DNA from: Clostridiales bacterium
GTDB lineage: Bacteria; Bacillota; Clostridia; DUOD01
Assembly (NCBI GenBank): GCA_012838995.1
Contig: DUOD01000029.1
Span: forward strand, 1 to 62,798
Direction: 5' to 3'
Length of the DNA: 62,798 nucleotides
Positions within the stretch are counted from its first letter, which is position 1. The number at the start of each line of letters is the position of its first letter. Made by a program: the position numbers and the translations under genes. Positions 1-62,798 of this stretch are shown one piece after another. Under the pieces are notes generated by a model. That model saw only the letters and a program-made list of their open reading frames with translations. It did not search any database and was not told the origin of the DNA.

Positions 1-2203
1 AGATAGAGGCTATGGTTTTCATGCGCTTGTTCGCATCCAACATGGCGGTTATGTTATGGATGTACAGACTGCGGTTTTCATCCCGTCCATGAATACTGCG
101 TATTTCTTCCTCAAGTTTATCGGCATCCTCGGCCTTTATGGCAAGGGTAGCGCGATCGGCCTGTTCTTTATATACCTCATGAAGGTTGGACCGTATGGCC
201 CCAAAGACTTCCTCGGAAACCAGAACAACAAGATTTAGTAAACCGGTATGGGAAAGACCAAAGGGCAGGCTGTCGGTTACGGCGCCTATCTCCATGGTAC
301 AGCTGTAGGGAATATGGGTTTTGTCAACCTCAAATTCCTTAAGTTCTAACCTATCGCCCCTTTTCATGTTCATGGGCTCATACTCAATTAATTTTCCCTT
401 TTCAATAATATTTTTATTAATGAGTATGCCCTTGAAATTGTCGGTATCATAAAAGCCTGAAGTATCTATCCCTTTATCTTGGGCATAGGCCTCAAATTCC
501 TCATCCCCTATCGTCACAATAGTACACGGCATGCTGTACCTGCCTTCTCCATCGGGAGAAAAATAGCCTTGGTCTATTTGTTGTTTCTGCAAATAACTGC
601 CCAACTGGGAAGGATTCAAGCCCTCAGCCGTGCTGTAAATTTCCCTCACCACGGCGTACCTCTCTACCCCGTCTAAGACAATAATGCTATTAAAAATCTC
701 CGTTTGCTCCTCTATACTTGTATCATACTTTTGGACTATCATATCATAGGGTACATCATCAAAATACATATCCATGCTTTTAAAACCATAGGTCATGAAG
801 GACGAAAAGGATATGAACAATACTATACTGATAAATAAGGAAAACACGGTGGCACGGTATCGTTTGGTGTTGCGTTTTAAGTTTTTAAGGCCCAGCTCGC
901 CTTCAAATCCAAAGAGCAGCCTGGTCAGTTTCGACGTCTTTAGCTTCTTAGCCTCTGCCTTGATATCGGTGCTCAGTCTTATGGCATCCACAGGAGAGAC
1001 CATACCTGCCCTTCTGGCCGGAATATATGCCGACAGTAATATAGTCAGGGCAACAAAGCATATGGTAGCAATTATGGCAGCCGGCGATATAACCAGCCTT
1101 AACCCCAGGCCGCCGCTGATTATCGAGCCTTTCATCACATTGTTTATTATTTTTAAGGTTACACCAATGCCTCCTATGCCCGACAAAATGCCCAGGGGAA
1201 TACCGATTGCCCCGAGGATAAAACCTTCATACAACACCATACTCCTTATCTGCCGGGAGGTGGCTCCAACGCTTGACAGCATGCCAAATTGTTTTTTACG
1301 CTCGCTTACCGATATGGCAAAGGCGTTATAGATAACGGCAATCGATCCTACCACAATAAGAAGTATCAGGATAAGGGTAACCTGTATCAACAAATTGTTA
1401 TATCGTTGGTTTTGGGAGATGCCCATCCATTTTAACAACTCGTTGTTGTAGGACACATCCCCGGCGCCGACGCTTTGTGCGATCTCCGGCGCCTTTTTGT
1501 AAATATCCTTAGGTTTTTTGGCCAGGATGGACACATTTACCTTATCCCCTTGGGTCAGAGAGTCTTGGTCCAGGTAGGCCAGGGCGGTAAAGCCCGGATT
1601 ATCCATCGACTCAAACCGGGGTTTTTCGATAATGCCGGTAATAATATAGATTTTGGTGGTTAAGGGCTCTAAGATCTCGGTCTCTGATAGGGGAAGTTGC
1701 CCTAGCTCCACTCCCCCGTCCATCCTGCAACCAACATTTAAGGTTATCCTTTGGCCTATACCATAGGATTGGCCGCCCATTTCAAAAATATCTTCGGATA
1801 CCACCATCTCCCCCGCCTTTTCAGGCAACCGCCCTTCTTTAAGGGTGATGGGGAAATTTTCAAAGACCTTGGCATCGCATTCCTTAATAAAAATATAGGG
1901 CTTATTTTCTATTTGGGATTTTTCAAATATTGAATAGCCCAAGTTTCTGCTGATCATGGCCTGTTGGGTATAGGCATTGTCCCTTATATATTTAATGTCC
2001 CCATATTCCACATCATAAAAGGATGCATGGTAATTACCGTCGGTTTCCATGGCCGACCTGACCAAAGCATCCCGTACACTGGCTGCGATGCTGGCCACAC
2101 CGCAGATCATGGCCCCCGACAGGATAATACCTATGATGGTGGCAATGGTGCGTTTTTTATTGAGCATAAGGCTTCTTAGGGTAAGTTTTCTTAGCACATT
2201 CAC
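1..2203 (-). CDS. FtsX-type ABC transporter permease, 3' end outside window
   Basis: Membrane permease of a MacB/BceB-like exporter, partner of the ATPase encoded just upstream. The frame is open from a GTG at 2203 to the window edge (about 734 codons seen), so the C-terminus is missing because of the window and not because of a mutation. An N-terminal membrane segment (TIATIIGIILSGAMICG) is followed by a large extracytoplasmic domain, then a cluster of hydrophobic segments around residues 300-420 containing the FtsX-like stretch ending in SAYIPARRAG, and a second large soluble part. The GTG overlaps the TGA of the ATPase gene (GTGA) and has AGGTGAT about 8 bases upstream, which implies translational coupling. 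The linked two-component system suggests a role in sensing or resisting a cell-envelope agent; the substrate is unknown. Confidence 0.85.
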   Translation of the reverse strand, partial: MNVLRKLTLRSLMLNKKRTIATIIGIILSGAMICGVASIAASVRDALVRSAMETDGNYHASFYDVEYGDIKYIRDNAYTQQAMISRNLGYSIFEKSQIENKPYIFIKECDAKVFENFPITLKEGRLPEKAGEMVVSEDIFEMGGQSYGIGQRITLNVGCRMDGGVELGQLPLSETEILEPLTTKIYIITGIIEKPRFESMDNPGFTALAYLDQDSLTQGDKVNVSILAKKPKDIYKKAPEIAQSVGAGDVSYNNELLKWMGISQNQRYNNLLIQVTLILILLIVVGSIAVIYNAFAISVSERKKQFGMLSSVGATSRQIRSMVLYEGFILGAIGIPLGILSGIGGIGVTLKIINNVMKGSIISGGLGLRLVISPAAIIATICFVALTILLSAYIPARRAGMVSPVDAIRLSTDIKAEAKKLKTSKLTRLLFGFEGELGLKNLKRNTKRYRATVFSLFISIVLFISFSSFMTYGFKSMDMYFDDVPYDMIVQKYDTSIEEQTEIFNSIIVLDGVERYAVVREIYSTAEGLNPSQLGSYLQKQQIDQGYFSPDGEGRYSMPCTIVTIGDEEFEAYAQDKGIDTSGFYDTDNFKGILINKNIIEKGKLIEYEPMNMKRGDRLELKEFEVDKTHIPYSCTMEIGAVTDSLPFGLSHTGLLNLVVLVSEEVFGAIRSNLHEVYKEQADRATLAIKAEDADKLEEEIRSIHGRDENRSLYIHNITAMLDANKRMKTIASI

Positions 2204-2883
2204 GACCGGATCACCTCATTCTTTGCTATGCGCCCGTCCCTTAAGGTGATTATCCTGTCGGCCTGCAAGGCTATTTGGTGATCATGGGTGATAATAATAA
2301 GGGTCTGGTTATAACGTTTATTGGACAGCTTTAAAAGGTCTACAATTTCCTTGGAGTTTTTGCTGTCAAGGTTGCCGGTGGGTTTATCGGCCGGTACAAG
2401 GGCAGGACGGTTTATCAGGGCCCTTCCGATGGATACCCGTTGCTGCTGTCCGCCCGACAGTTCATTGGGTAAATGGTGAAGCCTGTCCTTTAAATCGAGG
2501 GTGGTCAGTATCTCATCCAGGTATTCCCTTTCAATCTTCCTTCCGTCCAGCAGCAGCGGCAACGTGATGTTTTCCTCCACATTAAGGATAGGGATGAGGT
2601 TGTAGAACTGATAGATAAGTCCTACCTGCCTTCGTCTGAATATTGCCAGCTTTGTGTCATTCAGTTTGTATATATCGGTGTCGTCTATAAACACCCGACC
2701 GGCAGTGGGCCGATCCACGCCGCCTATTATATGGAGCAGGGTGGATTTCCCAGAACCCGATGGGCCTACTATGGCAACAAACTCTCCTTTGTTTACGCTA
2801 AAGGACACGCCGTCCAGTGCCTTTACCTGGGTGGCTCCCTTACCGTAAATTTTAGACAGATTTTCCACCTTCAAAATTTCCAT
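2200..2883 (-). CDS. ABC transporter ATP-binding protein (MacB/BceA/LolD family) with Lys at the catalytic Glu
   Basis: Cytoplasmic ATPase (227 aa) that should energise the FtsX-type permease encoded next. Walker A is GPSGSGKST at residues 40-48, the Q-loop glutamine is near 92, the signature LSGGQ is at 142-146 and the H-loop histidine is near 200. The Walker B segment reads [11 protein letters not shown]: the glutamate that normally follows the aspartate is a lysine (residue 167, codon AAA where GAA is expected). In the family this glutamate is the catalytic base, so hydrolysis may be slow or absent unless the protein works differently. Length and all other motifs are normal. The gene follows the kinase/regulator pair after about 200 bases holding a promoter and repeated operator-like sequences. 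Confidence 0.92.
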
Positions 2884-2917
2884 ACAAATCTACCCCTTTA
2901 ACCTTGATTCGGGTTCT

Positions 2918-2973
2918 ATTATATCCGCCCAACATGACTTTTAAGTGACAATTTAAGTGACAGTTTTGTCACA
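2918..2973 (-). promoter_or_regulatory. Putative response-regulator-activated promoter of the ABC transporter
   Basis: On the minus strand TATAAT lies at 2923-2918. The -35 position has no good consensus but is occupied by a direct repeat, TGTCACTTAA, at 2950-2941 and again at 2962-2953 (12-base period). A third, inverted half-site, TGTGACA, lies at 2973-2967, making TGTGACA-AAAC-TGTCACT. A strong -10, a poor -35 and direct repeats over the -35 fit activation by an OmpR-family regulator, and such a regulator is encoded in the adjacent operon. The binding assignment is inference. Confidence 0.5.
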
Positions 2974-3088
2974 TTCCCCAAGACGCAAAAGTAAAAATTT
3001 GTTACGCTGCGTAGTCTTATTCATAAGCAACCGAAGGACGAATAACATTGTTCGCAGGACCGACGTACGGTTTTATTGGCTAAAATCA

Positions 3089-4324
3089 TCATTTAACACC
3101 TTTGTAGAATTTAATGATAAACTGGGTACCCCTGCCCTCCTCGCTGCTAACGGTAATATCACCGCCCTGTTTGTCAATAATGGCGCGGGCCATGGCAAGT
3201 CCTATGCCCACGCTGTCCTCGGCGGCATTTTTACCCTTGTAAAAACGGTCGAAGATATGGGGTATATCCTCCTTATGGATGCCCACACCGGTGTCGGATA
3301 TTTTGATCATGGTATAGATGGGATTTTCTTCAAAGGATATATCTATAACACCCCCCTCGGGGGTATGCTCAATGCAATTTTTGAGCACATTGATCAAGGC
3401 CTCACAACTCCAGTTAAAGTCCCCGATGTACTTGGCATGGTCAGGGCCCTTCACCCTAACCTCCTGCATCTTGATATCCAGGGGCACCGCCATGGAGGCA
3501 ACCGCCCTGTCCACCAAGTTCTTTACCCTAATTCCATCCCTTTTCATGGTAACGGCACCGGCATCCAGTTTGGACAGTTTAAGCAGCGAGGATATCAGCC
3601 ATTCCATCCGATTTATCTGCGACCTCATTCTGTCCAAGAACTGCCGTCTAACTTCCTGGGATGGGGCTTCATACAACAAATCATTTAGTACGGATATGGA
3701 TGTCATGGGGGTTTTGAGTTGATGGGATATATCGGCCAGGGAACGGGCCAGCACGGCCTTGTCCTTTTTTAAGGCTTGGGCCTGCTCCCTAAGCATGGTG
3801 GTGATTTTATAGATTTCGTTTTTAAGTATGCTGATATCCCCTTCTTCGTTGTTCCGAATATCCAAGGAATAATCGCCATTACCCACCCTGCGGGCATAAC
3901 GGGCCAGTTGTCGTATTTGACCGTACTGTCTTTTTAAAAAATTTATGAAAAATAATATAAAAATACCGCAGGCAGCCGCGGCCAGCAGTACATAAAGCAA
4001 AATATTTATCCTAAAATTCCTATGCAGCAAGGGAGTGTCGGCCAATGTGCCCGGATTATACATACCGTACCTGTTAAGTATCTCCTGCCCTTTGGCCAGA
4101 GCATACTCATCCCAGTTTTGTATTTGGTTTATTACATCAGCCTCGGCATCGGGATACCTCCCGGCCACTGCCCCTACGACGGCGGCATGATTTAAGGCCG
4201 CGGTATTCTTATAATACATCAAGCTTATACAACCCATTACCACAGCAAGGGCCAAAAATACCACCGACAGCACCAAAAAAATTATTATCATTCTTTTAAC
4301 CTCGGGGTTTTTATAAATACTCAA
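3089..4324 (-). CDS. Sensor histidine kinase (HAMP, HisKA, HATPase_c)
   Basis: Membrane histidine kinase (411 aa from the chosen TTG). An N-terminal transmembrane helix is followed by about 70 extracytoplasmic residues, a second helix (ILLYVLLAAAACGIFILFF), a HAMP segment, the H-box SHQLKTP with the phospho-accepting His near residue 201, an N-box (LINVLKNCIEH), G1 (SDTGVGI), F-box (IFDRFY) and G2 (GIGLAMA). The frame can be extended to a GTG at 4360, but AAGGTGG lies 9 bases before the TTG at 4324 and nothing similar precedes 4360. The real extracytoplasmic loop differs from the short loop of BceS-type kinases, so this kinase probably senses ligand directly. It is transcribed with the response regulator, ahead of the ABC genes. 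Confidence 0.9.
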   Translation of the reverse strand: MSIYKNPEVKRMIIIFLVLSVVFLALAVVMGCISLMYYKNTAALNHAAVVGAVAGRYPDAEADVINQIQNWDEYALAKGQEILNRYGMYNPGTLADTPLLHRNFRINILLYVLLAAAACGIFILFFINFLKRQYGQIRQLARYARRVGNGDYSLDIRNNEEGDISILKNEIYKITTMLREQAQALKKDKAVLARSLADISHQLKTPMTSISVLNDLLYEAPSQEVRRQFLDRMRSQINRMEWLISSLLKLSKLDAGAVTMKRDGIRVKNLVDRAVASMAVPLDIKMQEVRVKGPDHAKYIGDFNWSCEALINVLKNCIEHTPEGGVIDISFEENPIYTMIKISDTGVGIHKEDIPHIFDRFYKGKNAAEDSVGIGLAMARAIIDKQGGDITVSSEEGRGTQFIIKFYKGVK

Positions 4325-4379
4325 ATCAATCAACCACCTTGTTGGGAGCTTTTGACACACCCTAAACCGATTTTTTTGA

Positions 4380-5060
4380 TCAATCGTCCACCTTATAACC
4401 CAGGCCTCGTACCGTTTTTATTATCGTCGGGTGCTGGGGGTTTTCTTCTATCTTTTCCCGGAGCCGTTTTATATAAACGGTCAGGGTGTTGTCATTAACA
4501 AAATCCCCGGCTACGTCCCATATATCCTCCAGCAGCCGGTTTCTGGACAGTACCCGGCCCTTGTTATGGGCCAATGTAAGCAAAAGCTTGTATTCTATGG
4601 GTGTTAAGGCAATTTCATAATCCTTTCTGTAAACCTTGGCCTGGGCCGGGTGGATGGTTATGTCGCCTATTTTGATTTTGCCGCTTGTTTTACTGCCCTT
4701 TTTGTACCTCCGAAAAACGCTTTTTATCCTGGATACCAGTTCTCTTACCCGGAAGGGTTTTGTGATATAATCATCCGCCCCCATATCCAGACCCATAACC
4801 ACGTTAACCTCGTCATCATAAACGGTCAAAAAAATAATGGGCGTATCACCCTTGGCCCTAACAAGCCTGCACAGCTCAAAGCCGTCCCCGTCGGGCAGGG
4901 ATATATCCAGGATAACCAAGGCAAAATCCCTTTCATCAATGACCTTTTGGGCATCTTTGACGTTATGACAGATATGGGTGTCAAAGCCTTCCTGTTTCAA
5001 AGAATATTCAATACCCATGGCAATGGTTTTGTCATCCTCCACAACCAAGATGCTTTCCAT
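4380..5060 (-). CDS. OmpR-family response regulator
   Basis: Transcription factor (226 aa) paired with the downstream kinase. The receiver domain has the acidic pair near residues 9-10, phospho-acceptor Asp52 (LVILDISLPD), Thr79 and Lys101 (YITKPF). The C-terminal winged-helix domain contains the LTPIEYKLLLTL start and the TVYIKRLREKIE recognition helix, and ends with RGLGYKVDD. The ATG at 5060 was preferred over a GTG at 5069 because AAGGGGG is at a normal distance from it and the protein then begins MESILVVEDD, the usual family start. Only 26 bases separate it from the stop of the upstream methionine/folate gene, so it may be co-transcribed with that gene. Likely target: the repeated TGTCACTTAA sites before the ABC transporter. 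Confidence 0.92.
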   Translation of the reverse strand: MESILVVEDDKTIAMGIEYSLKQEGFDTHICHNVKDAQKVIDERDFALVILDISLPDGDGFELCRLVRAKGDTPIIFLTVYDDEVNVVMGLDMGADDYITKPFRVRELVSRIKSVFRRYKKGSKTSGKIKIGDITIHPAQAKVYRKDYEIALTPIEYKLLLTLAHNKGRVLSRNRLLEDIWDVAGDFVNDNTLTVYIKRLREKIEENPQHPTIIKTVRGLGYKVDD

Positions 5061-5086
5061 AAGCCACACCCCCTTGCCAAAGCCTT

Positions 5087-6892
5087 TTATTTAACGGCGG
5101 CAAGTTGTTTGAGCCTTTTTATTATCTCCATTATCAAATGCACCCGGTTAAAGGGTGTAATGAAGTAAAATCCGTCTACCTTGTCCTTAATCCTTTGAGC
5201 GATGTCAACGGATATTTCAATACCCAGCCTTTCCCCTTCTTCCCGCGTCATATCATTATGGAATTTATTGATTATATGGTCGGGTATTTTTATACCGGCC
5301 ACTTCATTGTTTAAAAACCGCGCGTTTCTGTAACTTACCAAGGGCATAATGCCGCCTAATATTTTTATCCTTTCACACTTTTGAATATGGGACAGAAACT
5401 CAATGACTTTATCGTCGAATATGGGCTGGGTGAGGAAAAAGGTCGCTCCTTTTTCCATCTTTTTAAAGGCCCTTTCCAGTTCCGCCCTGGGATTACATAC
5501 ATTTAAGTTTAGGGCACCGCCGATATTAACCGGGTCTTCTTTAAATACTTCATGGTTCATGGTGTTTAAAAACTCCGTCAAACTTAGGGAATTTAAATTA
5601 AACACCGGTTTTATATTGCTTTTTTCTGCAGCGGCCACCGGGTCACCGGTTACCGCCAGTACATTCCTGATATTTTCCATATACCCCGCCAACAGCCCTG
5701 CCTTTAGGGCATTTAAATTCTTATCCCTACAACAAATATGAGGCAAAACCTCTATCCCCACTTCCCTCTTGATTTTTGCAGCCATCATTATAGAATCCAC
5801 CCTGGCCCTGCCCATGGGCGAATCTGCAACCGTAATTATATCCACCCCGTTTTGCTTGCAAATATGGGCGTTTTCCATAATCCGTTCGATATTTGCGTCA
5901 AAGGGCGGATCCAGCTCCACCGCTATTACAAACTCATTATTTTTTAGTTTTTCCGCAAAATTATTGGGTCTTTTTTTGCGCAGGCTGGCAACGGGTTTTT
6001 CTATCCTATGCCATTCCTTGGGTTGTACATGGCGGCGGGATTTGATAAGTTGAGACATTTTGCGTATATGGGAGGGGGTTGTACCACAGCAGCCCCCCAG
6101 GATCTTGGCCCCAAGCCTGCTGATTTCCTCCATCTTTTCAGCGAAATAATTTGGGTTATTGATATATACCGTCCTCTCACGGATGATCTCCGGGTATCCG
6201 GCGTTGGGAGCGGCAACAATAATGTCATCTTTAAAGTCGATTTCCTTCAACAGGTTGTATAGGTGGGTGGGCCCCACACCGCAATTAAACCCGTAGGCAT
6301 CAACTTCTCTGCAGGCCTTCACCTGGTCTATTACATGCCTGTTACTGATACCCTTACGGGTAAAACCCTCAGGAGTGGTGGCAAACTGCACCGAGATGAA
6401 TACGCTTTCATCTCTTTGTTTTATATATTTAACGATGTCTTTAACATAGGTAAAATCGTTAAAGGTTTCGAAAATGAATATACCTACCCCTAAATCCAGA
6501 AAAACATCGCTTATAAACCTGTATTCCTCCAAAACGGCCCGGGGACTGGTATCAATATTATCAATGCTGTCGGGAACAGGGCCTATACTGGCCCCCAAAA
6601 ATACATCTTTTTCTGCCGCCGCCCTGTTTGCTATTTGTACCCCCGCCGTAATTATATCCTTTACCTGGGATCTGGACATATTGAGTACAATGCTGTTGGC
6701 CGAAAAGGTATTTGTCCTAATAAGCTTTGCCCCGGCGGATATATACTGCCTGTGGATATCTTCAATGGTTTCCGGGTGGTTGATGTTTGCAAGTTCGGGA
6801 GGAACATCGTATCTGTTGGTAGTCTGAGAATAATAGGTGCCCATGGCACCGTCCATTATTAGCACATGTTTTCTTAAATAATCCCTTATCAT
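5087..6892 (-). CDS. Bifunctional homocysteine S-methyltransferase / methylenetetrahydrofolate reductase (YitJ type)
   Basis: A 601-aa fusion. Residues 1 to about 290 form a homocysteine S-methyltransferase domain with the zinc ligands of the family (Cys204 in FNCGVGP, Cys268-Cys269 in GGCCGT). Residues from about 310 to 601 form a MetF-type 5,10-methylenetetrahydrofolate reductase barrel (VELDPPFDANIERI, VTGDP, FFLTQPIFD). The family regenerates methionine from homocysteine and reduces methylene-THF; in acetogen-like Clostridia the same reductase chemistry also serves one-carbon metabolism. No corrinoid-binding domain is present. Upstream is a 0.6-kb gene-free stretch with a structured leader that is not a recognisable S-box. 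The regulator/kinase genes follow after 26 bases. The domain assignment is firm; which physiological methyl donor is used cannot be told. Confidence 0.92.
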   Translation of the reverse strand: MIRDYLRKHVLIMDGAMGTYYSQTTNRYDVPPELANINHPETIEDIHRQYISAGAKLIRTNTFSANSIVLNMSRSQVKDIITAGVQIANRAAAEKDVFLGASIGPVPDSIDNIDTSPRAVLEEYRFISDVFLDLGVGIFIFETFNDFTYVKDIVKYIKQRDESVFISVQFATTPEGFTRKGISNRHVIDQVKACREVDAYGFNCGVGPTHLYNLLKEIDFKDDIIVAAPNAGYPEIIRERTVYINNPNYFAEKMEEISRLGAKILGGCCGTTPSHIRKMSQLIKSRRHVQPKEWHRIEKPVASLRKKRPNNFAEKLKNNEFVIAVELDPPFDANIERIMENAHICKQNGVDIITVADSPMGRARVDSIMMAAKIKREVGIEVLPHICCRDKNLNALKAGLLAGYMENIRNVLAVTGDPVAAAEKSNIKPVFNLNSLSLTEFLNTMNHEVFKEDPVNIGGALNLNVCNPRAELERAFKKMEKGATFFLTQPIFDDKVIEFLSHIQKCERIKILGGIMPLVSYRNARFLNNEVAGIKIPDHIINKFHNDMTREEGERLGIEISVDIAQRIKDKVDGFYFITPFNRVHLIMEIIKRLKQLAAVK

Positions 6893-7095
6893 AAGTTCAC
6901 CTTCAAGCTTCTAAATAATTGTTTATTCTTAGAATAAATCCGCACTGCCCCTGTATGCATAAACAGCAGCCGGTATGCCTTATCGATACATGCTGTCCAT
7001 GACCGGCACCAACCATATCGGATAAAAAAGGCGCCGGGTGAACGCTGGTAGCAGCAAAATTAAAAATTGCACCATAATTTTTATATATTATACCA
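6893..7095 (-). promoter_or_regulatory. Structured leader of unknown class before the methionine/folate fusion gene
   Basis: An extended -10 (TGGTATAAT, 7095-7087, minus strand) would start a leader of about 185 bases. Near its start GGTGC (7073-7069) can pair with GCGCC (7034-7030), enclosing a GCTG/CAGC hairpin (7055-7044), directly followed by six T residues (7029-7024): a terminator-like element. Downstream, GCCGGT (7007-7002) pairs with ACCGGC (6974-6969), with a further CTGT/ACAG stem beyond it. The S-box (SAM-I), cobalamin, THF and T-box signatures were looked for by eye and not found. Function is unknown; regulation by a methionine or folate metabolite is only inferred from the gene controlled. 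Confidence 0.4.
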
Positions 7096-7529
7096 CAGGT
7101 CTTTAATATAATATGGCCGAATACAACCCTACGAAAATTAACAGCACATAGAACTTTTTCTAGCCCGAAATTTTTTTATACACCAACCCCAAAACGGCAT
7201 GTAAACCAGCATATTCTAACATAAAGTTTACGTTAAGGTTATGATGTCAAATAGGCTATAAAGCAGAGAATTGCCCACCTATTTTTTATATAAAATTCAG
7301 GAAAACAGTTTATTTTTGGTTATTTATATAAACTTCAACCCCATCCCTTAAAAAACTGCCCAGCCCGCCCGGATCCCCTTCCATCGATAGTTTCAGTTTA
7401 TTGCAAAATAAAGTTAATGCACTTTAATTAACTTTACATTAAGTCTTTCAATGGTTTCCAATCCATGGCTTCAATCATTGGAATGAATCGGTTCTTATTT
7501 TACAACCACCCTATCAGGTCTTTATGATG
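7096..7529. other. Gene-free stretch with an isolated promoter-like sequence
   Basis: No plausible coding frame on either strand. On the minus strand TTGACA occurs near 7249-7244, followed by ACCTTAACGTAAACTTTA, but a matching -10 is at poor spacing (26 bases to TAGAAT), so it may be a decayed or regulator-dependent promoter. The part next to 7529 holds AT-rich repeats of TTAACTTTA type and no convincing terminator for the minus-strand transporter operon that begins upstream. Confidence 0.35.
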
Positions 7530-8246
7530 CTATTCTTTTACTGGCATCCTGCGAATAAGAAGAAAGCCCACCCCCAAAAGTACTGCCGTTGCCACCCAAA
7601 AGGACAATACCGCTATATAGGCATTAAAACCGTTGTTAAAGCCCAGGGCTGATGCCGATAGACTGACCAAACCCTGGCCTAGGGCACCCCCGGTAAGATT
7701 GTTTATCACCACCAACAATATTATTATAAAGACGGGTATCAGTGAAACAACGGTTTTCATGAGCTTATTGCTCCGATAATAGACCATGGTTATAAACCAT
7801 CCCAGACTGATAAAAAAAGCGTATAACCCAAAGGACCACAAGAAATCCGCTACCGATGAATTGCTCCTATAAAGCTGTTGAAACAAGCCTTTATAGGGAA
7901 AGAGGTGCCTTAAAGTATTGTCCAGTATTGCCTCCACAATGGCCATTAACGCTGCAACCGATATTAATGTAATACCATTTCCTATAAAGAAGCTTTTTCT
8001 GGATACATTATTGGCCTGCATAAACTTAAAACTATCCCTAAAACAGCTCAGTCCCACAATAAATATGAATATAACGGTTGCCATGCCAAATCCACTAAAA
8101 GTCACACTCACATTGGGATTATTGCTTAAATTTTTAAAAGAAATTGTAACCATAACAACGATGGCCGATATTATGCCATAGAATATTATAAGGCCTATCC
8201 TAAAATCCCTAAGTTGGTATTTTATAACCTTTAGAATATTATTCAC
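7530..8246 (-). CDS. ABC-2 type transporter permease protein, YtrABC-like locus
   Basis: Integral membrane protein of 238 aa with about six hydrophobic segments (for example LIIFYGIISAIVVMVTI near residue 20, MATVIFIFIVGLSC, LIPVFIIILLVVI and VATAVLLGVGFLLI near the C-terminus). It lies 13 bases downstream of an ABC ATPase, which is itself translationally coupled to a YtrA-type GntR regulator, so it is the probable membrane partner of that ATPase. No catalytic motif is visible and the transported substrate is unknown. Similar three-gene loci in Firmicutes respond to cell-wall stress, but that role is inferred from context only. Confidence 0.75.
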   Translation of the reverse strand: MNNILKVIKYQLRDFRIGLIIFYGIISAIVVMVTISFKNLSNNPNVSVTFSGFGMATVIFIFIVGLSCFRDSFKFMQANNVSRKSFFIGNGITLISVAALMAIVEAILDNTLRHLFPYKGLFQQLYRSNSSVADFLWSFGLYAFFISLGWFITMVYYRSNKLMKTVVSLIPVFIIILLVVINNLTGGALGQGLVSLSASALGFNNGFNAYIAVLSFWVATAVLLGVGFLLIRRMPVKE

Positions 8247-8259
8247 GGTTGTTTCCCCC

Positions 8260-9117
8260 TTAAGAATTTGTTAAAGCTATAAACAGCTTTTGGAGTTCCA
8301 CCATACCAAATTCCAAACCCAACTTTTGAGCCAGGGCTTCGTCCCTGGTGTCTTCCATTACAATGGCCGACTTGAACCCGCCCATGGTTTGCTCTCCCGT
8401 ATATTTTCTGTTGCTGATATATTGATCAACTTTATGACATTGGCCGTATACCATATATGCAGACGATAAAAGCCTCTCTAGGGAACGGGTGAGAATAACC
8501 CGGCCTTTTTTAATGATTATTACTTCTTCTAAAATTTCATCCACTTCTTCAATGAGATGGGTGGAAATTATTATGGTTTTAAGATGTCGGTTGTAGCTGG
8601 CCAGAAGTTCCCTATAGAACATATCCCTGCTGTTGGCATCCAATCCCAAAACCGGTTCGTCAAATAACATTATATCTGCATTGGACGCCAAGGCGGTAAT
8701 TATCTTAAGAATCGATTTATAACCCGTCGACAGGTTCTTTATCCTTTTATTGGCATTAAGCCCGAATTTTTCACACAAGGTATTGGCATGATCCATATCA
8801 AAGGAAGGGTAAAATTCTTGTGTCCACTTAAAAATCTCCTTAACACGTAAACCTTCCGGATATAAGTTTTTTTCGGTCATATAAAACATCCTGCCCAGCA
8901 GCTCATCATTTTCAAATACCGTGTGGCCGTCTATTGTAATATCGCCCTTGGTCGGAAATATCTTATTGGTCAAAAGATTTAAAAGGGTGGTCTTGCCGGC
9001 ACCGTTTCTTCCCAAAAGCCCGTATATTTTGTTGGGCTCTATTGTTAGGTTTACATCATCCAGTGCCTTTACTTTGCCGTAATACTTGGTCAGCCCTTTA
9101 ATCTCAATTACCCCCAT
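8260..9117 (-). CDS. ABC transporter ATP-binding protein (YtrB-like)
   Basis: Cytoplasmic ATPase of 285 aa. Walker A is GRNGAGKTT near residue 36, Walker B is MLFDEPVLGLD and the H-loop is IISTHLIEEVDE. The signature reads LSTGYKSI rather than LSGGQ, a form seen in the YtrB/EcsA-like group, so it is probably not degenerate. A C-terminal extension of about 70 residues follows the core. The ATG overlaps the TGA of the GntR gene (TGATG), so translation is coupled. With the permease immediately downstream it should form an ABC-2 type transporter under control of the upstream repressor. Confidence 0.9.
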   Translation of the reverse strand: MGVIEIKGLTKYYGKVKALDDVNLTIEPNKIYGLLGRNGAGKTTLLNLLTNKIFPTKGDITIDGHTVFENDELLGRMFYMTEKNLYPEGLRVKEIFKWTQEFYPSFDMDHANTLCEKFGLNANKRIKNLSTGYKSILKIITALASNADIMLFDEPVLGLDANSRDMFYRELLASYNRHLKTIIISTHLIEEVDEILEEVIIIKKGRVILTRSLERLLSSAYMVYGQCHKVDQYISNRKYTGEQTMGGFKSAIVMEDTRDEALAQKLGLEFGMVELQKLFIALTNS

Positions 9118-9482
9118 CAGCCATTACCCCTTTCTATCATTTCAACTATTTTCTCCCTTGATATACCCAGCTTTGAGGCTTCTTCAAGCAAGGGCCCGAT
9201 AAAGTCCTTATAAAAATTTTGTCTGCGTTTTTCCAGTATCCTGTCCCTTGCCCCCATGCACACAAACATACCCATACCCCGCTTTTTATAAATAATACCC
9301 TCATCCACCAGTAAATTTACACCCTTGCCCGCCGTTGCCGGGTTGATCTTAAACTTTACAGAGATTTCGGTAGTGGAGGGGATTTGAGTATTTTCTTCAA
9401 AAACGCCCTTCAAAATATTGTCCTCTATGGCTTCCGCCAGCTGTAGGTAGATAGGCTTTGGGCTGTTAAAATCGAGTAACAA
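9117..9482 (-). CDS. GntR-family transcriptional regulator, YtrA subfamily
   Basis: Repressor of 121 aa with a winged-helix domain (IYLQLAEAIEDNIL, then PSTTEISVKFKINPAT and the EGIIYKKRGMGMFV wing) and a short C-terminal helix region instead of a large effector domain, the hallmark of YtrA-type GntR proteins. An in-frame ATG at 9515 exists, but it would sit only a few bases from the predicted transcription start. The TTG at 9482 has GGGAGGAGG 6 bases upstream and gives the usual short N-terminus (MLLDFNSPKPIYLQL), so it was chosen. It heads the regulator-ATPase-permease operon and probably represses its own promoter through the palindrome at 9510-9531. Confidence 0.88.
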   Translation of the reverse strand: MLLDFNSPKPIYLQLAEAIEDNILKGVFEENTQIPSTTEISVKFKINPATAGKGVNLLVDEGIIYKKRGMGMFVCMGARDRILEKRRQNFYKDFIGPLLEEASKLGISREKIVEMIERGNG

Positions 9483-9509
9483 GAGATCCCTCCTCCCATT
9501 GGTGGTTTG

Positions 9510-9558
9510 GTTCATTACTTGTGTAATTAACTATATCACCGATGATGTTATTTGTCAA
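9510..9558 (-). promoter_or_regulatory. Promoter and palindromic operator of the YtrA-type operon
   Basis: On the minus strand TTGACA (9558-9553) and TATAGT (9535-9530) are 17 bases apart, a near-consensus SigA promoter. Overlapping the predicted start point is a 22-base palindrome, GTTAATTAC-ACAA-GTAATGAAC (9531-9510), matching its own reverse complement in 8 of 9 arm positions. Its location at the transcription start and the GntR/YtrA gene immediately downstream make it a strong candidate autorepression site. Confidence 0.7.
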
Positions 9559-10108
9559 CCAATTTTTTCAATGTTTTTAAATAAACTTGTAATGCAGTCG
9601 AATATATGAAATAGCGTTTTTTTAACTGCCTTAAAAGTTGTTATCCAGAATGTAAAAGAGAATATAAAGATTGGGAAACATAAAGTGCTGTAAAAGCATT
9701 TGGGCCGGTAAACTACCCCAATACAAAAAAGGGGAATTTTATCATCCACTTCAAAATACAGACCACAAAAAGAAAAAATTTTCATCGGGATGAAGCGGTG
9801 ATACGACAAAAAGCGCTGAAGAACAAAAAGTAATTAGTTTACTCCTGCCTTCTTTGGTTACGAATGGTTGTTGTCCGTCTTATTAACAGCTGACATGCTA
9901 TTATCGTCAGTAAAAGAATAATAAAGCGGGACATATCCGGTTCAAAATTACAGTAAAATTTTTTTTGTTCTGTTTTTCAACAAAGAATGTTGGATATATA
10001 AAATACTAAACGGAAAAATTTAGTAGATACAAACATCAATCCATAAGGTTTTTATCCAGAAACCCAGGCCATAAAAACAAACCATGGTTAAACGAGGAGG
10101 AAAGATGT
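9559..10108. other. Gene-free stretch between divergent operons
   Basis: About 550 bases with no credible gene; short open frames have no ribosome site and unlikely composition. The right end carries the GAGGAGG ribosome site of the next gene and AT-rich sequence (TATATAAAATAC near 10000) that could be its promoter. I see no riboswitch signature. Confidence 0.4.
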
Positions 10109-11737
10109 ATGAAAACAGGCAGGGAATTAGTCATTTCCGCAATAAACAGGGAATATAACGAAAAAGTCCCATGGGTGCCCTTCATCGGTTGCCATTCCGG
10201 ATTATTAATAAATAAAGCAGCCGATGAAGTGCTGTCCAATACTGATTTGTTAGTACAAGCACAGCTCAAGGCCGCAAAGCTTTACAAAGCCGACGGTATC
10301 CCGGTTACCTTTGATTTACAAATAGAAGCCGAGGCGCTGGGCTGCAACCTAAAATGGGAAAAGTACAACCCACCGGCAGTGGTAGATCATATCCTGGACA
10401 AAGTCACCATAGATGACCTTGTAATACCCAACCTTGAGACCGGAAGAATACCCATGGTTATGGAAGCTGCAAGGCGGCTAAGGAAAGAGCTTCCTGATAC
10501 GGCCATCTACGGACTTATTACAGGCCCCTTTACTCTGGCCTTGCATCTTATGGGTTCAAATCTGTTCATCAATATGTACGATGACCCCGACGGCCTTAAA
10601 GAATTATTGTCATTCTGTAAAGACGTGGGTAAGGTCATGATAGATGGATACATACAAGCCGGCTGTGATGTTATCGCCGTTGTTGATCCCATGACCAGCC
10701 AAATAAGCCCCATTCAGTTCTTAGAGTTCGTAACCCCCGAGTGCACAGCCCTTTTTGAACATGTTCGCCGTCAAGGCAGGTTGTCCAGTTTCTTTGTGTG
10801 CGGCCATGCCTTAAAGAACCTGGAAGTAATGTGCGATTGCAGGCCGGACAATGTAAGCGTGGACGAAAATATACCCCTTGATTTGGTAAAAGAAATATGC
10901 CTTCAAAAGGGTGTATCCTTTGGTGGAAACCTTCGACTAACCACCGCTTTGCTAAACGGTACGCCCGAGCTAAACGCAGTCCATGCCTATGAATGTTTAA
11001 CCATCGGGGGTAATACAGGATATATAATGTCTCCGGGATGCGATATCCCGTATAATGTACCACCGGAGAATCTCATAGCCGTTGCAGAAGTTGTAAAGGA
11101 CGAATACAAGCGCCAGGTAGCAGCTCAATTGGCACAAAAGGGGATTACAGAGGACTATCCCCTATTGGATATGTCAGAATACGGACGGACAGATAAGGTA
11201 ATAGTGGATATCATAACGCTGGATTCCGAGGCGTGCGCGCCCTGTCAGTATATGGTGGAGTCGGTTAAGGAAGTTGCTCCCGAGTTTGACGATATTGTTA
11301 TATGGCGAGAACATAAAATAAAGTTTAAGGAAAGCGTTACATTCATGGCCTCTTTAATGGTAAAGAATATACCGACCATATGTATAGACGGCCAGATAAA
11401 GTTTGTAAGTACTATCCCGTCGAGGAATGAATTAATAAGGGCTATTCAGGATAGGATTAACGAGAAATTAAAGCTTAAAATTAAAAGGAAACAAGGCAAA
11501 ATAATAGTAGTGGTAGATGAAACAGAAGAAAGCCAGTTGACGTTAGAAAATGTAAACAAAGCGATAATGGAACTGGGCCTTGATATTGATGTGGAAAAAG
11601 TCACAGATAAAGAACTGGCCAACAGCTATGGAGCCAAACAACTGCCGGCAATTATTTTCTCAATCTCCAATCTAAAAAGCTGGGGAAAAGCACCTGATAT
11701 TAGGGTTATTAAAGAATGGCTAAAGGAGTTGAGTTAA
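10109..11737 (+). CDS. URO-D (MtaA/CmuA-like) methyltransferase-family protein fused to thioredoxin-like domains
   Basis: A 542-aa protein. Residues 1 to about 340 form a uroporphyrinogen-decarboxylase-type barrel of the MtaA/CmuA group, which in known members moves methyl groups between corrinoids and thiols using a zinc site. The conserved second cysteine is present (PGCDIP, Cys311), as is Cys231 in FVCGHA, but the His normally two residues before that Cys is a Phe. Residues about 365-440 look like a thioredoxin-fold domain with CAPC at 376-379, and about 465-542 resemble a second, CxxC-less thioredoxin-like domain (KQLPAIIF, then WGKAPDIRVIKEWLKEL). ATG with AGGAGG upstream. A CobW-like GTPase starts 1 base after the stop, so the two probably work together. 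The reaction is unknown; haem synthesis is unlikely. Confidence 0.8.
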   Translation: MKTGRELVISAINREYNEKVPWVPFIGCHSGLLINKAADEVLSNTDLLVQAQLKAAKLYKADGIPVTFDLQIEAEALGCNLKWEKYNPPAVVDHILDKVTIDDLVIPNLETGRIPMVMEAARRLRKELPDTAIYGLITGPFTLALHLMGSNLFINMYDDPDGLKELLSFCKDVGKVMIDGYIQAGCDVIAVVDPMTSQISPIQFLEFVTPECTALFEHVRRQGRLSSFFVCGHALKNLEVMCDCRPDNVSVDENIPLDLVKEICLQKGVSFGGNLRLTTALLNGTPELNAVHAYECLTIGGNTGYIMSPGCDIPYNVPPENLIAVAEVVKDEYKRQVAAQLAQKGITEDYPLLDMSEYGRTDKVIVDIITLDSEACAPCQYMVESVKEVAPEFDDIVIWREHKIKFKESVTFMASLMVKNIPTICIDGQIKFVSTIPSRNELIRAIQDRINEKLKLKIKRKQGKIIVVVDETEESQLTLENVNKAIMELGLDIDVEKVTDKELANSYGAKQLPAIIFSISNLKSWGKAPDIRVIKEWLKELS

Positions 11738-11738
11738 T

Positions 11739-12683
11739 ATGACAAATCCCTTGCCGGTCATACTCCTCACCGGATTTTTAGGTGCGGGCAAGACCACCGT
11801 ATTAAATGAAATATTGAAATTCCTTGAACCCAAGAATTTAAACATTGGTGTTCTTATTAACGAATTCGGCAGAATAAATATTGATGCCCAATTAGTTAAT
11901 GAGAAATATAGCGATAATATCTATGAAGTTAACCAAGGATCAATTTTTTGTGCATGCACAAGGGATCAGTTTCTATCAGCATTGGACAGTATAATTAAAC
12001 ATACTCCGCCCTTTGACTTAATGATCATTGAAGCGACGGGCATAGCCCAGACCGGGGATTTGAATCAATATCTCAATGAGCCGCCATATAAGAACAAATT
12101 AAAAATCGCCCAGAATATATGTTTGGTGGATGCCGTAAACTTCCATAAAGTCCTGGTAACCCTACCTGCTGTGAAAAACCAAATACAGGAAGCATCCCTA
12201 TGTATAATTAATAAAATGGACCTGGCCAAACAACAGCAAATTGATATAAAAGCTTTAGTAAGAAAACTACAAGAACTTAACCCCGGGGTACCAATTTACA
12301 TGACCGAGTATGGCAAACTCAACTTTGCAGATGTACTTAAACCAGATGAGTCAGCAGGATACATGGGAGTATTAAGCATAGCCCAAGATAGGCCCGAAAA
12401 TATCTATTCATATACCCTTGTATCCGAGGGTACCATATCCATGGATGATTTGAGTAAATTTCTTAAAACCATATCCAAAACATACAAGGACTTAATGCGG
12501 GCTAAAGGCTTTATATCCACTGATGAGGGCGATTTTTATGTGGAGGCGGTGGGTACAAAATGGGATGTTAAGCCCTTTGAAAATACCCACCGCGGCCGAA
12601 ACAGACTGGTCTTTACCGGAGGCAGAATGGATAATAGTAAACTCCAAGCCGAGTTTAAAAACATAACGATGGATTGTAAATAA
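11739..12683 (+). CDS. CobW/COG0523-family (G3E) GTP-binding protein
   Basis: A 314-aa P-loop GTPase of the G3E metallochaperone/activator class. Walker A is GFLGAGKTT at 12-20, a switch region contains EATGIAQTG, and the base-recognition motif is NKMD. The usual metal-binding GCxCC motif is replaced by a CxC version (SIFCACTRD, Cys71 and Cys73). The C-terminal CobW_C part includes the typical TKWDVKPFE and RGRNRLVFTG stretch. G3E proteins insert metals or activate metal- and corrinoid-dependent enzymes. Immediate coupling to the URO-D fusion suggests it loads or reactivates that protein. No terminator is obvious before the convergent topB. Confidence 0.88.
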   Translation: MTNPLPVILLTGFLGAGKTTVLNEILKFLEPKNLNIGVLINEFGRINIDAQLVNEKYSDNIYEVNQGSIFCACTRDQFLSALDSIIKHTPPFDLMIIEATGIAQTGDLNQYLNEPPYKNKLKIAQNICLVDAVNFHKVLVTLPAVKNQIQEASLCIINKMDLAKQQQIDIKALVRKLQELNPGVPIYMTEYGKLNFADVLKPDESAGYMGVLSIAQDRPENIYSYTLVSEGTISMDDLSKFLKTISKTYKDLMRAKGFISTDEGDFYVEAVGTKWDVKPFENTHRGRNRLVFTGGRMDNSKLQAEFKNITMDCK

Positions 12684-12815
12684 ATATATGCCTATTAAAA
12701 CGTAAACATAAGAAACGTCCAACCCTTTTTCGCAGTAAATCCATTTAAACCTTTTATGCTATATCAATAACCCCATGGCTGCAATTTAACTTGGATTGGT
12801 AAGTTAAACGGAGGT

Positions 12816-14987
12816 CTATTTTTTCAGTTTTGCCAGGGCATCGGCCAAGGCGGTATTAATAGGCGTATCATCCTGCTGTCTTAGAAATTTGGATATTTCC
12901 CTTTTATCCGGGCTGGCTTTTTGTTGGCTTATACGTTTTTTAAATTCCGCCATCTTTTCTTTATAACCGCAGGCACAAACAAATATTTTTTTCTCGCCCT
13001 CACCCCATATTTCCATCTTCTTATGGCACTGAGGGCATCGGGCATTGGAAAGCTGGGCTGTCTGTTTCCTGTACCCGCATTCTCGGTCCTTGCATACCAT
13101 AATCCTGCCCTTTTTGCCCTTAACCTCCAACAAAAATTTGCCACACCGAGGACATTTAACCCTGGTAAGGTTATCGTGCCTGTAGGTTTGGGTACTGGCA
13201 ATTACATCGCCCACCAGCTTTGAAGCATATTCCCGCATATTTTTTATAAAGTCCTTGCCGTCGGCCTTACCCCTGCTAATCAGCATAAGCTGCCGCTCCC
13301 ACCGGGCGGTAAGTTCGGGCCGTTTAAGGTCGGGAGGCACCAAATTCATCAATTGAATACCCTTGGAGGTGGGCACTATTTCTTTGCCTCTTCTTTCCAG
13401 GTAGAAGGCATCAAAAAGCTTTTCTATTATATCCGCCCGGGTAGCAGGCGTACCCAGACCGCTCCCAAGCTCCATGGCAGACCTAAGCTTGGTATCATCT
13501 ATAAACCTACCGGCGTTTTCCATGGCGGACAGCAACGTGGCTTCGGTGTACCTGGCCGGAGGATTGGTCTTTTTATTTACCGCCGATACCGATAGTATCC
13601 TAAGCCGGTCTCCCTTGGATACCGCCGGCAATGACTGGAGGGGATGCTCTTCATCGGTATCTTCATGCACACCCCTTTGATCATCATACACGGCCTTCCA
13701 GCCCTGGGCTTTAGCCACCCTACCCCCGGCATAAAACTGTTGCCCTCCTGCCTCCAGCTTGACAGTGGTCTGTTCATACTCAAAGGAAGGGCTTAATACC
13801 GCGATGAACCTTTTTATTATCAAATCATATATATTACGCTCTTCCGTGTTTAGGGCTGACAGGTCGACGTATTGTTCGGTGGGTATGATGGCATGATGAT
13901 CGGTTACCTTGCTGTTGTCCACCAACCTTTTTGTAACCCGCACTCCCTTTTTCAGCACCTCACTTACCATGGCCGAATAGGGTCCCACCGAAATGCTCTT
14001 TAGCCTATCCGTCAAGGTGGGTACTATATCCTCGGTGATATATCTGGAGTCCGTCCGGGGATAGGTAACCAATTTATGATATTCATACAGCCTCTGCATA
14101 ATAGACAGGGTCTTTTTGGCCGAGTAACCAAATACGCGATTGGCATCCCTTTGCAGCTCCGTAAGATCATAAGCAATGGGCGGCAGTTCCCTTTTTGCCT
14201 CCCTTTTAAAATCGATTACCTCGGCCCATTTACCGGCAACGGCAGTCACTATGGCATCGGCCCTGGTTTTATCAAAAATACGGGCTTGTCCGTTATCCTT
14301 ATCCCGCCATTTTATAATAAACCCCGGAACCTCGGCATGGACAACCCAGTAATCCTTAGGCACAAACTTTTTTATTTCCTCCTCCCTCTGTACGATCATG
14401 GCCAGGGTGGGGGTCTGTACCCGGCCTGCCGACAGCTGGGCATTATATTTACAGGTCAGCGCCCGGGTAACGTTTAAACCTACCAGCCAATCGGCCTCGG
14501 CCCTGCATTGGGCGGATAAATAAAGGTTATCGTACTCCTTCCCCGGCCTCAGCTGCCTGAAACCGTCTCTTATGGCCTTGTCGGTCTGGGAGGAAATCCA
14601 TAACCGCTTTATAGGCTTTTTGCACCCTGCCTTTTCTATAATCCACCTGGCCACCAATTCGCCTTCCCGTCCGGCGTCGGTGGCGATTATTATCTCCCCT
14701 ACCTCCTTCAAACCCATAAGGGTCTTTACGGTTTTGTACTGCTGCCGTGTTTTTTTAATCACAGTAAGCTTCATACGCTTAGGCAGCATGGGCAGGTCTT
14801 CCAACCTCCAACTCTTATACCTTTCATCATAGGCCTCGGGTTCGGCCAGGGTAACCAAATGACCCAATGCCCATGTAACTATATATTTAGGGCCAATAAA
14901 ACAGCCCTTGGCTTTTTGTTTGCAGCCCAGCACCCGGGCTATGTCTTCAGCCACGCTGGGCTTTTCCGTCAATACCAATGCCTTCAT
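12816..14987 (-). CDS. topB: DNA topoisomerase III
   Basis: Type IA topoisomerase of 723 aa that unlinks single-stranded or catenated DNA. The N-terminal TOPRIM fold starts LVLTEKPSVAEDIARVLG and includes ATDAGREGELVARW; the active-site tyrosine lies in LVTYPRTDSRYI. The C-terminus carries two zinc ribbons (CPRCGK paired with CKDRECGY, and CPQCHK paired with CACGY). The open frame extends 43 codons further to 15116, but the ATG at 14987 has AAGGGATC just upstream and matches the family's N-terminus, so the longer form is rejected. It is a single-gene unit with no obvious operon partner. Confidence 0.95.
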   Translation of the reverse strand: MKALVLTEKPSVAEDIARVLGCKQKAKGCFIGPKYIVTWALGHLVTLAEPEAYDERYKSWRLEDLPMLPKRMKLTVIKKTRQQYKTVKTLMGLKEVGEIIIATDAGREGELVARWIIEKAGCKKPIKRLWISSQTDKAIRDGFRQLRPGKEYDNLYLSAQCRAEADWLVGLNVTRALTCKYNAQLSAGRVQTPTLAMIVQREEEIKKFVPKDYWVVHAEVPGFIIKWRDKDNGQARIFDKTRADAIVTAVAGKWAEVIDFKREAKRELPPIAYDLTELQRDANRVFGYSAKKTLSIMQRLYEYHKLVTYPRTDSRYITEDIVPTLTDRLKSISVGPYSAMVSEVLKKGVRVTKRLVDNSKVTDHHAIIPTEQYVDLSALNTEERNIYDLIIKRFIAVLSPSFEYEQTTVKLEAGGQQFYAGGRVAKAQGWKAVYDDQRGVHEDTDEEHPLQSLPAVSKGDRLRILSVSAVNKKTNPPARYTEATLLSAMENAGRFIDDTKLRSAMELGSGLGTPATRADIIEKLFDAFYLERRGKEIVPTSKGIQLMNLVPPDLKRPELTARWERQLMLISRGKADGKDFIKNMREYASKLVGDVIASTQTYRHDNLTRVKCPRCGKFLLEVKGKKGRIMVCKDRECGYRKQTAQLSNARCPQCHKKMEIWGEGEKKIFVCACGYKEKMAEFKKRISQQKASPDKREISKFLRQQDDTPINTALADALAKLKK

Positions 14988-15391
14988 GCTTTGATCCCTT
15001 TCCATAACAATGGACGAATGGTTGGCCCATTGTCCTTTATTAATAAATTTTTCAATACACTTTTTTACGCTCGTTAAAACTCCTTTCCCACCTACAATGA
15101 GTATAACACAAACCAAAAAAGAGCCACATACCTTAAATCAAAAACATCCGCAACGGCGGTTATAGGCAAAAGACAAACCTTCGCAAAAGCTCAAAAAAAT
15201 GTTTAAAAATCCCATCAAGGTAAATGACAAAAAAACTATTATCACCACAATTATCTTTTCACAAAACCATATATGTAAGAAGAAATACTTGCCCAGGCGA
15301 TAATAGCCGTGGAAATATCATGTATCGATATTACTCTGCAAATACTACACAACCGCAAATAAACTTAAAGCCATGGTTTTATATAATAAGC
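14988..15391. other. Gene-free stretch upstream of topB and downstream of leuB
   Basis: No supported gene. The first 130 bases are an in-frame but untranslated-looking extension of topB. The rest is AT-rich; only the leuB terminator at its right border is recognisable. Confidence 0.4.
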
Positions 15392-15419
15392 AAGGCCGGA
15401 TCACTTATTTTCCGGCCTT
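15392..15419 (-). terminator. Terminator of the branched-chain amino acid operon
   Basis: A 9-bp stem (AAGGCCGGA with TCCGGCCTT) around a 10-base loop lies 20 bases after the leuB stop. The T-tract on the minus strand is short (CTTATTATATAA), but position and stem strength fit the end of the eight-gene operon. Confidence 0.7.
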
Positions 15420-15439
15420 ACTTATATTAAGGTCCTATT

Positions 15440-16501
15440 CTATAAATGACTGATTATCATGCTGCCCATCTCCCGGGTACCCACCAGCGTCATGCCCGGT
15501 TCCATTATATCGCCGGTGCGATAGCCCTGCTCCAAGGTTGCAGCCACTGCCCTCTCCACCATATCGGCCTCTTCTTCCATACCAAAGGAATACCGCAGCA
15601 TCATGGCCACCGACATTATGGCAGCAATGGGGTTTGCTTTGTTCTGGCCTGCTATATCGGGTGCAGAACCGTGTACCGGCTCGTAAAGCCCCGGCCTTCC
15701 TTCGCCCAAGCTGGCCGAGGGCAGCATGCCCAAAGACCCGGTAAGCATGGATGCTTCGTCGCTCAAAATATCACCAAACATATTGCTGGTCACAATAACG
15801 TCAAATTGATGGGGATCGCGGATAAGCTGCATGGCGCAGTTGTCAACGTACATATGGGAAAGCTCCACCTGGGGATATTCGGCACCCACCCGGGTTACAA
15901 CCTCCCGCCACAGCCTGGAACTTTCCAGTACATTGGCCTTATCCACCGACACCAACCGTTTTTTTCTTTTCATGGCTATATCAAAGGCCGCCCGGGCAAT
16001 CCTTTCAACCTCGGCTTCCGAGTATTCCTCGGTATCATACGCCATTAACCCGCCGTTGTGTTTACGGCCCCTCTTGCCGAAATATATACCACCGGTAAGC
16101 TCCCTCACCACCATAATGTTTATGCCGTCGCCTATCACCTCCGCCTTTAGCGTGGAGGCGTTTTTCAGCTGGGGAAACAGTATGGCCGGCCTTAGGTTGG
16201 CAAACACGCCCAAGGCCTTTCTCAAGCCCAGCAGCGCCTGTTCAGGCCTGACATCCCCGGGCAGGTTATCCCACTTTGGTCCGCCCACCGCACCCAGCAG
16301 TACCGCATCACTGTTTTTACAACCATCCAAGGTAGCCTCCGGCAAGGGCTCGCCCAACTTGTCAATAGCACAACCACCGGCCATATAGCTCTCAAACTCG
16401 AAGGTATGACCCTTCTTTTGGCCTATGGACTCTAACACCAATACCGCCTGTTCTATGATATCCGGTCCGACACCGTCTCCGGGTATTAACGCTATCTTCA
16501 T
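15440..16501 (-). CDS. leuB: 3-isopropylmalate dehydrogenase
   Basis: NAD-dependent oxidative decarboxylase (353 aa) of leucine synthesis, converting 3-isopropylmalate to 2-oxoisocaproate; in organisms with CimA it can also act on 3-methylmalate to give 2-oxobutyrate. Visible family motifs are the N-terminal [11 protein letters not shown], the loop [16 protein letters not shown], and the NAD/metal region ending [14 protein letters not shown] with MFGDILSDE before it. The ATG overlaps the end of leuD by 4 bases. It is the last gene of the operon and is followed by a terminator hairpin. Confidence 0.96.
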
Positions 16502-16992
16502 TCCTTCGTCATCCTTTCCTTAACATAGTTAATGAGACCGTCAGCCTTCATTATCTCTTGCATAAACTCCGGAAAGGGTGTTCCTTTATAGATTTTACCT
16601 GTAGTGTGGTTTTTTATACTACCCTCTACAATGTCCACTTCCACCTCATGACCTTCCTGTATATCCGTCGCAGCCTCGGGGCTTTCGATTATGGGCAGGC
16701 CTATATTTATGGCATTCCGGTAAAAAATCCTGGCAAAGCTGCAGGCTATTATGCAGCTTATTCCCGACGCCTTAATTGCAATGGGAGCGTGTTCCCTGGA
16801 GGAACCGCAGCCAAAATTGTTACCGGCAACCATGATATCACCGGACCGTACCCTGTCGACAAAGGTGCTGTCCAGGTCCTCCATACAATGGGCAGCCAGT
16901 TCTTTGGGATCGAAGGTGTTAAGATACCTGGCCGGGATTATCACATCGGTATCAACATTATCGCCGTACTTGATAACTTTGCCCCTAATCAT
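16498..16992 (-). CDS. leuD: 3-isopropylmalate dehydratase small subunit
   Basis: Small subunit (164 aa) of isopropylmalate isomerase, providing the swivelling aconitase domain. Motifs include [27 protein letters not shown] and [17 protein letters not shown]. It overlaps leuC by 4 bases (ATGA) and leuB by 4 bases, so the three are translationally coupled. The short, stand-alone form is of the archaeal/clostridial type that can hydrate both isopropylmalate and citramalate intermediates, which suits the presence of cimA in the same operon. Confidence 0.96.
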
Positions 16993-18254
16993 TTTACTAC
17001 CTCCTCTGGTGACGAAATTTTACCGGTAACGGCAGACGCCGCCGCCACCGCCGGGCTGGCCAGGTAAACCTCGCTTTTGGGATGGCCCATTCTGCCTACG
17101 AAATTTCTGTTGGTGGTAGCCACCGCCCGCTCACCCTCAGCCAGTATTCCCATGTGCCCGCCCAGGCAGGGACCGCAAGTGGGGGTGCTTACCACCGCAC
17201 CGGCTTCGATGAAGATTTTCAACAAGCCCTCCTCCATGGCCTGGAGGTAAATCTTCTGGGTGGCCGGGAAGATAATGGTCCTTACAAAGGGATGTACCTT
17301 CCTACCTTCAAGTATCTTAGCCGCCGCTCTCAGGTCTTCTATCCTGCCGTTGGTACACGAACCTATCACCACCTGGTCTATGGGTATATCCCCCACCTCG
17401 TCTATGGTACGGGTATTTTCCGGCAAATGGGGGAAGGCCACCGTAGGTTTTATAAGGCCCAGATCTATTTTGTAAACCTTACAATATTGGGCATCGTCAT
17501 CGGCCTTGTAAATGGTGTATTCCCTTTGGGAATGTTCCTTGACGTATTCAATGGTTTTTTCATCCACTTCAAATATACCGTTTTTGGCTCCTGCTTCTAT
17601 GGCCATATTGGCCATGGTAAACCTATCGTCCATGGACAGGTTGCCTAGCCCGTCACCGGTAAACTCCATGGATTTGTAAAGGGCACCGTCCACCCCTATC
17701 TTGCCTATTATATGGAGTATAACATCCTTGCCGCTAACCCATGGTTTAAGTTTTCCCGTCAGTTCAAACTTAATGGCCTCCGGCACCTTAAACCATGCCT
17801 CGCCGGTGGCCATACCGGCAGCCATATCGGTACTGCCTACACCGGTGGAAAAGGCACCCAGGGCACCGTAGGTACAGGTATGGGAATCGGCACCGATTAC
17901 CACATCCCCGGGAACAACCAAACCCTTTTCCGGTATCAAGGCATGTTCGATACCCATCTGACCGATCTCAAAATAGTTTTTTATTTTATACTTTTTGGCG
18001 AACTCCCTTACGCTCTTACATTGCTGGGCCGATTTTATATCCTTGTTGGGAGTGAAATGATCGGGTACTATGGCGATCTTTTCCCTATCAAAAACCTCCT
18101 GTACGCCTATCTTATGAAATTGCTCCATGGCAACCGGTGTAGTAACGTCATTACCCAGCACCAAATCCAGTTTGGCCTTTATCAAATCCCCGGGTTTTAC
18201 ATGGTCAAGACCGGCATGATGGGCCAATATCTTCTGTGTCATGGTCATTCCCAT
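16989..18254 (-). CDS. leuC: 3-isopropylmalate dehydratase large subunit
   Basis: Large, [4Fe-4S]-binding subunit (421 aa) of the isomerase. The cluster cysteines are visible in VIGSCTNGR and [23 protein letters not shown] and the substrate-loop PDH near residue 80 are also present. Of three closely spaced ATG codons, the one at 18254 has GGAGG 7 bases upstream and was chosen over 18260, which is only 1 base from it. The 421-aa length is the archaeal/clostridial form, shorter than the enteric LeuC. It probably also processes citramalate made by CimA, encoded directly upstream. Confidence 0.95.
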
Positions 18255-18265
18255 ATCCATTCCTC

Positions 18266-19831
18266 CTATTTTACAGTCTTATAAAGAAAATATTCTATGG
18301 AATCCACCAGCGCCACCCAGCTGGCCTCTATTATGTTTGTGGATACCCCAACGGTACCCCAAATATCCTCCCCGTCGGTGGATTCTATATGAACCCTTAC
18401 ATTGGCCGCGGTAGCCGATGAACTGTCCAGTACCCTGACCTTATAATCGGTCAACCGCATTTTTTTCAACTGGGGATAGAACACCCCTAGGGCCTTCCTC
18501 AAGGCCTTATCCAGTGCGTTTACCGGACCGTCGCCTTCGGCGGCCGTTATTTCCTCCACGCCTTCCACTTCCACCTTTATCATGGCCGAAGCGCTGTTTG
18601 CGCCCTGCCACGGTTCTTCGGCCAGTACCTTAAAATCCTTTACGGTAAAGAATTTCTTATCCTTTCCCAGCTTTCTCCTAACCATTAATTCAAAGGAGCT
18701 CTCCGCCCCTTCGAACTGATAACCCCTGTGCTCCAATTCCTTTAATTTATCTATTATCTCCTGGGTAAGGGGAGATTCCTTGGTAATGGTAGGATCTATC
18801 TTTCTTATCCTGGACAATATGGTGCTCCTGCCGGACACCTCGGACATTAAAATCCTGCGCTCGTTACCCACCAGTTCGGGCTTTATGTGTTCAAAGGACG
18901 CTGGGTTTTTATTGACGGCGTCGATGTGCATACCGCCCTTATGGGCAAAGGCGCTATTCCCTACGTAGGGCATCCTCTCGTTATGGGCCAGATTGGCGAT
19001 TTCGCTTACATACCTGGAAGTACTGGTAAGCTCGGCCAGTTTTTCAGGGTCTATGCACCTATAGCCGAGTTTTAACTGTACATTTGGTATTATTGAACAT
19101 AGGTTGGCATTACCGCACCGTTCCCCGTACCCGTTAATGGTACCCTGAACCTGGACCGCCCCGCACTTAACCGCCATCAACGAGTTGGCCACCGCCATTT
19201 CGGTGTCATTATGACAGTGGATGCCCACCGGTATGTCAAAGGTTTCCACCACCTTTCGGGTAATGTCCTGGATATCCAAGGGGAAGGTGCCGCCGTTGGT
19301 ATCGCACAGTACCAGCCAATCGGCACCGCCTTGGGCGGCCGCTTTTAATGTTTCCATGGCATACTCGGGGTTGTTTTTATAGCCGTCGAAGAAATGTTCA
19401 GCATCATACACGACTTCCTTGCCATGACCCTTCAAATACTCTATGGTTTCGCGTATCATGTTCAAATTTTCTTCCAGGGTAGTCCGTATAACGTCGGTAA
19501 CATGGAAATCCCAACTCTTACCGAAAATAGCCACCACCTGGGTATTGGCCCTCAAGATGGATTTAATGTTTTGATCGTCCTTTACGTGGGTATTGGCCCT
19601 ACGGGTGCTTCCAAAGGAAGTCAGTTTACTATGGCGCAGGCGCCTTTGGGACATCCGGTTAAAAAAATTCAGGTCCTTAGGATTGGAACCTGGGTTGCCC
19701 GCTTCAATATAGTCAACTCCTAACGCGTCCAATCGCTCCACAATTCTTAATTTGTCCTCTACGGAAAAGGATATACCCTCAGCCTGGGCACCGTCCCTTA
19801 ATGTGGAATCATAAATATATATCTTTTTCAT
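18266..19831 (-). CDS. cimA: (R)-citramalate synthase
   Basis: 521-aa member of the HMGL-like/LeuA family that condenses pyruvate with acetyl-CoA to citramalate, the first step of the threonine-independent isoleucine pathway. The N-terminal barrel starts [19 protein letters not shown] (AQ where LeuA has EQSPG) and has the metal ligands in [15 protein letters not shown] and [13 protein letters not shown]-terminal LeuA-type regulatory domain is present from about residue 395. The [10 protein letters not shown] signature and 521-aa length distinguish it from LeuA, encoded 15 bases upstream. No threonine deaminase is seen in the window, consistent with this route supplying 2-oxobutyrate. Confidence 0.92.
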
Positions 19832-19846
19832 GGTACCACCTCCACC

Positions 19847-21370
<1,524 letters not shown>

Positions 21371-21386
21371 AACCAACCCTCCTGCT

Positions 21387-22896
<1,510 letters not shown>

Positions 22897-22915
22897 TGAC
22901 TCCACCTCCTTAGTT

Positions 22916-24550
22916 TTAAACCCTACAGGGCGATGTTTTCTCATTAACGTCTGTCTTAACCTCCACCAGCACTGAGGTCTTGCTGTTAATGAGCGTGTCA
23001 ATGGCTTCGTCCACCTCATCCTCCCTGTCAACTCTTAAAGCAGGGAGTCCGTAAGCCTCTGCCAGCTTACAAAAATCGGGGTTGCCCGTTAAATGGACCT
23101 GGCAATACCTGCAGTTATAATGCTGTTGCTGCAGCTCCCTCACCATACCCAGGGCGTTGTTGTTGAATAACAGTATCTTTACCACCAGGTCCTCCTGTTT
23201 CAAAAGGGCCAGCTCTTGTAGGCTCATTTGCAAGCTGCCGTCGCCGGTCACCAGTATAACCTCATTATTCCTATCGGCCAATTTAGCGCCTATGGCAGCC
23301 GGCAGACCATAGCCCATGGTACCCAGTCCGCCGGATGTTAAGAATGTTCTGGGCTTTTTAACTGTATAGTAATTTCCCGCCCATATCTGATGCTGACCAA
23401 CATCGGTCACCAGCACCGTTTTATCCTTATCTACCTTATCCGATAACCTTGTTAGAATATAACCCGGCTTTAATGACCGGCAGAATAAACCTTTATGATG
23501 ATATTTATCCTTCCAGGCTTTAATGTCCTGTAGCCAGTCGCTGTCCTGCCTTTTAAGATTATATTTCAGCAGCTCGGTGAGGGTACATTTAACATCACCG
23601 ACTATGGGTATATTGGTGTTCACGTTTTTGCCTATCTCTGCAGGGTCTATATCTATATGAACTATAACGGCATTGGCGGCAAAAGTATCGGTACTGCCGG
23701 TGGCCCTGTCGCCTAAGCGTGCACCTATCACTATCAAAAGATCGGCCATGGCCACGGCCCTGTTGGCGGCATAACTACCGTGCTGTCCCAGCATGCCCAG
23801 GCTCAGGGGATGGTCCCCCGGAAAGGCACCTATACCCATTAGGGTGGTGGCCACCGGCGCCTTTATCCTTTGGGACAATTGGGCGATCTCATCGGCGGCA
23901 TTGGAGGTTATAACCCCGCCCCCGGCGCATATTACCGGTCGGGAGCATTTTTCTATGGCCTTTGCCACCCTTTTTATCTGCAAGGGGTGACCGGCATAGG
24001 TCGGCTTATAGCCCCTTAATTCTACCCTGTCGGGGTAGTTATAGTCAATCTCTTCCATAGCAACGTCCTTGGGTACGTCCACCAGTACCGGCCCCGGCCT
24101 GCCGGTAGAGGCTATATAGAAGGCCTCGGCTATTATTCTGGGCAGTTCCCTGGCATCCTTAACCAGGTAATTGTGTTTGCAAAAGGGTTCGGTGGCACCG
24201 GTAATGTCTACTTCCTGGAAAACATCCCTTCCTATCATTTCAACCGGAACTTGGCCGGTAATGGCCACTATGGGTATTGAATCCATATATGCGGTGGCTA
24301 TGCCGGTAACCAGGTTGGTAGCCCCCGGTCCGGAAGTGGCCATGCATACACCCACTTCGCCGGTTATCCTTGCATACCCGCTGGCTTCATGAACGGCAGC
24401 CTGCTCCTGCCTAACCAGTACGTGTTTAATGGACGAATCCATTAAACTATCATACAGTGGAAGGACTGCCCCTCCGGGATAACCGAAAATCACCTTAACG
24501 TTATTCCGTTCCAGACTTTTTATAATTGCCTGTGCTCCCGTCATTCTCAT
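22916..24550 (-). CDS. ilvB: Acetolactate synthase catalytic (large) subunit
   Basis: 544-aa thiamine-diphosphate enzyme that makes acetolactate (valine, leucine) and acetohydroxybutyrate (isoleucine). The catalytic glutamate lies in RQEQAAVHEASGYAR, the FAD/TPP region in FGYPGGAVLPLYD, and the TPP-Mg motif is GDGSLQMSLQELA through LLFNN. It is slightly short of the usual 550-560 residues but complete. It is the first gene of the operon and the direct target of the ykkC aptamer and T-box leader. The ribosome site is GGAGG about 11 bases before the ATG. Confidence 0.96.
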   Translation of the reverse strand: MRMTGAQAIIKSLERNNVKVIFGYPGGAVLPLYDSLMDSSIKHVLVRQEQAAVHEASGYARITGEVGVCMATSGPGATNLVTGIATAYMDSIPIVAITGQVPVEMIGRDVFQEVDITGATEPFCKHNYLVKDARELPRIIAEAFYIASTGRPGPVLVDVPKDVAMEEIDYNYPDRVELRGYKPTYAGHPLQIKRVAKAIEKCSRPVICAGGGVITSNAADEIAQLSQRIKAPVATTLMGIGAFPGDHPLSLGMLGQHGSYAANRAVAMADLLIVIGARLGDRATGSTDTFAANAVIVHIDIDPAEIGKNVNTNIPIVGDVKCTLTELLKYNLKRQDSDWLQDIKAWKDKYHHKGLFCRSLKPGYILTRLSDKVDKDKTVLVTDVGQHQIWAGNYYTVKKPRTFLTSGGLGTMGYGLPAAIGAKLADRNNEVILVTGDGSLQMSLQELALLKQEDLVVKILLFNNNALGMVRELQQQHYNCRYCQVHLTGNPDFCKLAEAYGLPALRVDREDEVDEAIDTLINSKTSVLVEVKTDVNEKTSPCRV

Positions 24551-24625
24551 AATATCTAATACCTCCTATGGACAGGGAATTGTCCACATACCTTTCACCT
24601 ATTATGCATTATACCCCCATATATA

Positions 24626-24669
24626 ACAAAACCTCCTTCTGTCCCTAATAAACTTAGGGGCGGAAGGAG
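24626..24669 (-). terminator. T-box-controlled terminator before ilvB
   Basis: On the minus strand CTCCTTC-CGC-CCCTAA pairs with TTAGGG-ACA-GAAGGAG, followed by GTTTTGTT. The 5' side lies just after the T-box sequence AGGGTGGTACCGCG, so formation of the antiterminator would compete with this hairpin in the standard way. Confidence 0.88.
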
Positions 24670-24895
24670 TAATGCTTCGCGGTACCACCCTAATTCACAG
24701 CCAAACTTCACATGCAGGCTGCGATCTTATTTATTGATAACGGTAAAACCACCGGAAAGCCCTACACAGATATGCCATCCTTCAAGCTACGGCTTAGGAG
24801 CGAGCTATTATATACCTATTACCGCCGCCTTCCACCCACCGGCGGCTCTCTTGAGGTAATACGGGTATTTTTTCTCTCCCTCATCGCCTTTCTCA
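24626..24895 (-). promoter_or_regulatory. T-box leader of the ilv-leu operon
   Basis: tRNA-sensing leader. The 14-base T-box AGGGTGGTACCGCG is at 24691-24678 (minus strand). Stem I starts near 24895 (GGCGATGAGGGAGAG), has a distal AGAGAG plus CCGCC/GGCGG hairpin, and closes with CTCGCTCC. Below the helix ATACC/GGTAT, the 3' side of the specifier loop reads ATAATAG; the triplet followed by a purine would be ATA (Ile), but CTC (Leu) just downstream cannot be excluded. In this family, uncharged cognate tRNA stabilises the antiterminator and turns the operon on. It lies immediately after a ykkC aptamer and its terminator. Confidence 0.9.
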
Positions 24896-24911
24896 TATTA
24901 AAATGCAATAT

Positions 24912-24966
24912 AAAAAACGACCCCGACAGAACTTCCGAAAAGAAGAAACCTGCCGCCGGGCCTTTG
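24912..24966 (-). terminator. Putative terminator of the ykkC aptamer
   Basis: Downstream of the aptamer, CCCG-GCG-GCAG can pair with CTGT-CGGG, capped by a CTTC/GAAG hairpin and followed by GTTTTTT. The 5' arm shares the GCCCGG bases that belong to the conserved aptamer core, so ligand binding should prevent the terminator, as in other ykkC-class ON switches. Confidence 0.65.
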
Positions 24967-25068
24967 GTCCCCACGGTGTAATACTGACCGTGGACCGTGT
25001 TTTGTACCGCTTGGTCGATGGCCCGCATACTAGCGGCACAACCCTAGGTACGTTCCCTTCTTGCTCCG
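24945..25068 (-). promoter_or_regulatory. ykkC-class riboswitch aptamer, probably ppGpp subtype (2a)
   Basis: The minus strand carries the ykkC core in order: ACCTAGGGTT (about 25050), a CCGC/GCGG hairpin, GACCAAGCGGTAC closing P1 with GTACC, then P3 (GGTCC-ACGGT paired with ACCGT-GG-GGACC) and the conserved GTGGGGACCAAAGGCCCGG. This layout is specific to the ykkC family, whose subtypes sense guanidine, ppGpp, PRPP and others. Subtype 2a (ppGpp) is the one known to occur before branched-chain amino acid genes, so ppGpp is the best guess from context; the discriminating nucleotides were not verified. Only 50 bases separate it from the T-box. Confidence 0.82.
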
Positions 25069-25086
25069 ATTTAAAGTTTTTTAAAC

Positions 25087-25115
25087 ATAATACCAATAGT
25101 GTTGCCGTTTGTCAA
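25087..25115 (-). promoter_or_regulatory. Promoter of the ilv-leu operon
   Basis: TTGACA (25115-25110) and TATTAT (25092-25087) with 17-base spacing on the minus strand, about 20 bases before the ykkC aptamer. Transcription would start near 25080 and pass two leader terminators before ilvB. Confidence 0.8.
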
Positions 25116-25153
25116 CGGTTTTTGGGAAATTTATTGCCTTTTCCCGTAATCCC

Positions 25154-25237
25154 AAAATAACCTTTAATTTTATAGCCAAATGGAGTAAAATAGACAAAAT
25201 AACCTTTAATTTTATAGCCAAATGGAGTAAAATAGAT
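25154..25237 (+). repeat. Two tandem copies of a 42-base promoter-like unit upstream of fba
   Basis: The units 25154-25195 and 25196-25237 are identical except for their last base. Each contains TTTAAT, 17 bases, then TAAAAT, i.e. a plausible SigA-type promoter reading towards the aldolase gene 64 bases downstream. The duplication has the look of a recent tandem event and may double promoter strength. Confidence 0.85.
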
Positions 25238-25300
25238 ATGATTGATGGTTAAGAACACTAATACGGGTTTATTATATTTAAATATTTAGGAGGTAATCAT

Positions 25301-26230
25301 ATGCCACTGGTAACATCAAAGGAAATGCTTAAAAAAGCCTATGAAGGCGGTTATGCCGTCGGTGCCTTCAATGTAAACAATATGGAAATAATCCAAGGGA
25401 TCACCGAAGCCGCCAGGGAAGTAAACGCTCCTTTGATTCTTCAGGTATCGGCGGGAGCCAGGAAATATGCTAAACATACATACCTGATGAAGCTTATAGA
25501 AGCCGCTATAGAGGATACCGATCTTCCTGTCTGCGTTCATCTGGACCACGGTGAGAGCTTTGAGATTTGCAAAGCCTGTATTGACGGCGGATTTACATCT
25601 GTTATGATAGACGGGTCCAAATATCCCTTTGAAGAAAATATCAGGCTCACCAAACAGGTTGTGGATTACGCCCATGAAAGGGGTGTGGTGGTGGAAGGCG
25701 AACTGGGAAGACTGGCCGGCATCGAAGATGATATAAACGTATCCGACAAGGACGCTGCCTTCACCGATCCCGACCAGGTACAAGAGTTTGTGGAACGGAC
25801 CGGGGTGGATTCCCTTGCCATTGCCATTGGCACAAGCCATGGCGCCTTCAAATTTAAGGGCAAACCCAGGCTAAGATTTGATATTTTGGAGGAAATAGAA
25901 AAAAAGATACCGGGGTTCCCCATAGTATTACACGGCGCCTCCTCCGTTCTCCCTGAATATGTGGAAACAATCAATAAATACGGCGGTAAAATTCCGGGGG
26001 CTCAGGGCGTACCCGAGGACATGTTAAGAAAAGCAGCTTCCATGGCCGTATGCAAGATTAATATCGACTCCGATTTAAGGTTGGCAATGACCGCCGCCGT
26101 CAGAAAGCATTTGGCTCAAAACCCTGAAGACTTTGACCCCAGAAAGTACTTGTCCCCGGCCAGACAGGCCATCAAAGAAATTGTAAAGCACAAACTGGTT
26201 AACGTGCTGGGATGTAACGACAAGATATAA
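25301..26230 (+). CDS. fba: Class II fructose-1,6-bisphosphate aldolase
   Basis: 309-aa zinc-dependent aldolase cleaving fructose-1,6-bisphosphate in glycolysis, or condensing triose phosphates in gluconeogenesis. Zinc and catalytic motifs are VCVHLDHGESFEIC (His-Asp-His), EGELGRLAG, AIAIGTSHGAFKFKG and VLHGASSVLPEY, with the phosphate-binding KINIDSDLRLAM near the C-terminus. It is a single-gene unit on the plus strand, ribosome site AGGAGG 7 bases before the ATG, with its own terminator and a duplicated promoter-like repeat upstream. Tagatose-bisphosphate aldolase is a less likely alternative because no sugar-catabolic neighbours are present. Confidence 0.93.
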   Translation: MPLVTSKEMLKKAYEGGYAVGAFNVNNMEIIQGITEAAREVNAPLILQVSAGARKYAKHTYLMKLIEAAIEDTDLPVCVHLDHGESFEICKACIDGGFTSVMIDGSKYPFEENIRLTKQVVDYAHERGVVVEGELGRLAGIEDDINVSDKDAAFTDPDQVQEFVERTGVDSLAIAIGTSHGAFKFKGKPRLRFDILEEIEKKIPGFPIVLHGASSVLPEYVETINKYGGKIPGAQGVPEDMLRKAASMAVCKINIDSDLRLAMTAAVRKHLAQNPEDFDPRKYLSPARQAIKEIVKHKLVNVLGCNDKI

Positions 26231-26258
26231 AGATATACAATTTAGCCTATTCTACAAT

Positions 26259-26300
26259 AAAAAGCCCAAGACTTATAATTTATAGGTCTTGGGCTTTTTG
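26259..26300 (+). terminator. Terminator of fba
   Basis: AAAAAGCCCAAGAC pairs with GTCTTGGGCTTTTT around an AT-rich loop, ending in a T-tract: a textbook intrinsic terminator, usable in both directions. Confidence 0.92.
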
Positions 26301-26607
26301 TCTTATCTCTATAGTCATAGAGAAAACCGGCTTTTTTATACGACCTAAAGTTTTTATGCTTTATATGTTATTGCGCTAATAATTTTTTCATATATGTTTC
26401 CGCTAATCCTTTATATTATTATCATTGTTGAGCAGTCCTTGTGATTTTATGCTTTTTGGGCCAAAAAATTTTATCACAAAGTAATAACTTACTTAGTTAA
26501 TAGTTATTGTTTATTCAACAATCTATTCCGGGGTTGCAGAGTTTTTACTCAAATCCACATATGCTTCTATACTTTATTTAATTAAAATTTTATTAATAAC
26601 ATCTGCC
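26301..26607. other. AT-rich gene-free stretch
   Basis: No coding frame or RNA motif recognised. A nested inverted repeat (GTGAT / ATCAC enclosing TTTTTGG / CCAAAAA, about 26431-26468) is the only structure seen. Confidence 0.3.
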
Positions 26608-26820
26608 TTATACATCGTCTTCTGTGGCTTCATGGGCAGCCACAAGTACTTTTTTAACGGCTTTTTCAAACTTTTCCCTGGGCAGCATTACAATTCTTCC
26701 GCATTTTAAACATTTCATCTTAAAATCCATACCTACCCTTATGACTTCCCATTGGTCATTACCGCAGGGATGTTGTTTTTTGGATTGGATTATGTCTCCG
26801 ATACTGTATTTTATCGCCAT
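26608..26820 (-). CDS. DUF951 family small protein (YyzM-like)
   Basis: 70-aa protein with the DUF951 pattern: GDIIQSKKQHPCG near residue 8, then a CLKCGR metal-knuckle-like motif and LPREKFEKAVKKV. Function is unknown. In many Firmicutes the gene lies close to the parA/parB/oriC region; here it is about 16 kb further out. Ribosome site GGAGGTGTTGAT precedes the ATG. The gene stands alone on the minus strand. Confidence 0.85.
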   Translation of the reverse strand: MAIKYSIGDIIQSKKQHPCGNDQWEVIRVGMDFKMKCLKCGRIVMLPREKFEKAVKKVLVAAHEATEDDV

Positions 26821-27012
26821 ATCAACACCTCCAGCAAAAGTGTAACAATGTCCTTATATCTCCAAAGGGCCGTTGAGCGGGTTATGCCTTTATTTAAGAC
26901 CTATATCGGCCTTGGAAAACATTCGACTTTGACAAAGGATATCCTCTTCCCCGGCCGGGGCACACCCAATCCCGTCCGGTATTCCATACTCAAACAAGGT
27001 GTACCCCACGGC

Positions 27013-27603
27013 TTAGATCACTATGGTATTTGCTCCTCGGATCATCTTATCTACCATAACGGTCATATTGGCGGTACCCCCCACCACCAGTTTATCCTTA
27101 AGCCCGTAATAGTCCAGACAGGTAATTGAGGACAGTACCTCCACCCCTTTTTGACTAAGCTCCCTTATCACGTCCACCACCGGGGAACCCTCCACCGTAA
27201 GCTTAACCCCGGCATTGACGAAGAGCACACCCTTTGGCAAATTTCCACCCTGCCCTAGGTTAAACAGAAAACTCCTCATCAGGGTACTGCCCAGCTGGTC
27301 ATCGCCCCGGCCGAAGGTGGCCATGGTTATTACCACAACGGAATTTCCAAAGGAAGGCGGCCTAATCTTATGATACTCCTCCAGCTTGGGAGTCTTATAC
27401 ATATCTATATAGTATCTGCCTTCATGCTCATAGGTGTTTACTCTATACATCATGGACCTGGCCATGGCTTCTATTTTTTTGCTGTATTCCTTATTATCCA
27501 CCACAGCGGTAAATTTGTCCTTTGCCGGATGCTCCAGCATCTGTTTTATTTTAGCCAGATGTTGTGGGTGCTCTATCCAGGTAACATCCTTAAACCCTTC
27601 CAT
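27013..27603 (-). CDS. YedF-like selenium-metabolism protein with degenerate TusA domain
   Basis: 196-aa protein. The C-terminal half (from about residue 88: VVVITMATFGRGDDQLG, then FVNAGVKLTVEGS, SSITCLDYYGLKDKL) is a DsrE-like domain of the selenium_YedF type. The N-terminal half aligns with the TusA/SirA fold (TAVVDNKEYSKKIEAMA, GRYYIDMYK) but lacks the CPxP motif: the position reads EHPQHL. In YedF proteins that cysteine is thought to carry sulfur or selenium, so any carrier role must use the C-terminal Cys instead. AAGGAGG precedes the ATG. No selA/B/D genes are in the window, so the selenium link is by family only. Confidence 0.8.
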   Translation of the reverse strand: MEGFKDVTWIEHPQHLAKIKQMLEHPAKDKFTAVVDNKEYSKKIEAMARSMMYRVNTYEHEGRYYIDMYKTPKLEEYHKIRPPSFGNSVVVITMATFGRGDDQLGSTLMRSFLFNLGQGGNLPKGVLFVNAGVKLTVEGSPVVDVIRELSQKGVEVLSSITCLDYYGLKDKLVVGGTANMTVMVDKMIRGANTIVI

Positions 27604-27630
27604 GGGAAACCTCCTTAAAACTTGTATTAT

Positions 27631-28341
27631 CTACTTTTTACATCTGTTTACCAAAGCCCTAAAAAGACATAGCATCTTAGTATCCTTGTCCATCATCCTC
27701 TCGGGATGCCATTGTACTCCCAAAACAAAGAAGTCGCCCACCCCTTCAATCAACTCAATTATGCCATCCTCAGAACGTCCGGTGACTTTTAGGCCGGGTG
27801 CGGCATCCTTGACGGCCTGGTGATGGAAACTGTTAACCCTGATCCTTTGTGTGTTAAATATTTTTCCGGCAAAACCGTTCTTTGTCAAACACACCGTGTG
27901 GGTGGGCCACCAGCCCGGTGCATCCTGGTGGTGTTTATACAGTCTTTGGCCATGGGGATGTTGGGTATATATATCCTGATACAGGCTGCCCCCCAGGGCA
28001 ACGTTTATCACCTGCATGCCCCTGCATATCCCCATCAGCGGGATACCCATAATACTCGCCCATTTTACCAGTTCTACCTCGAACCCATCCCTTTCCGGGG
28101 CCACCCTTTTCATTTCCCTTACCGGGTTTTCGCCAAAGAAACTGGGGTCTATATCCCCACCCCCGGTTAACAATATTCCATCCACCCTTTCAAGCAGCGG
28201 CTGTATATCATCAACGTCCAAGTTTCCCACCATTACCGGCAAGCCCCCGGCCTTTAAAACACCCTGCCAATATAGTCTGTTTAGCGAATATTTTTGATGG
28301 GGCCATTCATCGTGGACGGTTATGGCGATCAGCGGTTTCAA
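27631..28341 (-). CDS. Class I glutamine-amidotransferase-like hydrolase (PuuD/YvdE family)
   Basis: 236-aa member of peptidase family C26, related to gamma-glutamyl-GABA hydrolase. The nucleophile elbow GICRGMQVINV and the catalytic histidine in VQWHPERM are present, with GGGDIDPSFFGE upstream forming the substrate pocket. Members hydrolyse gamma-glutamyl amides to release glutamate. The start is a TTG with GGGGGGAT just upstream. It lies 19 bases after the ANTAR regulator and in the same direction as glnA, so a nitrogen-recycling role is plausible. Confidence 0.88.
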   Translation of the reverse strand: MKPLIAITVHDEWPHQKYSLNRLYWQGVLKAGGLPVMVGNLDVDDIQPLLERVDGILLTGGGDIDPSFFGENPVREMKRVAPERDGFEVELVKWASIMGIPLMGICRGMQVINVALGGSLYQDIYTQHPHGQRLYKHHQDAPGWWPTHTVCLTKNGFAGKIFNTQRIRVNSFHHQAVKDAAPGLKVTGRSEDGIIELIEGVGDFFVLGVQWHPERMMDKDTKMLCLFRALVNRCKK

Positions 28342-28360
28342 TGGTATCCCCCCATTATTG

Positions 28361-28924
28361 CTACCGGGTTGTGTTACGGGCCGTTATAATCGCCCGGGCA
28401 ACGTCCTTCATGGGCAATCCCCTATCCATGCTCTCCTTTTGTATCCTCCTGAAGGCCTCCTGCTCGGTAAGACCCAGGTCGCGCATTAGTATTCCCTTTG
28501 CCCTTTCTATATATTTTCTGTTTTCCAGAATGTCTTTGAGTTTATCTATCTCCCTCTCCAGTTTTTTAATCCTTTGCCGGTTTATAAAAACCAGATTTAC
28601 GCTTTGGAGCAATGTCGATTTGGTTATTGGTTTGCTTATAAATGGAAAGGAAATATCTTGGTCGATGGATGCATTCCCGGCTATGAGAATAACGTCGGAC
28701 AGTCGGCTTTCATCGATTATACCGGCCAACTGCAACCCTCCCATGGTCGGCAGGTCCATATCTATAACAGCCAGGTCCGGTTTTAAAGTACGTATCTTCC
28801 TTAAGGCGCTGCCGGCGTCCACGGCAGTGCCTACTACATTATATCCCGCCTCCGTTAATACATGCCTGATCCTTTTGATAAATTTTTTATTTCTATGGGC
28901 GATAAAAACCCGCCTTCGCTCCAT
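28361..28924 (-). CDS. ANTAR-domain RNA-binding response regulator (NasT/NitR-like)
   Basis: 187-aa protein with an N-terminal receiver-like domain (LAVIDMDLPTMGGL containing the acceptor Asp, and Lys in FISKPIT), a coiled-coil linker (IKKLEREIDKLKDILE) and a C-terminal ANTAR domain (AKGILMRDLGLTEQEAFRRI, then PMKDVARAIITA). ANTAR domains bind paired hexaloop hairpins and prevent transcription termination. The usual acidic pair at the start of the receiver is replaced (FIAHRNK), so phosphorylation may be weak or absent. It follows glnA, as the nitR gene does in solventogenic clostridia, and the glnA leader contains a matching hexaloop hairpin. Confidence 0.92.
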   Translation of the reverse strand: MERRRVFIAHRNKKFIKRIRHVLTEAGYNVVGTAVDAGSALRKIRTLKPDLAVIDMDLPTMGGLQLAGIIDESRLSDVILIAGNASIDQDISFPFISKPITKSTLLQSVNLVFINRQRIKKLEREIDKLKDILENRKYIERAKGILMRDLGLTEQEAFRRIQKESMDRGLPMKDVARAIITARNTTR

Positions 28925-29030
28925 CCCTTCATCCCCAAGCCACGGAATTTACCGTATAATATAGTGGTATTCTAATAATAGCATAAAAATCCCCCGGTTT
29001 GCATAGGAAAAACCCTATTTAACAAACAAA

Positions 29031-29058
29031 TACAGCACCCATTTATCCGAGTGCTGTA
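29031..29058 (-). terminator. Terminator after glnA
   Basis: TACAGCAC pairs with GTGCTGTA around a 12-base loop, followed on the minus strand by TTTGTTTG. It separates glnA from the ANTAR regulator gene, so the latter is made by readthrough or from its own promoter. Confidence 0.8.
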
Positions 29059-29070
29059 TTCGTTTTATGG

Positions 29071-30402
29071 TCAATATTTGCTGAGATACTGCTCCAGCTC
29101 CCAGGGCGTTACCTGGACTTTGTAAGAATCCCATTCAATGAGCTTGGCTTCCACGTACCTATTAAATACGTGGGAACCCAGGGTTGATATTATAACATCG
29201 TCCTTTTTCAGTTCATCTATTGCGTCCTTAAGATTCTTGGGCAGGCTGGGAATGTCCAGTTCCTTCCTCTCAGCCCGGGTCATGTCGTATATATTCTTAT
29301 TGATGGGCGGCGGAGGCTGGATTTTATTCTTTATACCGTCAAGACCCGCCTTTAATAAAACTGCCAAGGCTAAATAGGGATTACATGAGGGATCGGGGTT
29401 TCTCATCTCCAATCTGGTAGCCTTACCCCTACCGGCCGGTACCCTGATCAGGGGACTTCTGTTTTGCATGGACCAGGCAATATGGACGGGTGCCTCATAC
29501 CCCGACACCAGCCTTTTATAGGAATTTACCAGGGGGTTTGTTATGGCGGTTATGCCCTTTGCATGTTTTAACAGCCCGCCTATGTAATAATAGGCTTCTT
29601 TGCTAAGTCCCAGCTTGTCTTTGGGATCATAAAAGGCGTTTTTATCTCCAATAAACAGCGATTGGTTCATGTGCATCCCCGAACCGGCAATACCGTAAAC
29701 GGGTTTGGGCATAAAGGTGGCATGCAGCCCGTGCCTTTGGGCAATTATCCTGACCATCATTTTAAAGGTCATAATATTATCGGCGGTGGTCAACGCATCG
29801 TCATACTTAAAGTCTATTTCGTGCTGACCCGGCGCCACTTCATGATGGGAAGCTTCTATCTCAAAACCTAACTGTTCTAAAGTTAGGCACATATCCCTTC
29901 TTGCGTTTTCTCCCAGGTCCACAGGCCCTAAATCGAAATATCCGGCATTATCATGGGTAATAGTGGTGGGTTTGCCCTCTTCATCGGTATGGAACAGGAA
30001 AAACTCGGCTTCAGGACCTACGTACATACTGTATCCCATATCCTCGGCCTCTTTCAACGCCCTTTTAAGGACATTCCTGGGACAGCCTTCAAAGGGCGTA
30101 CCGTCTGAATTATATACATCGCATATCAAGCGGGCTACCCTACTGTCATCCGGTCTCCAGGGAAACACCACAAAGGTAGAGGGATCGGGCCGCAGATACA
30201 TGTCCGATTCTTCGATCCTCACAAAACCTTCAATGGACGACCCGTCAAACATTATTTCATTATCCAGCGCCTTTTGCAGTTGGTCCATGGTAATGGCAAC
30301 ATTCTTTAGCGTCCCGAAAATATCGGTAAATTGCAGTCTTATAAACTTTACGTTGTTCTCCCTGGCCAACTCCAATACCTGCTCTTTTGTATAATGTTTC
30401 AT
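29071..30402 (-). CDS. glnA: Glutamine synthetase type I
   Basis: 443-aa GSI enzyme forming glutamine from glutamate, ammonia and ATP. Motifs are [20 protein letters not shown], the His/Glu metal site in [18 protein letters not shown], and the ATP loop [11 protein letters not shown]. Length and sequence are of the GSI-alpha type of Firmicutes, without the adenylylation site of enteric enzymes. Expression is probably controlled by leader antitermination through the ANTAR protein encoded downstream, because the 100-base leader carries a hexaloop hairpin and a short terminator. Ribosome site GAGGAAGGTG precedes the ATG. Confidence 0.97.
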
Positions 30403-30427
30403 CTCTACACCTTCCTCTTATGTCAAT

Positions 30428-30482
30428 AAAAATAGGCGCACCTAACCGTATATTCACAGGTTAAGAACGCCATTGTTCTTAA
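30428..30482 (-). promoter_or_regulatory. glnA leader: ANTAR-type hexaloop hairpin and terminator
   Basis: On the minus strand TTAAGAAC and GTTCTTAA (30482-30475 and 30468-30461) form an 8-bp stem closed by the hexaloop AATGGC, with A at position 1 and G at position 4, the ANTAR recognition pattern. A weaker second hairpin (CCTGT/ACGG with loop GAATAT, 30460-30446) overlaps a short terminator, TAGG-TGCG-CCTA followed by TTTTT (30444-30428). The second loop does not match the A1/G4 rule, so the two-hairpin element is only partly supported. Confidence 0.6.
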
Positions 30483-30501
30483 AATAATTACTACCTATGT
30501 A

Positions 30502-30530
30502 ATTATAGCAATAAAACCTATAATGATCAA
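30502..30530 (-). promoter_or_regulatory. Promoter of glnA
   Basis: TTGATC (30530-30525) and TATAAT (30507-30502), 17 bases apart on the minus strand, placing the transcription start about 15 bases before the hexaloop hairpin. Confidence 0.75.
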
Positions 30531-30585
30531 TAGCCCATCCCGGCAGAGCGCCTTCCTTCATGGGTAGATACAGACCTCCTTTGGA

Positions 30586-31083
30586 CTAAAACCCGATTAT
30601 TTTGCCAATGTCGGCCATAAGAGCGGGATGCCTATCCTTTGACAGATAGGCAGCCGGCCTATCCTCATCAGCCACAATTTCGGGATCGGCAACGTAAACA
30701 CTGCCGTCTTCAAACACCATGGCTATACCCACCACCCTTTTAACGGTGCCGTCCTCTGTATCCCTTTGGATGAGGGTGAAGGTATAAAAATCCTGTTTTC
30801 CTGTTAATTTCTCGCCGTTTTCAAAAAATTTGCTCTCCTCCCGGGCGGATAATTGATATACGTCCACCTCGCCCAACGTCTCAATGACCCGTTGGATAAC
30901 AGCCTTATCGTTTATAGCGTCATGACCCTTCATACCATGGCTTACATGGATTTCGTTTACCATGTCCTCGCCGTCCATTACTTCCAACAAGGGTACCGTC
31001 TGCTTACCGCATCCAGCCGCCAGTATAATCATCACAACTACCAGCAAAAATAAAAAGTATTTTTTGTGTTTGGATATTTCCAT
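30586..31083 (-). CDS. Putative lipoprotein of unknown function
   Basis: 165-aa secreted lipoprotein. The N-terminus has a lysine-rich start, a hydrophobic stretch (FLFLLVVVMIILAAGC) and a lipobox LAAGC, giving a lipid-modified Cys near residue 25. The mature part is acidic and of no family I recognise. It stands between the glnA leader and a divergent small membrane-protein gene. No partner or pathway can be proposed. Confidence 0.75.
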   Translation of the reverse strand: MEISKHKKYFLFLLVVVMIILAAGCGKQTVPLLEVMDGEDMVNEIHVSHGMKGHDAINDKAVIQRVIETLGEVDVYQLSAREESKFFENGEKLTGKQDFYTFTLIQRDTEDGTVKRVVGIAMVFEDGSVYVADPEIVADEDRPAAYLSKDRHPALMADIGKIIGF

Positions 31084-31247
31084 GGTTAATGTTACATCCC
31101 CTTATACCGTTATTCTTCACCTCAATGGATATAAATATTGTACTATAGTATACAATATATGCCAACATCCAATTTGGTATGAATGTACCTTGTAGTGGAA
31201 AAACTATATCCAAAATAAAAGGTAATTTTGTTGGGAGGTTTTGTAAA

Positions 31248-31646
31248 TTGTTCAGCATTTTCAGGCCCTTCAGAGGGGTGGGAACCCTAGGTCTGCTGGC
31301 GGGGCTGGGTATTGCCATGGCCGGGTACATTATGGCACCCAAAATCAAAAAGGCCGTTCTCCCGGCCGCGGAAAAGGGTATAGATAAAGTAAAGATTTTA
31401 GCCGACAGAACCAAGGAAGTGCTAAACCAAGACAGGGTAGAAGCCGCCCCCATGCCAAATGTCCCTCAAAGGACGGAGCACCATAACAAAAAGTCGGAAC
31501 ATATTAGCTATAAAAACGAAAATTTGCTAAAACAATTATCTGAACAAACCAGACAGTCAAAACAGGCAATAGAAGAGCTGAAGAATACCATTTTGTCCCT
31601 CAGAGAAGAAGTGTCCCATTTAAAAACCCATATCGGTACACGGTAA
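31248..31646 (+). CDS. Small single-pass membrane protein with C-terminal coiled coil
   Basis: 132 aa from a TTG start that has GGGAGG 9 bases upstream; the open frame extends to an ATG at 31179 without a ribosome site. One transmembrane helix (LGLLAGLGIAMAGYIMAP) is followed by a basic stretch and a long polar region ending in a heptad-patterned coiled coil (LLKQLSEQTRQSKQAIEELK onward). The layout resembles YtxH-like envelope proteins but no family could be assigned. A terminator follows directly. Confidence 0.7.
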   Translation: MFSIFRPFRGVGTLGLLAGLGIAMAGYIMAPKIKKAVLPAAEKGIDKVKILADRTKEVLNQDRVEAAPMPNVPQRTEHHNKKSEHISYKNENLLKQLSEQTRQSKQAIEELKNTILSLREEVSHLKTHIGTR

Positions 31647-31653
31647 AGAAATA

Positions 31654-31677
31654 AAAAAGGGTATATATACCCTTTTT
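31654..31677 (+). terminator. Bidirectional terminator
   Basis: AAAAAGGGTATA / TATACCCTTTTT palindrome followed by TCTTTTT, directly after the coiled-coil membrane protein gene. Confidence 0.8.
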
Positions 31678-31785
31678 CTTTTTAATCGTCCTGGTATTTA
31701 TCAACCGGGCTTTGGTTTTCTTGTTCTAATTTTTGTAATATGATATACTTTTTATATATAATTCGTACGGGAGTGTCTAATTATC

Positions 31786-33108
31786 ATGAGGAAATTTCTG
31801 CCCTTATTAATACTTGTGCTGGTCATCTTCAGCAACGCCGGTACCGCCCATGGAGCTATATCACCCCTGGGTCTACAGGGTAGGAGCGCCTACCCGGCAG
31901 AAGATCCCGCCATATCCATGGAGTCCTTCAAGGCCGTGGTGAATGTGCAAAAGGACATCTCCCATGTAACTGTAACCAGCGTTATAAAAAACAACAGCGA
32001 TGAAGAAAAAAGCATTCTAATGGGCTATGGTGACGGGCTTGCGGAAATGAATGATGCCACAAGGATTTCCGATTTTACCATATCGGTGGACGGCACGAGG
32101 TATAAATATATACGAAGGAACGGAGTGGTCAATCCGGAAAACAGCCGGCTGCCCTCCTACATCAGATGGTTTGCCTGGGACTTAAGGCTGCGGCCGGGCG
32201 AAGCTAGGGTGGTTAGCAACACCTTTACCCTAAAAAACAAAATATTTTATAGGGGAAATTATTCGGTGGAGATGTTTCTCCAGAGCCTGATGTCATGGCA
32301 GCAACCCATTAAAAAAATGGAAATGATTTACGATTTTGGCGAGTACTTACCCTATATCTTCGATCCCAGTCCCCAGCCCCAACCCACCGTAATAACCGAA
32401 GGAGGCAGGATGATATGGCAGTATACCGATTATACCCCCAATACGGACAGTAGCTTTTCAGCTTTTTTCTTTCCCATGGACATTGTAACCGTTAATTTAG
32501 CAAAGGAAAAAGGGGACAAACAACTGTCGGCCATAGCTCAAGATTATTCAAACACAAAATATTCCGAAGTAATGTCCAAGGCCGATGAATATTTAACGGA
32601 CGGAGAAAGCCGGTACAAAACGGAGGCCATGTATTTCATGGCAAGGGCTGCCCATCATTTGATGGATTTGGACACCGCCCTGGAATTGTACGAAAAAATA
32701 GAAGACAATCCCGGTTTCAGCGAGGATATAGAACCTGCATTAATCCAACAACTCTTATATGAAAAGGCCTCCATTTTAAAATATAAACAAGACATTGACG
32801 GCCTAAGAGAAACACTGGAACAGGCCCGGGCCCTGCCGCCTAATTATTTAAGCTATCCTATCCAAGACTGGTTGGAAAAGGAAATTTCGCTGCTCCCCCA
32901 GCCCCAGCCTGAGCCCCAGCCCCAACCGGAACAAACAACGGAAAAACAGCCTAATCAGTCAGATACCGTAGTAGACATTCAAAAGGGGATAAACATACTG
33001 GGTTATGACATACCCATTGCTTTAATAGTAATCGTTATACTGTTGATATTAATCATTATTATAAGGGGTATATACAAAAGAAAACGCAGAAGAAGATTGT
33101 TCTATTAA
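31786..33108 (+). CDS. Secreted, C-terminally membrane-anchored protein of unknown function
   Basis: 440-aa exported protein. It has a signal peptide (MRKFLPLLILVLVIFSNAG, likely cleavage after AHG near residue 24), an extracytoplasmic beta-rich domain to about residue 235, a helical, TPR-like segment (about 240-370, with YFMARAAHHLMDLDTALELY), a Pro-Gln-rich spacer (LPQPQPEPQPQPEQ) and a C-terminal transmembrane helix followed by the basic tail RGIYKRKRRRR. This topology places the bulk outside the cell on a stalk anchored at the membrane. There is no LPXTG motif. It is a single-gene unit with its own terminator. Function unknown. Confidence 0.78.
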   Translation: MRKFLPLLILVLVIFSNAGTAHGAISPLGLQGRSAYPAEDPAISMESFKAVVNVQKDISHVTVTSVIKNNSDEEKSILMGYGDGLAEMNDATRISDFTISVDGTRYKYIRRNGVVNPENSRLPSYIRWFAWDLRLRPGEARVVSNTFTLKNKIFYRGNYSVEMFLQSLMSWQQPIKKMEMIYDFGEYLPYIFDPSPQPQPTVITEGGRMIWQYTDYTPNTDSSFSAFFFPMDIVTVNLAKEKGDKQLSAIAQDYSNTKYSEVMSKADEYLTDGESRYKTEAMYFMARAAHHLMDLDTALELYEKIEDNPGFSEDIEPALIQQLLYEKASILKYKQDIDGLRETLEQARALPPNYLSYPIQDWLEKEISLLPQPQPEPQPQPEQTTEKQPNQSDTVVDIQKGINILGYDIPIALIVIVILLILIIIIRGIYKRKRRRRLFY

Positions 33109-33177
33109 TTTATTCTTATAAAAGATAGGAAAAGCGCAAACGAAGAAATGGTTCCGCTGCAAGGATAAAATCTTAAA

Positions 33178-33212
33178 TTCAAGCCCCACCCGGGTGGGGC
33201 TTGAATTTTTTT
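33178..33212 (+). terminator. Strong palindromic terminator
   Basis: A perfect 14-bp inverted repeat (TTCAAGCCCCACCC with GGGTGGGGCTTGAA) followed by seven T residues ends the secreted-protein gene; by symmetry it could also stop the convergent alcohol dehydrogenase transcript. Confidence 0.9.
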
Positions 33213-33287
33213 GGGCCCGACAGAAATTTTTGCGGCACACTTGGATTTTGCCGTTTGATTTAATGAACTCCGGTAAGGTAATGTATT

Positions 33288-34454
33288 TTAAAGACACATT
33301 TTTAATATATTGGCTACGTCTTCTTTATAAAGCTTTTTATACCCTCCGATGGGACCGAATCTCACGGCCTTTTGGGCCATTACATCAATATTTTCATGGC
33401 CTATACCATAATCCTTAAGAGTTGACGGAGCCCCCAAATGATCAAAAAACTCCCTGGTCCTTTGAATGCCCTCAAGGGCAATCTCCCTGTCCCCTTGACC
33501 GTTATCCTGTACATTCCATACCCTTTGAGCGTATTGGACAAACTTATCAACGCCTTCGTCCAACACATATTTCATCCAATTGGGAAATATTATAGCCAAC
33601 CCCCCGCCATGGGGTATGTCATAAATCGCGCTTACCTCGTGTTCTATGTCATGGGTAGCCCAGTCCTCTTCCTTACCGGTGCCAATCAGGCCGTTTAAGG
33701 CCATGCTTCCGCACCACATTATGTTGGCCCGGGCGTCATAGTCCTTTAGATTGTCCAGTACCTTATAGGCGTTTTCCACCAAGGTTGTCATAATACCCTC
33801 GGCGATCCTGTCGTGGAGGGGTGTATTGGGCGTGGGGCTAAAGTACGCTTCAAACACATGGGCCATGATGTCCACTATACCGTAAACGGTTTGATCCTTT
33901 GGTACACTGTACGTGTACTCCGGGTCGAGTATAGAAAATTTAGGTATCAAATGGCTGCTTCCTATGGATAATTTATCCTTTGTCTCCCAATTGGTAATTA
34001 CCGCATTACCGTTCATTTCCGTACCGGTGGCGGCAAGGGTTAGTATATCACCCAAGGGCAGTGCCCCTTCTATTTCATACCTCTTAGCGAAATAATCCCA
34101 TATATCCCTTTGGCATACCGCCCCGGCGGCAATGGCCTTACCGGCGTCTATTACGCTTCCGCCGCCCACAGCCAGAATAAAATCCACATTGTTACGTTTA
34201 CATATATCGATACCCCTCCTGACATCGGCTAGCCTGGGGTTGGGATGTATGCCTTCCAGCTCAAAAAATATCAGCCCCATATCCTTTAGTATGGATATCA
34301 CCTTATCGTATAGGCCTATTCTCTTAACACTGCCCCTACCCGAAACCACTAATATCCTTTTACAGTCCAGCCTTTTTATCTCATCGGCCAGTCCGGCCAA
34401 TTGACCCTTGCCAAACAATATCCTGGCAGGATTAAAAAAAATAAAATTTTTCAT
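33288..34454 (-). CDS. Iron-containing alcohol dehydrogenase (butanol-dehydrogenase-like)
   Basis: 388-aa group III alcohol dehydrogenase of the BdhA/YqhD type, using NAD(P)H to interconvert aldehydes and alcohols. The cofactor loop is GGGSVIDAGKAIA, and the iron ligands are in DIMAHVFEAYF and in EHEVSAIYDIPHGGGLAI. The open frame reaches 34556, but the ATG at 34454, preceded by GGTGG, gives the family start MKNFIFFNPARILFGKGQ. It stands alone and is followed by no closely spaced gene. A fermentative redox-balancing role is likely; the preferred substrate cannot be told. Confidence 0.92.
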   Translation of the reverse strand: MKNFIFFNPARILFGKGQLAGLADEIKRLDCKRILVVSGRGSVKRIGLYDKVISILKDMGLIFFELEGIHPNPRLADVRRGIDICKRNNVDFILAVGGGSVIDAGKAIAAGAVCQRDIWDYFAKRYEIEGALPLGDILTLAATGTEMNGNAVITNWETKDKLSIGSSHLIPKFSILDPEYTYSVPKDQTVYGIVDIMAHVFEAYFSPTPNTPLHDRIAEGIMTTLVENAYKVLDNLKDYDARANIMWCGSMALNGLIGTGKEEDWATHDIEHEVSAIYDIPHGGGLAIIFPNWMKYVLDEGVDKFVQYAQRVWNVQDNGQGDREIALEGIQRTREFFDHLGAPSTLKDYGIGHENIDVMAQKAVRFGPIGGYKKLYKEDVANILKMCL

Positions 34455-34522
34455 TATCCACCACCGTCCAATGTATGGTATAAAATCCCAACAAAATTTG
34501 CCGGATTTTTGTATAAATAAAC

Positions 34523-34543
34523 CCCCGGGAATATTTCCCGGGG
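34523..34543 (-). terminator. Terminator after the DUF4064-like gene
   Basis: CCCCGGGAA pairs with TTCCCGGGG around a TAT loop, followed on the minus strand by GGTTTATTT. The right arm also forms a near match to a Noc-binding site (34533-34546). Confidence 0.75.
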
Positions 34544-34561
34544 AATGGTTAAACAAAGCTT
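34544..34561. repeat. Left copy of an 18-base inverted repeat flanking the DUF4064-like gene
   Basis: AATGGTTAAACAAAGCTT, exactly complementary to the sequence at 34968-34985. The two copies bracket one gene at a distance of 442 bases from end to end. Confidence 0.9.
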
Positions 34562-34583
34562 TTATAAACTTAAATAAATTTAA

Positions 34584-34943
34584 TTATGCCGCTACCGATG
34601 ACTGTTCTTTTCTGGCAAAGCCTAAAATACCGGCTATTAAGATGAGGATGGCCGGGATTAAAAGCAGCAGACCGATAAGTGGTAATACGGAGAAGACAAT
34701 TAACACGATACCTATTATAAGTAATAATATTTTCGCTAATTTAGTCCTCTTTTTGATAATAATACCGGCGATGATTGCTATGACGCTTAGAATGAGTGTT
34801 ATTACACCCAAAGCTATGGTTGCTGCATCGGCTTGTGCCGCAAAGATGGGAACTACTCCACCTAGCGCAAATACACAAATTGCGTAAATAATGCCAAGTA
34901 TTCCGCCTATTAGACTCAGAACAAATTCAGCCGTTCTTTTCAT
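34584..34943 (-). CDS. DUF4064-like small membrane protein
   Basis: 119-aa hydrophobic protein with four predicted helices (for example LSLIGGILGIIYAICVFAL and the last, LLLLIPAILILIAGILGF) and a polar tail. The pattern resembles DUF4064 proteins of Firmicutes, which have no known function. AAAGGAGG precedes the ATG. The gene is framed by an exact 18-base inverted repeat, so its mRNA ends could pair. It is not related in sequence to the DUF5362-like protein at 61.6 kb beyond general hydrophobicity. Confidence 0.72.
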   Translation of the reverse strand: MKRTAEFVLSLIGGILGIIYAICVFALGGVVPIFAAQADAATIALGVITLILSVIAIIAGIIIKKRTKLAKILLLIIGIVLIVFSVLPLIGLLLLIPAILILIAGILGFARKEQSSVAA

Positions 34944-34967
34944 AGCTTATGACCTCCTTTTTTTATT

Positions 34968-34985
34968 AAGCTTTGTTTAACCATT
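34968..34985. repeat. Right copy of the 18-base inverted repeat
   Basis: AAGCTTTGTTTAACCATT, the exact reverse complement of 34544-34561; it lies just upstream of the ribosome site of the DUF4064-like gene, inside its 5' leader. Confidence 0.9.
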
Positions 34986-35157
34986 GAAAATAAATTTCGG
35001 AGGATTCCGATACCGTTGATTATCAAATAATGACTCTTTATATATTATATGTACCCATATACATTATATATGGAATTTTATACAAATTCAAGAAATTTCC
35101 CACAAGTCTTATCATTAATTGAAAATTGTTAACCGAAATAACACTATTTGGCACAGA

Positions 35158-35197
35158 CAAAAAAGGAGCATCCTAATATCTAGATCCTCCTTTTGGT
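35158..35197 (-). terminator. Terminator of cooS
   Basis: On the minus strand AAAAGGAG-GATC pairs with GGAT-G-CTCCTTTT, followed by TTGT, about 45 bases after the cooS stop. Confidence 0.7.
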
Positions 35198-35241
35198 ATG
35201 GTACCTTCACCATAGTATTTTCTTTTTTTGTCACATTTTCT

Positions 35242-37158
35242 TTAGGTAGTCATGCCCAGACCCTTCCTCTTTTCCATAATATGGCTTTCTATACCGTCGG
35301 CTATAGCCTTAGGATCATCCCCCAGGGCAAACTTGCCCCCTGTTAGGCCTTCCACATCCTCGGTCAATAGCTTCACCAGCCTTTTAGCACCGGTGATAAA
35401 GGGCGTGGGAGAAAGATGGGTATAGGCACCATAGGCAACACCGAATATTCCGTCAATGGTGGCCTTTTGTTCCATCCATTCAGGGGCGGTTATTGCTATG
35501 GGAAGATCGGAAATATCAACATCCAGATGGTCGGCCAGGGCGGTAACCAGCATCGAAATCCTTCCGGTATCGGTACAGGTGCCAAAACTTAAAACCGGTG
35601 GTATTCCAAGGACCCGGCATACTTCTTTGAGGCCCTCACCGGCCATTTGAATAGCGTCAAGGTTGCACATGCCCGCCACCTCAAGGCCGTGGTTCCCGCA
35701 GCCTGCGCTTACCATGAGTATATCCCTTTTGATCAGTTCCTTGGCAACGCCCACGGTGGTGGCATCCTGGGGCCCGTTCCTCAAGGTCGAGCAGTTCACC
35801 AGGGCAACAACGCCCTTCACTTTACCCGATTTCATCACATCTACCAAAGGATCCAGTTTATTTCCCAAGGCCTCCAGTACCGCCTCGGTGGAAAACCCGG
35901 CAATGGCCTTTTGTTTTATGGCAGGCACCTTAGGGATAACTTTGTCCTTTCTCTTTTTAAAATTGTCTATTGCAAGGTCTATCAGCTCATCAGCCAGGTA
36001 AGATGCCTCCGGGGGTTTGTAATCCAAGGTATGCTTTAGACCGGGCAGCCTTACCAAATCATTTACGCTGACCAGAGTAATTTGATATTTATCGGCGTAG
36101 CGTCCGATTTGGGGCGGCGAACAGTTTTCTTCCATGGCGAATACATCCACCGTACCCGTGGCCAACAGCGGTTCAATGGACAGCCAATTGCCTATAAGGC
36201 CCACAAACACTCCGTCTATGTCAAACCTTTGAAGCAGCTCCTGCCCGGTTTCAATGGACCCTACTATTCTAAGGCCCTTGGCCCCTACCTCCCTGGCCCG
36301 CTGTTGCACATCTTCACCCCTGGCCTTCTCCAGTGTGGCTACTCCGACAAAGGGTTGATGACCGTTAAACACAATGTTTACATAATCCCCGTCCATTATG
36401 CCCAGGTCCACCTCCGTCTCATGGGGCCTTGGAGTTCCAAAGAGGATGTCCTGGACCATCTCCAGACCAATCTGGGCCGTATAAATAGTAGCAATACCCA
36501 ATCTAAGGGCCTTTTTGGCAAGGGATACGTAATCACCGTCCACGTTGGTAAGGCAACTGGCAATTGCATCCTGCATTTCATACACCACCCCCGCCGGATA
36601 AAGGGCCCTATCCCTCCACAGCGCCTTGCGCTTTTTGGGGGCAAAGGTCTCTATCATTATGCTGGGGCTGTCATAATTTTGATGAAGCTCGCCTTCCAAA
36701 AAATCGGCCAGTTGGACGGCCATGGCACCTATGTCCTGATGGGCATTAATCCCCACCTTTTTGCACATCCACCTAAGCTTGTTTTGGTCGGTTATTCTAA
36801 AGGGGGTTTTCCCCTCACCGGTGGACTTTAATGTTCTAAAGGCCTGGTAGGCATGCTGGCTGTAAGTACCGGCTCCCATCACATTGCGCATTAAAATATT
36901 TCTCATCGCCATGGCATCGCCGTCTATACCGCAAACACCCTTGTCAATACCTGACTTCTCACTGATGCGACAGGGGCCCTGGGTACAAAGTTGACAGCTC
37001 AAGCCTTCCAGACAGAACTTACACCTTATTTTCTCCTGTTGGACCCAACGATCGAATACATTGGTCAAACCGTCGGATCTAATCCGTTTTAGCATTTCCT
37101 CCACCGAAGGGTGGTAGCTCACCCGTCCCCGGGATTTCCCAGGTATGGTTTCAGTCAT
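35242..37158 (-). CDS. cooS: Anaerobic carbon-monoxide dehydrogenase catalytic subunit
   Basis: 638-aa Ni-Fe-S enzyme that oxidises CO to CO2 (or the reverse). The N-terminal cysteines for the B and D clusters are visible (CKFCLEGLSCQLCTQGPCR, then GVCGIDGDAMAMRN). C-cluster ligands fall in ENCSPPQIGRYADK, SAGCGNHGLE and SFGTCTDTGRIS. Length is normal for CooS. No cooF ferredoxin, cooC nickel chaperone, hydrogenase or acetyl-CoA synthase genes adjoin it, so its electron partner is unknown. It is a mono-cistronic unit with a terminator downstream. CO detoxification or redox balancing is possible; Wood-Ljungdahl use cannot be judged here. Confidence 0.95.
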   Translation of the reverse strand: MTETIPGKSRGRVSYHPSVEEMLKRIRSDGLTNVFDRWVQQEKIRCKFCLEGLSCQLCTQGPCRISEKSGIDKGVCGIDGDAMAMRNILMRNVMGAGTYSQHAYQAFRTLKSTGEGKTPFRITDQNKLRWMCKKVGINAHQDIGAMAVQLADFLEGELHQNYDSPSIMIETFAPKKRKALWRDRALYPAGVVYEMQDAIASCLTNVDGDYVSLAKKALRLGIATIYTAQIGLEMVQDILFGTPRPHETEVDLGIMDGDYVNIVFNGHQPFVGVATLEKARGEDVQQRAREVGAKGLRIVGSIETGQELLQRFDIDGVFVGLIGNWLSIEPLLATGTVDVFAMEENCSPPQIGRYADKYQITLVSVNDLVRLPGLKHTLDYKPPEASYLADELIDLAIDNFKKRKDKVIPKVPAIKQKAIAGFSTEAVLEALGNKLDPLVDVMKSGKVKGVVALVNCSTLRNGPQDATTVGVAKELIKRDILMVSAGCGNHGLEVAGMCNLDAIQMAGEGLKEVCRVLGIPPVLSFGTCTDTGRISMLVTALADHLDVDISDLPIAITAPEWMEQKATIDGIFGVAYGAYTHLSPTPFITGAKRLVKLLTEDVEGLTGGKFALGDDPKAIADGIESHIMEKRKGLGMTT

Positions 37159-37269
37159 CGTTTTGCCTCCTTTGGTTGATTTCCAATAGAAGTTTGCTCA
37201 CTTATCAACGGGAATATGCATACTTTCTGCCGAGAAACCCCTGGAACGGAAAGATGCTGTAAACCTGTC

Positions 37270-38331
37270 TTAGTTTGCCCTGGCCAGCATACTTTTTCCA
37301 CTGATGATTCTGGTCATTGCGTCCAAAACCCTGTATACATCCTTCCGGCTAACGTATTTATGGGTTACAAACCTTACAATGCCGTTCGGTGATCCTAAAG
37401 CCTTAATACCAAAGGCCTTAAGCTCTTGGGCCAATTGGTATCCGTTATATCCCGTTTGGGAAATATCGAATATCACTATATTGGTTTGAACCCTGCCGGT
37501 ATCGATTTTAATACCGGGAATATTGGCCAGGCCCTCGGCCAAAACCTTGGCATTTTCATGGTCTATGGCCAACCTGTCAACCATTTCCGTCAAGGCCACT
37601 ATTCCGGCGGCAGCCAGTACACCCGACTGTCTCATGCCCCCGCCCAGCATCTTCCTTATCCTCCTGGCCTTTTGAATAAAAGCTTCACTTCCGGCCAGCA
37701 GCGATCCCACGGGCGCGCACAGGCCCTTGGATATACAAAACATTACGCTGTCACAGTACCGGGTAATGTCCTTAACATCCACGCCCAGGGCCACAGCGGC
37801 GTTAAACACCCTCGCTCCGTCAAGATGAACGGGTATGTTGTATTTTCTCCCAACGCGGTAGACGGGCTCCATCCTGTCAGGATGGATGGCTATCCCCCCT
37901 GCCCTGTTATGGGTGTTTTCCAGGCATATTAGACCGGTGCTGGGAAAATGGATATCATCTATCCTTATGCTGTCCTCCACTTCCCCGGCATCCAATACGC
38001 CATCCCTTCCCTTAAGCAGTTTGGCCTGAACACCGGCCAAAAAGGCCATACCGCCCACCTCGTAATTAAAAATATGACAGTCCTCCTCGAGTATTATCTC
38101 CTGGCCCCTGTTTGTATGGGTCAACACCGCCAGCTGGTTACCCATGGTACCGGTGGGTACAAACAGGGCAGCTTCCTTTCCCACCCTTTGTGCCGCCATA
38201 CTTTCCAATTTAGCCGTGGTAACATCATCACCATATACGTCATCCCCCACTTCGGCTTCATACATGACCCTTCGCATCTTTTGGGTGGGTACCGTTACCG
38301 TATCGCTCCTTAAATCTATTATTCTGTCCAT
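37270..38331 (-). CDS. ltaE: Low-specificity L-threonine aldolase
   Basis: 353-aa PLP enzyme of the beta-eliminating lyase family, cleaving L-threonine (and allo-threonine) to glycine and acetaldehyde, reversible in vitro. It starts with the diagnostic DLRSDTVTVPTQKMR and has GDDVYGDDVTTAKLE, the His-stacking region LEEDCHIFNYE, and the PLP lysine in FCISKGLCAPVGS. The chosen ATG (38331) lies after AAAGGA and gives the family N-terminus; the frame extends 16 codons further. A tandem glycine riboswitch and a terminator lie directly upstream, so expression should respond to glycine. Confidence 0.93.
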   Translation of the reverse strand: MDRIIDLRSDTVTVPTQKMRRVMYEAEVGDDVYGDDVTTAKLESMAAQRVGKEAALFVPTGTMGNQLAVLTHTNRGQEIILEEDCHIFNYEVGGMAFLAGVQAKLLKGRDGVLDAGEVEDSIRIDDIHFPSTGLICLENTHNRAGGIAIHPDRMEPVYRVGRKYNIPVHLDGARVFNAAVALGVDVKDITRYCDSVMFCISKGLCAPVGSLLAGSEAFIQKARRIRKMLGGGMRQSGVLAAAGIVALTEMVDRLAIDHENAKVLAEGLANIPGIKIDTGRVQTNIVIFDISQTGYNGYQLAQELKAFGIKALGSPNGIVRFVTHKYVSRKDVYRVLDAMTRIISGKSMLARAN

Positions 38332-38365
38332 TCCGCAACATCCTTTCTTTAATGCCAGGCAAAAA

Positions 38366-38397
38366 ACAAAAAAGGCCAAATCCTGTTTGATTTGACC
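38366..38397 (-). terminator. Terminator between glycine riboswitch and threonine aldolase
   Basis: GGTCAAATC pairs with GATTTGGCC (one G-T pair), followed by TTTTTTGTTTTTT on the minus strand, ending 35 bases before the aldolase ATG. It is the likely expression platform of the riboswitch. Confidence 0.8.
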
Positions 38398-38469
38398 CTC
38401 TGGAAGGATAAAAAAGACATTGGGAGAACAACCAGCACAGTAACTTGTGCTGATAGTCCTGCTTTAAAC

Positions 38470-38632
38470 TTCCACTCTGTCCTTTTGCCTGAGAGATTAG
38501 CAATTAAGCTTTGCCCCTTCGGCGCTCTAAACGAGTCTCTCCAGAGGTTCGTCGGGCCATGGTCCTGCCTGAAGCTCAAGGCACCTGAGAGTTTAGCCCC
38601 TTCGGTGGGATTATTCATCCCTCTCCCATGAC
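38470..38632 (-). promoter_or_regulatory. Tandem glycine riboswitch
   Basis: Two glycine aptamers in series on the minus strand. The first has GGGAGAGGG, CACCGAAGGGGCTAAA and CTCTCAGGTGCC; the second has CTGGAGAGACTC, CGCCGAAGGGGCAAAG and CTCTCAGGCAAAAGGACAGAG. These are the diagnostic core sequences of the gcvT-type glycine riboswitch. A strong promoter precedes it and a terminator follows. Whether glycine turns the gene on or off cannot be decided by eye. Confidence 0.93.
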
Positions 38633-38658
38633 CTTCATCCGTTTATTTAATTGTAACA

Positions 38659-38687
38659 AGTATAATGCTTTGTTAATTATTTGTCAA
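38659..38687 (-). promoter_or_regulatory. Promoter of the glycine riboswitch/threonine aldolase unit
   Basis: TTGACA (38687-38682) and TATACT (38664-38659) with 17-base spacing on the minus strand, just before the first aptamer. Confidence 0.85.
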
Positions 38688-38689
38688 GG

Positions 38690-38988
38690 CTTTTTTAAAT
38701 AAATTTTAGTTTTTATATAGGCCATATCCCTGGGCCCTTAGGCTTAAATACCGGTACACCGCCGGCGGCAGCCCCAAAGAAAAAATATCAGGGCAAAAAA
38801 ACGAATATGTTTTTATTACCATCCTGATATTATGGACAACAAACGGGTTTATGATATAAAATATACTTCAGATGATAACAATGTCTTTTATGTAGCCTCT
38901 ACCACCCATAAGCTATAATCCGGTATCGCCGCAACAAGTTTCATGCCTGGATAACCATTTTTTGACCTTTTTAAGAAAGGAGCTTAAT
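38690..38988. other. Intergenic stretch upstream of the DUF4446 gene
   Basis: No gene or RNA motif recognised. It separates the minus-strand threonine aldolase unit from the plus-strand DUF4446 gene and must contain the latter's promoter, which is not obvious. Confidence 0.3.
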
Positions 38989-39513
38989 ATGGACACCATA
39001 TTAACATTTTTAGAACAGTATCAAATCTTTATCCTGTTAATAGCCATTTTAGTAGGCCTCATATCAATAATATTACTAATAGTCAACATGGTAAGAACGT
39101 CTATTATAATAAAGCGCTATAAAAAATTGATGAGGGGTATGAACAATAAAAATCTGGAAGCAGTGATAAATGAAAATTTCGATAATATAGAGAAATCTAT
39201 GGCAAGGGTGGATGAGCTGGAGGCCCAGTGTAACTACATAGAGAATCAACTAAAACAGTGTTTCCAGAAAATAGGCATAGTGCGGTACAATCCCTTTAAG
39301 GAAATGGGCAGCGATTTAAGTTTTTCCATAGCACTGTTGGACGACAGGAATAACGGTTTGATCCTTACCAGCTTATACGGTCGCGACACCGCTTCCACTT
39401 TTGCAAAACCCATCAGAAATTTAAAGTCTGATTATGCCCTTACCATGGAAGAAAAGAAAGCCCTGCAAATGGCCCTGGAGCGTAAATTCGAGACAAGATC
39501 CTTCGATGAATAA
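38989..39513 (+). CDS. DUF4446 family membrane protein
   Basis: 174-aa protein with one N-terminal transmembrane helix (FILLIAILVGLISIILLIVN), a coiled-coil segment, and the DUF4446 core (QKIGIVRYNPFKEMGSDLSF, then LDDRNNGLILTSLYGRD). Function is unknown, but the family is characteristically encoded near parA/parB and oriC in Clostridia, as here. The ATG at 38989 has AAAGGAG upstream; the frame runs 9 codons further without a ribosome site. Confidence 0.88.
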   Translation: MDTILTFLEQYQIFILLIAILVGLISIILLIVNMVRTSIIIKRYKKLMRGMNNKNLEAVINENFDNIEKSMARVDELEAQCNYIENQLKQCFQKIGIVRYNPFKEMGSDLSFSIALLDDRNNGLILTSLYGRDTASTFAKPIRNLKSDYALTMEEKKALQMALERKFETRSFDE

Positions 39514-39608
39514 TTAGGCCGTCATCGGGTTTCCCCGCTCCGTCATAATGCTGCACCACATGTATAAAATATGCAAAAAATGATAATGCTATGGTGGGAG
39601 GTGTATTT

Positions 39609-39899
39609 ATGCCCAAAACCATAGCATTGGAACGGGGCCTGGAAGAGTTGGCAAGATTTTTATCCACCAGAGGCTATAACACCGTAATATACGACGACAG
39701 AATAGAAAATGCCGATGTGATAATATACAGCCGCAACGAAATGGACCATTGTCTAACGCAGCTGAATACCAGCTTTATTTCACAACAGGGCGTCCCATCA
39801 ACCAATAACTCCGGCGCTTTACTAATCAATGCCCATAATAAAACCTATAACCAAATACTTTATACCATAGAAAGGGGACTATATAGCCCCTTGTTCTAA
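39609..39899 (+). CDS. UPF0180 (YkuS-like) small protein
   Basis: 96-aa protein of the UPF0180 family: it starts MPKTIALERGLEELARFLST and contains GYNTVIYDDR and ISQQGVPSTNNSGALLINA. Function unknown. GGGAGGTG precedes the chosen ATG; an upstream in-frame GTG/ATG region lacks a ribosome site. Its stop codon overlaps that of the convergent yyaC by 4 bases. Confidence 0.82.
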   Translation: MPKTIALERGLEELARFLSTRGYNTVIYDDRIENADVIIYSRNEMDHCLTQLNTSFISQQGVPSTNNSGALLINAHNKTYNQILYTIERGLYSPLF

Positions 39900-40477
39900 A
39901 TAACATCCTCGTTTCTAAATCTTTTCCACAAATTATACATAATCGCATTGGTTATGGCATCCGCCATTTTCATAACCAAGTTAAGCCTGGTATTTTGCAG
40001 TATTAAATACTCCATAAAGCCTCCCAGGTTGACCACGCCTACAATATGTACGTGTCCAACGGGGGGCAAAGTTTTATTTACCCCTGCACCGGGTCTGAGG
40101 CAACCCTCGCCGATTGTTATATGTCCAATATGTTCCGATGTCCCAAGGCATGCATCAATGGCTATTATAAAAGGCTTTTCATAATTTTTATTTATAAAAT
40201 TCAATGTATCCGTTAAATTTTTGGCATGAACGGGATTTTCCAGGGTGCCATGAACGTATACATTGTTATACCTTAAGACACTTAATTTGTACCCCACCAG
40301 CGGTCCCAGGCAATCGCCGGTGGACCTGTCGGTGCCTATACAAAGAATCACAACGGATTTATAGGATTCCCATAAGGATTTTTCCAAAAACTCTTCTAAA
40401 ATATTAGTCAGCTTAAGCAATGCATATCGTTTGTTTATATTAACGGATTTTTTATCGGGTAAAACCTTTGTTACCAT
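39896..40477 (-). CDS. yyaC: YyaC-family sporulation protein
   Basis: 193-aa protein of the YyaC family, related in fold to the germination protease/hydrogenase-maturation protease group. Motifs are ILCIGTDRSTGDCLGPLVG, HGTLENPVHAKNL, AIDACLG and the RPGAGVNKTLPPVG loop. In Bacillus the gene belongs to the sporulation programme and is found close to oriC. Start chosen at the ATG 6 bases after GGGAGG; the frame extends to 40549. Its presence is the best hint in the window that the organism forms spores. Confidence 0.87.
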   Translation of the reverse strand: MVTKVLPDKKSVNINKRYALLKLTNILEEFLEKSLWESYKSVVILCIGTDRSTGDCLGPLVGYKLSVLRYNNVYVHGTLENPVHAKNLTDTLNFINKNYEKPFIIAIDACLGTSEHIGHITIGEGCLRPGAGVNKTLPPVGHVHIVGVVNLGGFMEYLILQNTRLNLVMKMADAITNAIMYNLWKRFRNEDVI

Positions 40478-40741
40478 TACCATCCTCCCTATGCGAACAA
40501 AAGAGCATACACGATTATAGTTTTTCCGGTATCTCCACAAACAATGCACGACGGCTTACCAAATGTATACCATTATATGTTAATCAACCCTTATAATTCC
40601 ACGGATTAAATAAATCGTTGTTTAAATTGGTCTGTAATTTTTATACATACCGGCTCATATCATATTGTTAAGAACGCTTTCCGGCATAAGGTTATTTTCC
40701 TTAAAACCGTCAATATATTTTAGGAGGATAATTAAAAAAAT

Positions 40742-41773
40742 ATGACTAAAAGATTAAAAAATATCCTTGCCATAGCCCTGATTTATACAGGCGTCATAAT
40801 TGGTGCAGGCTTTGCCTCCGGCCAGGAGATTGTTTATTTTTTTGTTAGGTTTGGTACCATGGGTATTGTAGGGTTTATGCTGGCTTGCCTTCTATTTTGC
40901 TTGATAGGCGGCGTGGTACTTTATAGGGCATACATCAACGGATTGCATCCCACCTTTTTTAGAAAAAGCAATAAGCCTTGGGCTACCAAAGGCTTATTTA
41001 ATGTATTTTTATTGTTTTCCTATGCCATAATGTTGGCCGGAATGGCCACCATTTTATCGGAAATATCCAATATAAACTATGCTGCATCGGTAGTAATAGT
41101 TGCCTTGATGACATCCCTCTCCCTGGCCTTCCGCATAGAAGGCATTGTAACCATAAGTAACTACGTGGTACCCTTCTTGCTCCTTGGACTTACTCTGCTT
41201 TGCGGCAGGATAATCTCCCTGGAAAGTGAAGCTGCTTTGCCCGCAATCCGCCACCATGCCGGCTGGCTTTTTCATGCCGTGTTATACGTAGGATACAACA
41301 GCATCGCGGCCGTTATGTTCCTTCCCTCCCTAGGCTACCTAATCCACAATAAAAACGATGCTATAATCAGCGCTGTGTTGGGCGGAACTTTTATATTCCT
41401 TCCGGGATTTTTAATGATTACCGCCCTTTTGCGCCATGGTACCCACCCAACAAATACAGAACTGCCCCTAATATCTTTAACCGATAGATTGGGCAGCGGC
41501 TATACCACCGTATATCTGATAATTTTAGCAATAGCCATGTACACCACCGCCATTGCTGCCCTTTATAGTATAATCACCTGGCTGCACCAAACCTTTAAAA
41601 TTCCATACAAGTTTCAGCTGACAATCCTGCCTCTTTTAGCAATTCCCCTGGCCACCACCGGTTTTTCAAAACTTGTAAAAGCCATATATCCCTTCTTTGG
41701 GTATATTGGAGTAGCTTATCTTATATATATGCTCATAAGCCATTTTAAGACTGCCATGCAAAAATATAATTGA
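40742..41773 (+). CDS. YkvI-like membrane transporter of unknown substrate
   Basis: 343-aa integral membrane protein with about ten helices. The N-terminal helix (LAIALIYTGVIIGAGFASGQE) has the unwound Gly-rich pattern of the APC/NSS transporter fold, as in YkvI proteins. The substrate is unknown. TAGGAGG lies about 12 bases before the ATG. The neighbour downstream is a CvpA-family gene on the same strand. Confidence 0.82.
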   Translation: MTKRLKNILAIALIYTGVIIGAGFASGQEIVYFFVRFGTMGIVGFMLACLLFCLIGGVVLYRAYINGLHPTFFRKSNKPWATKGLFNVFLLFSYAIMLAGMATILSEISNINYAASVVIVALMTSLSLAFRIEGIVTISNYVVPFLLLGLTLLCGRIISLESEAALPAIRHHAGWLFHAVLYVGYNSIAAVMFLPSLGYLIHNKNDAIISAVLGGTFIFLPGFLMITALLRHGTHPTNTELPLISLTDRLGSGYTTVYLIILAIAMYTTAIAALYSIITWLHQTFKIPYKFQLTILPLLAIPLATTGFSKLVKAIYPFFGYIGVAYLIYMLISHFKTAMQKYN

Positions 41774-41876
41774 CACAATTTACAGACACCCATTCTCTGG
41801 TACCAATATTTTATTGGAATAATATGATTTATATGCTAAAATGTTTGTATACCAATTCGCGCTGGAGGATAAAAAT

Positions 41877-42584
41877 ATGAATCTATTAGATGCGGCCATT
41901 TTGGTAATTTTGGCGTTAAGCGGTATAGTAGGATGCTACCACGGTTTCATCCTTTCTCTTTTGAATATAGGTACATACCTGGTATCCTTTTTATTGGCCT
42001 TTATACTTTATCCCTTTATTTCAAAAATATTAATCGCCCGCACCTCACTGGTTGATACTTTAAACTATTACATAGAAGTAGATTCCATGCTTCCCGACGT
42101 GGCCACAAGAAAAATGCCTTTAGACGGATTGGATCCTACAGTCCTTAGGCATCATATATATAACGCCGGTCTGTCAAAACCTTTTGATGGATTGTTGTAT
42201 GACAACGCCACGGCCGAAGTCTTTAACCAAATGCAGGTTTCCACCCTGGGAGATTATTTTGCCATGTCTTTAACCAATATAGTAATAAATATAATTGGTT
42301 TTTTTATAGTATATTTTGTTTCAAGGATGATTTTAACCTTTATACTCTCTATAGCAGCAGAGGTAAGGGAGCTGCCAATGCTTAGGAGATATGACACCGT
42401 TGCCGGTTTTGGTGCCGGGGTAATAAGGGGCCTTTTTATAGTAACCGTTATTTTTGCCCTGGTGTCGGTGGGACTAACCATAATGCCCTTGGACATCGTT
42501 GATGAAATCATACAGTCTTCGCCAATGGCCCGCTTTTTTATAGAGTCTAACTTTATAACCGGACTTATCAGCAATAAAATATAA
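41877..42584 (+). CDS. CvpA family membrane protein
   Basis: 235-aa protein with the CvpA layout: four hydrophobic helices (for example LDAAILVILALSGIVGCYHG at the start and IIGFFIVYFVSRMILTFIL) flanking a soluble segment inserted between helices two and three. CvpA homologues are linked to colicin V production, purine supply and envelope stress, but no molecular function is established. GGAGG lies 8 bases before the ATG at 41877. It converges on parB, with a strong shared palindromic terminator between them. Confidence 0.83.
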   Translation: MNLLDAAILVILALSGIVGCYHGFILSLLNIGTYLVSFLLAFILYPFISKILIARTSLVDTLNYYIEVDSMLPDVATRKMPLDGLDPTVLRHHIYNAGLSKPFDGLLYDNATAEVFNQMQVSTLGDYFAMSLTNIVINIIGFFIVYFVSRMILTFILSIAAEVRELPMLRRYDTVAGFGAGVIRGLFIVTVIFALVSVGLTIMPLDIVDEIIQSSPMARFFIESNFITGLISNKI

Positions 42585-42586
42585 AA

Positions 42587-42618
42587 CAAGCCCTTGAAGT
42601 TATAACTTCAAGGGCTTG
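42587..42618 (-). terminator. Palindromic terminator between cvpA-like gene and parB
   Basis: A perfect inverted repeat (CAAGCCCTTGAAGTT with AACTTCAAGGGCTTG around TA); the T-rich tract is on the minus side (TTTTATATTTTATT), so it chiefly ends the parA-parB transcript. Confidence 0.85.
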
Positions 42619-42665
42619 ATGCTCTGTTAATGCCTTTGCATCAACCTTTTTTCATGAAACTTAAA

Positions 42666-42681
42666 TGTTTCACGTGAAACA
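42666..42681. other. parS centromere site
   Basis: TGTTTCACGTGAAACA, a perfect match to the bacterial parS consensus bound by ParB/Spo0J. It is extended to a 28-base palindrome (42660-42687) and overlaps the last codons of parB. It nucleates the ParB partition complex near oriC. Confidence 0.96.
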
Positions 42682-42682
42682 T

Positions 42683-43534
42683 TTAAGGATTTCCCGCCAT
42701 TACTTCCAAAATCCTATCCAAATCCTCCTGGCTGTAATATTCGATCTCTATTTTGCCCTTTTTTCGTCCGGGCGTAATCTTTACCTTGGTGCCCAATACC
42801 CTTTCCAGATTGTTTTCCAGCTCAATAATATGGGGAGATTTTTGCTTGTTTCTGCTTTGTTTTTTCGCAGTTTTTCCTTTCAGTTGACTTGCTATCCTTT
42901 CCACATCCCGAACGGTTAAATTATTTTTTATGATCTCCTTTGCCATTTCCTCACGAAGTTTTTCATCTTCAAAGGCCAACAGGGCCCGGCCATGGCCCGA
43001 TGAAATATCTCCGTTGGCTATGTATTCCTTTATCCTGGGACTTAGAGTTGTTAGCCTAATGGAATTAGCAATGTAGGAACGGCTCCTGCCTATCCTTTCG
43101 GAAATTTGTTCCTGGGTGAGATTATATTCGGTCATCAGCGTTTTCAGTGCTTCCGCTTCTTCAATGGGATTTAAATCCTCCCTTTGAAGATTCTCAATGA
43201 GGGCAATCTCTATGATCTCCCTGTTGTGAAATTTCCTGATAATAGCAGGTATTGTTTTTAATCCTGCCATCTTAGCGGCCCTCCACCTGCGTTCCCCCGC
43301 CACTATGGTATACCGGTTGCCTTCGGGATGAAGTATTATGGGTTGTACCACCCCATGCTGTTTTATGGACTGACAAAGCTGCTGCAAACTTTCATCGTCG
43401 AAAGATTTCCTGGGCTGCCTTTCATTGGGGTCTATATCGGTTAACCGCACTTCTTGTATTGAATTATCGTTATTATTAATAACCGCATCGGATATAAGGG
43501 CATGCAAGCCTTTTCCAAGGCCCCTTTTGGTCAT
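42683..43534 (-). CDS. parB: Chromosome partitioning protein ParB (Spo0J)
   Basis: 283-aa CTP-dependent DNA clamp that loads at parS and spreads. The N-terminal CTPase domain contains PNERQPRKSFDD, the GERRWRAAKMAG box and ENLQREDLNPIEEA; the helix-turn-helix (TQEQISERIGRSRSYIAN) binds parS, and the C-terminal dimerisation domain ends the protein. It follows parA by 1 base, and a perfect parS overlaps its 3' end. The paralogue noc lies 1.2 kb away. Confidence 0.96.
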   Translation of the reverse strand: MTKRGLGKGLHALISDAVINNNDNSIQEVRLTDIDPNERQPRKSFDDESLQQLCQSIKQHGVVQPIILHPEGNRYTIVAGERRWRAAKMAGLKTIPAIIRKFHNREIIEIALIENLQREDLNPIEEAEALKTLMTEYNLTQEQISERIGRSRSYIANSIRLTTLSPRIKEYIANGDISSGHGRALLAFEDEKLREEMAKEIIKNNLTVRDVERIASQLKGKTAKKQSRNKQKSPHIIELENNLERVLGTKVKITPGRKKGKIEIEYYSQEDLDRILEVMAGNP

Positions 43535-43535
43535 C

Positions 43536-44312
43536 TTATATCACTTCCTCTTCTTCGGTTTCAAGCATTTCCTCCGCCAATTCGGTATACGCCTGGGCCC
43601 CCGTGCATTTGCTGTCATACATAATTATGGGCAGGCCATGGCTGGGAGCCTCTCCTAACCTTACGTTCCTGGGGATGATTGTCCTATAAACTTTATTTCT
43701 AAAGTATTTTTTCACCTCATCCACCACTTGTATGGATAGGTTGGTCCTGGCGTCGAACATGGTCAACACTACCCCTTCTACTTCCAGTTTGTTGTTTAAA
43801 TGCTTGGTTACCAATTTTATGGTATTCATAAGCTGGCTTAATCCTTCCAGGGCATAATATTCACATTGAATAGGAACCAACACCTTATCTGCCGCCGTTA
43901 AAGCATTTATGGTAAGCAGTCCCAAGGACGGAGGGCAGTCGATCAGTATGAAATCATACCTATCCCTTATTTTATCCAACGCCCTTTTCAACACCTGTTC
44001 CCTTGATATCATGGATACCATTTCTATTTCTGCGCCGGCCAACTGTATATTGGACGGTATTATGTATAAATTCTCCACCTGGGTAGGCATGATGGCTTGT
44101 TCAATATCAGCATCGTTTATCAATACATCGTAAATGGAAATGGAAACCTTATTCTTATCTATTCCGAGACCACTACTGGTATTTCCCTGGGGATCAATAT
44201 CAACGGTAAGTACCTTTTTACCTGCCACCGCCAAACATGCGCTTAAATTAACATTTGTAGTAGTCTTTCCTACCCCCCCTTTCTGATTTGCTACTGCTAT
44301 TACCTTCGACAA
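43536..44312 (-). CDS. parA: Chromosome partitioning ATPase ParA (Soj)
   Basis: 258-aa Walker-type ATPase that positions ParB-parS complexes and modulates DnaA. The deviant Walker A is KGGVGKTTT with the signature lysine at its start; further motifs are VDIDPQGNTSSGLG and FILIDCPPSLGLLT. The start is TTG (44312) with GAGGGGTGA upstream, giving the typical SKVIAVANQKGGVGKTT N-terminus. It is co-transcribed with parB. Confidence 0.96.
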   Translation of the reverse strand: MSKVIAVANQKGGVGKTTTNVNLSACLAVAGKKVLTVDIDPQGNTSSGLGIDKNKVSISIYDVLINDADIEQAIMPTQVENLYIIPSNIQLAGAEIEMVSMISREQVLKRALDKIRDRYDFILIDCPPSLGLLTINALTAADKVLVPIQCEYYALEGLSQLMNTIKLVTKHLNNKLEVEGVVLTMFDARTNLSIQVVDEVKKYFRNKVYRTIIPRNVRLGEAPSHGLPIIMYDSKCTGAQAYTELAEEMLETEEEEVI

Positions 44313-44487
44313 TTAAACTCACCCCTCGCGATCTTTTATCTTAATTCTATTATATTCTAATTGGACAAATGTTTAAAGGTAATAAATCATTCTGGAGGGT
44401 TAATTTTAATATAATATCGGAGGGGACGGGTGAATATAATATACCATCGGGTGAATATCCTAAATAAGATTTTTCGGGGGTGTTATT

Positions 44488-44757
44488 CTGTTAAAGGTAT
44501 TGCTTTCCACCTTTCTTTTGGTATTCATAGCAGAGCTAGGGGATAAGACCCAGCTGGCAACCATGATGATGGCGTCAAGGTCAGGTTCCATATGGTATGT
44601 GTTTATAGGTTCGGCTGCCGCTCTGGTTTGCTCGTCCTTTTTGGGAGTAATTGCAGGGTCGGTATTGACCAAGTATGTTCCCGCAAGTTATCTTCAAACG
44701 GGCTCGGCCATTGCCTTTATAATTATAGGGGTGCTGCTGCTTTTTAACAAAATTTAA
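44488..44757 (+). CDS. Single-domain UPF0016/GDT1-like membrane protein
   Basis: Small membrane protein (85 aa from TTG 44500, or 89 aa from a CTG at 44488) with the UPF0016 signature FIAELGDKTQLATMMMAS and two further helices. GDT1/TMEM165 proteins transport Mn or Ca and carry this motif twice; a single copy must dimerise. The start is uncertain: GGGGGTG is 5 bases before a CTG codon and aligned family members begin there (LKVLLSTFLLVF), while the TTG lacks a well-spaced site. It is the only plus-strand gene between noc and parA. The coordinates given use the CTG. Confidence 0.7.
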   Translation: MLKVLLSTFLLVFIAELGDKTQLATMMMASRSGSIWYVFIGSAAALVCSSFLGVIAGSVLTKYVPASYLQTGSAIAFIIIGVLLLFNKI

Positions 44758-44778
44758 TTATAAAAAAGGCTGTTTTTT

Positions 44779-45600
44779 TCAGCCTTTTGGTATTACTATG
44801 GTTATATAAATGTTGCCGTTCTCACTTTTTTCCTTATACTTTACACCAATGCCCGTTTCCTTCATGGTATTTACTGCACGCCTTATGGTGTTTATGAATA
44901 TCCTCAAATCCTTGCATATTATCACCAATTTATTCTTTCTTGTGCCTCCCGCGGAAGTATAAAATTTTTGTATGGTTCTTTCTATGAGATTTTCCGTCCT
45001 TCTCACGTTTAATTTTTTTTCTATTATCATCTTTACTAATTTTAACTGGAGGGCTTCATCCGGTATGCGCAACAAGGCCCTAGCATGTCTTTCAGTAAGG
45101 TTTGCTTCCCTTATCAGTTTTTTAACCGAGTTTGGCAATCTCAGTATTCTTAGCTTATTGGCAATGGCCGACTGACTTTTTCCCAGTTTTGCAGCCAGCT
45201 GTTCCTGGGTAAAATTGTGATCGGTAATGAGATTTTGCAGGCCCCGGGCCTCTTCCAAAAAATGAAGGTCTTCCCGTTGGAGATTTTCTATGAGGGCTAT
45301 TATTGCCGAATCTTCTTCCTCCGCATCGATGACCATACAGGGAATAAGGGTAAGGCCTGCCATTTTAGACGCCCTCAGCCGCCTCTCCCCGGCTATTAGT
45401 TCATACTTACCGTTGCCTATCTTCCTTACCGTTATGGGCTGCAGGACACCGTACTGCTTTATCGACTGGCAAAGCTCCATAAGGCTACTGTTATTGAAGG
45501 TTCTTCGGGGTTGATATGGACTTGGTATTATCATATCTATGGGTACCTTTTGGACGATATTTTCCTTTGTTTTTCCAACAACTTCCTTTAAACTTATCAT
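44779..45600 (-). CDS. noc: Nucleoid occlusion protein Noc (ParB paralogue)
   Basis: 273-aa ParB-family CTPase and DNA-binding protein. The N-terminal domain contains PSPYQPRRTFNN, AGERRLRASKMAG and ENLQREDLHFLEEA; the helix-turn-helix is TQEQLAAKLGKSQSAIAN. Noc proteins bind their own sites and keep the division septum off the nucleoid. The gene position between rsmG and parA is the standard noc locus. The ATG at 45600 lies 8 bases after GGAGG; the longer frame to 45615 is rejected. A near-consensus Noc site was noticed at 34533. Confidence 0.9.
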   Translation of the reverse strand: MISLKEVVGKTKENIVQKVPIDMIIPSPYQPRRTFNNSSLMELCQSIKQYGVLQPITVRKIGNGKYELIAGERRLRASKMAGLTLIPCMVIDAEEEDSAIIALIENLQREDLHFLEEARGLQNLITDHNFTQEQLAAKLGKSQSAIANKLRILRLPNSVKKLIREANLTERHARALLRIPDEALQLKLVKMIIEKKLNVRRTENLIERTIQKFYTSAGGTRKNKLVIICKDLRIFINTIRRAVNTMKETGIGVKYKEKSENGNIYITIVIPKG

Positions 45601-45745
45601 ATGTATCGCCTCCATATTTATTTATGGTAATATTCGCCATAAACTCCCGAATTCCTTCTTTTTTGCTTATTATTTTTTATTATTATATTATTTTAAAGGA
45701 TTGCTTGCTTTTGCTACGTTTTTCTACATTTTTCATTTCGTTTTG

Positions 45746-46468
45746 CTATGTTAAAGGATTTTTGGCGGGTTTTCCCGCTTTTCTTGGATATTTTGTCGGA
45801 CTTTGTTTTGTTTTCTCAATTACAACCACGCTGCGGTTAATATCGCTAAAAGGCAGGGCAAAGCGGATAACTTCCACCGGTTTACCTCCCAACACCTCAA
45901 GGGCTTTGCCGGCCTCCTTTATTTCCTCCTCCGGTTGGGGTCCCTTGAAACATAAAAAAAAGCCGCCTATCTTTAATAGGGGCAGAGCATATTCGCACAA
46001 TACATTAATCCTTGCAACGGCCCTGGTTAGTGCGATATCGAAGGTTTCCCTATACCTTGGATGTCTGCCCACCTCCTCCGCCCTGCTGTGCACCGCTTCA
46101 ACGCCATCAAGCCCTAAAGAATGTATAAGGGCCTCTAAAAACTTAATCCGTTTGCCTAAAGAATCCACCAAAGTTATGTGTATATTCCTTTTTAAAATTT
46201 TAATGGGCAGCCCGGGGAAGCCCGCCCCGGTGCCAATATCCACCACCCGGTGCCCGTCTTTTATATAACCTTTATTTACCACCGCTATGGAATCCAAATA
46301 ATGTTTTACTATAATGTCCTTTTGCTCTACTATCCTCGTCAAGTTTATTTTTTTGTTCCATTCCAACAACATCCTGGTATATTGGCTAAACTGTTTGACC
46401 GTATTTTCATCCATATGGATATCCATTGCCCGGGCACCCTGTATCAGCATATCTTCATTACTTTTCAT
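45746..46468 (-). CDS. rsmG: 16S rRNA (guanine-N7) methyltransferase G
   Basis: 240-aa SAM-dependent enzyme that methylates G527 of 16S rRNA. The SAM-binding motif is [16 protein letters not shown], followed by [12 protein letters not shown] and [15 protein letters not shown]. It overlaps the end of mnmG, and its ribosome site (GGGGA) lies within mnmG. The ATG at 46468 was taken; 46474 is too close to that site. Length is typical. It follows mnmG and precedes noc, as in most Firmicutes. Confidence 0.94.
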
Positions 46469-48347
46469 GAGCATACTTCCCCTTTATCTTTTCTAAATAT
46501 ACCAACAATACGGTAATATCAGCAGGCGATACACCGGATATTCTGGAGGCCTGTCCTAAGGATGCAGGTCTTATACGGTTGAGTTTTTGTCTGGCCTCTA
46601 TCCTCAAGCCTTCCACTTTATCATAATCAATATCCTGGGGCAGCAATTTATCCTCCAGTTTTTTAAATTGCTTGACCTGGTCCATCTGCCTTTTTATATA
46701 ACCCTCATATTTTATCTGTATTTCCACTTCTTCTTTAACAATCCTGCTCAAGTCTTTATTTTCACCGATGATTTTTTCCAAGGCAGTGTATTTTACCTCC
46801 GGCCGTTTCAGTAAATTATATGCACTAACACCGGTGATTATGGGGCTGCTGCCCCATTCCTTCAATAACGCATTAACCTCTTCACTGGGGCTTATAACCA
46901 CATTCTTTATCCTTTTCTTTTCCCTTTCTATCTGCTGTTGGGATTTTATAAACCTTTCATACCTTTTCTCATCCACCAATCCCACGCGATAACCCTTGCC
47001 CGTCAGCCGCTGGTCGGCATTGTCCTGCCTTAACAACAATCGGTATTCCGCTCTGGACGTCATCATCCTATAGGGTTCGTCGGTACCCTTTGTCACCAAA
47101 TCGTCTATTAACACGCCTATATATGCATCCGATCTGTCCAGTATGAGGGGCTCTTTGCCTTGTATCATCATGGCGGCATTAATGCCCGATATTATCCCCT
47201 GGGCGGCGGCTTCCTCATATCCCGAACTGCCGTTTAACTGTCCTGCACTGAAAAGCCCTTTTATATTTTTAAATTCCAAATTCAGTTTCAATTGGGTAGG
47301 ATCAATACAATCGTACTCTATGGCATAGGCCGGCCGCATTATCTCCACCCTTTCAAGCCCGGGTATGGTACGCAGCATTTTTATCTGCACGTCCTCCGGA
47401 AGGCTGGTGGACATGCCCTGTACATACAATTCATTTGTTTCCAGGCCCTCCGGTTCAATAAACACTTGGTGCTTGTCCCTATCGGGAAACCTTACCACCT
47501 TGTCTTCAATGGACGGACAATACCTGGCACCCGTTCCTTTAATCTCCCCGGAAAACATGGGCGACCTGTGGAGGTTTTCCCTTATTATCCTATGGGTATT
47601 CTCATTTGTATAGGTAAGCCAGCAGGGCACCTGTTCCCTTTTTATTCCTTCGCTCATGAAGGAAAAGGGAATTATGTTTTTATCCCCCGGCTGTATTTTC
47701 ATTTTGCTAAAGTCTACGGTGTTTTTATCTATCCGTGCAGGTGTTCCGGTTTTAAACCTCTGCATTTTTATGCCCAGCCCCAGCATGCTGTCGGTAAGCT
47801 TATTGGAAGGAAACATACCGTTGGGACCGCTGTTTATAGAAACCTCTCCGATTATAATCCTTGCATTTAAATACACGCCGGTTGCCAATATAACGGCCTT
47901 AGCCGTGTATTTGGCACCTACAGTGGTAACCACGCCCTTGACAACATTATTTTGCACAATAATCCTTTCTACCTCACCCTGCTTTAAATACAAATTGGAC
48001 TGGTTTTCCAGAACCTTTTTCATTTGTACCTGGTATCGGTTCTTATCGGCCTGGGCCCGTAAGGAATGGACGGCGGGACCCTTGCCGGTATTGAGCATCC
48101 TTATTTGAATAAAGGTTTTGTCTATGTTTTTGCCCATTTCCCCGCCCAAAGCATCAATTTCCCTTACCAGATGACCCTTTGAGGTGCCGCCTATGGCGGG
48201 ATTACATGCCATTAATGCAACACTGTCTAAATTCATGGTAAGGATTAAGGTCTTCATCCCCAAGCGGGCGGCGGCAAGGCCGGCCTCACACCCCGCATGG
48301 CCGGCGCCTACCACTATTACATCAAAATACCCTGCATTGTATTCCAA
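46458..48347 (-). CDS. mnmG: tRNA uridine-5-carboxymethylaminomethyl modification enzyme MnmG (GidA)
   Basis: 629-aa FAD-dependent subunit that, with MnmE, modifies the wobble uridine of several tRNAs. The dinucleotide motif is [21 protein letters not shown], followed by [20 protein letters not shown] and, later, the conserved [11 protein letters not shown]. The TTG at 48347 is 7 bases after AGGAGG, whereas the ATG at 48353 is only 1 base from it, so TTG is preferred. It starts 11 bases after the mnmE stop. Confidence 0.96.
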
Positions 48348-48358
48348 AGCCATTCCTC

Positions 48359-49747
48359 CTATTTGCCAACACAAAATGTAGAAAAAATCCTATCGATAAT
48401 ATCATCGTCCACCGAATCGCCGGTTATCTCTCCCAGTTGTTCTAATGCATTTCTGATATCAATGGATATAAGATCGATGGGCATGCCCATGTCTATGGCA
48501 TCCACCCCCGCTCTTAAACTTTTTATGCTCCTCTTCAAGGCATCGATATGCCTAACATTGGTAACAAGGATTTGATTTTCCGGCCTCACCCTTCCCCCGT
48601 AAACCATTTTTGCTATTGTTTCTTCCAGTTCATCAAGACCCTTGCCTTCCTTGACGGATATCCTTATTATAGGAGCCTGGGGGAATATTTCCTCTATTTC
48701 CTTCTCGTTTATCTTAGGCGGTAAGTCCGACTTGTTTATCAATACAATTACCTTTTTATCTTTGATAATTCTTATTATTTCCCTGTCTTCGTCGTTTATT
48801 TGTTGGGCCGCGTCAAACATCATTATGATTAAATCGGCATCCTCAACCGCTTTCCTGCTTCTTTCCACCCCGAGTTTTTCTACCAAATCCTCGGTTTCCC
48901 TTATCCCTGCCGTATCCACCAACCTCAAAAGTATTCCTTTTATATTTACATATTCCTCTATAACATCCCTGGTGGTACCTGGTATTTCGGTAACAATGGC
49001 CCTGTTTTCCTTGACCATGGCGTTAAGCAATGACGATTTACCTACATTTGGTTTTCCGATTATGGCCGTGGTTAAACCCTCCCGTACTATCCTGCCCGAT
49101 TCCGAGGTTTCAATCAAACCATCTATCTCATTTATAACCTTCTCCATACGACGCCTTACTTCATCCACTTCTAAGCTGTCTATCTCATCCTCGGGATAAT
49201 CCACCAGGGCCTCTATATGGGCTGCCAGCCCAAGTAGTTCATCCCTTATGACATTGATCTTTCGGGACAAACCTCCTTCCAGTTGTTTCATGGACGCCCT
49301 GTGGGCAATTTCGGTTTTGGCGTTTATTATGTCCATAACCGCTTCTGCCTGGGCAAGGTCTATCCTCCCGTTTAAAAAGGCCCTTTTGGTGAACTCACCG
49401 GGCTGTGCCAACCTGGCACCGTTATCCAATATAAGGCTTAGTATCTCTTTTACCGATACCATCCCACCATGACAACTTATTTCCACCACGTCTTCCTTGG
49501 TGTAGGAATAGGGGGCCTTCATAATAATAACCAATACTTCGTCCACCACACCGCCACCTTGGCCGGGCTTTACAATATGGCCATAGTAGCTTTTTCTGGC
49601 TTCCATATCCTCAACCTTAATACCCCTCTTGCTTTTAAAGATTTTCTTTAATATATCAACGGCATCCCTGCCGCTCATCCGTATAATCCCAATACCGCCT
49701 TCTCCCGGCGGCGTTGCGATGGCGGCTATGGTATCTTCCATTTCCAT
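48359..49747 (-). CDS. mnmE: tRNA modification GTPase MnmE (TrmE)
   Basis: 462-aa partner of MnmG. The N-terminal folate-binding domain begins [17 protein letters not shown], the central helical domain carries an inserted G domain ([21 protein letters not shown]), and the C-terminal catalytic motif is FCVGK. GGAGG lies 6 bases before the ATG at 49747; the longer open frame is rejected. It is separated from jag by a terminator-like hairpin. Confidence 0.96.
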
Positions 49748-49815
49748 TTCAAACCTCCGATTTTGCTTAATTGTCGCTTTCATCTTTATTTAACATTGAA
49801 TTTTTGAGTATATTT

Positions 49816-49839
49816 AAACCCAGTACGTATACTGGGTTT
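49816..49839. terminator. Terminator-like hairpin between jag and mnmE
   Basis: AAACCCAGTA and TACTGGGTTT form a palindrome. The stronger T-run is on the plus side (TTTTTT) and only TTTAAATAT follows on the minus side, so termination of the rpmH-jag transcript may be partial. Confidence 0.55.
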
Positions 49840-49849
49840 TTTAATCAGC

Positions 49850-50467
49850 CTATTTTAGAGTTATTACAACTTTTCTGTAGGGTTCCTCCCCTTCGCTGTA
49901 TGTGACGACATGGGGATGATCCTGCAGTGTGGAATGAAGTATCCTGCGTTCATAGGGGTTCATTGGCTCCAAAACCACCCTTCTGCCCGTCCTCTTCACC
50001 TTTTGGGCCAGTCTCTTGGCCAACCTCTCCAGAGCCTTTTCCCTCTTTTGCCTATAATTTTCGGTGTCCAATAATATCCTTTTGTAATTTTCCTTGCCCT
50101 TATTAACAACCAAACTGGTTAGATACTGGAGACTGTCTAAGGTTTCACCCCTGTGACCTATAAGCAGGCCCATGTTCTCTCCCCTTAGATCTATCCTAAC
50201 GTTATCATCATCTTCCTCAACCTCTATATCCACCTGTACATTCATTTTGTCAAAAATTTTGGTTATAAAATTTTTTGCCTCTTCACCGTAGTTGTACTTC
50301 TTGGTAACCTTTACTCTGGCCTGCTTGCCTCCGATAAGGCCAAACAATCCTCTGCTGGATTCCTCCAGAATTTCAATCTCAACCTCATCCCTGGTTGCAC
50401 CCAGTTCCTTCAAAGCACTCTCAATGGCTTCTTGTTCAGTCTTTCCATACTTTTCTATTACAATCAT
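49850..50467 (-). CDS. jag: Jag/KhpB RNA-binding protein (SpoIIIJ-associated)
   Basis: 205-aa RNA-binding protein with an N-terminal Jag_N domain (VIEKYGKTEQEAIESALKEL), a KH domain (around GENMGLLIGHRGETLDSLQYL) and a C-terminal R3H domain (RRVVLEPMNPYERRILHSTL). It associates with KhpA and affects cell division and envelope synthesis in other Firmicutes. The ATG overlaps the yidC stop (TGATG), so translation is coupled. The TTG at 50470 is ignored. Confidence 0.95.
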   Translation of the reverse strand: MIVIEKYGKTEQEAIESALKELGATRDEVEIEILEESSRGLFGLIGGKQARVKVTKKYNYGEEAKNFITKIFDKMNVQVDIEVEEDDDNVRIDLRGENMGLLIGHRGETLDSLQYLTSLVVNKGKENYKRILLDTENYRQKREKALERLAKRLAQKVKRTGRRVVLEPMNPYERRILHSTLQDHPHVVTYSEGEEPYRKVVITLK

Positions 50468-51153
50468 CAATTAACACCTTCCTTCACCGGCTGGCGCGCA
50501 GATAATCTTATTATTAACTGTTGGATCAACTGAATCAAATTGCTGGCAACCCAGTACAAAGCAAAGGCAGCATTATAGGTGGCACAAATATATACCGAAA
50601 ACAACGGAAAAAAATAGTTCATTATCTTGGGCTGGCCTTCAGGCTGAATGGTAGTTGAACTCATCATCTTTGTGGTAAAAAACTGACTTACCCCGGCCAG
50701 TATGGGGAGTATAAAATACCCGTTTACGCTCCCATCCGGCATTTTTGTCAAAAAACTGTCCGGCTTGCTTATATCCCTTATCCATAAAAATGTTTCCCCG
50801 GCCATTACACCGCTGTTCACCAGCCCCCTCAGCGCGCTAAACAACGCAAACAGCAAGATTAACTGTATAAGCATGGGCAAACATCCGGCCATGGGATTGA
50901 CATTATGCTTTCTGTACAGCTCCATGGTCTTTTTATTGAGCTTGTCTTTGTTGTTCCTATATTTTTTTTGCAGTTCCTTCATCTTTGGCTGAAGATCAAC
51001 CATTTTTTTCTGTTCTTTCCTCTGCTTTATATCAAGGGGCCATAGTATAACCCTTAATATCACAGTGAACAATACTATCGCTAAACCATAACTTCCTACA
51101 TGCCCGTAAATACCTGTTATCATATCCCGGATAGGTCCCGCTATAAATTCCAT
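50467..51153 (-). CDS. yidC: Membrane protein insertase YidC (SpoIIIJ/OxaI)
   Basis: 228-aa insertase with five membrane segments. It lacks the large periplasmic domain of enteric YidC, as usual in Firmicutes. The hydrophilic-groove arginine lies in the first helix of the core (FTVILRVILWPL), the cytoplasmic hairpin in KKMVDLQPKMKELQKKY, and MAGCLPMLIQL is conserved. No lipobox is seen at the N-terminus. It sits between yidD and jag. Confidence 0.94.
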   Translation of the reverse strand: MEFIAGPIRDMITGIYGHVGSYGLAIVLFTVILRVILWPLDIKQRKEQKKMVDLQPKMKELQKKYRNNKDKLNKKTMELYRKHNVNPMAGCLPMLIQLILLFALFSALRGLVNSGVMAGETFLWIRDISKPDSFLTKMPDGSVNGYFILPILAGVSQFFTTKMMSSTTIQPEGQPKIMNYFFPLFSVYICATYNAAFALYWVASNLIQLIQQLIIRLSARQPVKEGVN

Positions 51154-51170
51154 TTATTCTCCCCCTATTT

Positions 51171-51383
51171 TCATTTTACAGGATCATATCCCCCGTTACT
51201 GAAGGGATGGCATCTTAGTATTCGCCTTATAGCCATTCTCCCGCCCCGCAGCACACCATACCTTTGTACCGCTTCATAAGCATATTGTGAGCAGGTGGGA
51301 TAAAATCTGCATGTAGCAGGAAACATGGGGGATATTATTTTTCTATAAAACATAATCAGCTTTAGAACTACAGTCTTTATCAT
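51171..51383 (-). CDS. yidD: Membrane protein insertion efficiency factor YidD
   Basis: 70-aa YidD/UPF0161 protein with the signature [18 protein letters not shown] and [15 protein letters not shown]. It assists YidC-dependent insertion. Overlaps rnpA by 4 bases. Confidence 0.95.
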
Positions 51384-51730
51384 TTTAACTCACATCTTTT
51401 GAGTAATTTTGCCCTTTTGAACAAATTGTCCAACGCCCATTTGATACTTTTATAATCGGCCTTGTTGGACAATACCCTGGCAATAATAATTATATCATAA
51501 CCTTCCTTTATATTTTGAAGATTTAGCCTTATATTTTCTTTTATTAGCCTCCTTATTCTATTTCTAACCACGCTTTTTCCAACTTTTTTGCTAACGGACA
51601 AACCAACCCTTATACTATTATTGTCATTTGGCAAATAATATAACACCAATAATTTATTTGCCAGAGACTTTCCCATTTTATACACCCGATTAAAATCACG
51701 GGTATTTTTCAACATAAAAATTTTTTTCAT
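51380..51730 (-). CDS. rnpA: Ribonuclease P protein component
   Basis: 116-aa basic protein of RNase P that helps process the 5' end of tRNA precursors. The RNR motif appears as [20 protein letters not shown], and the N-terminus ([20 protein letters not shown]) is typical. It lies between rpmH and yidD in the universally conserved order. Confidence 0.95.
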
Positions 51731-51785
51731 AAACGTCTATCAAACCTTTTCTATATAAGGTAGAAAAGGCCACAATCTGCGGCCT

Positions 51786-51920
51786 TTATGCTGTCAATAC
51801 CTTTCTACCCTTTTTTCTTCTATTGCTTATTATTTTTCTTCCCGATTTAGTCTTCATCCTGGCCCTAAATCCATGGTTCTTTTTTCTTTTACGTCTGTTG
51901 GGTTGATAGGTTCTAAGCAT
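51786..51920 (-). CDS. rpmH: 50S ribosomal protein L34
   Basis: 44-aa protein starting [18 protein letters not shown] and ending [10 protein letters not shown], an exact fit to bacterial L34. GGAAGGAG lies 8 bases before the ATG. It is the first gene of the leftward operon from oriC and has a strong promoter upstream. Confidence 0.97.
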
Positions 51921-51944
51921 TCCAAACACTCCTTCCTACGCCAC

Positions 51945-51968
51945 AAGTTTAAACCGTTGTTTAAACTT
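51945..51968. repeat. Inverted repeat in the rpmH leader
   Basis: AAGTTTAAAC and GTTTAAACTT around CGTT, a perfect 10-bp stem in the 5' leader of rpmH about 25 bases upstream of the ATG. It may be an RNA hairpin or an operator. Confidence 0.7.
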
Positions 51969-52020
51969 TTTATTTTTTAAGTCGTTAATTTCCCATTTTA
52001 CCTGTAATTATTACTATAGT

Positions 52021-52050
52021 ATTATAGTCTAAATCTATTTCCTGTGTCAA
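52021..52050 (-). promoter_or_regulatory. Promoter of the rpmH operon
   Basis: TTGACA (52050-52045) and TATAAT (52026-52021) with 18-base spacing on the minus strand, both perfect hexamers. Confidence 0.85.
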
Positions 52051-52079
52051 GAAAAGTAAATTAATAAAGGGTCTGGATA

Positions 52080-52471
52080 ACCTTTTTTTATATATATTAT
52101 TTTTTATTATTTTTCAAATAAAATGCATAAAAAGGGCTAATGATGTTAATAATGGGGAAAAACATCTGTGGATAACTTCCTTTGTTTGTATTGCTTATCC
52201 ACAGATATTTTGATAATATATAACTGTAATGTGAATAACCGTTATCATTTTGTAGATAACTTTATTAACATAACTTATGCACATTTTGTGGATAAGTATG
52301 TGGATAAATACGTACACCCGGATCTTTCTACCCGCTGTCTTTAATCTTTCTAAACATTGTTGATATCGTTTTCTATTTATCCACAACAAATTACCGCCCA
52401 TGGAATCTTTAAACATTATCCAAACTGTCAACAAACAAAATATCCACATCTTTTTTATTGTGGATATTTTG
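52080..52471. other. Chromosomal replication origin (oriC)
   Basis: Cluster of DnaA boxes between rpmH and dnaA. Perfect TTATCCACA boxes: plus strand at 52195-52203 and 52377-52385; minus strand at 52175-52167, 52295-52287 and 52307-52299. One-mismatch boxes: 52230-52238, 52251-52259, 52275-52283, 52440-52448 and 52459-52467. A very AT-rich tract at about 52083-52127 next to the cluster and another just before dnaA are candidate unwinding elements. Strand switch of gene orientation at this point agrees. Confidence 0.93.
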
Positions 52472-52500
52472 TTGATACCTACGCCGGTATTTATTAATAA
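52472..52500 (+). promoter_or_regulatory. Candidate dnaA promoter
   Basis: TTGATA (52472-52477) and TAATAA (52495-52500), 17 bases apart, directly after the last DnaA box, which would allow DnaA autoregulation. Confidence 0.5.
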
Positions 52501-52571
52501 AATATAGATTTTAGCAAAAAATATATAAACAGGAAATATTATGTATTAGCCCTTACACAGGAGGAATGACA

Positions 52572-53939
52572 ATGGAAGATACATTGTATGATATATGGAA
52601 CAAGGCCCTTTTGTTAATAAAACAGGATGTCAGCGAGGTAACTTATAATACCTGGATAAAAACCATCAAACCTAAATTTATAGATAACGATCTATTCATC
52701 TTTGAAGTTCCCAATAAATTTACCGTTGATATTTTAACCGATAGATACGTTCCACTTATTATCAATACTTTAAAACACGTTACTTCCAAAATTTATAATG
52801 TAAAATTTGTCATAGCCCAGACACAGGACGAAAATATGCTGGAAAAAGACGGTTGCCCAGACGTTATCGGTAAGGAAGAGTCGCCGGAAGAGGATAAAAA
52901 TAAAAATTTAGTATCGGGGGCCCTTAATCCAAAATATTCCTTCGATAATTTTGTAATAGGTCCAAATAACAGGTTTGCCCATGCTGCTTGTCTAGCCGTT
53001 GCAGAAGCTCCCTCCAAGGCCTATAATCCGTTATTCATATACGGCGGCGTAGGTTTAGGGAAAACCCACCTGATGCATGCCATAGGTCATTATATATTAT
53101 CCCATAATAAGTCAGCCAAGGTGCTTTATGTAACGTCGGAGACCTTTACCAACGAATTGATTAATTCCATAAAGGACGATAAAAATATACAGTTTAGAAA
53201 CAGGTATAGAAATATAGATGTGCTTTTAATAGATGACATACAGTTTATTGCCGGTAAGGAAAGTACCCAGGAAGAGTTTTTCCATACCTTTAATGCACTA
53301 CATGAAGCCAACAAACAGATAGTAATATCAAGCGACAGACCTCCAAAGGAAATTCCTACCCTGGAGGACAGGTTAAGATCCAGGTTCGAATGGGGCCTAA
53401 TAACCGATATACAACCCCCCGACCTTGAAACGAGGATAGCCATACTTAGAAAAAAGGCGGAAATGGAAAATCTCACTATCGACGATGAAGTGATGCTGTT
53501 TATAGCAAAAAAGATAAAATCCAATATAAGAGAGCTGGAGGGTGCCCTTACCCGAATAATAGCCTATGCCTCACTGGCCAATAGGGAAATAAACATGGAC
53601 CTGGCCCATGACGCTTTAAAGGACATTATAAGCGAAGACAAGCCAAAACAGATCACCATATCGTTAATACAGCAAATTGTAGGCAATTATTTCAACCTAA
53701 AAGCAGAGGACTTTAAATCAAAAAAGAGGACAAGAAATGTAGCCTTCCCCAGGCAGATAGCAATGTATCTAACCAGGGAATTGACTGACTTGTCACTTCC
53801 CAAAATCGGCGAAGAATTTGGCGGCAGAGACCATACCACCGTAATACATGCCTACGAAAAAATCAGCCAGGATATAAAAAACGATATACAGCTTAAAAAT
53901 ACCGTAGAAGAACTAAAAAAGAAAATTTTGGACAATTAA
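52572..53939 (+). CDS. dnaA: Chromosomal replication initiator protein DnaA
   Basis: 455-aa AAA+ initiator. Domain I is at the N-terminus, domain II is a short acidic linker (about residues 85-115), domain III has Walker [11 protein letters not shown] and Walker [14 protein letters not shown], and domain IV ends with the DnaA-box-binding signature [15 protein letters not shown]. The ATG at 52572 is 7 bases after AGGAGG; the ATG two codons earlier is too close. It is the first gene rightward of oriC. Confidence 0.97.
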
Positions 53940-54172
53940 CAGGACATGTTGATAAACATGTTAATAAAATGTTAATAAAGCAGCATCTTTATAAGACCTG
54001 TTAGTTTTGGGGATAACTTATAATTGAAAAGGCAAACTTATTAACAACATGATAACATCCCCTTTGGCAAAAAACCGCTCTTTGTGACGGTTATTAACAA
54101 ATTCACAACACCTACTACTACTATTACTATTATTATTTAAATTACATACATTTATATATGGAGGAATACACC

Positions 54173-55279
54173 ATGAAATTCTCATGTACAAAGGATGAAC
54201 TTTTAACATCTATAAATATTGTACAAAAAGCCGTTTCCACCAAATCAACCTTGCCTGTACTGGAAGGTATTCTTATACAAACCCAAAAAGATGCCCTTAA
54301 ACTCGTTGCCACCGATTTGGATCTGTACATAGAAACCTACATGGGTGCATCCATACAAAGGGAAGGCAGCGTAGTACTGAAAAGCAGGATTTTCAGTGAA
54401 ATAGTCAGAATGCTGCCGGAAGGTAACGTAACCATTGAAGTGGACCAACAAAACGTCGCCGTAATAAGATCGGCCGGAAGCGAAATAACGTTGATCGGGT
54501 TTGACAGCCAAGATTTTCCGGTCATTCCCAAGGTAGAGGAAAAAAATCCCATAGAGCTTCCCCAGGATCTGGTAAGCAATGTAATAAGACAGGTTACCTT
54601 TGCAGTGTCCAAGGATGAGACTAAACCCATACTACAGGGGGTCTTGATGGAAGTTACCGGCAATGAAGTAAATTTTGTAGCATTGGACGGTTATAGGATG
54701 GCCCTTAGGACATGTACTCTGGATAAAACCTATGAAGAAAAAAGCGTCGTAATACCGGGGAAAAATTTAAACGAAATAGGTAAAATATTGACCCAGGATG
54801 ATGCAAAGGTAAGTATTACCATGGCCGACAACCATGTACTGTTCGATCTGGGTTATACGAGAATAATTTCCAGATTGCTGGAAGGAGAATTTATAAATTA
54901 CAAGCAGTTTATAGTAGACGACCATACTACCAGGTTCAAAGTAAACTGCAAAAATATGCTGGATAGCGTTTTAAGGGCATCGCTGGTAGCCATGGACGGT
55001 AAATATTATATAGCAAGACTATCGATAATCGATGATAAGCTTATTATAACTTCAAATTCCGAAATGGGTAAGGCTTATGAGGAGCTGCCCATAAGTAAGG
55101 AAGGAAATGATCTGGATATTGCCTTTAACTTTAGATATTTACTGGATGTATTAAGGGCCGTAGATTGTGAAGAAATTTATATGGACTGTACTACCAATGT
55201 AAGCCCGGCAATAATTACGCCGGTAGATAACAATTCCTTTTTATATCTTTTATTGCCGGTGAGAACTACAAGCAATTAA
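54173..55279 (+). CDS. dnaN: DNA polymerase III beta subunit (sliding clamp)
   Basis: 368-aa clamp with three repeated beta domains; it starts MKFSCTKDELLTSINIVQKA and ends with LLPVRTTSN, both typical. GGAGG lies 8 bases before the ATG at 54173. A 230-base intergenic region after dnaA probably holds its own promoter. Partners are DNA polymerase III and mismatch/repair factors. Confidence 0.97.
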   Translation: MKFSCTKDELLTSINIVQKAVSTKSTLPVLEGILIQTQKDALKLVATDLDLYIETYMGASIQREGSVVLKSRIFSEIVRMLPEGNVTIEVDQQNVAVIRSAGSEITLIGFDSQDFPVIPKVEEKNPIELPQDLVSNVIRQVTFAVSKDETKPILQGVLMEVTGNEVNFVALDGYRMALRTCTLDKTYEEKSVVIPGKNLNEIGKILTQDDAKVSITMADNHVLFDLGYTRIISRLLEGEFINYKQFIVDDHTTRFKVNCKNMLDSVLRASLVAMDGKYYIARLSIIDDKLIITSNSEMGKAYEELPISKEGNDLDIAFNFRYLLDVLRAVDCEEIYMDCTTNVSPAIITPVDNNSFLYLLLPVRTTSN

Positions 55280-55377
55280 ATGTGCCTTAACATGGTTTGA
55301 ATAGTTTTATGGGAATTACATTAGGCTAAATCTAATGTAATTCTTCATGTATGGCAACTTATTGGGAGGTTTTTTGG

Positions 55378-55584
55378 GTGAATGAAGTGAAAATATACAC
55401 CGATACCATAAAACTCAATCAGTTTTTAAAATGGTCGAGGGCAGTGTCCAGCGGTGCCGAGGCAAATGCGTTGATTAGGTCCGGACTGGTTAAAGTAAAC
55501 GGTTTAATAGCCACTCAAAGGGGAAAGAAACTGAAAAGGGGAGATAGGGTTACCATTGATGATGAAGAGTACATCCTAAAATGA
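55378..55584 (+). CDS. S4-domain RNA-binding protein (YaaA/RlbA)
   Basis: 68-aa protein consisting of one S4 RNA-binding domain (IKLNQFLKWSRAVSSGAEA, then GLVKVNG and KLKRGDRVTIDDEEYIL). Its GTG start lies 8 bases after GGGAGG. The gene is always found between dnaN and recF in Firmicutes; it probably binds rRNA or tRNA and its role is not settled. Confidence 0.92.
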   Translation: MNEVKIYTDTIKLNQFLKWSRAVSSGAEANALIRSGLVKVNGLIATQRGKKLKRGDRVTIDDEEYILK

Positions 55585-55594
55585 GGTGTTTTTG

Positions 55595-56728
55595 TTGTAT
55601 ATAGAGCTGTTAAAGCTGGTGAACTATAGGAATTACAATAACCTTAAGCTGGACTTAATTCCCGGACTGAATGTTTTGGTAGGTGACAATGCCCAGGGTA
55701 AAACCAATATATTGGAATCAATATTCTTTTCATGTACCGGAAAATCCCATAGAACCTCCAGGGATAGGGAATTGATCAGGGTCAATAAAGAAGAGTGTTT
55801 TATTTTAACGGAACTGCAAAGGGAAGAAGGGAAAAACGTAATAGAGATTAGGTTAAAACAACAGGGTAAAAAAATAATTAAGATTAACGGAGTGGCAATA
55901 AGGCGATTATCAGAACTTATGGGCAACTTAAACGTTGTTATTTTTTCACCGGAGGATTTAAGGTTGATAAAGGAAGGTCCCAGGGAAAGAAGAAGGTTTA
56001 TGGATATTCAGCTCTGTCAGATGAGGCCAAAATATTTGTACAATTTACAACAATACAACAGAATATTAAATCAAAGGAATACACTCTTAAAAAAGATTCA
56101 GACAAAGGCAGGGCTTAAAAAAACTTTATCAATATGGGACCGTCAATTGGTTACACAAGGATGTAACATTATAAAAACCAGGCACTGGTTCTTAGAAAAA
56201 TTAGGGGACATCGCTTTAAATCTGCACAGTGATTTGACCATGGGCAGGGAAACCCTTAATATAAAATATGTCAGCAGTATTGAATATAATGATTTATATG
56301 AGATCGAACAAAGTTTTATGAAGGTTATTGAAAAAAACAGAGAAAGGGATATAATGCTGGGTTCTACTCAAAAGGGACCCCATAGGGATGATTTTGATAT
56401 TTATATAAACGAGTTGGACCTTAAGTCTTACGGATCGCAGGGGCAACATAGGACGGCAGCATTATCCCTAAAACTGTCCGGTATAGATATAATTAAAGAG
56501 GATGTGGGAGAGTACCCGGTTTTGCTGTTGGACGATGTTATGTCCGAGCTGGATACCAGAAGGCAACAAATGCTTATGTCCAATTTAAGCAGGGTACAAT
56601 CGGTTGTTACCTGTACGGATTTAAGCTGGACCGACCATGCCCGTGGCTTTGATAAAAAGATATTCCATGTTAAGCAGGGCAGGGTAAAAGTAAAAGGTAT
56701 CAATAAAAGTTCCGATAAAGGCTTTTAG
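55595..56728 (+). CDS. recF: DNA replication and repair protein RecF
   Basis: 377-aa SMC-like ATPase that helps load RecA at gaps. The N-terminus has YIELLKLVNYRNYNNL, Walker A GDNAQGKTN, the signature region SYGSQGQHRTAALSLKL, and Walker B LLLDDVMSELD. The TTG at 55595 is 6 bases after GAGGTG; an in-frame GTG at 55586 has no site. It is spaced 10 bases from rlbA. Confidence 0.95.
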   Translation: MYIELLKLVNYRNYNNLKLDLIPGLNVLVGDNAQGKTNILESIFFSCTGKSHRTSRDRELIRVNKEECFILTELQREEGKNVIEIRLKQQGKKIIKINGVAIRRLSELMGNLNVVIFSPEDLRLIKEGPRERRRFMDIQLCQMRPKYLYNLQQYNRILNQRNTLLKKIQTKAGLKKTLSIWDRQLVTQGCNIIKTRHWFLEKLGDIALNLHSDLTMGRETLNIKYVSSIEYNDLYEIEQSFMKVIEKNRERDIMLGSTQKGPHRDDFDIYINELDLKSYGSQGQHRTAALSLKLSGIDIIKEDVGEYPVLLLDDVMSELDTRRQQMLMSNLSRVQSVVTCTDLSWTDHARGFDKKIFHVKQGRVKVKGINKSSDKGF

Positions 56729-56790
56729 AGACATTAAATAAAGGATATAATAAAAAGATGAAGCATTTATTTGTAATTGGAGGGTAATTT

Positions 56791-57051
56791 ATGTTTTTGC
56801 ACTTGGGTGGTGACACAGTAGTGTTTATGAGGGATATTATAGCCATTTTTGATTATAATACAGCAATATCATCCGATGATACCAAAGAGTTTTTGTCCAT
56901 TGCCAAAGAAGAGGGATTTGTCAGAGTTATATCGGAAGATACGCCTAAATCCTTTATTCTTACGGAAATAGATAAAAAGAGTGTAGTGTACCTTTCACCC
57001 ATTTCGTCTACTACGTTAAAGAAAAGAAGCAATTTTGTCAGTACTTTATAA
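56791..57051 (+). CDS. DUF370/RemB-like regulatory protein
   Basis: 86-aa protein (LHLGGDTVVFMRDIIAIFDYN at the start), the YaaB/RemB family. RemA/RemB proteins act on biofilm-matrix genes in Bacillus; RemB is regularly encoded between recF and gyrB. Ribosome site GGAGGG precedes the ATG. Regulatory role here is inferred from family only. Confidence 0.9.
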   Translation: MFLHLGGDTVVFMRDIIAIFDYNTAISSDDTKEFLSIAKEEGFVRVISEDTPKSFILTEIDKKSVVYLSPISSTTLKKRSNFVSTL

Positions 57052-57077
57052 TTATAAGAACGGGGGTAATAATTTAA

Positions 57078-59000
<1,923 letters not shown>

Positions 59001-59014
59001 CGGGGGTAAGGTAG

Positions 59015-61447
59015 ATGGAAAACTATACAAAGCAAAGAATATTGGACGTTAACATTGAAGACGAGATGAAGAAATCCTATATAGATTATGCCATGAGCGT
59101 TATTGTGGGTAGGGCGCTGCCCGATGTGAGGGACGGGTTAAAGCCTGTTCACAGGCGTATTCTATATGCCATGAGCGAACTGGGGGTTACTCCTGACAAA
59201 CCCTATAGGAAATCGGCCAGGATCGTCGGGGATGTTTTGGGTAAGTATCATCCCCATGGAGATACGGCGGTTTATGAGGCTATGGTAAGGATGGCCCAGG
59301 ATTTCTCCACCAGATATACGTTGGTAGACGGTCACGGCAACTTTGGATCTATAGACGGTGACTCGCCTGCCGCCATGCGTTATACTGAAGCCCGTATGTC
59401 AAAAATAGCCACTGAAATGATGGCGGATATTGACAAACAGACGGTGGATTTCATGCCAAACTTCGATGAGACTTTAAAAGAGCCGGTGGTATTGCCTTCA
59501 AGGTTTCCAAATCTGCTGGTCAACGGTTCTTCCGGTATAGCCGTGGGCATGGCCACCAACATACCCCCCCACAACCTGGTGGAGGTTATAGACGGCGTAG
59601 TTAAGCTTATCGATGATCCCGACATGTCCACGGAAGATTTGATGGAGTATATAAAGGGGCCCGATTTTCCGACCGGCGGTATTATCATCGGCAGGCAGGG
59701 AATAAGGGATGCTTATCAAACGGGCAGGGGCAGGATTATCGTACGGGCCAAGGTTAAGATAGAACAGATAAGCCCGACAAAATCCAGTTTGATTGTTACC
59801 GAACTGCCCTATCAGGTAAATAAATCGAAATTGATAGAAAAAATAGCCGAACTGGTAAGGGATAAAAGGATCGAAGGTATTTCGGATATCAGGGATGAAA
59901 CCGATAAGAGCGGTATGAGGATAGTGATAGAACTTAAAAGGGATGTTAATCCCAACATTGTCCTCAATTTGTTATATAAACACACCCAAATGCAGGAGAC
60001 CTTTGGCGTCATTATGCTGGCCTTGGTCAATAACGAACCCAAGATACTTACTTTAAAGCAAGCCATTTTTCATTATATCGACCATCAAAGGGACGTTATT
60101 GTCAGACGTACCCGATATGACTTGAACAAGGCCCAAAATAGGGCCCATATCCTAGAGGGCCTGATAATTGCCCTTGACAATCTGGATACGGTAATAAATT
60201 TGATTAGAAGTTCAAAGACGGTACAGGTTGCAAAGGACGGCCTTATAAAAAAATTCAATCTTTCCGAAAAACAGGCCCAGGCCATTTTAGATATGCGTTT
60301 GCAAAGGCTGACGGGTCTTGAGAGGCAAAAAATTGAACAGGAATATGACGAGCTGTTAAAGACCATAAAATATCTTAAGGATGTATTGGCCAACGATGAC
60401 ATGATTTATGACATAATAAAAAAAGAACTGGGTGAGCTAAAAAGGAAATACGGCGATCAAAGAAGGACGAGTATTAGTAGCGATGTGGGTGAAATAGATA
60501 TTGAGGATTTAATCCAGGAGGAAGAGGTAGTAATAACCTTTACCCATTTCGGATATATTAAAAGGATGCCCATCGATACCTATAGGATACAAAAAAGGGG
60601 TGGAAAGGGTATACAGGGTCTTCAAACCAGGGAGGATGATTTCGTAGAGAAAATATTTATAACCTCCACCCATCACTATATTATGTTCTTTACCAACAAG
60701 GGTAAGGTTTACAGGTTGAAGGCCTATGAAATACCCGAGGCAAGCAGGCAGGCCAGGGGTACTGCAATAGTCAACCTTCTTCAACTGGACAGCGGTGAAA
60801 AGATTACCGCTGCCTTTGCCGTAAAGGAATTCGATGACATGCACAACCTTGTCCTGGCCACTGAAAAGGGGTTAATCAAAAAAATAAGCCTTAAAGACCT
60901 GGATACAAACAGAAGGGTCGGTTTGATTGCAATAACCTTAAGGGAAAATGATGAATTAATAAGCGTGCAGATGACCGACGGTAACGACGAATTGATAATA
61001 GGAACCAGACTGGGTCTTGCAATACGCTTTTCAGAAAAGGATGTTAGGGTAATGGGCAGGACGGCCCAGGGGGTAAAGGCCATAAACCTTAATAAGGATG
61101 ACATTGTAATAGGCATGGGCCTGGTTATCCCCGACGGTGAGGTGTTGGTGGTAACCGAAAAGGGCTACGGAAAACGTACCCATATGTCGGAATATAGGCT
61201 GCAGGCCCGGGGAGGCAAGGGTATCATTACGTCCAATATAACGGAAAAAACCGGTGAGTTGGTTTCCATTAAAGTAGTAAGAGGGGACGAGGATGTAATG
61301 CTTATTAACTCTGACGGTACCATAATCAGACTGGGCATTGATAACATACCCGTAATCGGGAGAAATACCCAAGGGGTTACCCTCATGAGGCTTGATGAAG
61401 GCCACAGCGTTGTATCGGTGGCATTGGTAGACAAAAACGGAGAATAA
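59015..61447 (+). CDS. gyrA: DNA gyrase subunit A
   Basis: 810-aa subunit that cuts and rejoins DNA. The winged-helix region has the QRDR sequence [19 protein letters not shown], and the catalytic Tyr lies in [11 protein letters not shown]. The C-terminal beta-pinwheel contains the GyrA box QRRGGKG-type sequence ([12 protein letters not shown]), which distinguishes gyrase from topoisomerase IV. The QRDR positions corresponding to E. coli Ser83 and Asp87 read Thr and Glu, common in wild-type Firmicutes. Terminator directly after. Confidence 0.97.
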
Positions 61448-61453
61448 AATTAA

Positions 61454-61486
61454 AAGGCACTGAACTTTTGTTCAGTGCCTTTATAC
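61454..61486 (+). terminator. Terminator of gyrA
   Basis: AAAGGCACTGAAC pairs with GTTCAGTGCCTTT around TTTT, followed by ATACTTTG. It ends the gyrBA transcript. Confidence 0.88.
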
Positions 61487-61553
61487 TTTGTTATAAAGGA
61501 TATGGCGTAAGTAGCCCCAAAAACTTAATTTATACCATAGGTTGACCTTCTTT

Positions 61554-61940
61554 TTAATAATAATGTAGGTCAGAGGTAATATTTGCAAATCCTTCAAAGA
61601 GTGCCATGCCTACTGGTATGGTGGTAATTATAGCGATAATCATGAGAACCAGGGATATTATTATCAGTATTCCTTGAATTTTAAAATAAACACCTAGGTT
61701 TGAAAAAAGTTCGTTTATTTTGGCCGTATTGTCTTGGCCTTCAGGTGCAAACAGCAGGGCTTTACCGGTATTTTTAACGTTTAATAATTTTACTCCAAGT
61801 ATTATCGTTATTATTCCCGGTATGGCGCCGATGATATAAAGAAACAATCCGGAGATGGCGCTTATAATTCCAAAGATTATGCTAATTACTCCTACAAAAC
61901 CCGTCCAATTTGTAAGCCGTTGTAGTTGTACTTTGTCCAT
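61554..61940 (-). CDS. DUF5362-like small membrane protein
   Basis: 128-aa protein with four hydrophobic segments in two pairs (for example GFVGVISIIFGIISAISGLF and IIISLVLMIIAIITTIP) separated by a polar linker of about 35 residues (FAPEGQDNTAKINELF). This is the DUF5362 layout; function unknown. It is the only minus-strand gene right of oriC, i.e. against replication. GGAGATG lies a few bases before the ATG. Confidence 0.75.
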   Translation of the reverse strand: MDKVQLQRLTNWTGFVGVISIIFGIISAISGLFLYIIGAIPGIITIILGVKLLNVKNTGKALLFAPEGQDNTAKINELFSNLGVYFKIQGILIIISLVLMIIAIITTIPVGMALFEGFANITSDLHYY

Positions 61941-62099
61941 TTAAGTTCATCTCCTTTAATTTTAATAAAGTAAGTTTAATTAATACTATTCTCTCCTTTG
62001 TGTAATATTCCTTCTTAAAATGGAATAAATTTAATACCGGAAGGGTTAGATATTATACCTGCAGCGGAGAATATTTAACGGATAAGAAGGTTAAAGGCC

Positions 62100-62546
62100 A
62101 TGAAGGTTGAAAAATCCCGGGTTTTAAAGCCGTTTGTACCCTTTATCCTCTTTTTAATCAATATTGCCTATATAGAATTGTTCAAAAACCATTTTTATAA
62201 TATATATTTCGACAGGCAGGATATAATAAACGTGCTATGGATGTTTATGCCGCTGCCGTCGGTTGTTCTGGGTTATGTATTGGTAAGGGGAAACAACAAA
62301 ACCCGGATAATTACCCTTAACGTAAAGAACCTGATATATATACTGCCGCCCATATTATGCATGTATGCCCGCATAATTTATTATCAATTTGATTTTATTC
62401 CCCTTCCCCTATGGATGGTTAACAATTTTATTGAGTTTTCCATATTGGGAGGCGTATGGCTGGGTGTTACCGTTGCCCTTATGGTTAGAACCGAGGCCGA
62501 TGTCTACCGTAAAAATAAAATGATGGTGGTTAACAGGAGAAGGTAA
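62100..62546 (+). CDS. Hypothetical membrane protein
   Basis: 148-aa protein with four predicted helices (FVPFILFLINIAYIELF, a short one near residue 55, IYILPPILCMYARIIYY, and ILGGVWLGVTVALMV) and basic ends. No family recognised. The ATG at 62100 has AGAAGG upstream. It is followed by a non-coding stretch with a strong outgoing promoter. Confidence 0.6.
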   Translation: MKVEKSRVLKPFVPFILFLINIAYIELFKNHFYNIYFDRQDIINVLWMFMPLPSVVLGYVLVRGNNKTRIITLNVKNLIYILPPILCMYARIIYYQFDFIPLPLWMVNNFIEFSILGGVWLGVTVALMVRTEADVYRKNKMMVVNRRR

Positions 62547-62686
62547 ACAAAAATAATATGTAAACAAAAGAGGACTACAGTATACCTGTCTATGGGACAA
62601 GTAATTAAACATAAATTCAATAATCAGCTGAAATACGACATAATTAGATGTTGAATACATATAATAATATATGATATATTGTACAA

Positions 62687-62726
62687 GTGCCTTAACAAAG
62701 CGCCCGAAGGCGTGCAAACAAGGCAC
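62687..62726 (+). repeat. Nested inverted repeat upstream of the outgoing promoter
   Basis: GTGCCTT (62687-62693) pairs with AAGGCAC (62720-62726), enclosing GCGCC/GGCGT with a CGAA loop. No T-run follows, so it is not a standard terminator. Confidence 0.6.
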
Positions 62727-62758
62727 CGAAGCGGCGGGTAAAGACAAGAAACAACATA

Positions 62759-62787
62759 TTGACACAAAAAAGTGTATATGCTAATAT
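62759..62787 (+). promoter_or_regulatory. Strong promoter reading out of the window
   Basis: TTGACA (62759-62764) and TAATAT (62782-62787) with 17-base spacing. The target lies beyond the window; rRNA operons often follow gyrA in Clostridia, but that is a guess. Confidence 0.65.
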
Positions 62788-62798
62788 AGAGGATGCCC

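Follow-up and report, generated by a model that had tools for sequence, protein, structure and literature searches.

Organisation of the leader and the ilv-leu operon

The window, that is the whole stretch of 62,798 nucleotides that was analysed, carries on its minus strand an operon in the order ilvB-ilvN-ilvC-leuA-cimA-leuC-leuD-leuB, in which neighbouring genes overlap or are separated by gaps of a few bases. All eight genes were matched by NCBIfam, in agreement with the first-pass annotation, which had claimed an eight-gene operon including cimA. The listed ilvN open reading frame (22387-23031) begins further upstream than the gene given here; its family match starts at residue 47. In the leader (25115-24551, minus strand) the order is promoter, ykkC-type aptamer, terminator 1, T-box, terminator 2, ribosome-binding site and ilvB, and each piece named in the first-pass annotation was located in the order that it had given.

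25087..25115, minus strand, sigma-70 type promoter, TTGACA-17-TATTAT with extended -10 TG (11/12 consensus positions)
24942..25060, minus strand, ykkC subtype-2 aptamer, ppGpp-type (2a) by comparison (covariance models)
24912..24962, minus strand, intrinsic terminator 1 (-26.5 kcal/mol, then U6)
24653..24893, minus strand, T-box leader, stem I to antiterminator (RF00230, 104.6 bits, cut-off 93)
24802..24804, minus strand, specifier codon CUC (Leu), then G (CTC aligned in 7/7 leaders of alignment A3)
24678..24691, minus strand, T-box core AGGGTGGTACCGCG (from the sequence)
24624..24669, minus strand, intrinsic terminator 2, alternative to the T-box antiterminator (predicted pairing)
24567-24562, minus strand, ribosome-binding site AGGAGG (from the sequence)
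22916..24550, minus strand, ilvB, acetolactate synthase large subunit (TIGR00118, 751.8 bits)
22387..22902, minus strand, ilvN (NF008864, 229.7 bits)
21387..22400, minus strand, ilvC (NF004017, 582.1 bits)
19847..21376, minus strand, leuA (NF002086, 818.2 bits)
18266..19831, minus strand, cimA, citramalate synthase (TIGR00977, 802 bits)
16989..18260, minus strand, leuC (TIGR02083, 776.7 bits)
16498..16992, minus strand, leuD (TIGR02084, 268.9 bits)
15440..16501, minus strand, leuB (TIGR00169, 522.4 bits)

The promoter had been proposed at 25115-25087, and a TTGACA promoter is present at the equivalent place in seven relatives. Just upstream of it, at 25153-25236, there is a perfect tandem duplication of a 42-nt block (CAAAATAACCTTTAATTTTATAGCCAAATGGAGTAAAATAGA x2), which precedes the divergent fructose-bisphosphate aldolase gene at 25301; no other copy was found in the genome at up to three mismatches. 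It is possible that this is a regulator site or a recent duplication.

The T-box stem I, core and second terminator that had been claimed are likewise present, with a match to RF00230 above the family cut-off, the core AGGGTGGTACCGCG at 24691-24678 and terminator 2 at 24669-24624. The UGGU of the core is complementary to the ACCA end of tRNA-Leu(GAG), of which the genome has one, with discriminator A. The leucine T-box looks sound and is the input of this leader that can be relied on. Altogether 14 T-box leaders were found in this 1.9 Mb genome, 13 of them scoring over the family cut-off, a sign that tRNA-sensing attenuation is heavily used.

The ykkC aptamer, its subtype and its terminator

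A custom ykkC covariance model (R1), built from 12 sequences with the window included, matched the aptamer at 82.7 bits (E 8e-18) and matched nothing else in the window, where the aptamer core pattern occurs once (0/100 shuffles). The ykkC-family aptamer of the first-pass annotation is thus upheld. In the rest of the genome no convincing second ykkC element was found, the next best match scoring 12.4 bits. The P1 strands (25060-25054 and 24948-24942) pair at 7/7 positions in the window and in its seven relatives. Across the helices, 488 cells are changed on both sides against 136 in shuffles, as counted on an alignment fitted to the structure of the model, with slid controls dropping from 0.615 to 0.123 or less; the related sequences in these comparisons are not independent. 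One element that had been called conserved, GTGGGGACCAAAGG, is not: at this place the family has the consensus GTGGG-N-AUAAAA-, and 105/105 relatives carry A where the window has C at 24966.

For subtype comparison, the numbered ykkC residues C75, A76, C77, G95-G97, A101, G104 and G105 were used (PMC6031431). C75, which pairs with the ligand guanine, is the C at 24978, inside ACACCG. Residues G48 and C49 are at 25010 and 25009, giving the pyrimidine at position 49 that the ppGpp-type rule requires, and C75, A76, C77, G48 and C49 are all kept. The criteria for the ppGpp class that were applied here come from PMC6031431, PMC5912903 and PMC10687018.

When 391 genomes of the class were scanned by exact pattern, two kinds of ykkC element emerged. 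One follows a purine aptamer directly, ahead of pur or permease genes, and has CCG-NN-GGG with CCC-N-G-N-CGG; the residue numbers of PMC6031431 identify it as the PRPP class, with G96. The other precedes ilvB or ilvN, mostly with a T-box between, and has CCG-U-GGG with CCC-G-GCGG. The junctions of the window aptamer match this second, branched-chain kind.

The PRPP riboswitch (subtype 2b) before a T-box draws its support from position 96. In the window a single unpaired G follows CCC (24957/24956), and an ungapped alignment puts this G at 96. However, the junction is 1 nt shorter than the CCC-NN-GCGG forms, and in a gapped reading 96 can be taken as absent. Since the answer depends on which alignment is used, assignment of the ligand from position 96 alone was dropped, and the ligand was judged by gene context and held-out models instead. 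The sample was widened by scanning named genomes for the branched-chain (2a) signature, which gave at least 119 stretches. Among the matches listed, the residue in the 96 position of two-nucleotide junctions is usually A, and the single junction residue of 2a-signature elements is G in 24, U in 16 and A in 3; because it varies, it is not the conserved G96. In addition, 2b elements have two nucleotides between G79 and GGG, as well as CCC-N-G-N-CGG, whereas the window has one, and CCC-G-GCGG.

Held-out models with the same 11 base pairs each were trained on 24 branched-chain elements without the window's group (R2, 2a) and on 16 purine elements (R3, 2b). The window aptamer scores 58.1 bits with R2 and 40.4 bits with R3, 17.7 bits apart. 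Among untrained sequences, all branched-chain elements score higher with the 2a model and all purine elements with the 2b model. The first-pass annotation had proposed the ppGpp subtype as probable and had named a better covariance match to another subtype as grounds for giving this up; on the held-out models 2a is the best fit, at 58.1 bits against 40.4 (2b) and 23.6 (guanidine-I).

Gene context points the same way. Among the matches listed, 99 loci carry the 2a signature with 1 kb or more of sequence downstream; ilv, leu or liv genes are within 1.5 kb in 56 of these and PurC/E/F/L homologues in none. By sequence reading, the remaining loci mostly appear to have a glutamate-synthase amidotransferase domain, a natA-type ABC ATPase or a paaK-like ligase; some identities in relatives come from reading the translated sequence, not from profile searches. 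The published gene set of the ppGpp class agrees with the ilv/leu/liv, glutamate-synthase and natA-type contexts (PMC5912903). One element, at locus L150, precedes a purine permease and fits the 2a pattern by chance of composition. Judged by these sequence comparisons, the reading of the window aptamer as ppGpp type (2a) stands, and a PRPP riboswitch is very improbable. A guanidine-I riboswitch before the T-box is the least credible reading of all: guanidine-I (RF00442) is the sole ykkC-family model in Rfam that matches, but the score, 23.6 bits, is far below the cut-off of 63, residue 49 is not the A of guanidine-I (PMC6031431) but C, and there are no guanidine genes nearby.

GGCCCGGCGGCAGGTTTCTTC (24962-24942) serves both as the 3′ strand of P4 and P1 and as the 5′ arm of terminator 1, which confirms the terminator that had been said to share sequence with the aptamer. 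Terminator 1 and P1 are mutually exclusive, as they use the same strand, and the U6 run is better than in most relatives. In characterised ppGpp switches, the ligand stabilises P1 and blocks the terminator (PMC10687018). The parts, their order, the subtype, the specifier codon, the mutually exclusive pairings and the operon are all established here by computation.

Changes at near-invariant positions of the aptamer

In an alignment of 106 elements (the window and 105 relatives), 39 columns are conserved at 95 % or more in the 105. The window departs at four of these, while 94/106 sequences depart at none and the next worst departs at three. These changes, and a duplication in P3, are as follows.

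25053, minus strand, G6 to A (G in 105/105 relatives)
25038..25039, minus strand, CC to GU in the P2 arm (25039 C to G, 25038 C to U; C in 105/105 and 104/105 relatives)
24966, minus strand, A to C in the P4 purine stretch (A in 105/105 relatives)
24986..24999, minus strand, tandem duplication CACGGTC-CACGGTC in P3 (from the sequence; competing hairpin in predicted folds)

A second set of mixed subtypes (n=60) has G at the 25053 position in 59/60, and at 25039 and 24966 the base is the expected one in 60/60. G6 is conserved in the class though it is not the published subtype marker; in the crystal structure it pairs with A74, contacts the phosphate of ppGpp and stacks on the ligand's guanine (PMC6031431). 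The P4 purine stretch docks on P2b (PMC10687018).

P3 of the window aptamer has a C-A mismatch, and its duplicated CACGGTC is able to pair with the P4 5′ strand, ACCGTGG, in a predicted hairpin that competes with the binding pocket. In the P2 arm the altered strands can still pair, GUG with CAU, once the register is shifted. Relative to the free fold, the aptamer fold carries a penalty of 7.9 kcal/mol, which ranks second worst among 113 (median 0.9; 0-3.3 in its own group) with P1, P2 and P4 only; folding energies ignore tertiary contacts and ligand, so this penalty is no more than suggestive. A ranking with P3 forced from the model alignment was discarded, as P3 is misaligned in many rows. 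Among the 26 type-2a elements tested, the window aptamer has the lowest 2a-model score. The T-box of the same leader is ordinary, its 104.6 bits comparing with 94.8-112.3 in six relatives.

No near relative of the same genus, family or order as the source genome was present among the genomes searched. The source is a draft in 70 contigs, and the four changes are known from this single genome; they may reflect base-level errors or a change across the lineage, although errors at exactly these four positions seem unlikely.

A putative two-input gate and its relation to known tandem switches

The leader is likely, in our assessment, to descend from a known two-input transcription-attenuation module. 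RNA polymerase would start at about 25080 and first transcribe the ykkC subtype-2a (ppGpp-type) aptamer, in which ppGpp would hold P1 and P4 together and so block the overlapping terminator 1. The leucine T-box would be made next, and binding of uncharged tRNA-Leu(GAG) would allow the antiterminator to replace terminator 2. With both terminators passed, the eight-gene operon would be transcribed, an AND-like output for which both amino-acid starvation and leucine shortage would be needed. The ligand, the ON direction and the AND logic are here proposed by analogy with characterised relatives. Serial, independent terminators had been claimed from the outset, and two separate expression platforms are indeed present; no promoter-like site was found between the aptamer and the T-box, therefore polymerase must pass both terminators.

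Decay of the aptamer through loss of (p)ppGpp synthesis is rejected, as the genome encodes a Rel protein. Because the aptamer is strongly diverged at invariant positions, it probably responds to ppGpp less strongly than the aptamers of relatives do, and perhaps not at all. A working ppGpp input, probably weaker than that of relatives, is the probable state and is given about two thirds of the weight. The ppGpp input is inherited architecture, with its function in this genome uncertain, and the 'alarmone high' input may have been weakened, lost or changed.

The chief alternative is that the first switch has decayed: the ppGpp aptamer would have lost ligand binding in this lineage, terminator 1 would simply leak or act as a constitutive brake, and regulation of the operon would be left to the leucine T-box alone. 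We consider this a minority reading, though one of some substance, with four changes where about 105 relatives show no variation, the P3 mismatch and the CACGGTC duplication with its competing hairpin, the lowest 2a-model score and the second-worst fold penalty, and a T-box that meanwhile scores normally. However, terminator 1 is intact with its U6, and with a dead aptamer ahead of it, so strong a terminator would shut off eight biosynthetic genes. P1 also remains paired at 7/7 positions, the changed P2 strands pair in the shifted register, and Rel is present.

It is also conceivable, but unlikely, that the altered pocket (A at position 6, with changed P2 and P4 contacts) recognises a different phosphorylated nucleotide. 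The specificity of ykkC aptamers shifts by single changes, G96A altering it about 40,000-fold (PMC6031431), and in the window the pocket, the P2 arm and the P4 stretch are altered while the helices and expression platform persist. Nevertheless, C75, A76, C77, G48 and C49 are kept and the regulated genes are those of ppGpp switches. The change is seen in a single genome only, for which drift is a simpler explanation than a new ligand. More broadly, and tentatively, a ppGpp-class aptamer in which G6, the P2 CC and the P4 tertiary-contact A are changed while its terminator is still strong might be drifting to a new ligand or affinity, or losing one input of a two-input gate while the T-box is kept.

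Returning to the inherited two-input module, tandem ppGpp riboswitch/T box(Leu) leaders have been published and proposed as AND gates (Sherlock et al. 2018, PMC5912903 Fig. 6C; PMC6031431), and 15 cases with the ppGpp switch first and 16 with the T box first, with the same predicted logic, have been tabulated (RNA Biol 2022, PMC9481103 Table 2). In these published cases the gate logic is a prediction too (PMC5912903, PMC6031431, PMC9481103). The caution in the first-pass annotation that the principle may not be new was therefore well placed. In the present comparison a T-box core is downstream of the ykkC element in 15/110 testable loci and upstream in 19/110, among the matches listed; these are pattern counts and are likely to be low, and a reversed control of the downstream T-box pattern gave 0 matches. 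The tandem arrangement is known and recurrent.

The window resembles the published ppGpp/T box(Leu) tandem in having the aptamer first, separate terminators, a leucine specifier and a branched-chain amino acid operon, with both switches predicted to be ON switches. It differs in the four changes at invariant positions and the P3 duplication in the aptamer, whose ligand response is here a prediction. Examples of the ppGpp riboswitch (2a) include Desulfitobacterium hafniense ilvE, Clostridiales bacterium natA and Oxobacter pfennigii livK (PMC12373219). With this class the window shares the pyrimidine at residue 49, C75/A76/C77, a P1 that competes with the terminator and the gene context, but it has A at G6, GU for the P2 CC and C for the P4 loop A, and matches the class model less well than any other element tested. 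With the PRPP riboswitch (2b) the scaffold is common; the window is without the CCC-N-G96-N-CGG junction and the purine context, and scores 17.7 bits lower with the 2b model. The B. subtilis ilvBNC-leuABCD operon also has a leucine-sensing T-box before ilv-leu genes (PMC12452182), but the window has a second switch upstream and cimA in the operon.

A 2025 survey labelled T-box/'guanidine' pairs before branched-chain amino acid operons (PMC12452182). Rfam's single ykkC-family match hides the tandem, which is why such pairs were called 'guanidine' there.

For the tandem itself, published biology is thus confirmed in a further deep lineage of the Firmicutes. As a set of natural mutations, the diverged aptamer may help to show which ppGpp-pocket contacts can be dispensed with, and it bears on whether an RNA AND gate can lose one input in nature and keep the other.

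Several other riboswitches were observed. In the window, a single glycine riboswitch aptamer (38467-38554, minus strand, 62.4 bits) precedes a gene of the beta-eliminating lyase family (37270-38379), which may encode a threonine aldolase. Among the other genomes, L016 and L017 (about 1500 and 2387) and also L244 have PRPP-type ykkC aptamers in pairs, separated by under 1 kb within a single purine operon; in L016 and L017 these stand before purC and purL. Sporomusa and relatives (L053, L056, L058, L086 and others) have several ppGpp-type elements per genome, which precede glutamate-synthase-like genes, and a paaK-like ligase followed by ilvN. Two ykkC-like elements (L246:1501-1599 and L250:889-990) have GCACCUAUUGRC in place of ACACCG and fit neither the ppGpp nor the PRPP signature; these could be another subtype.
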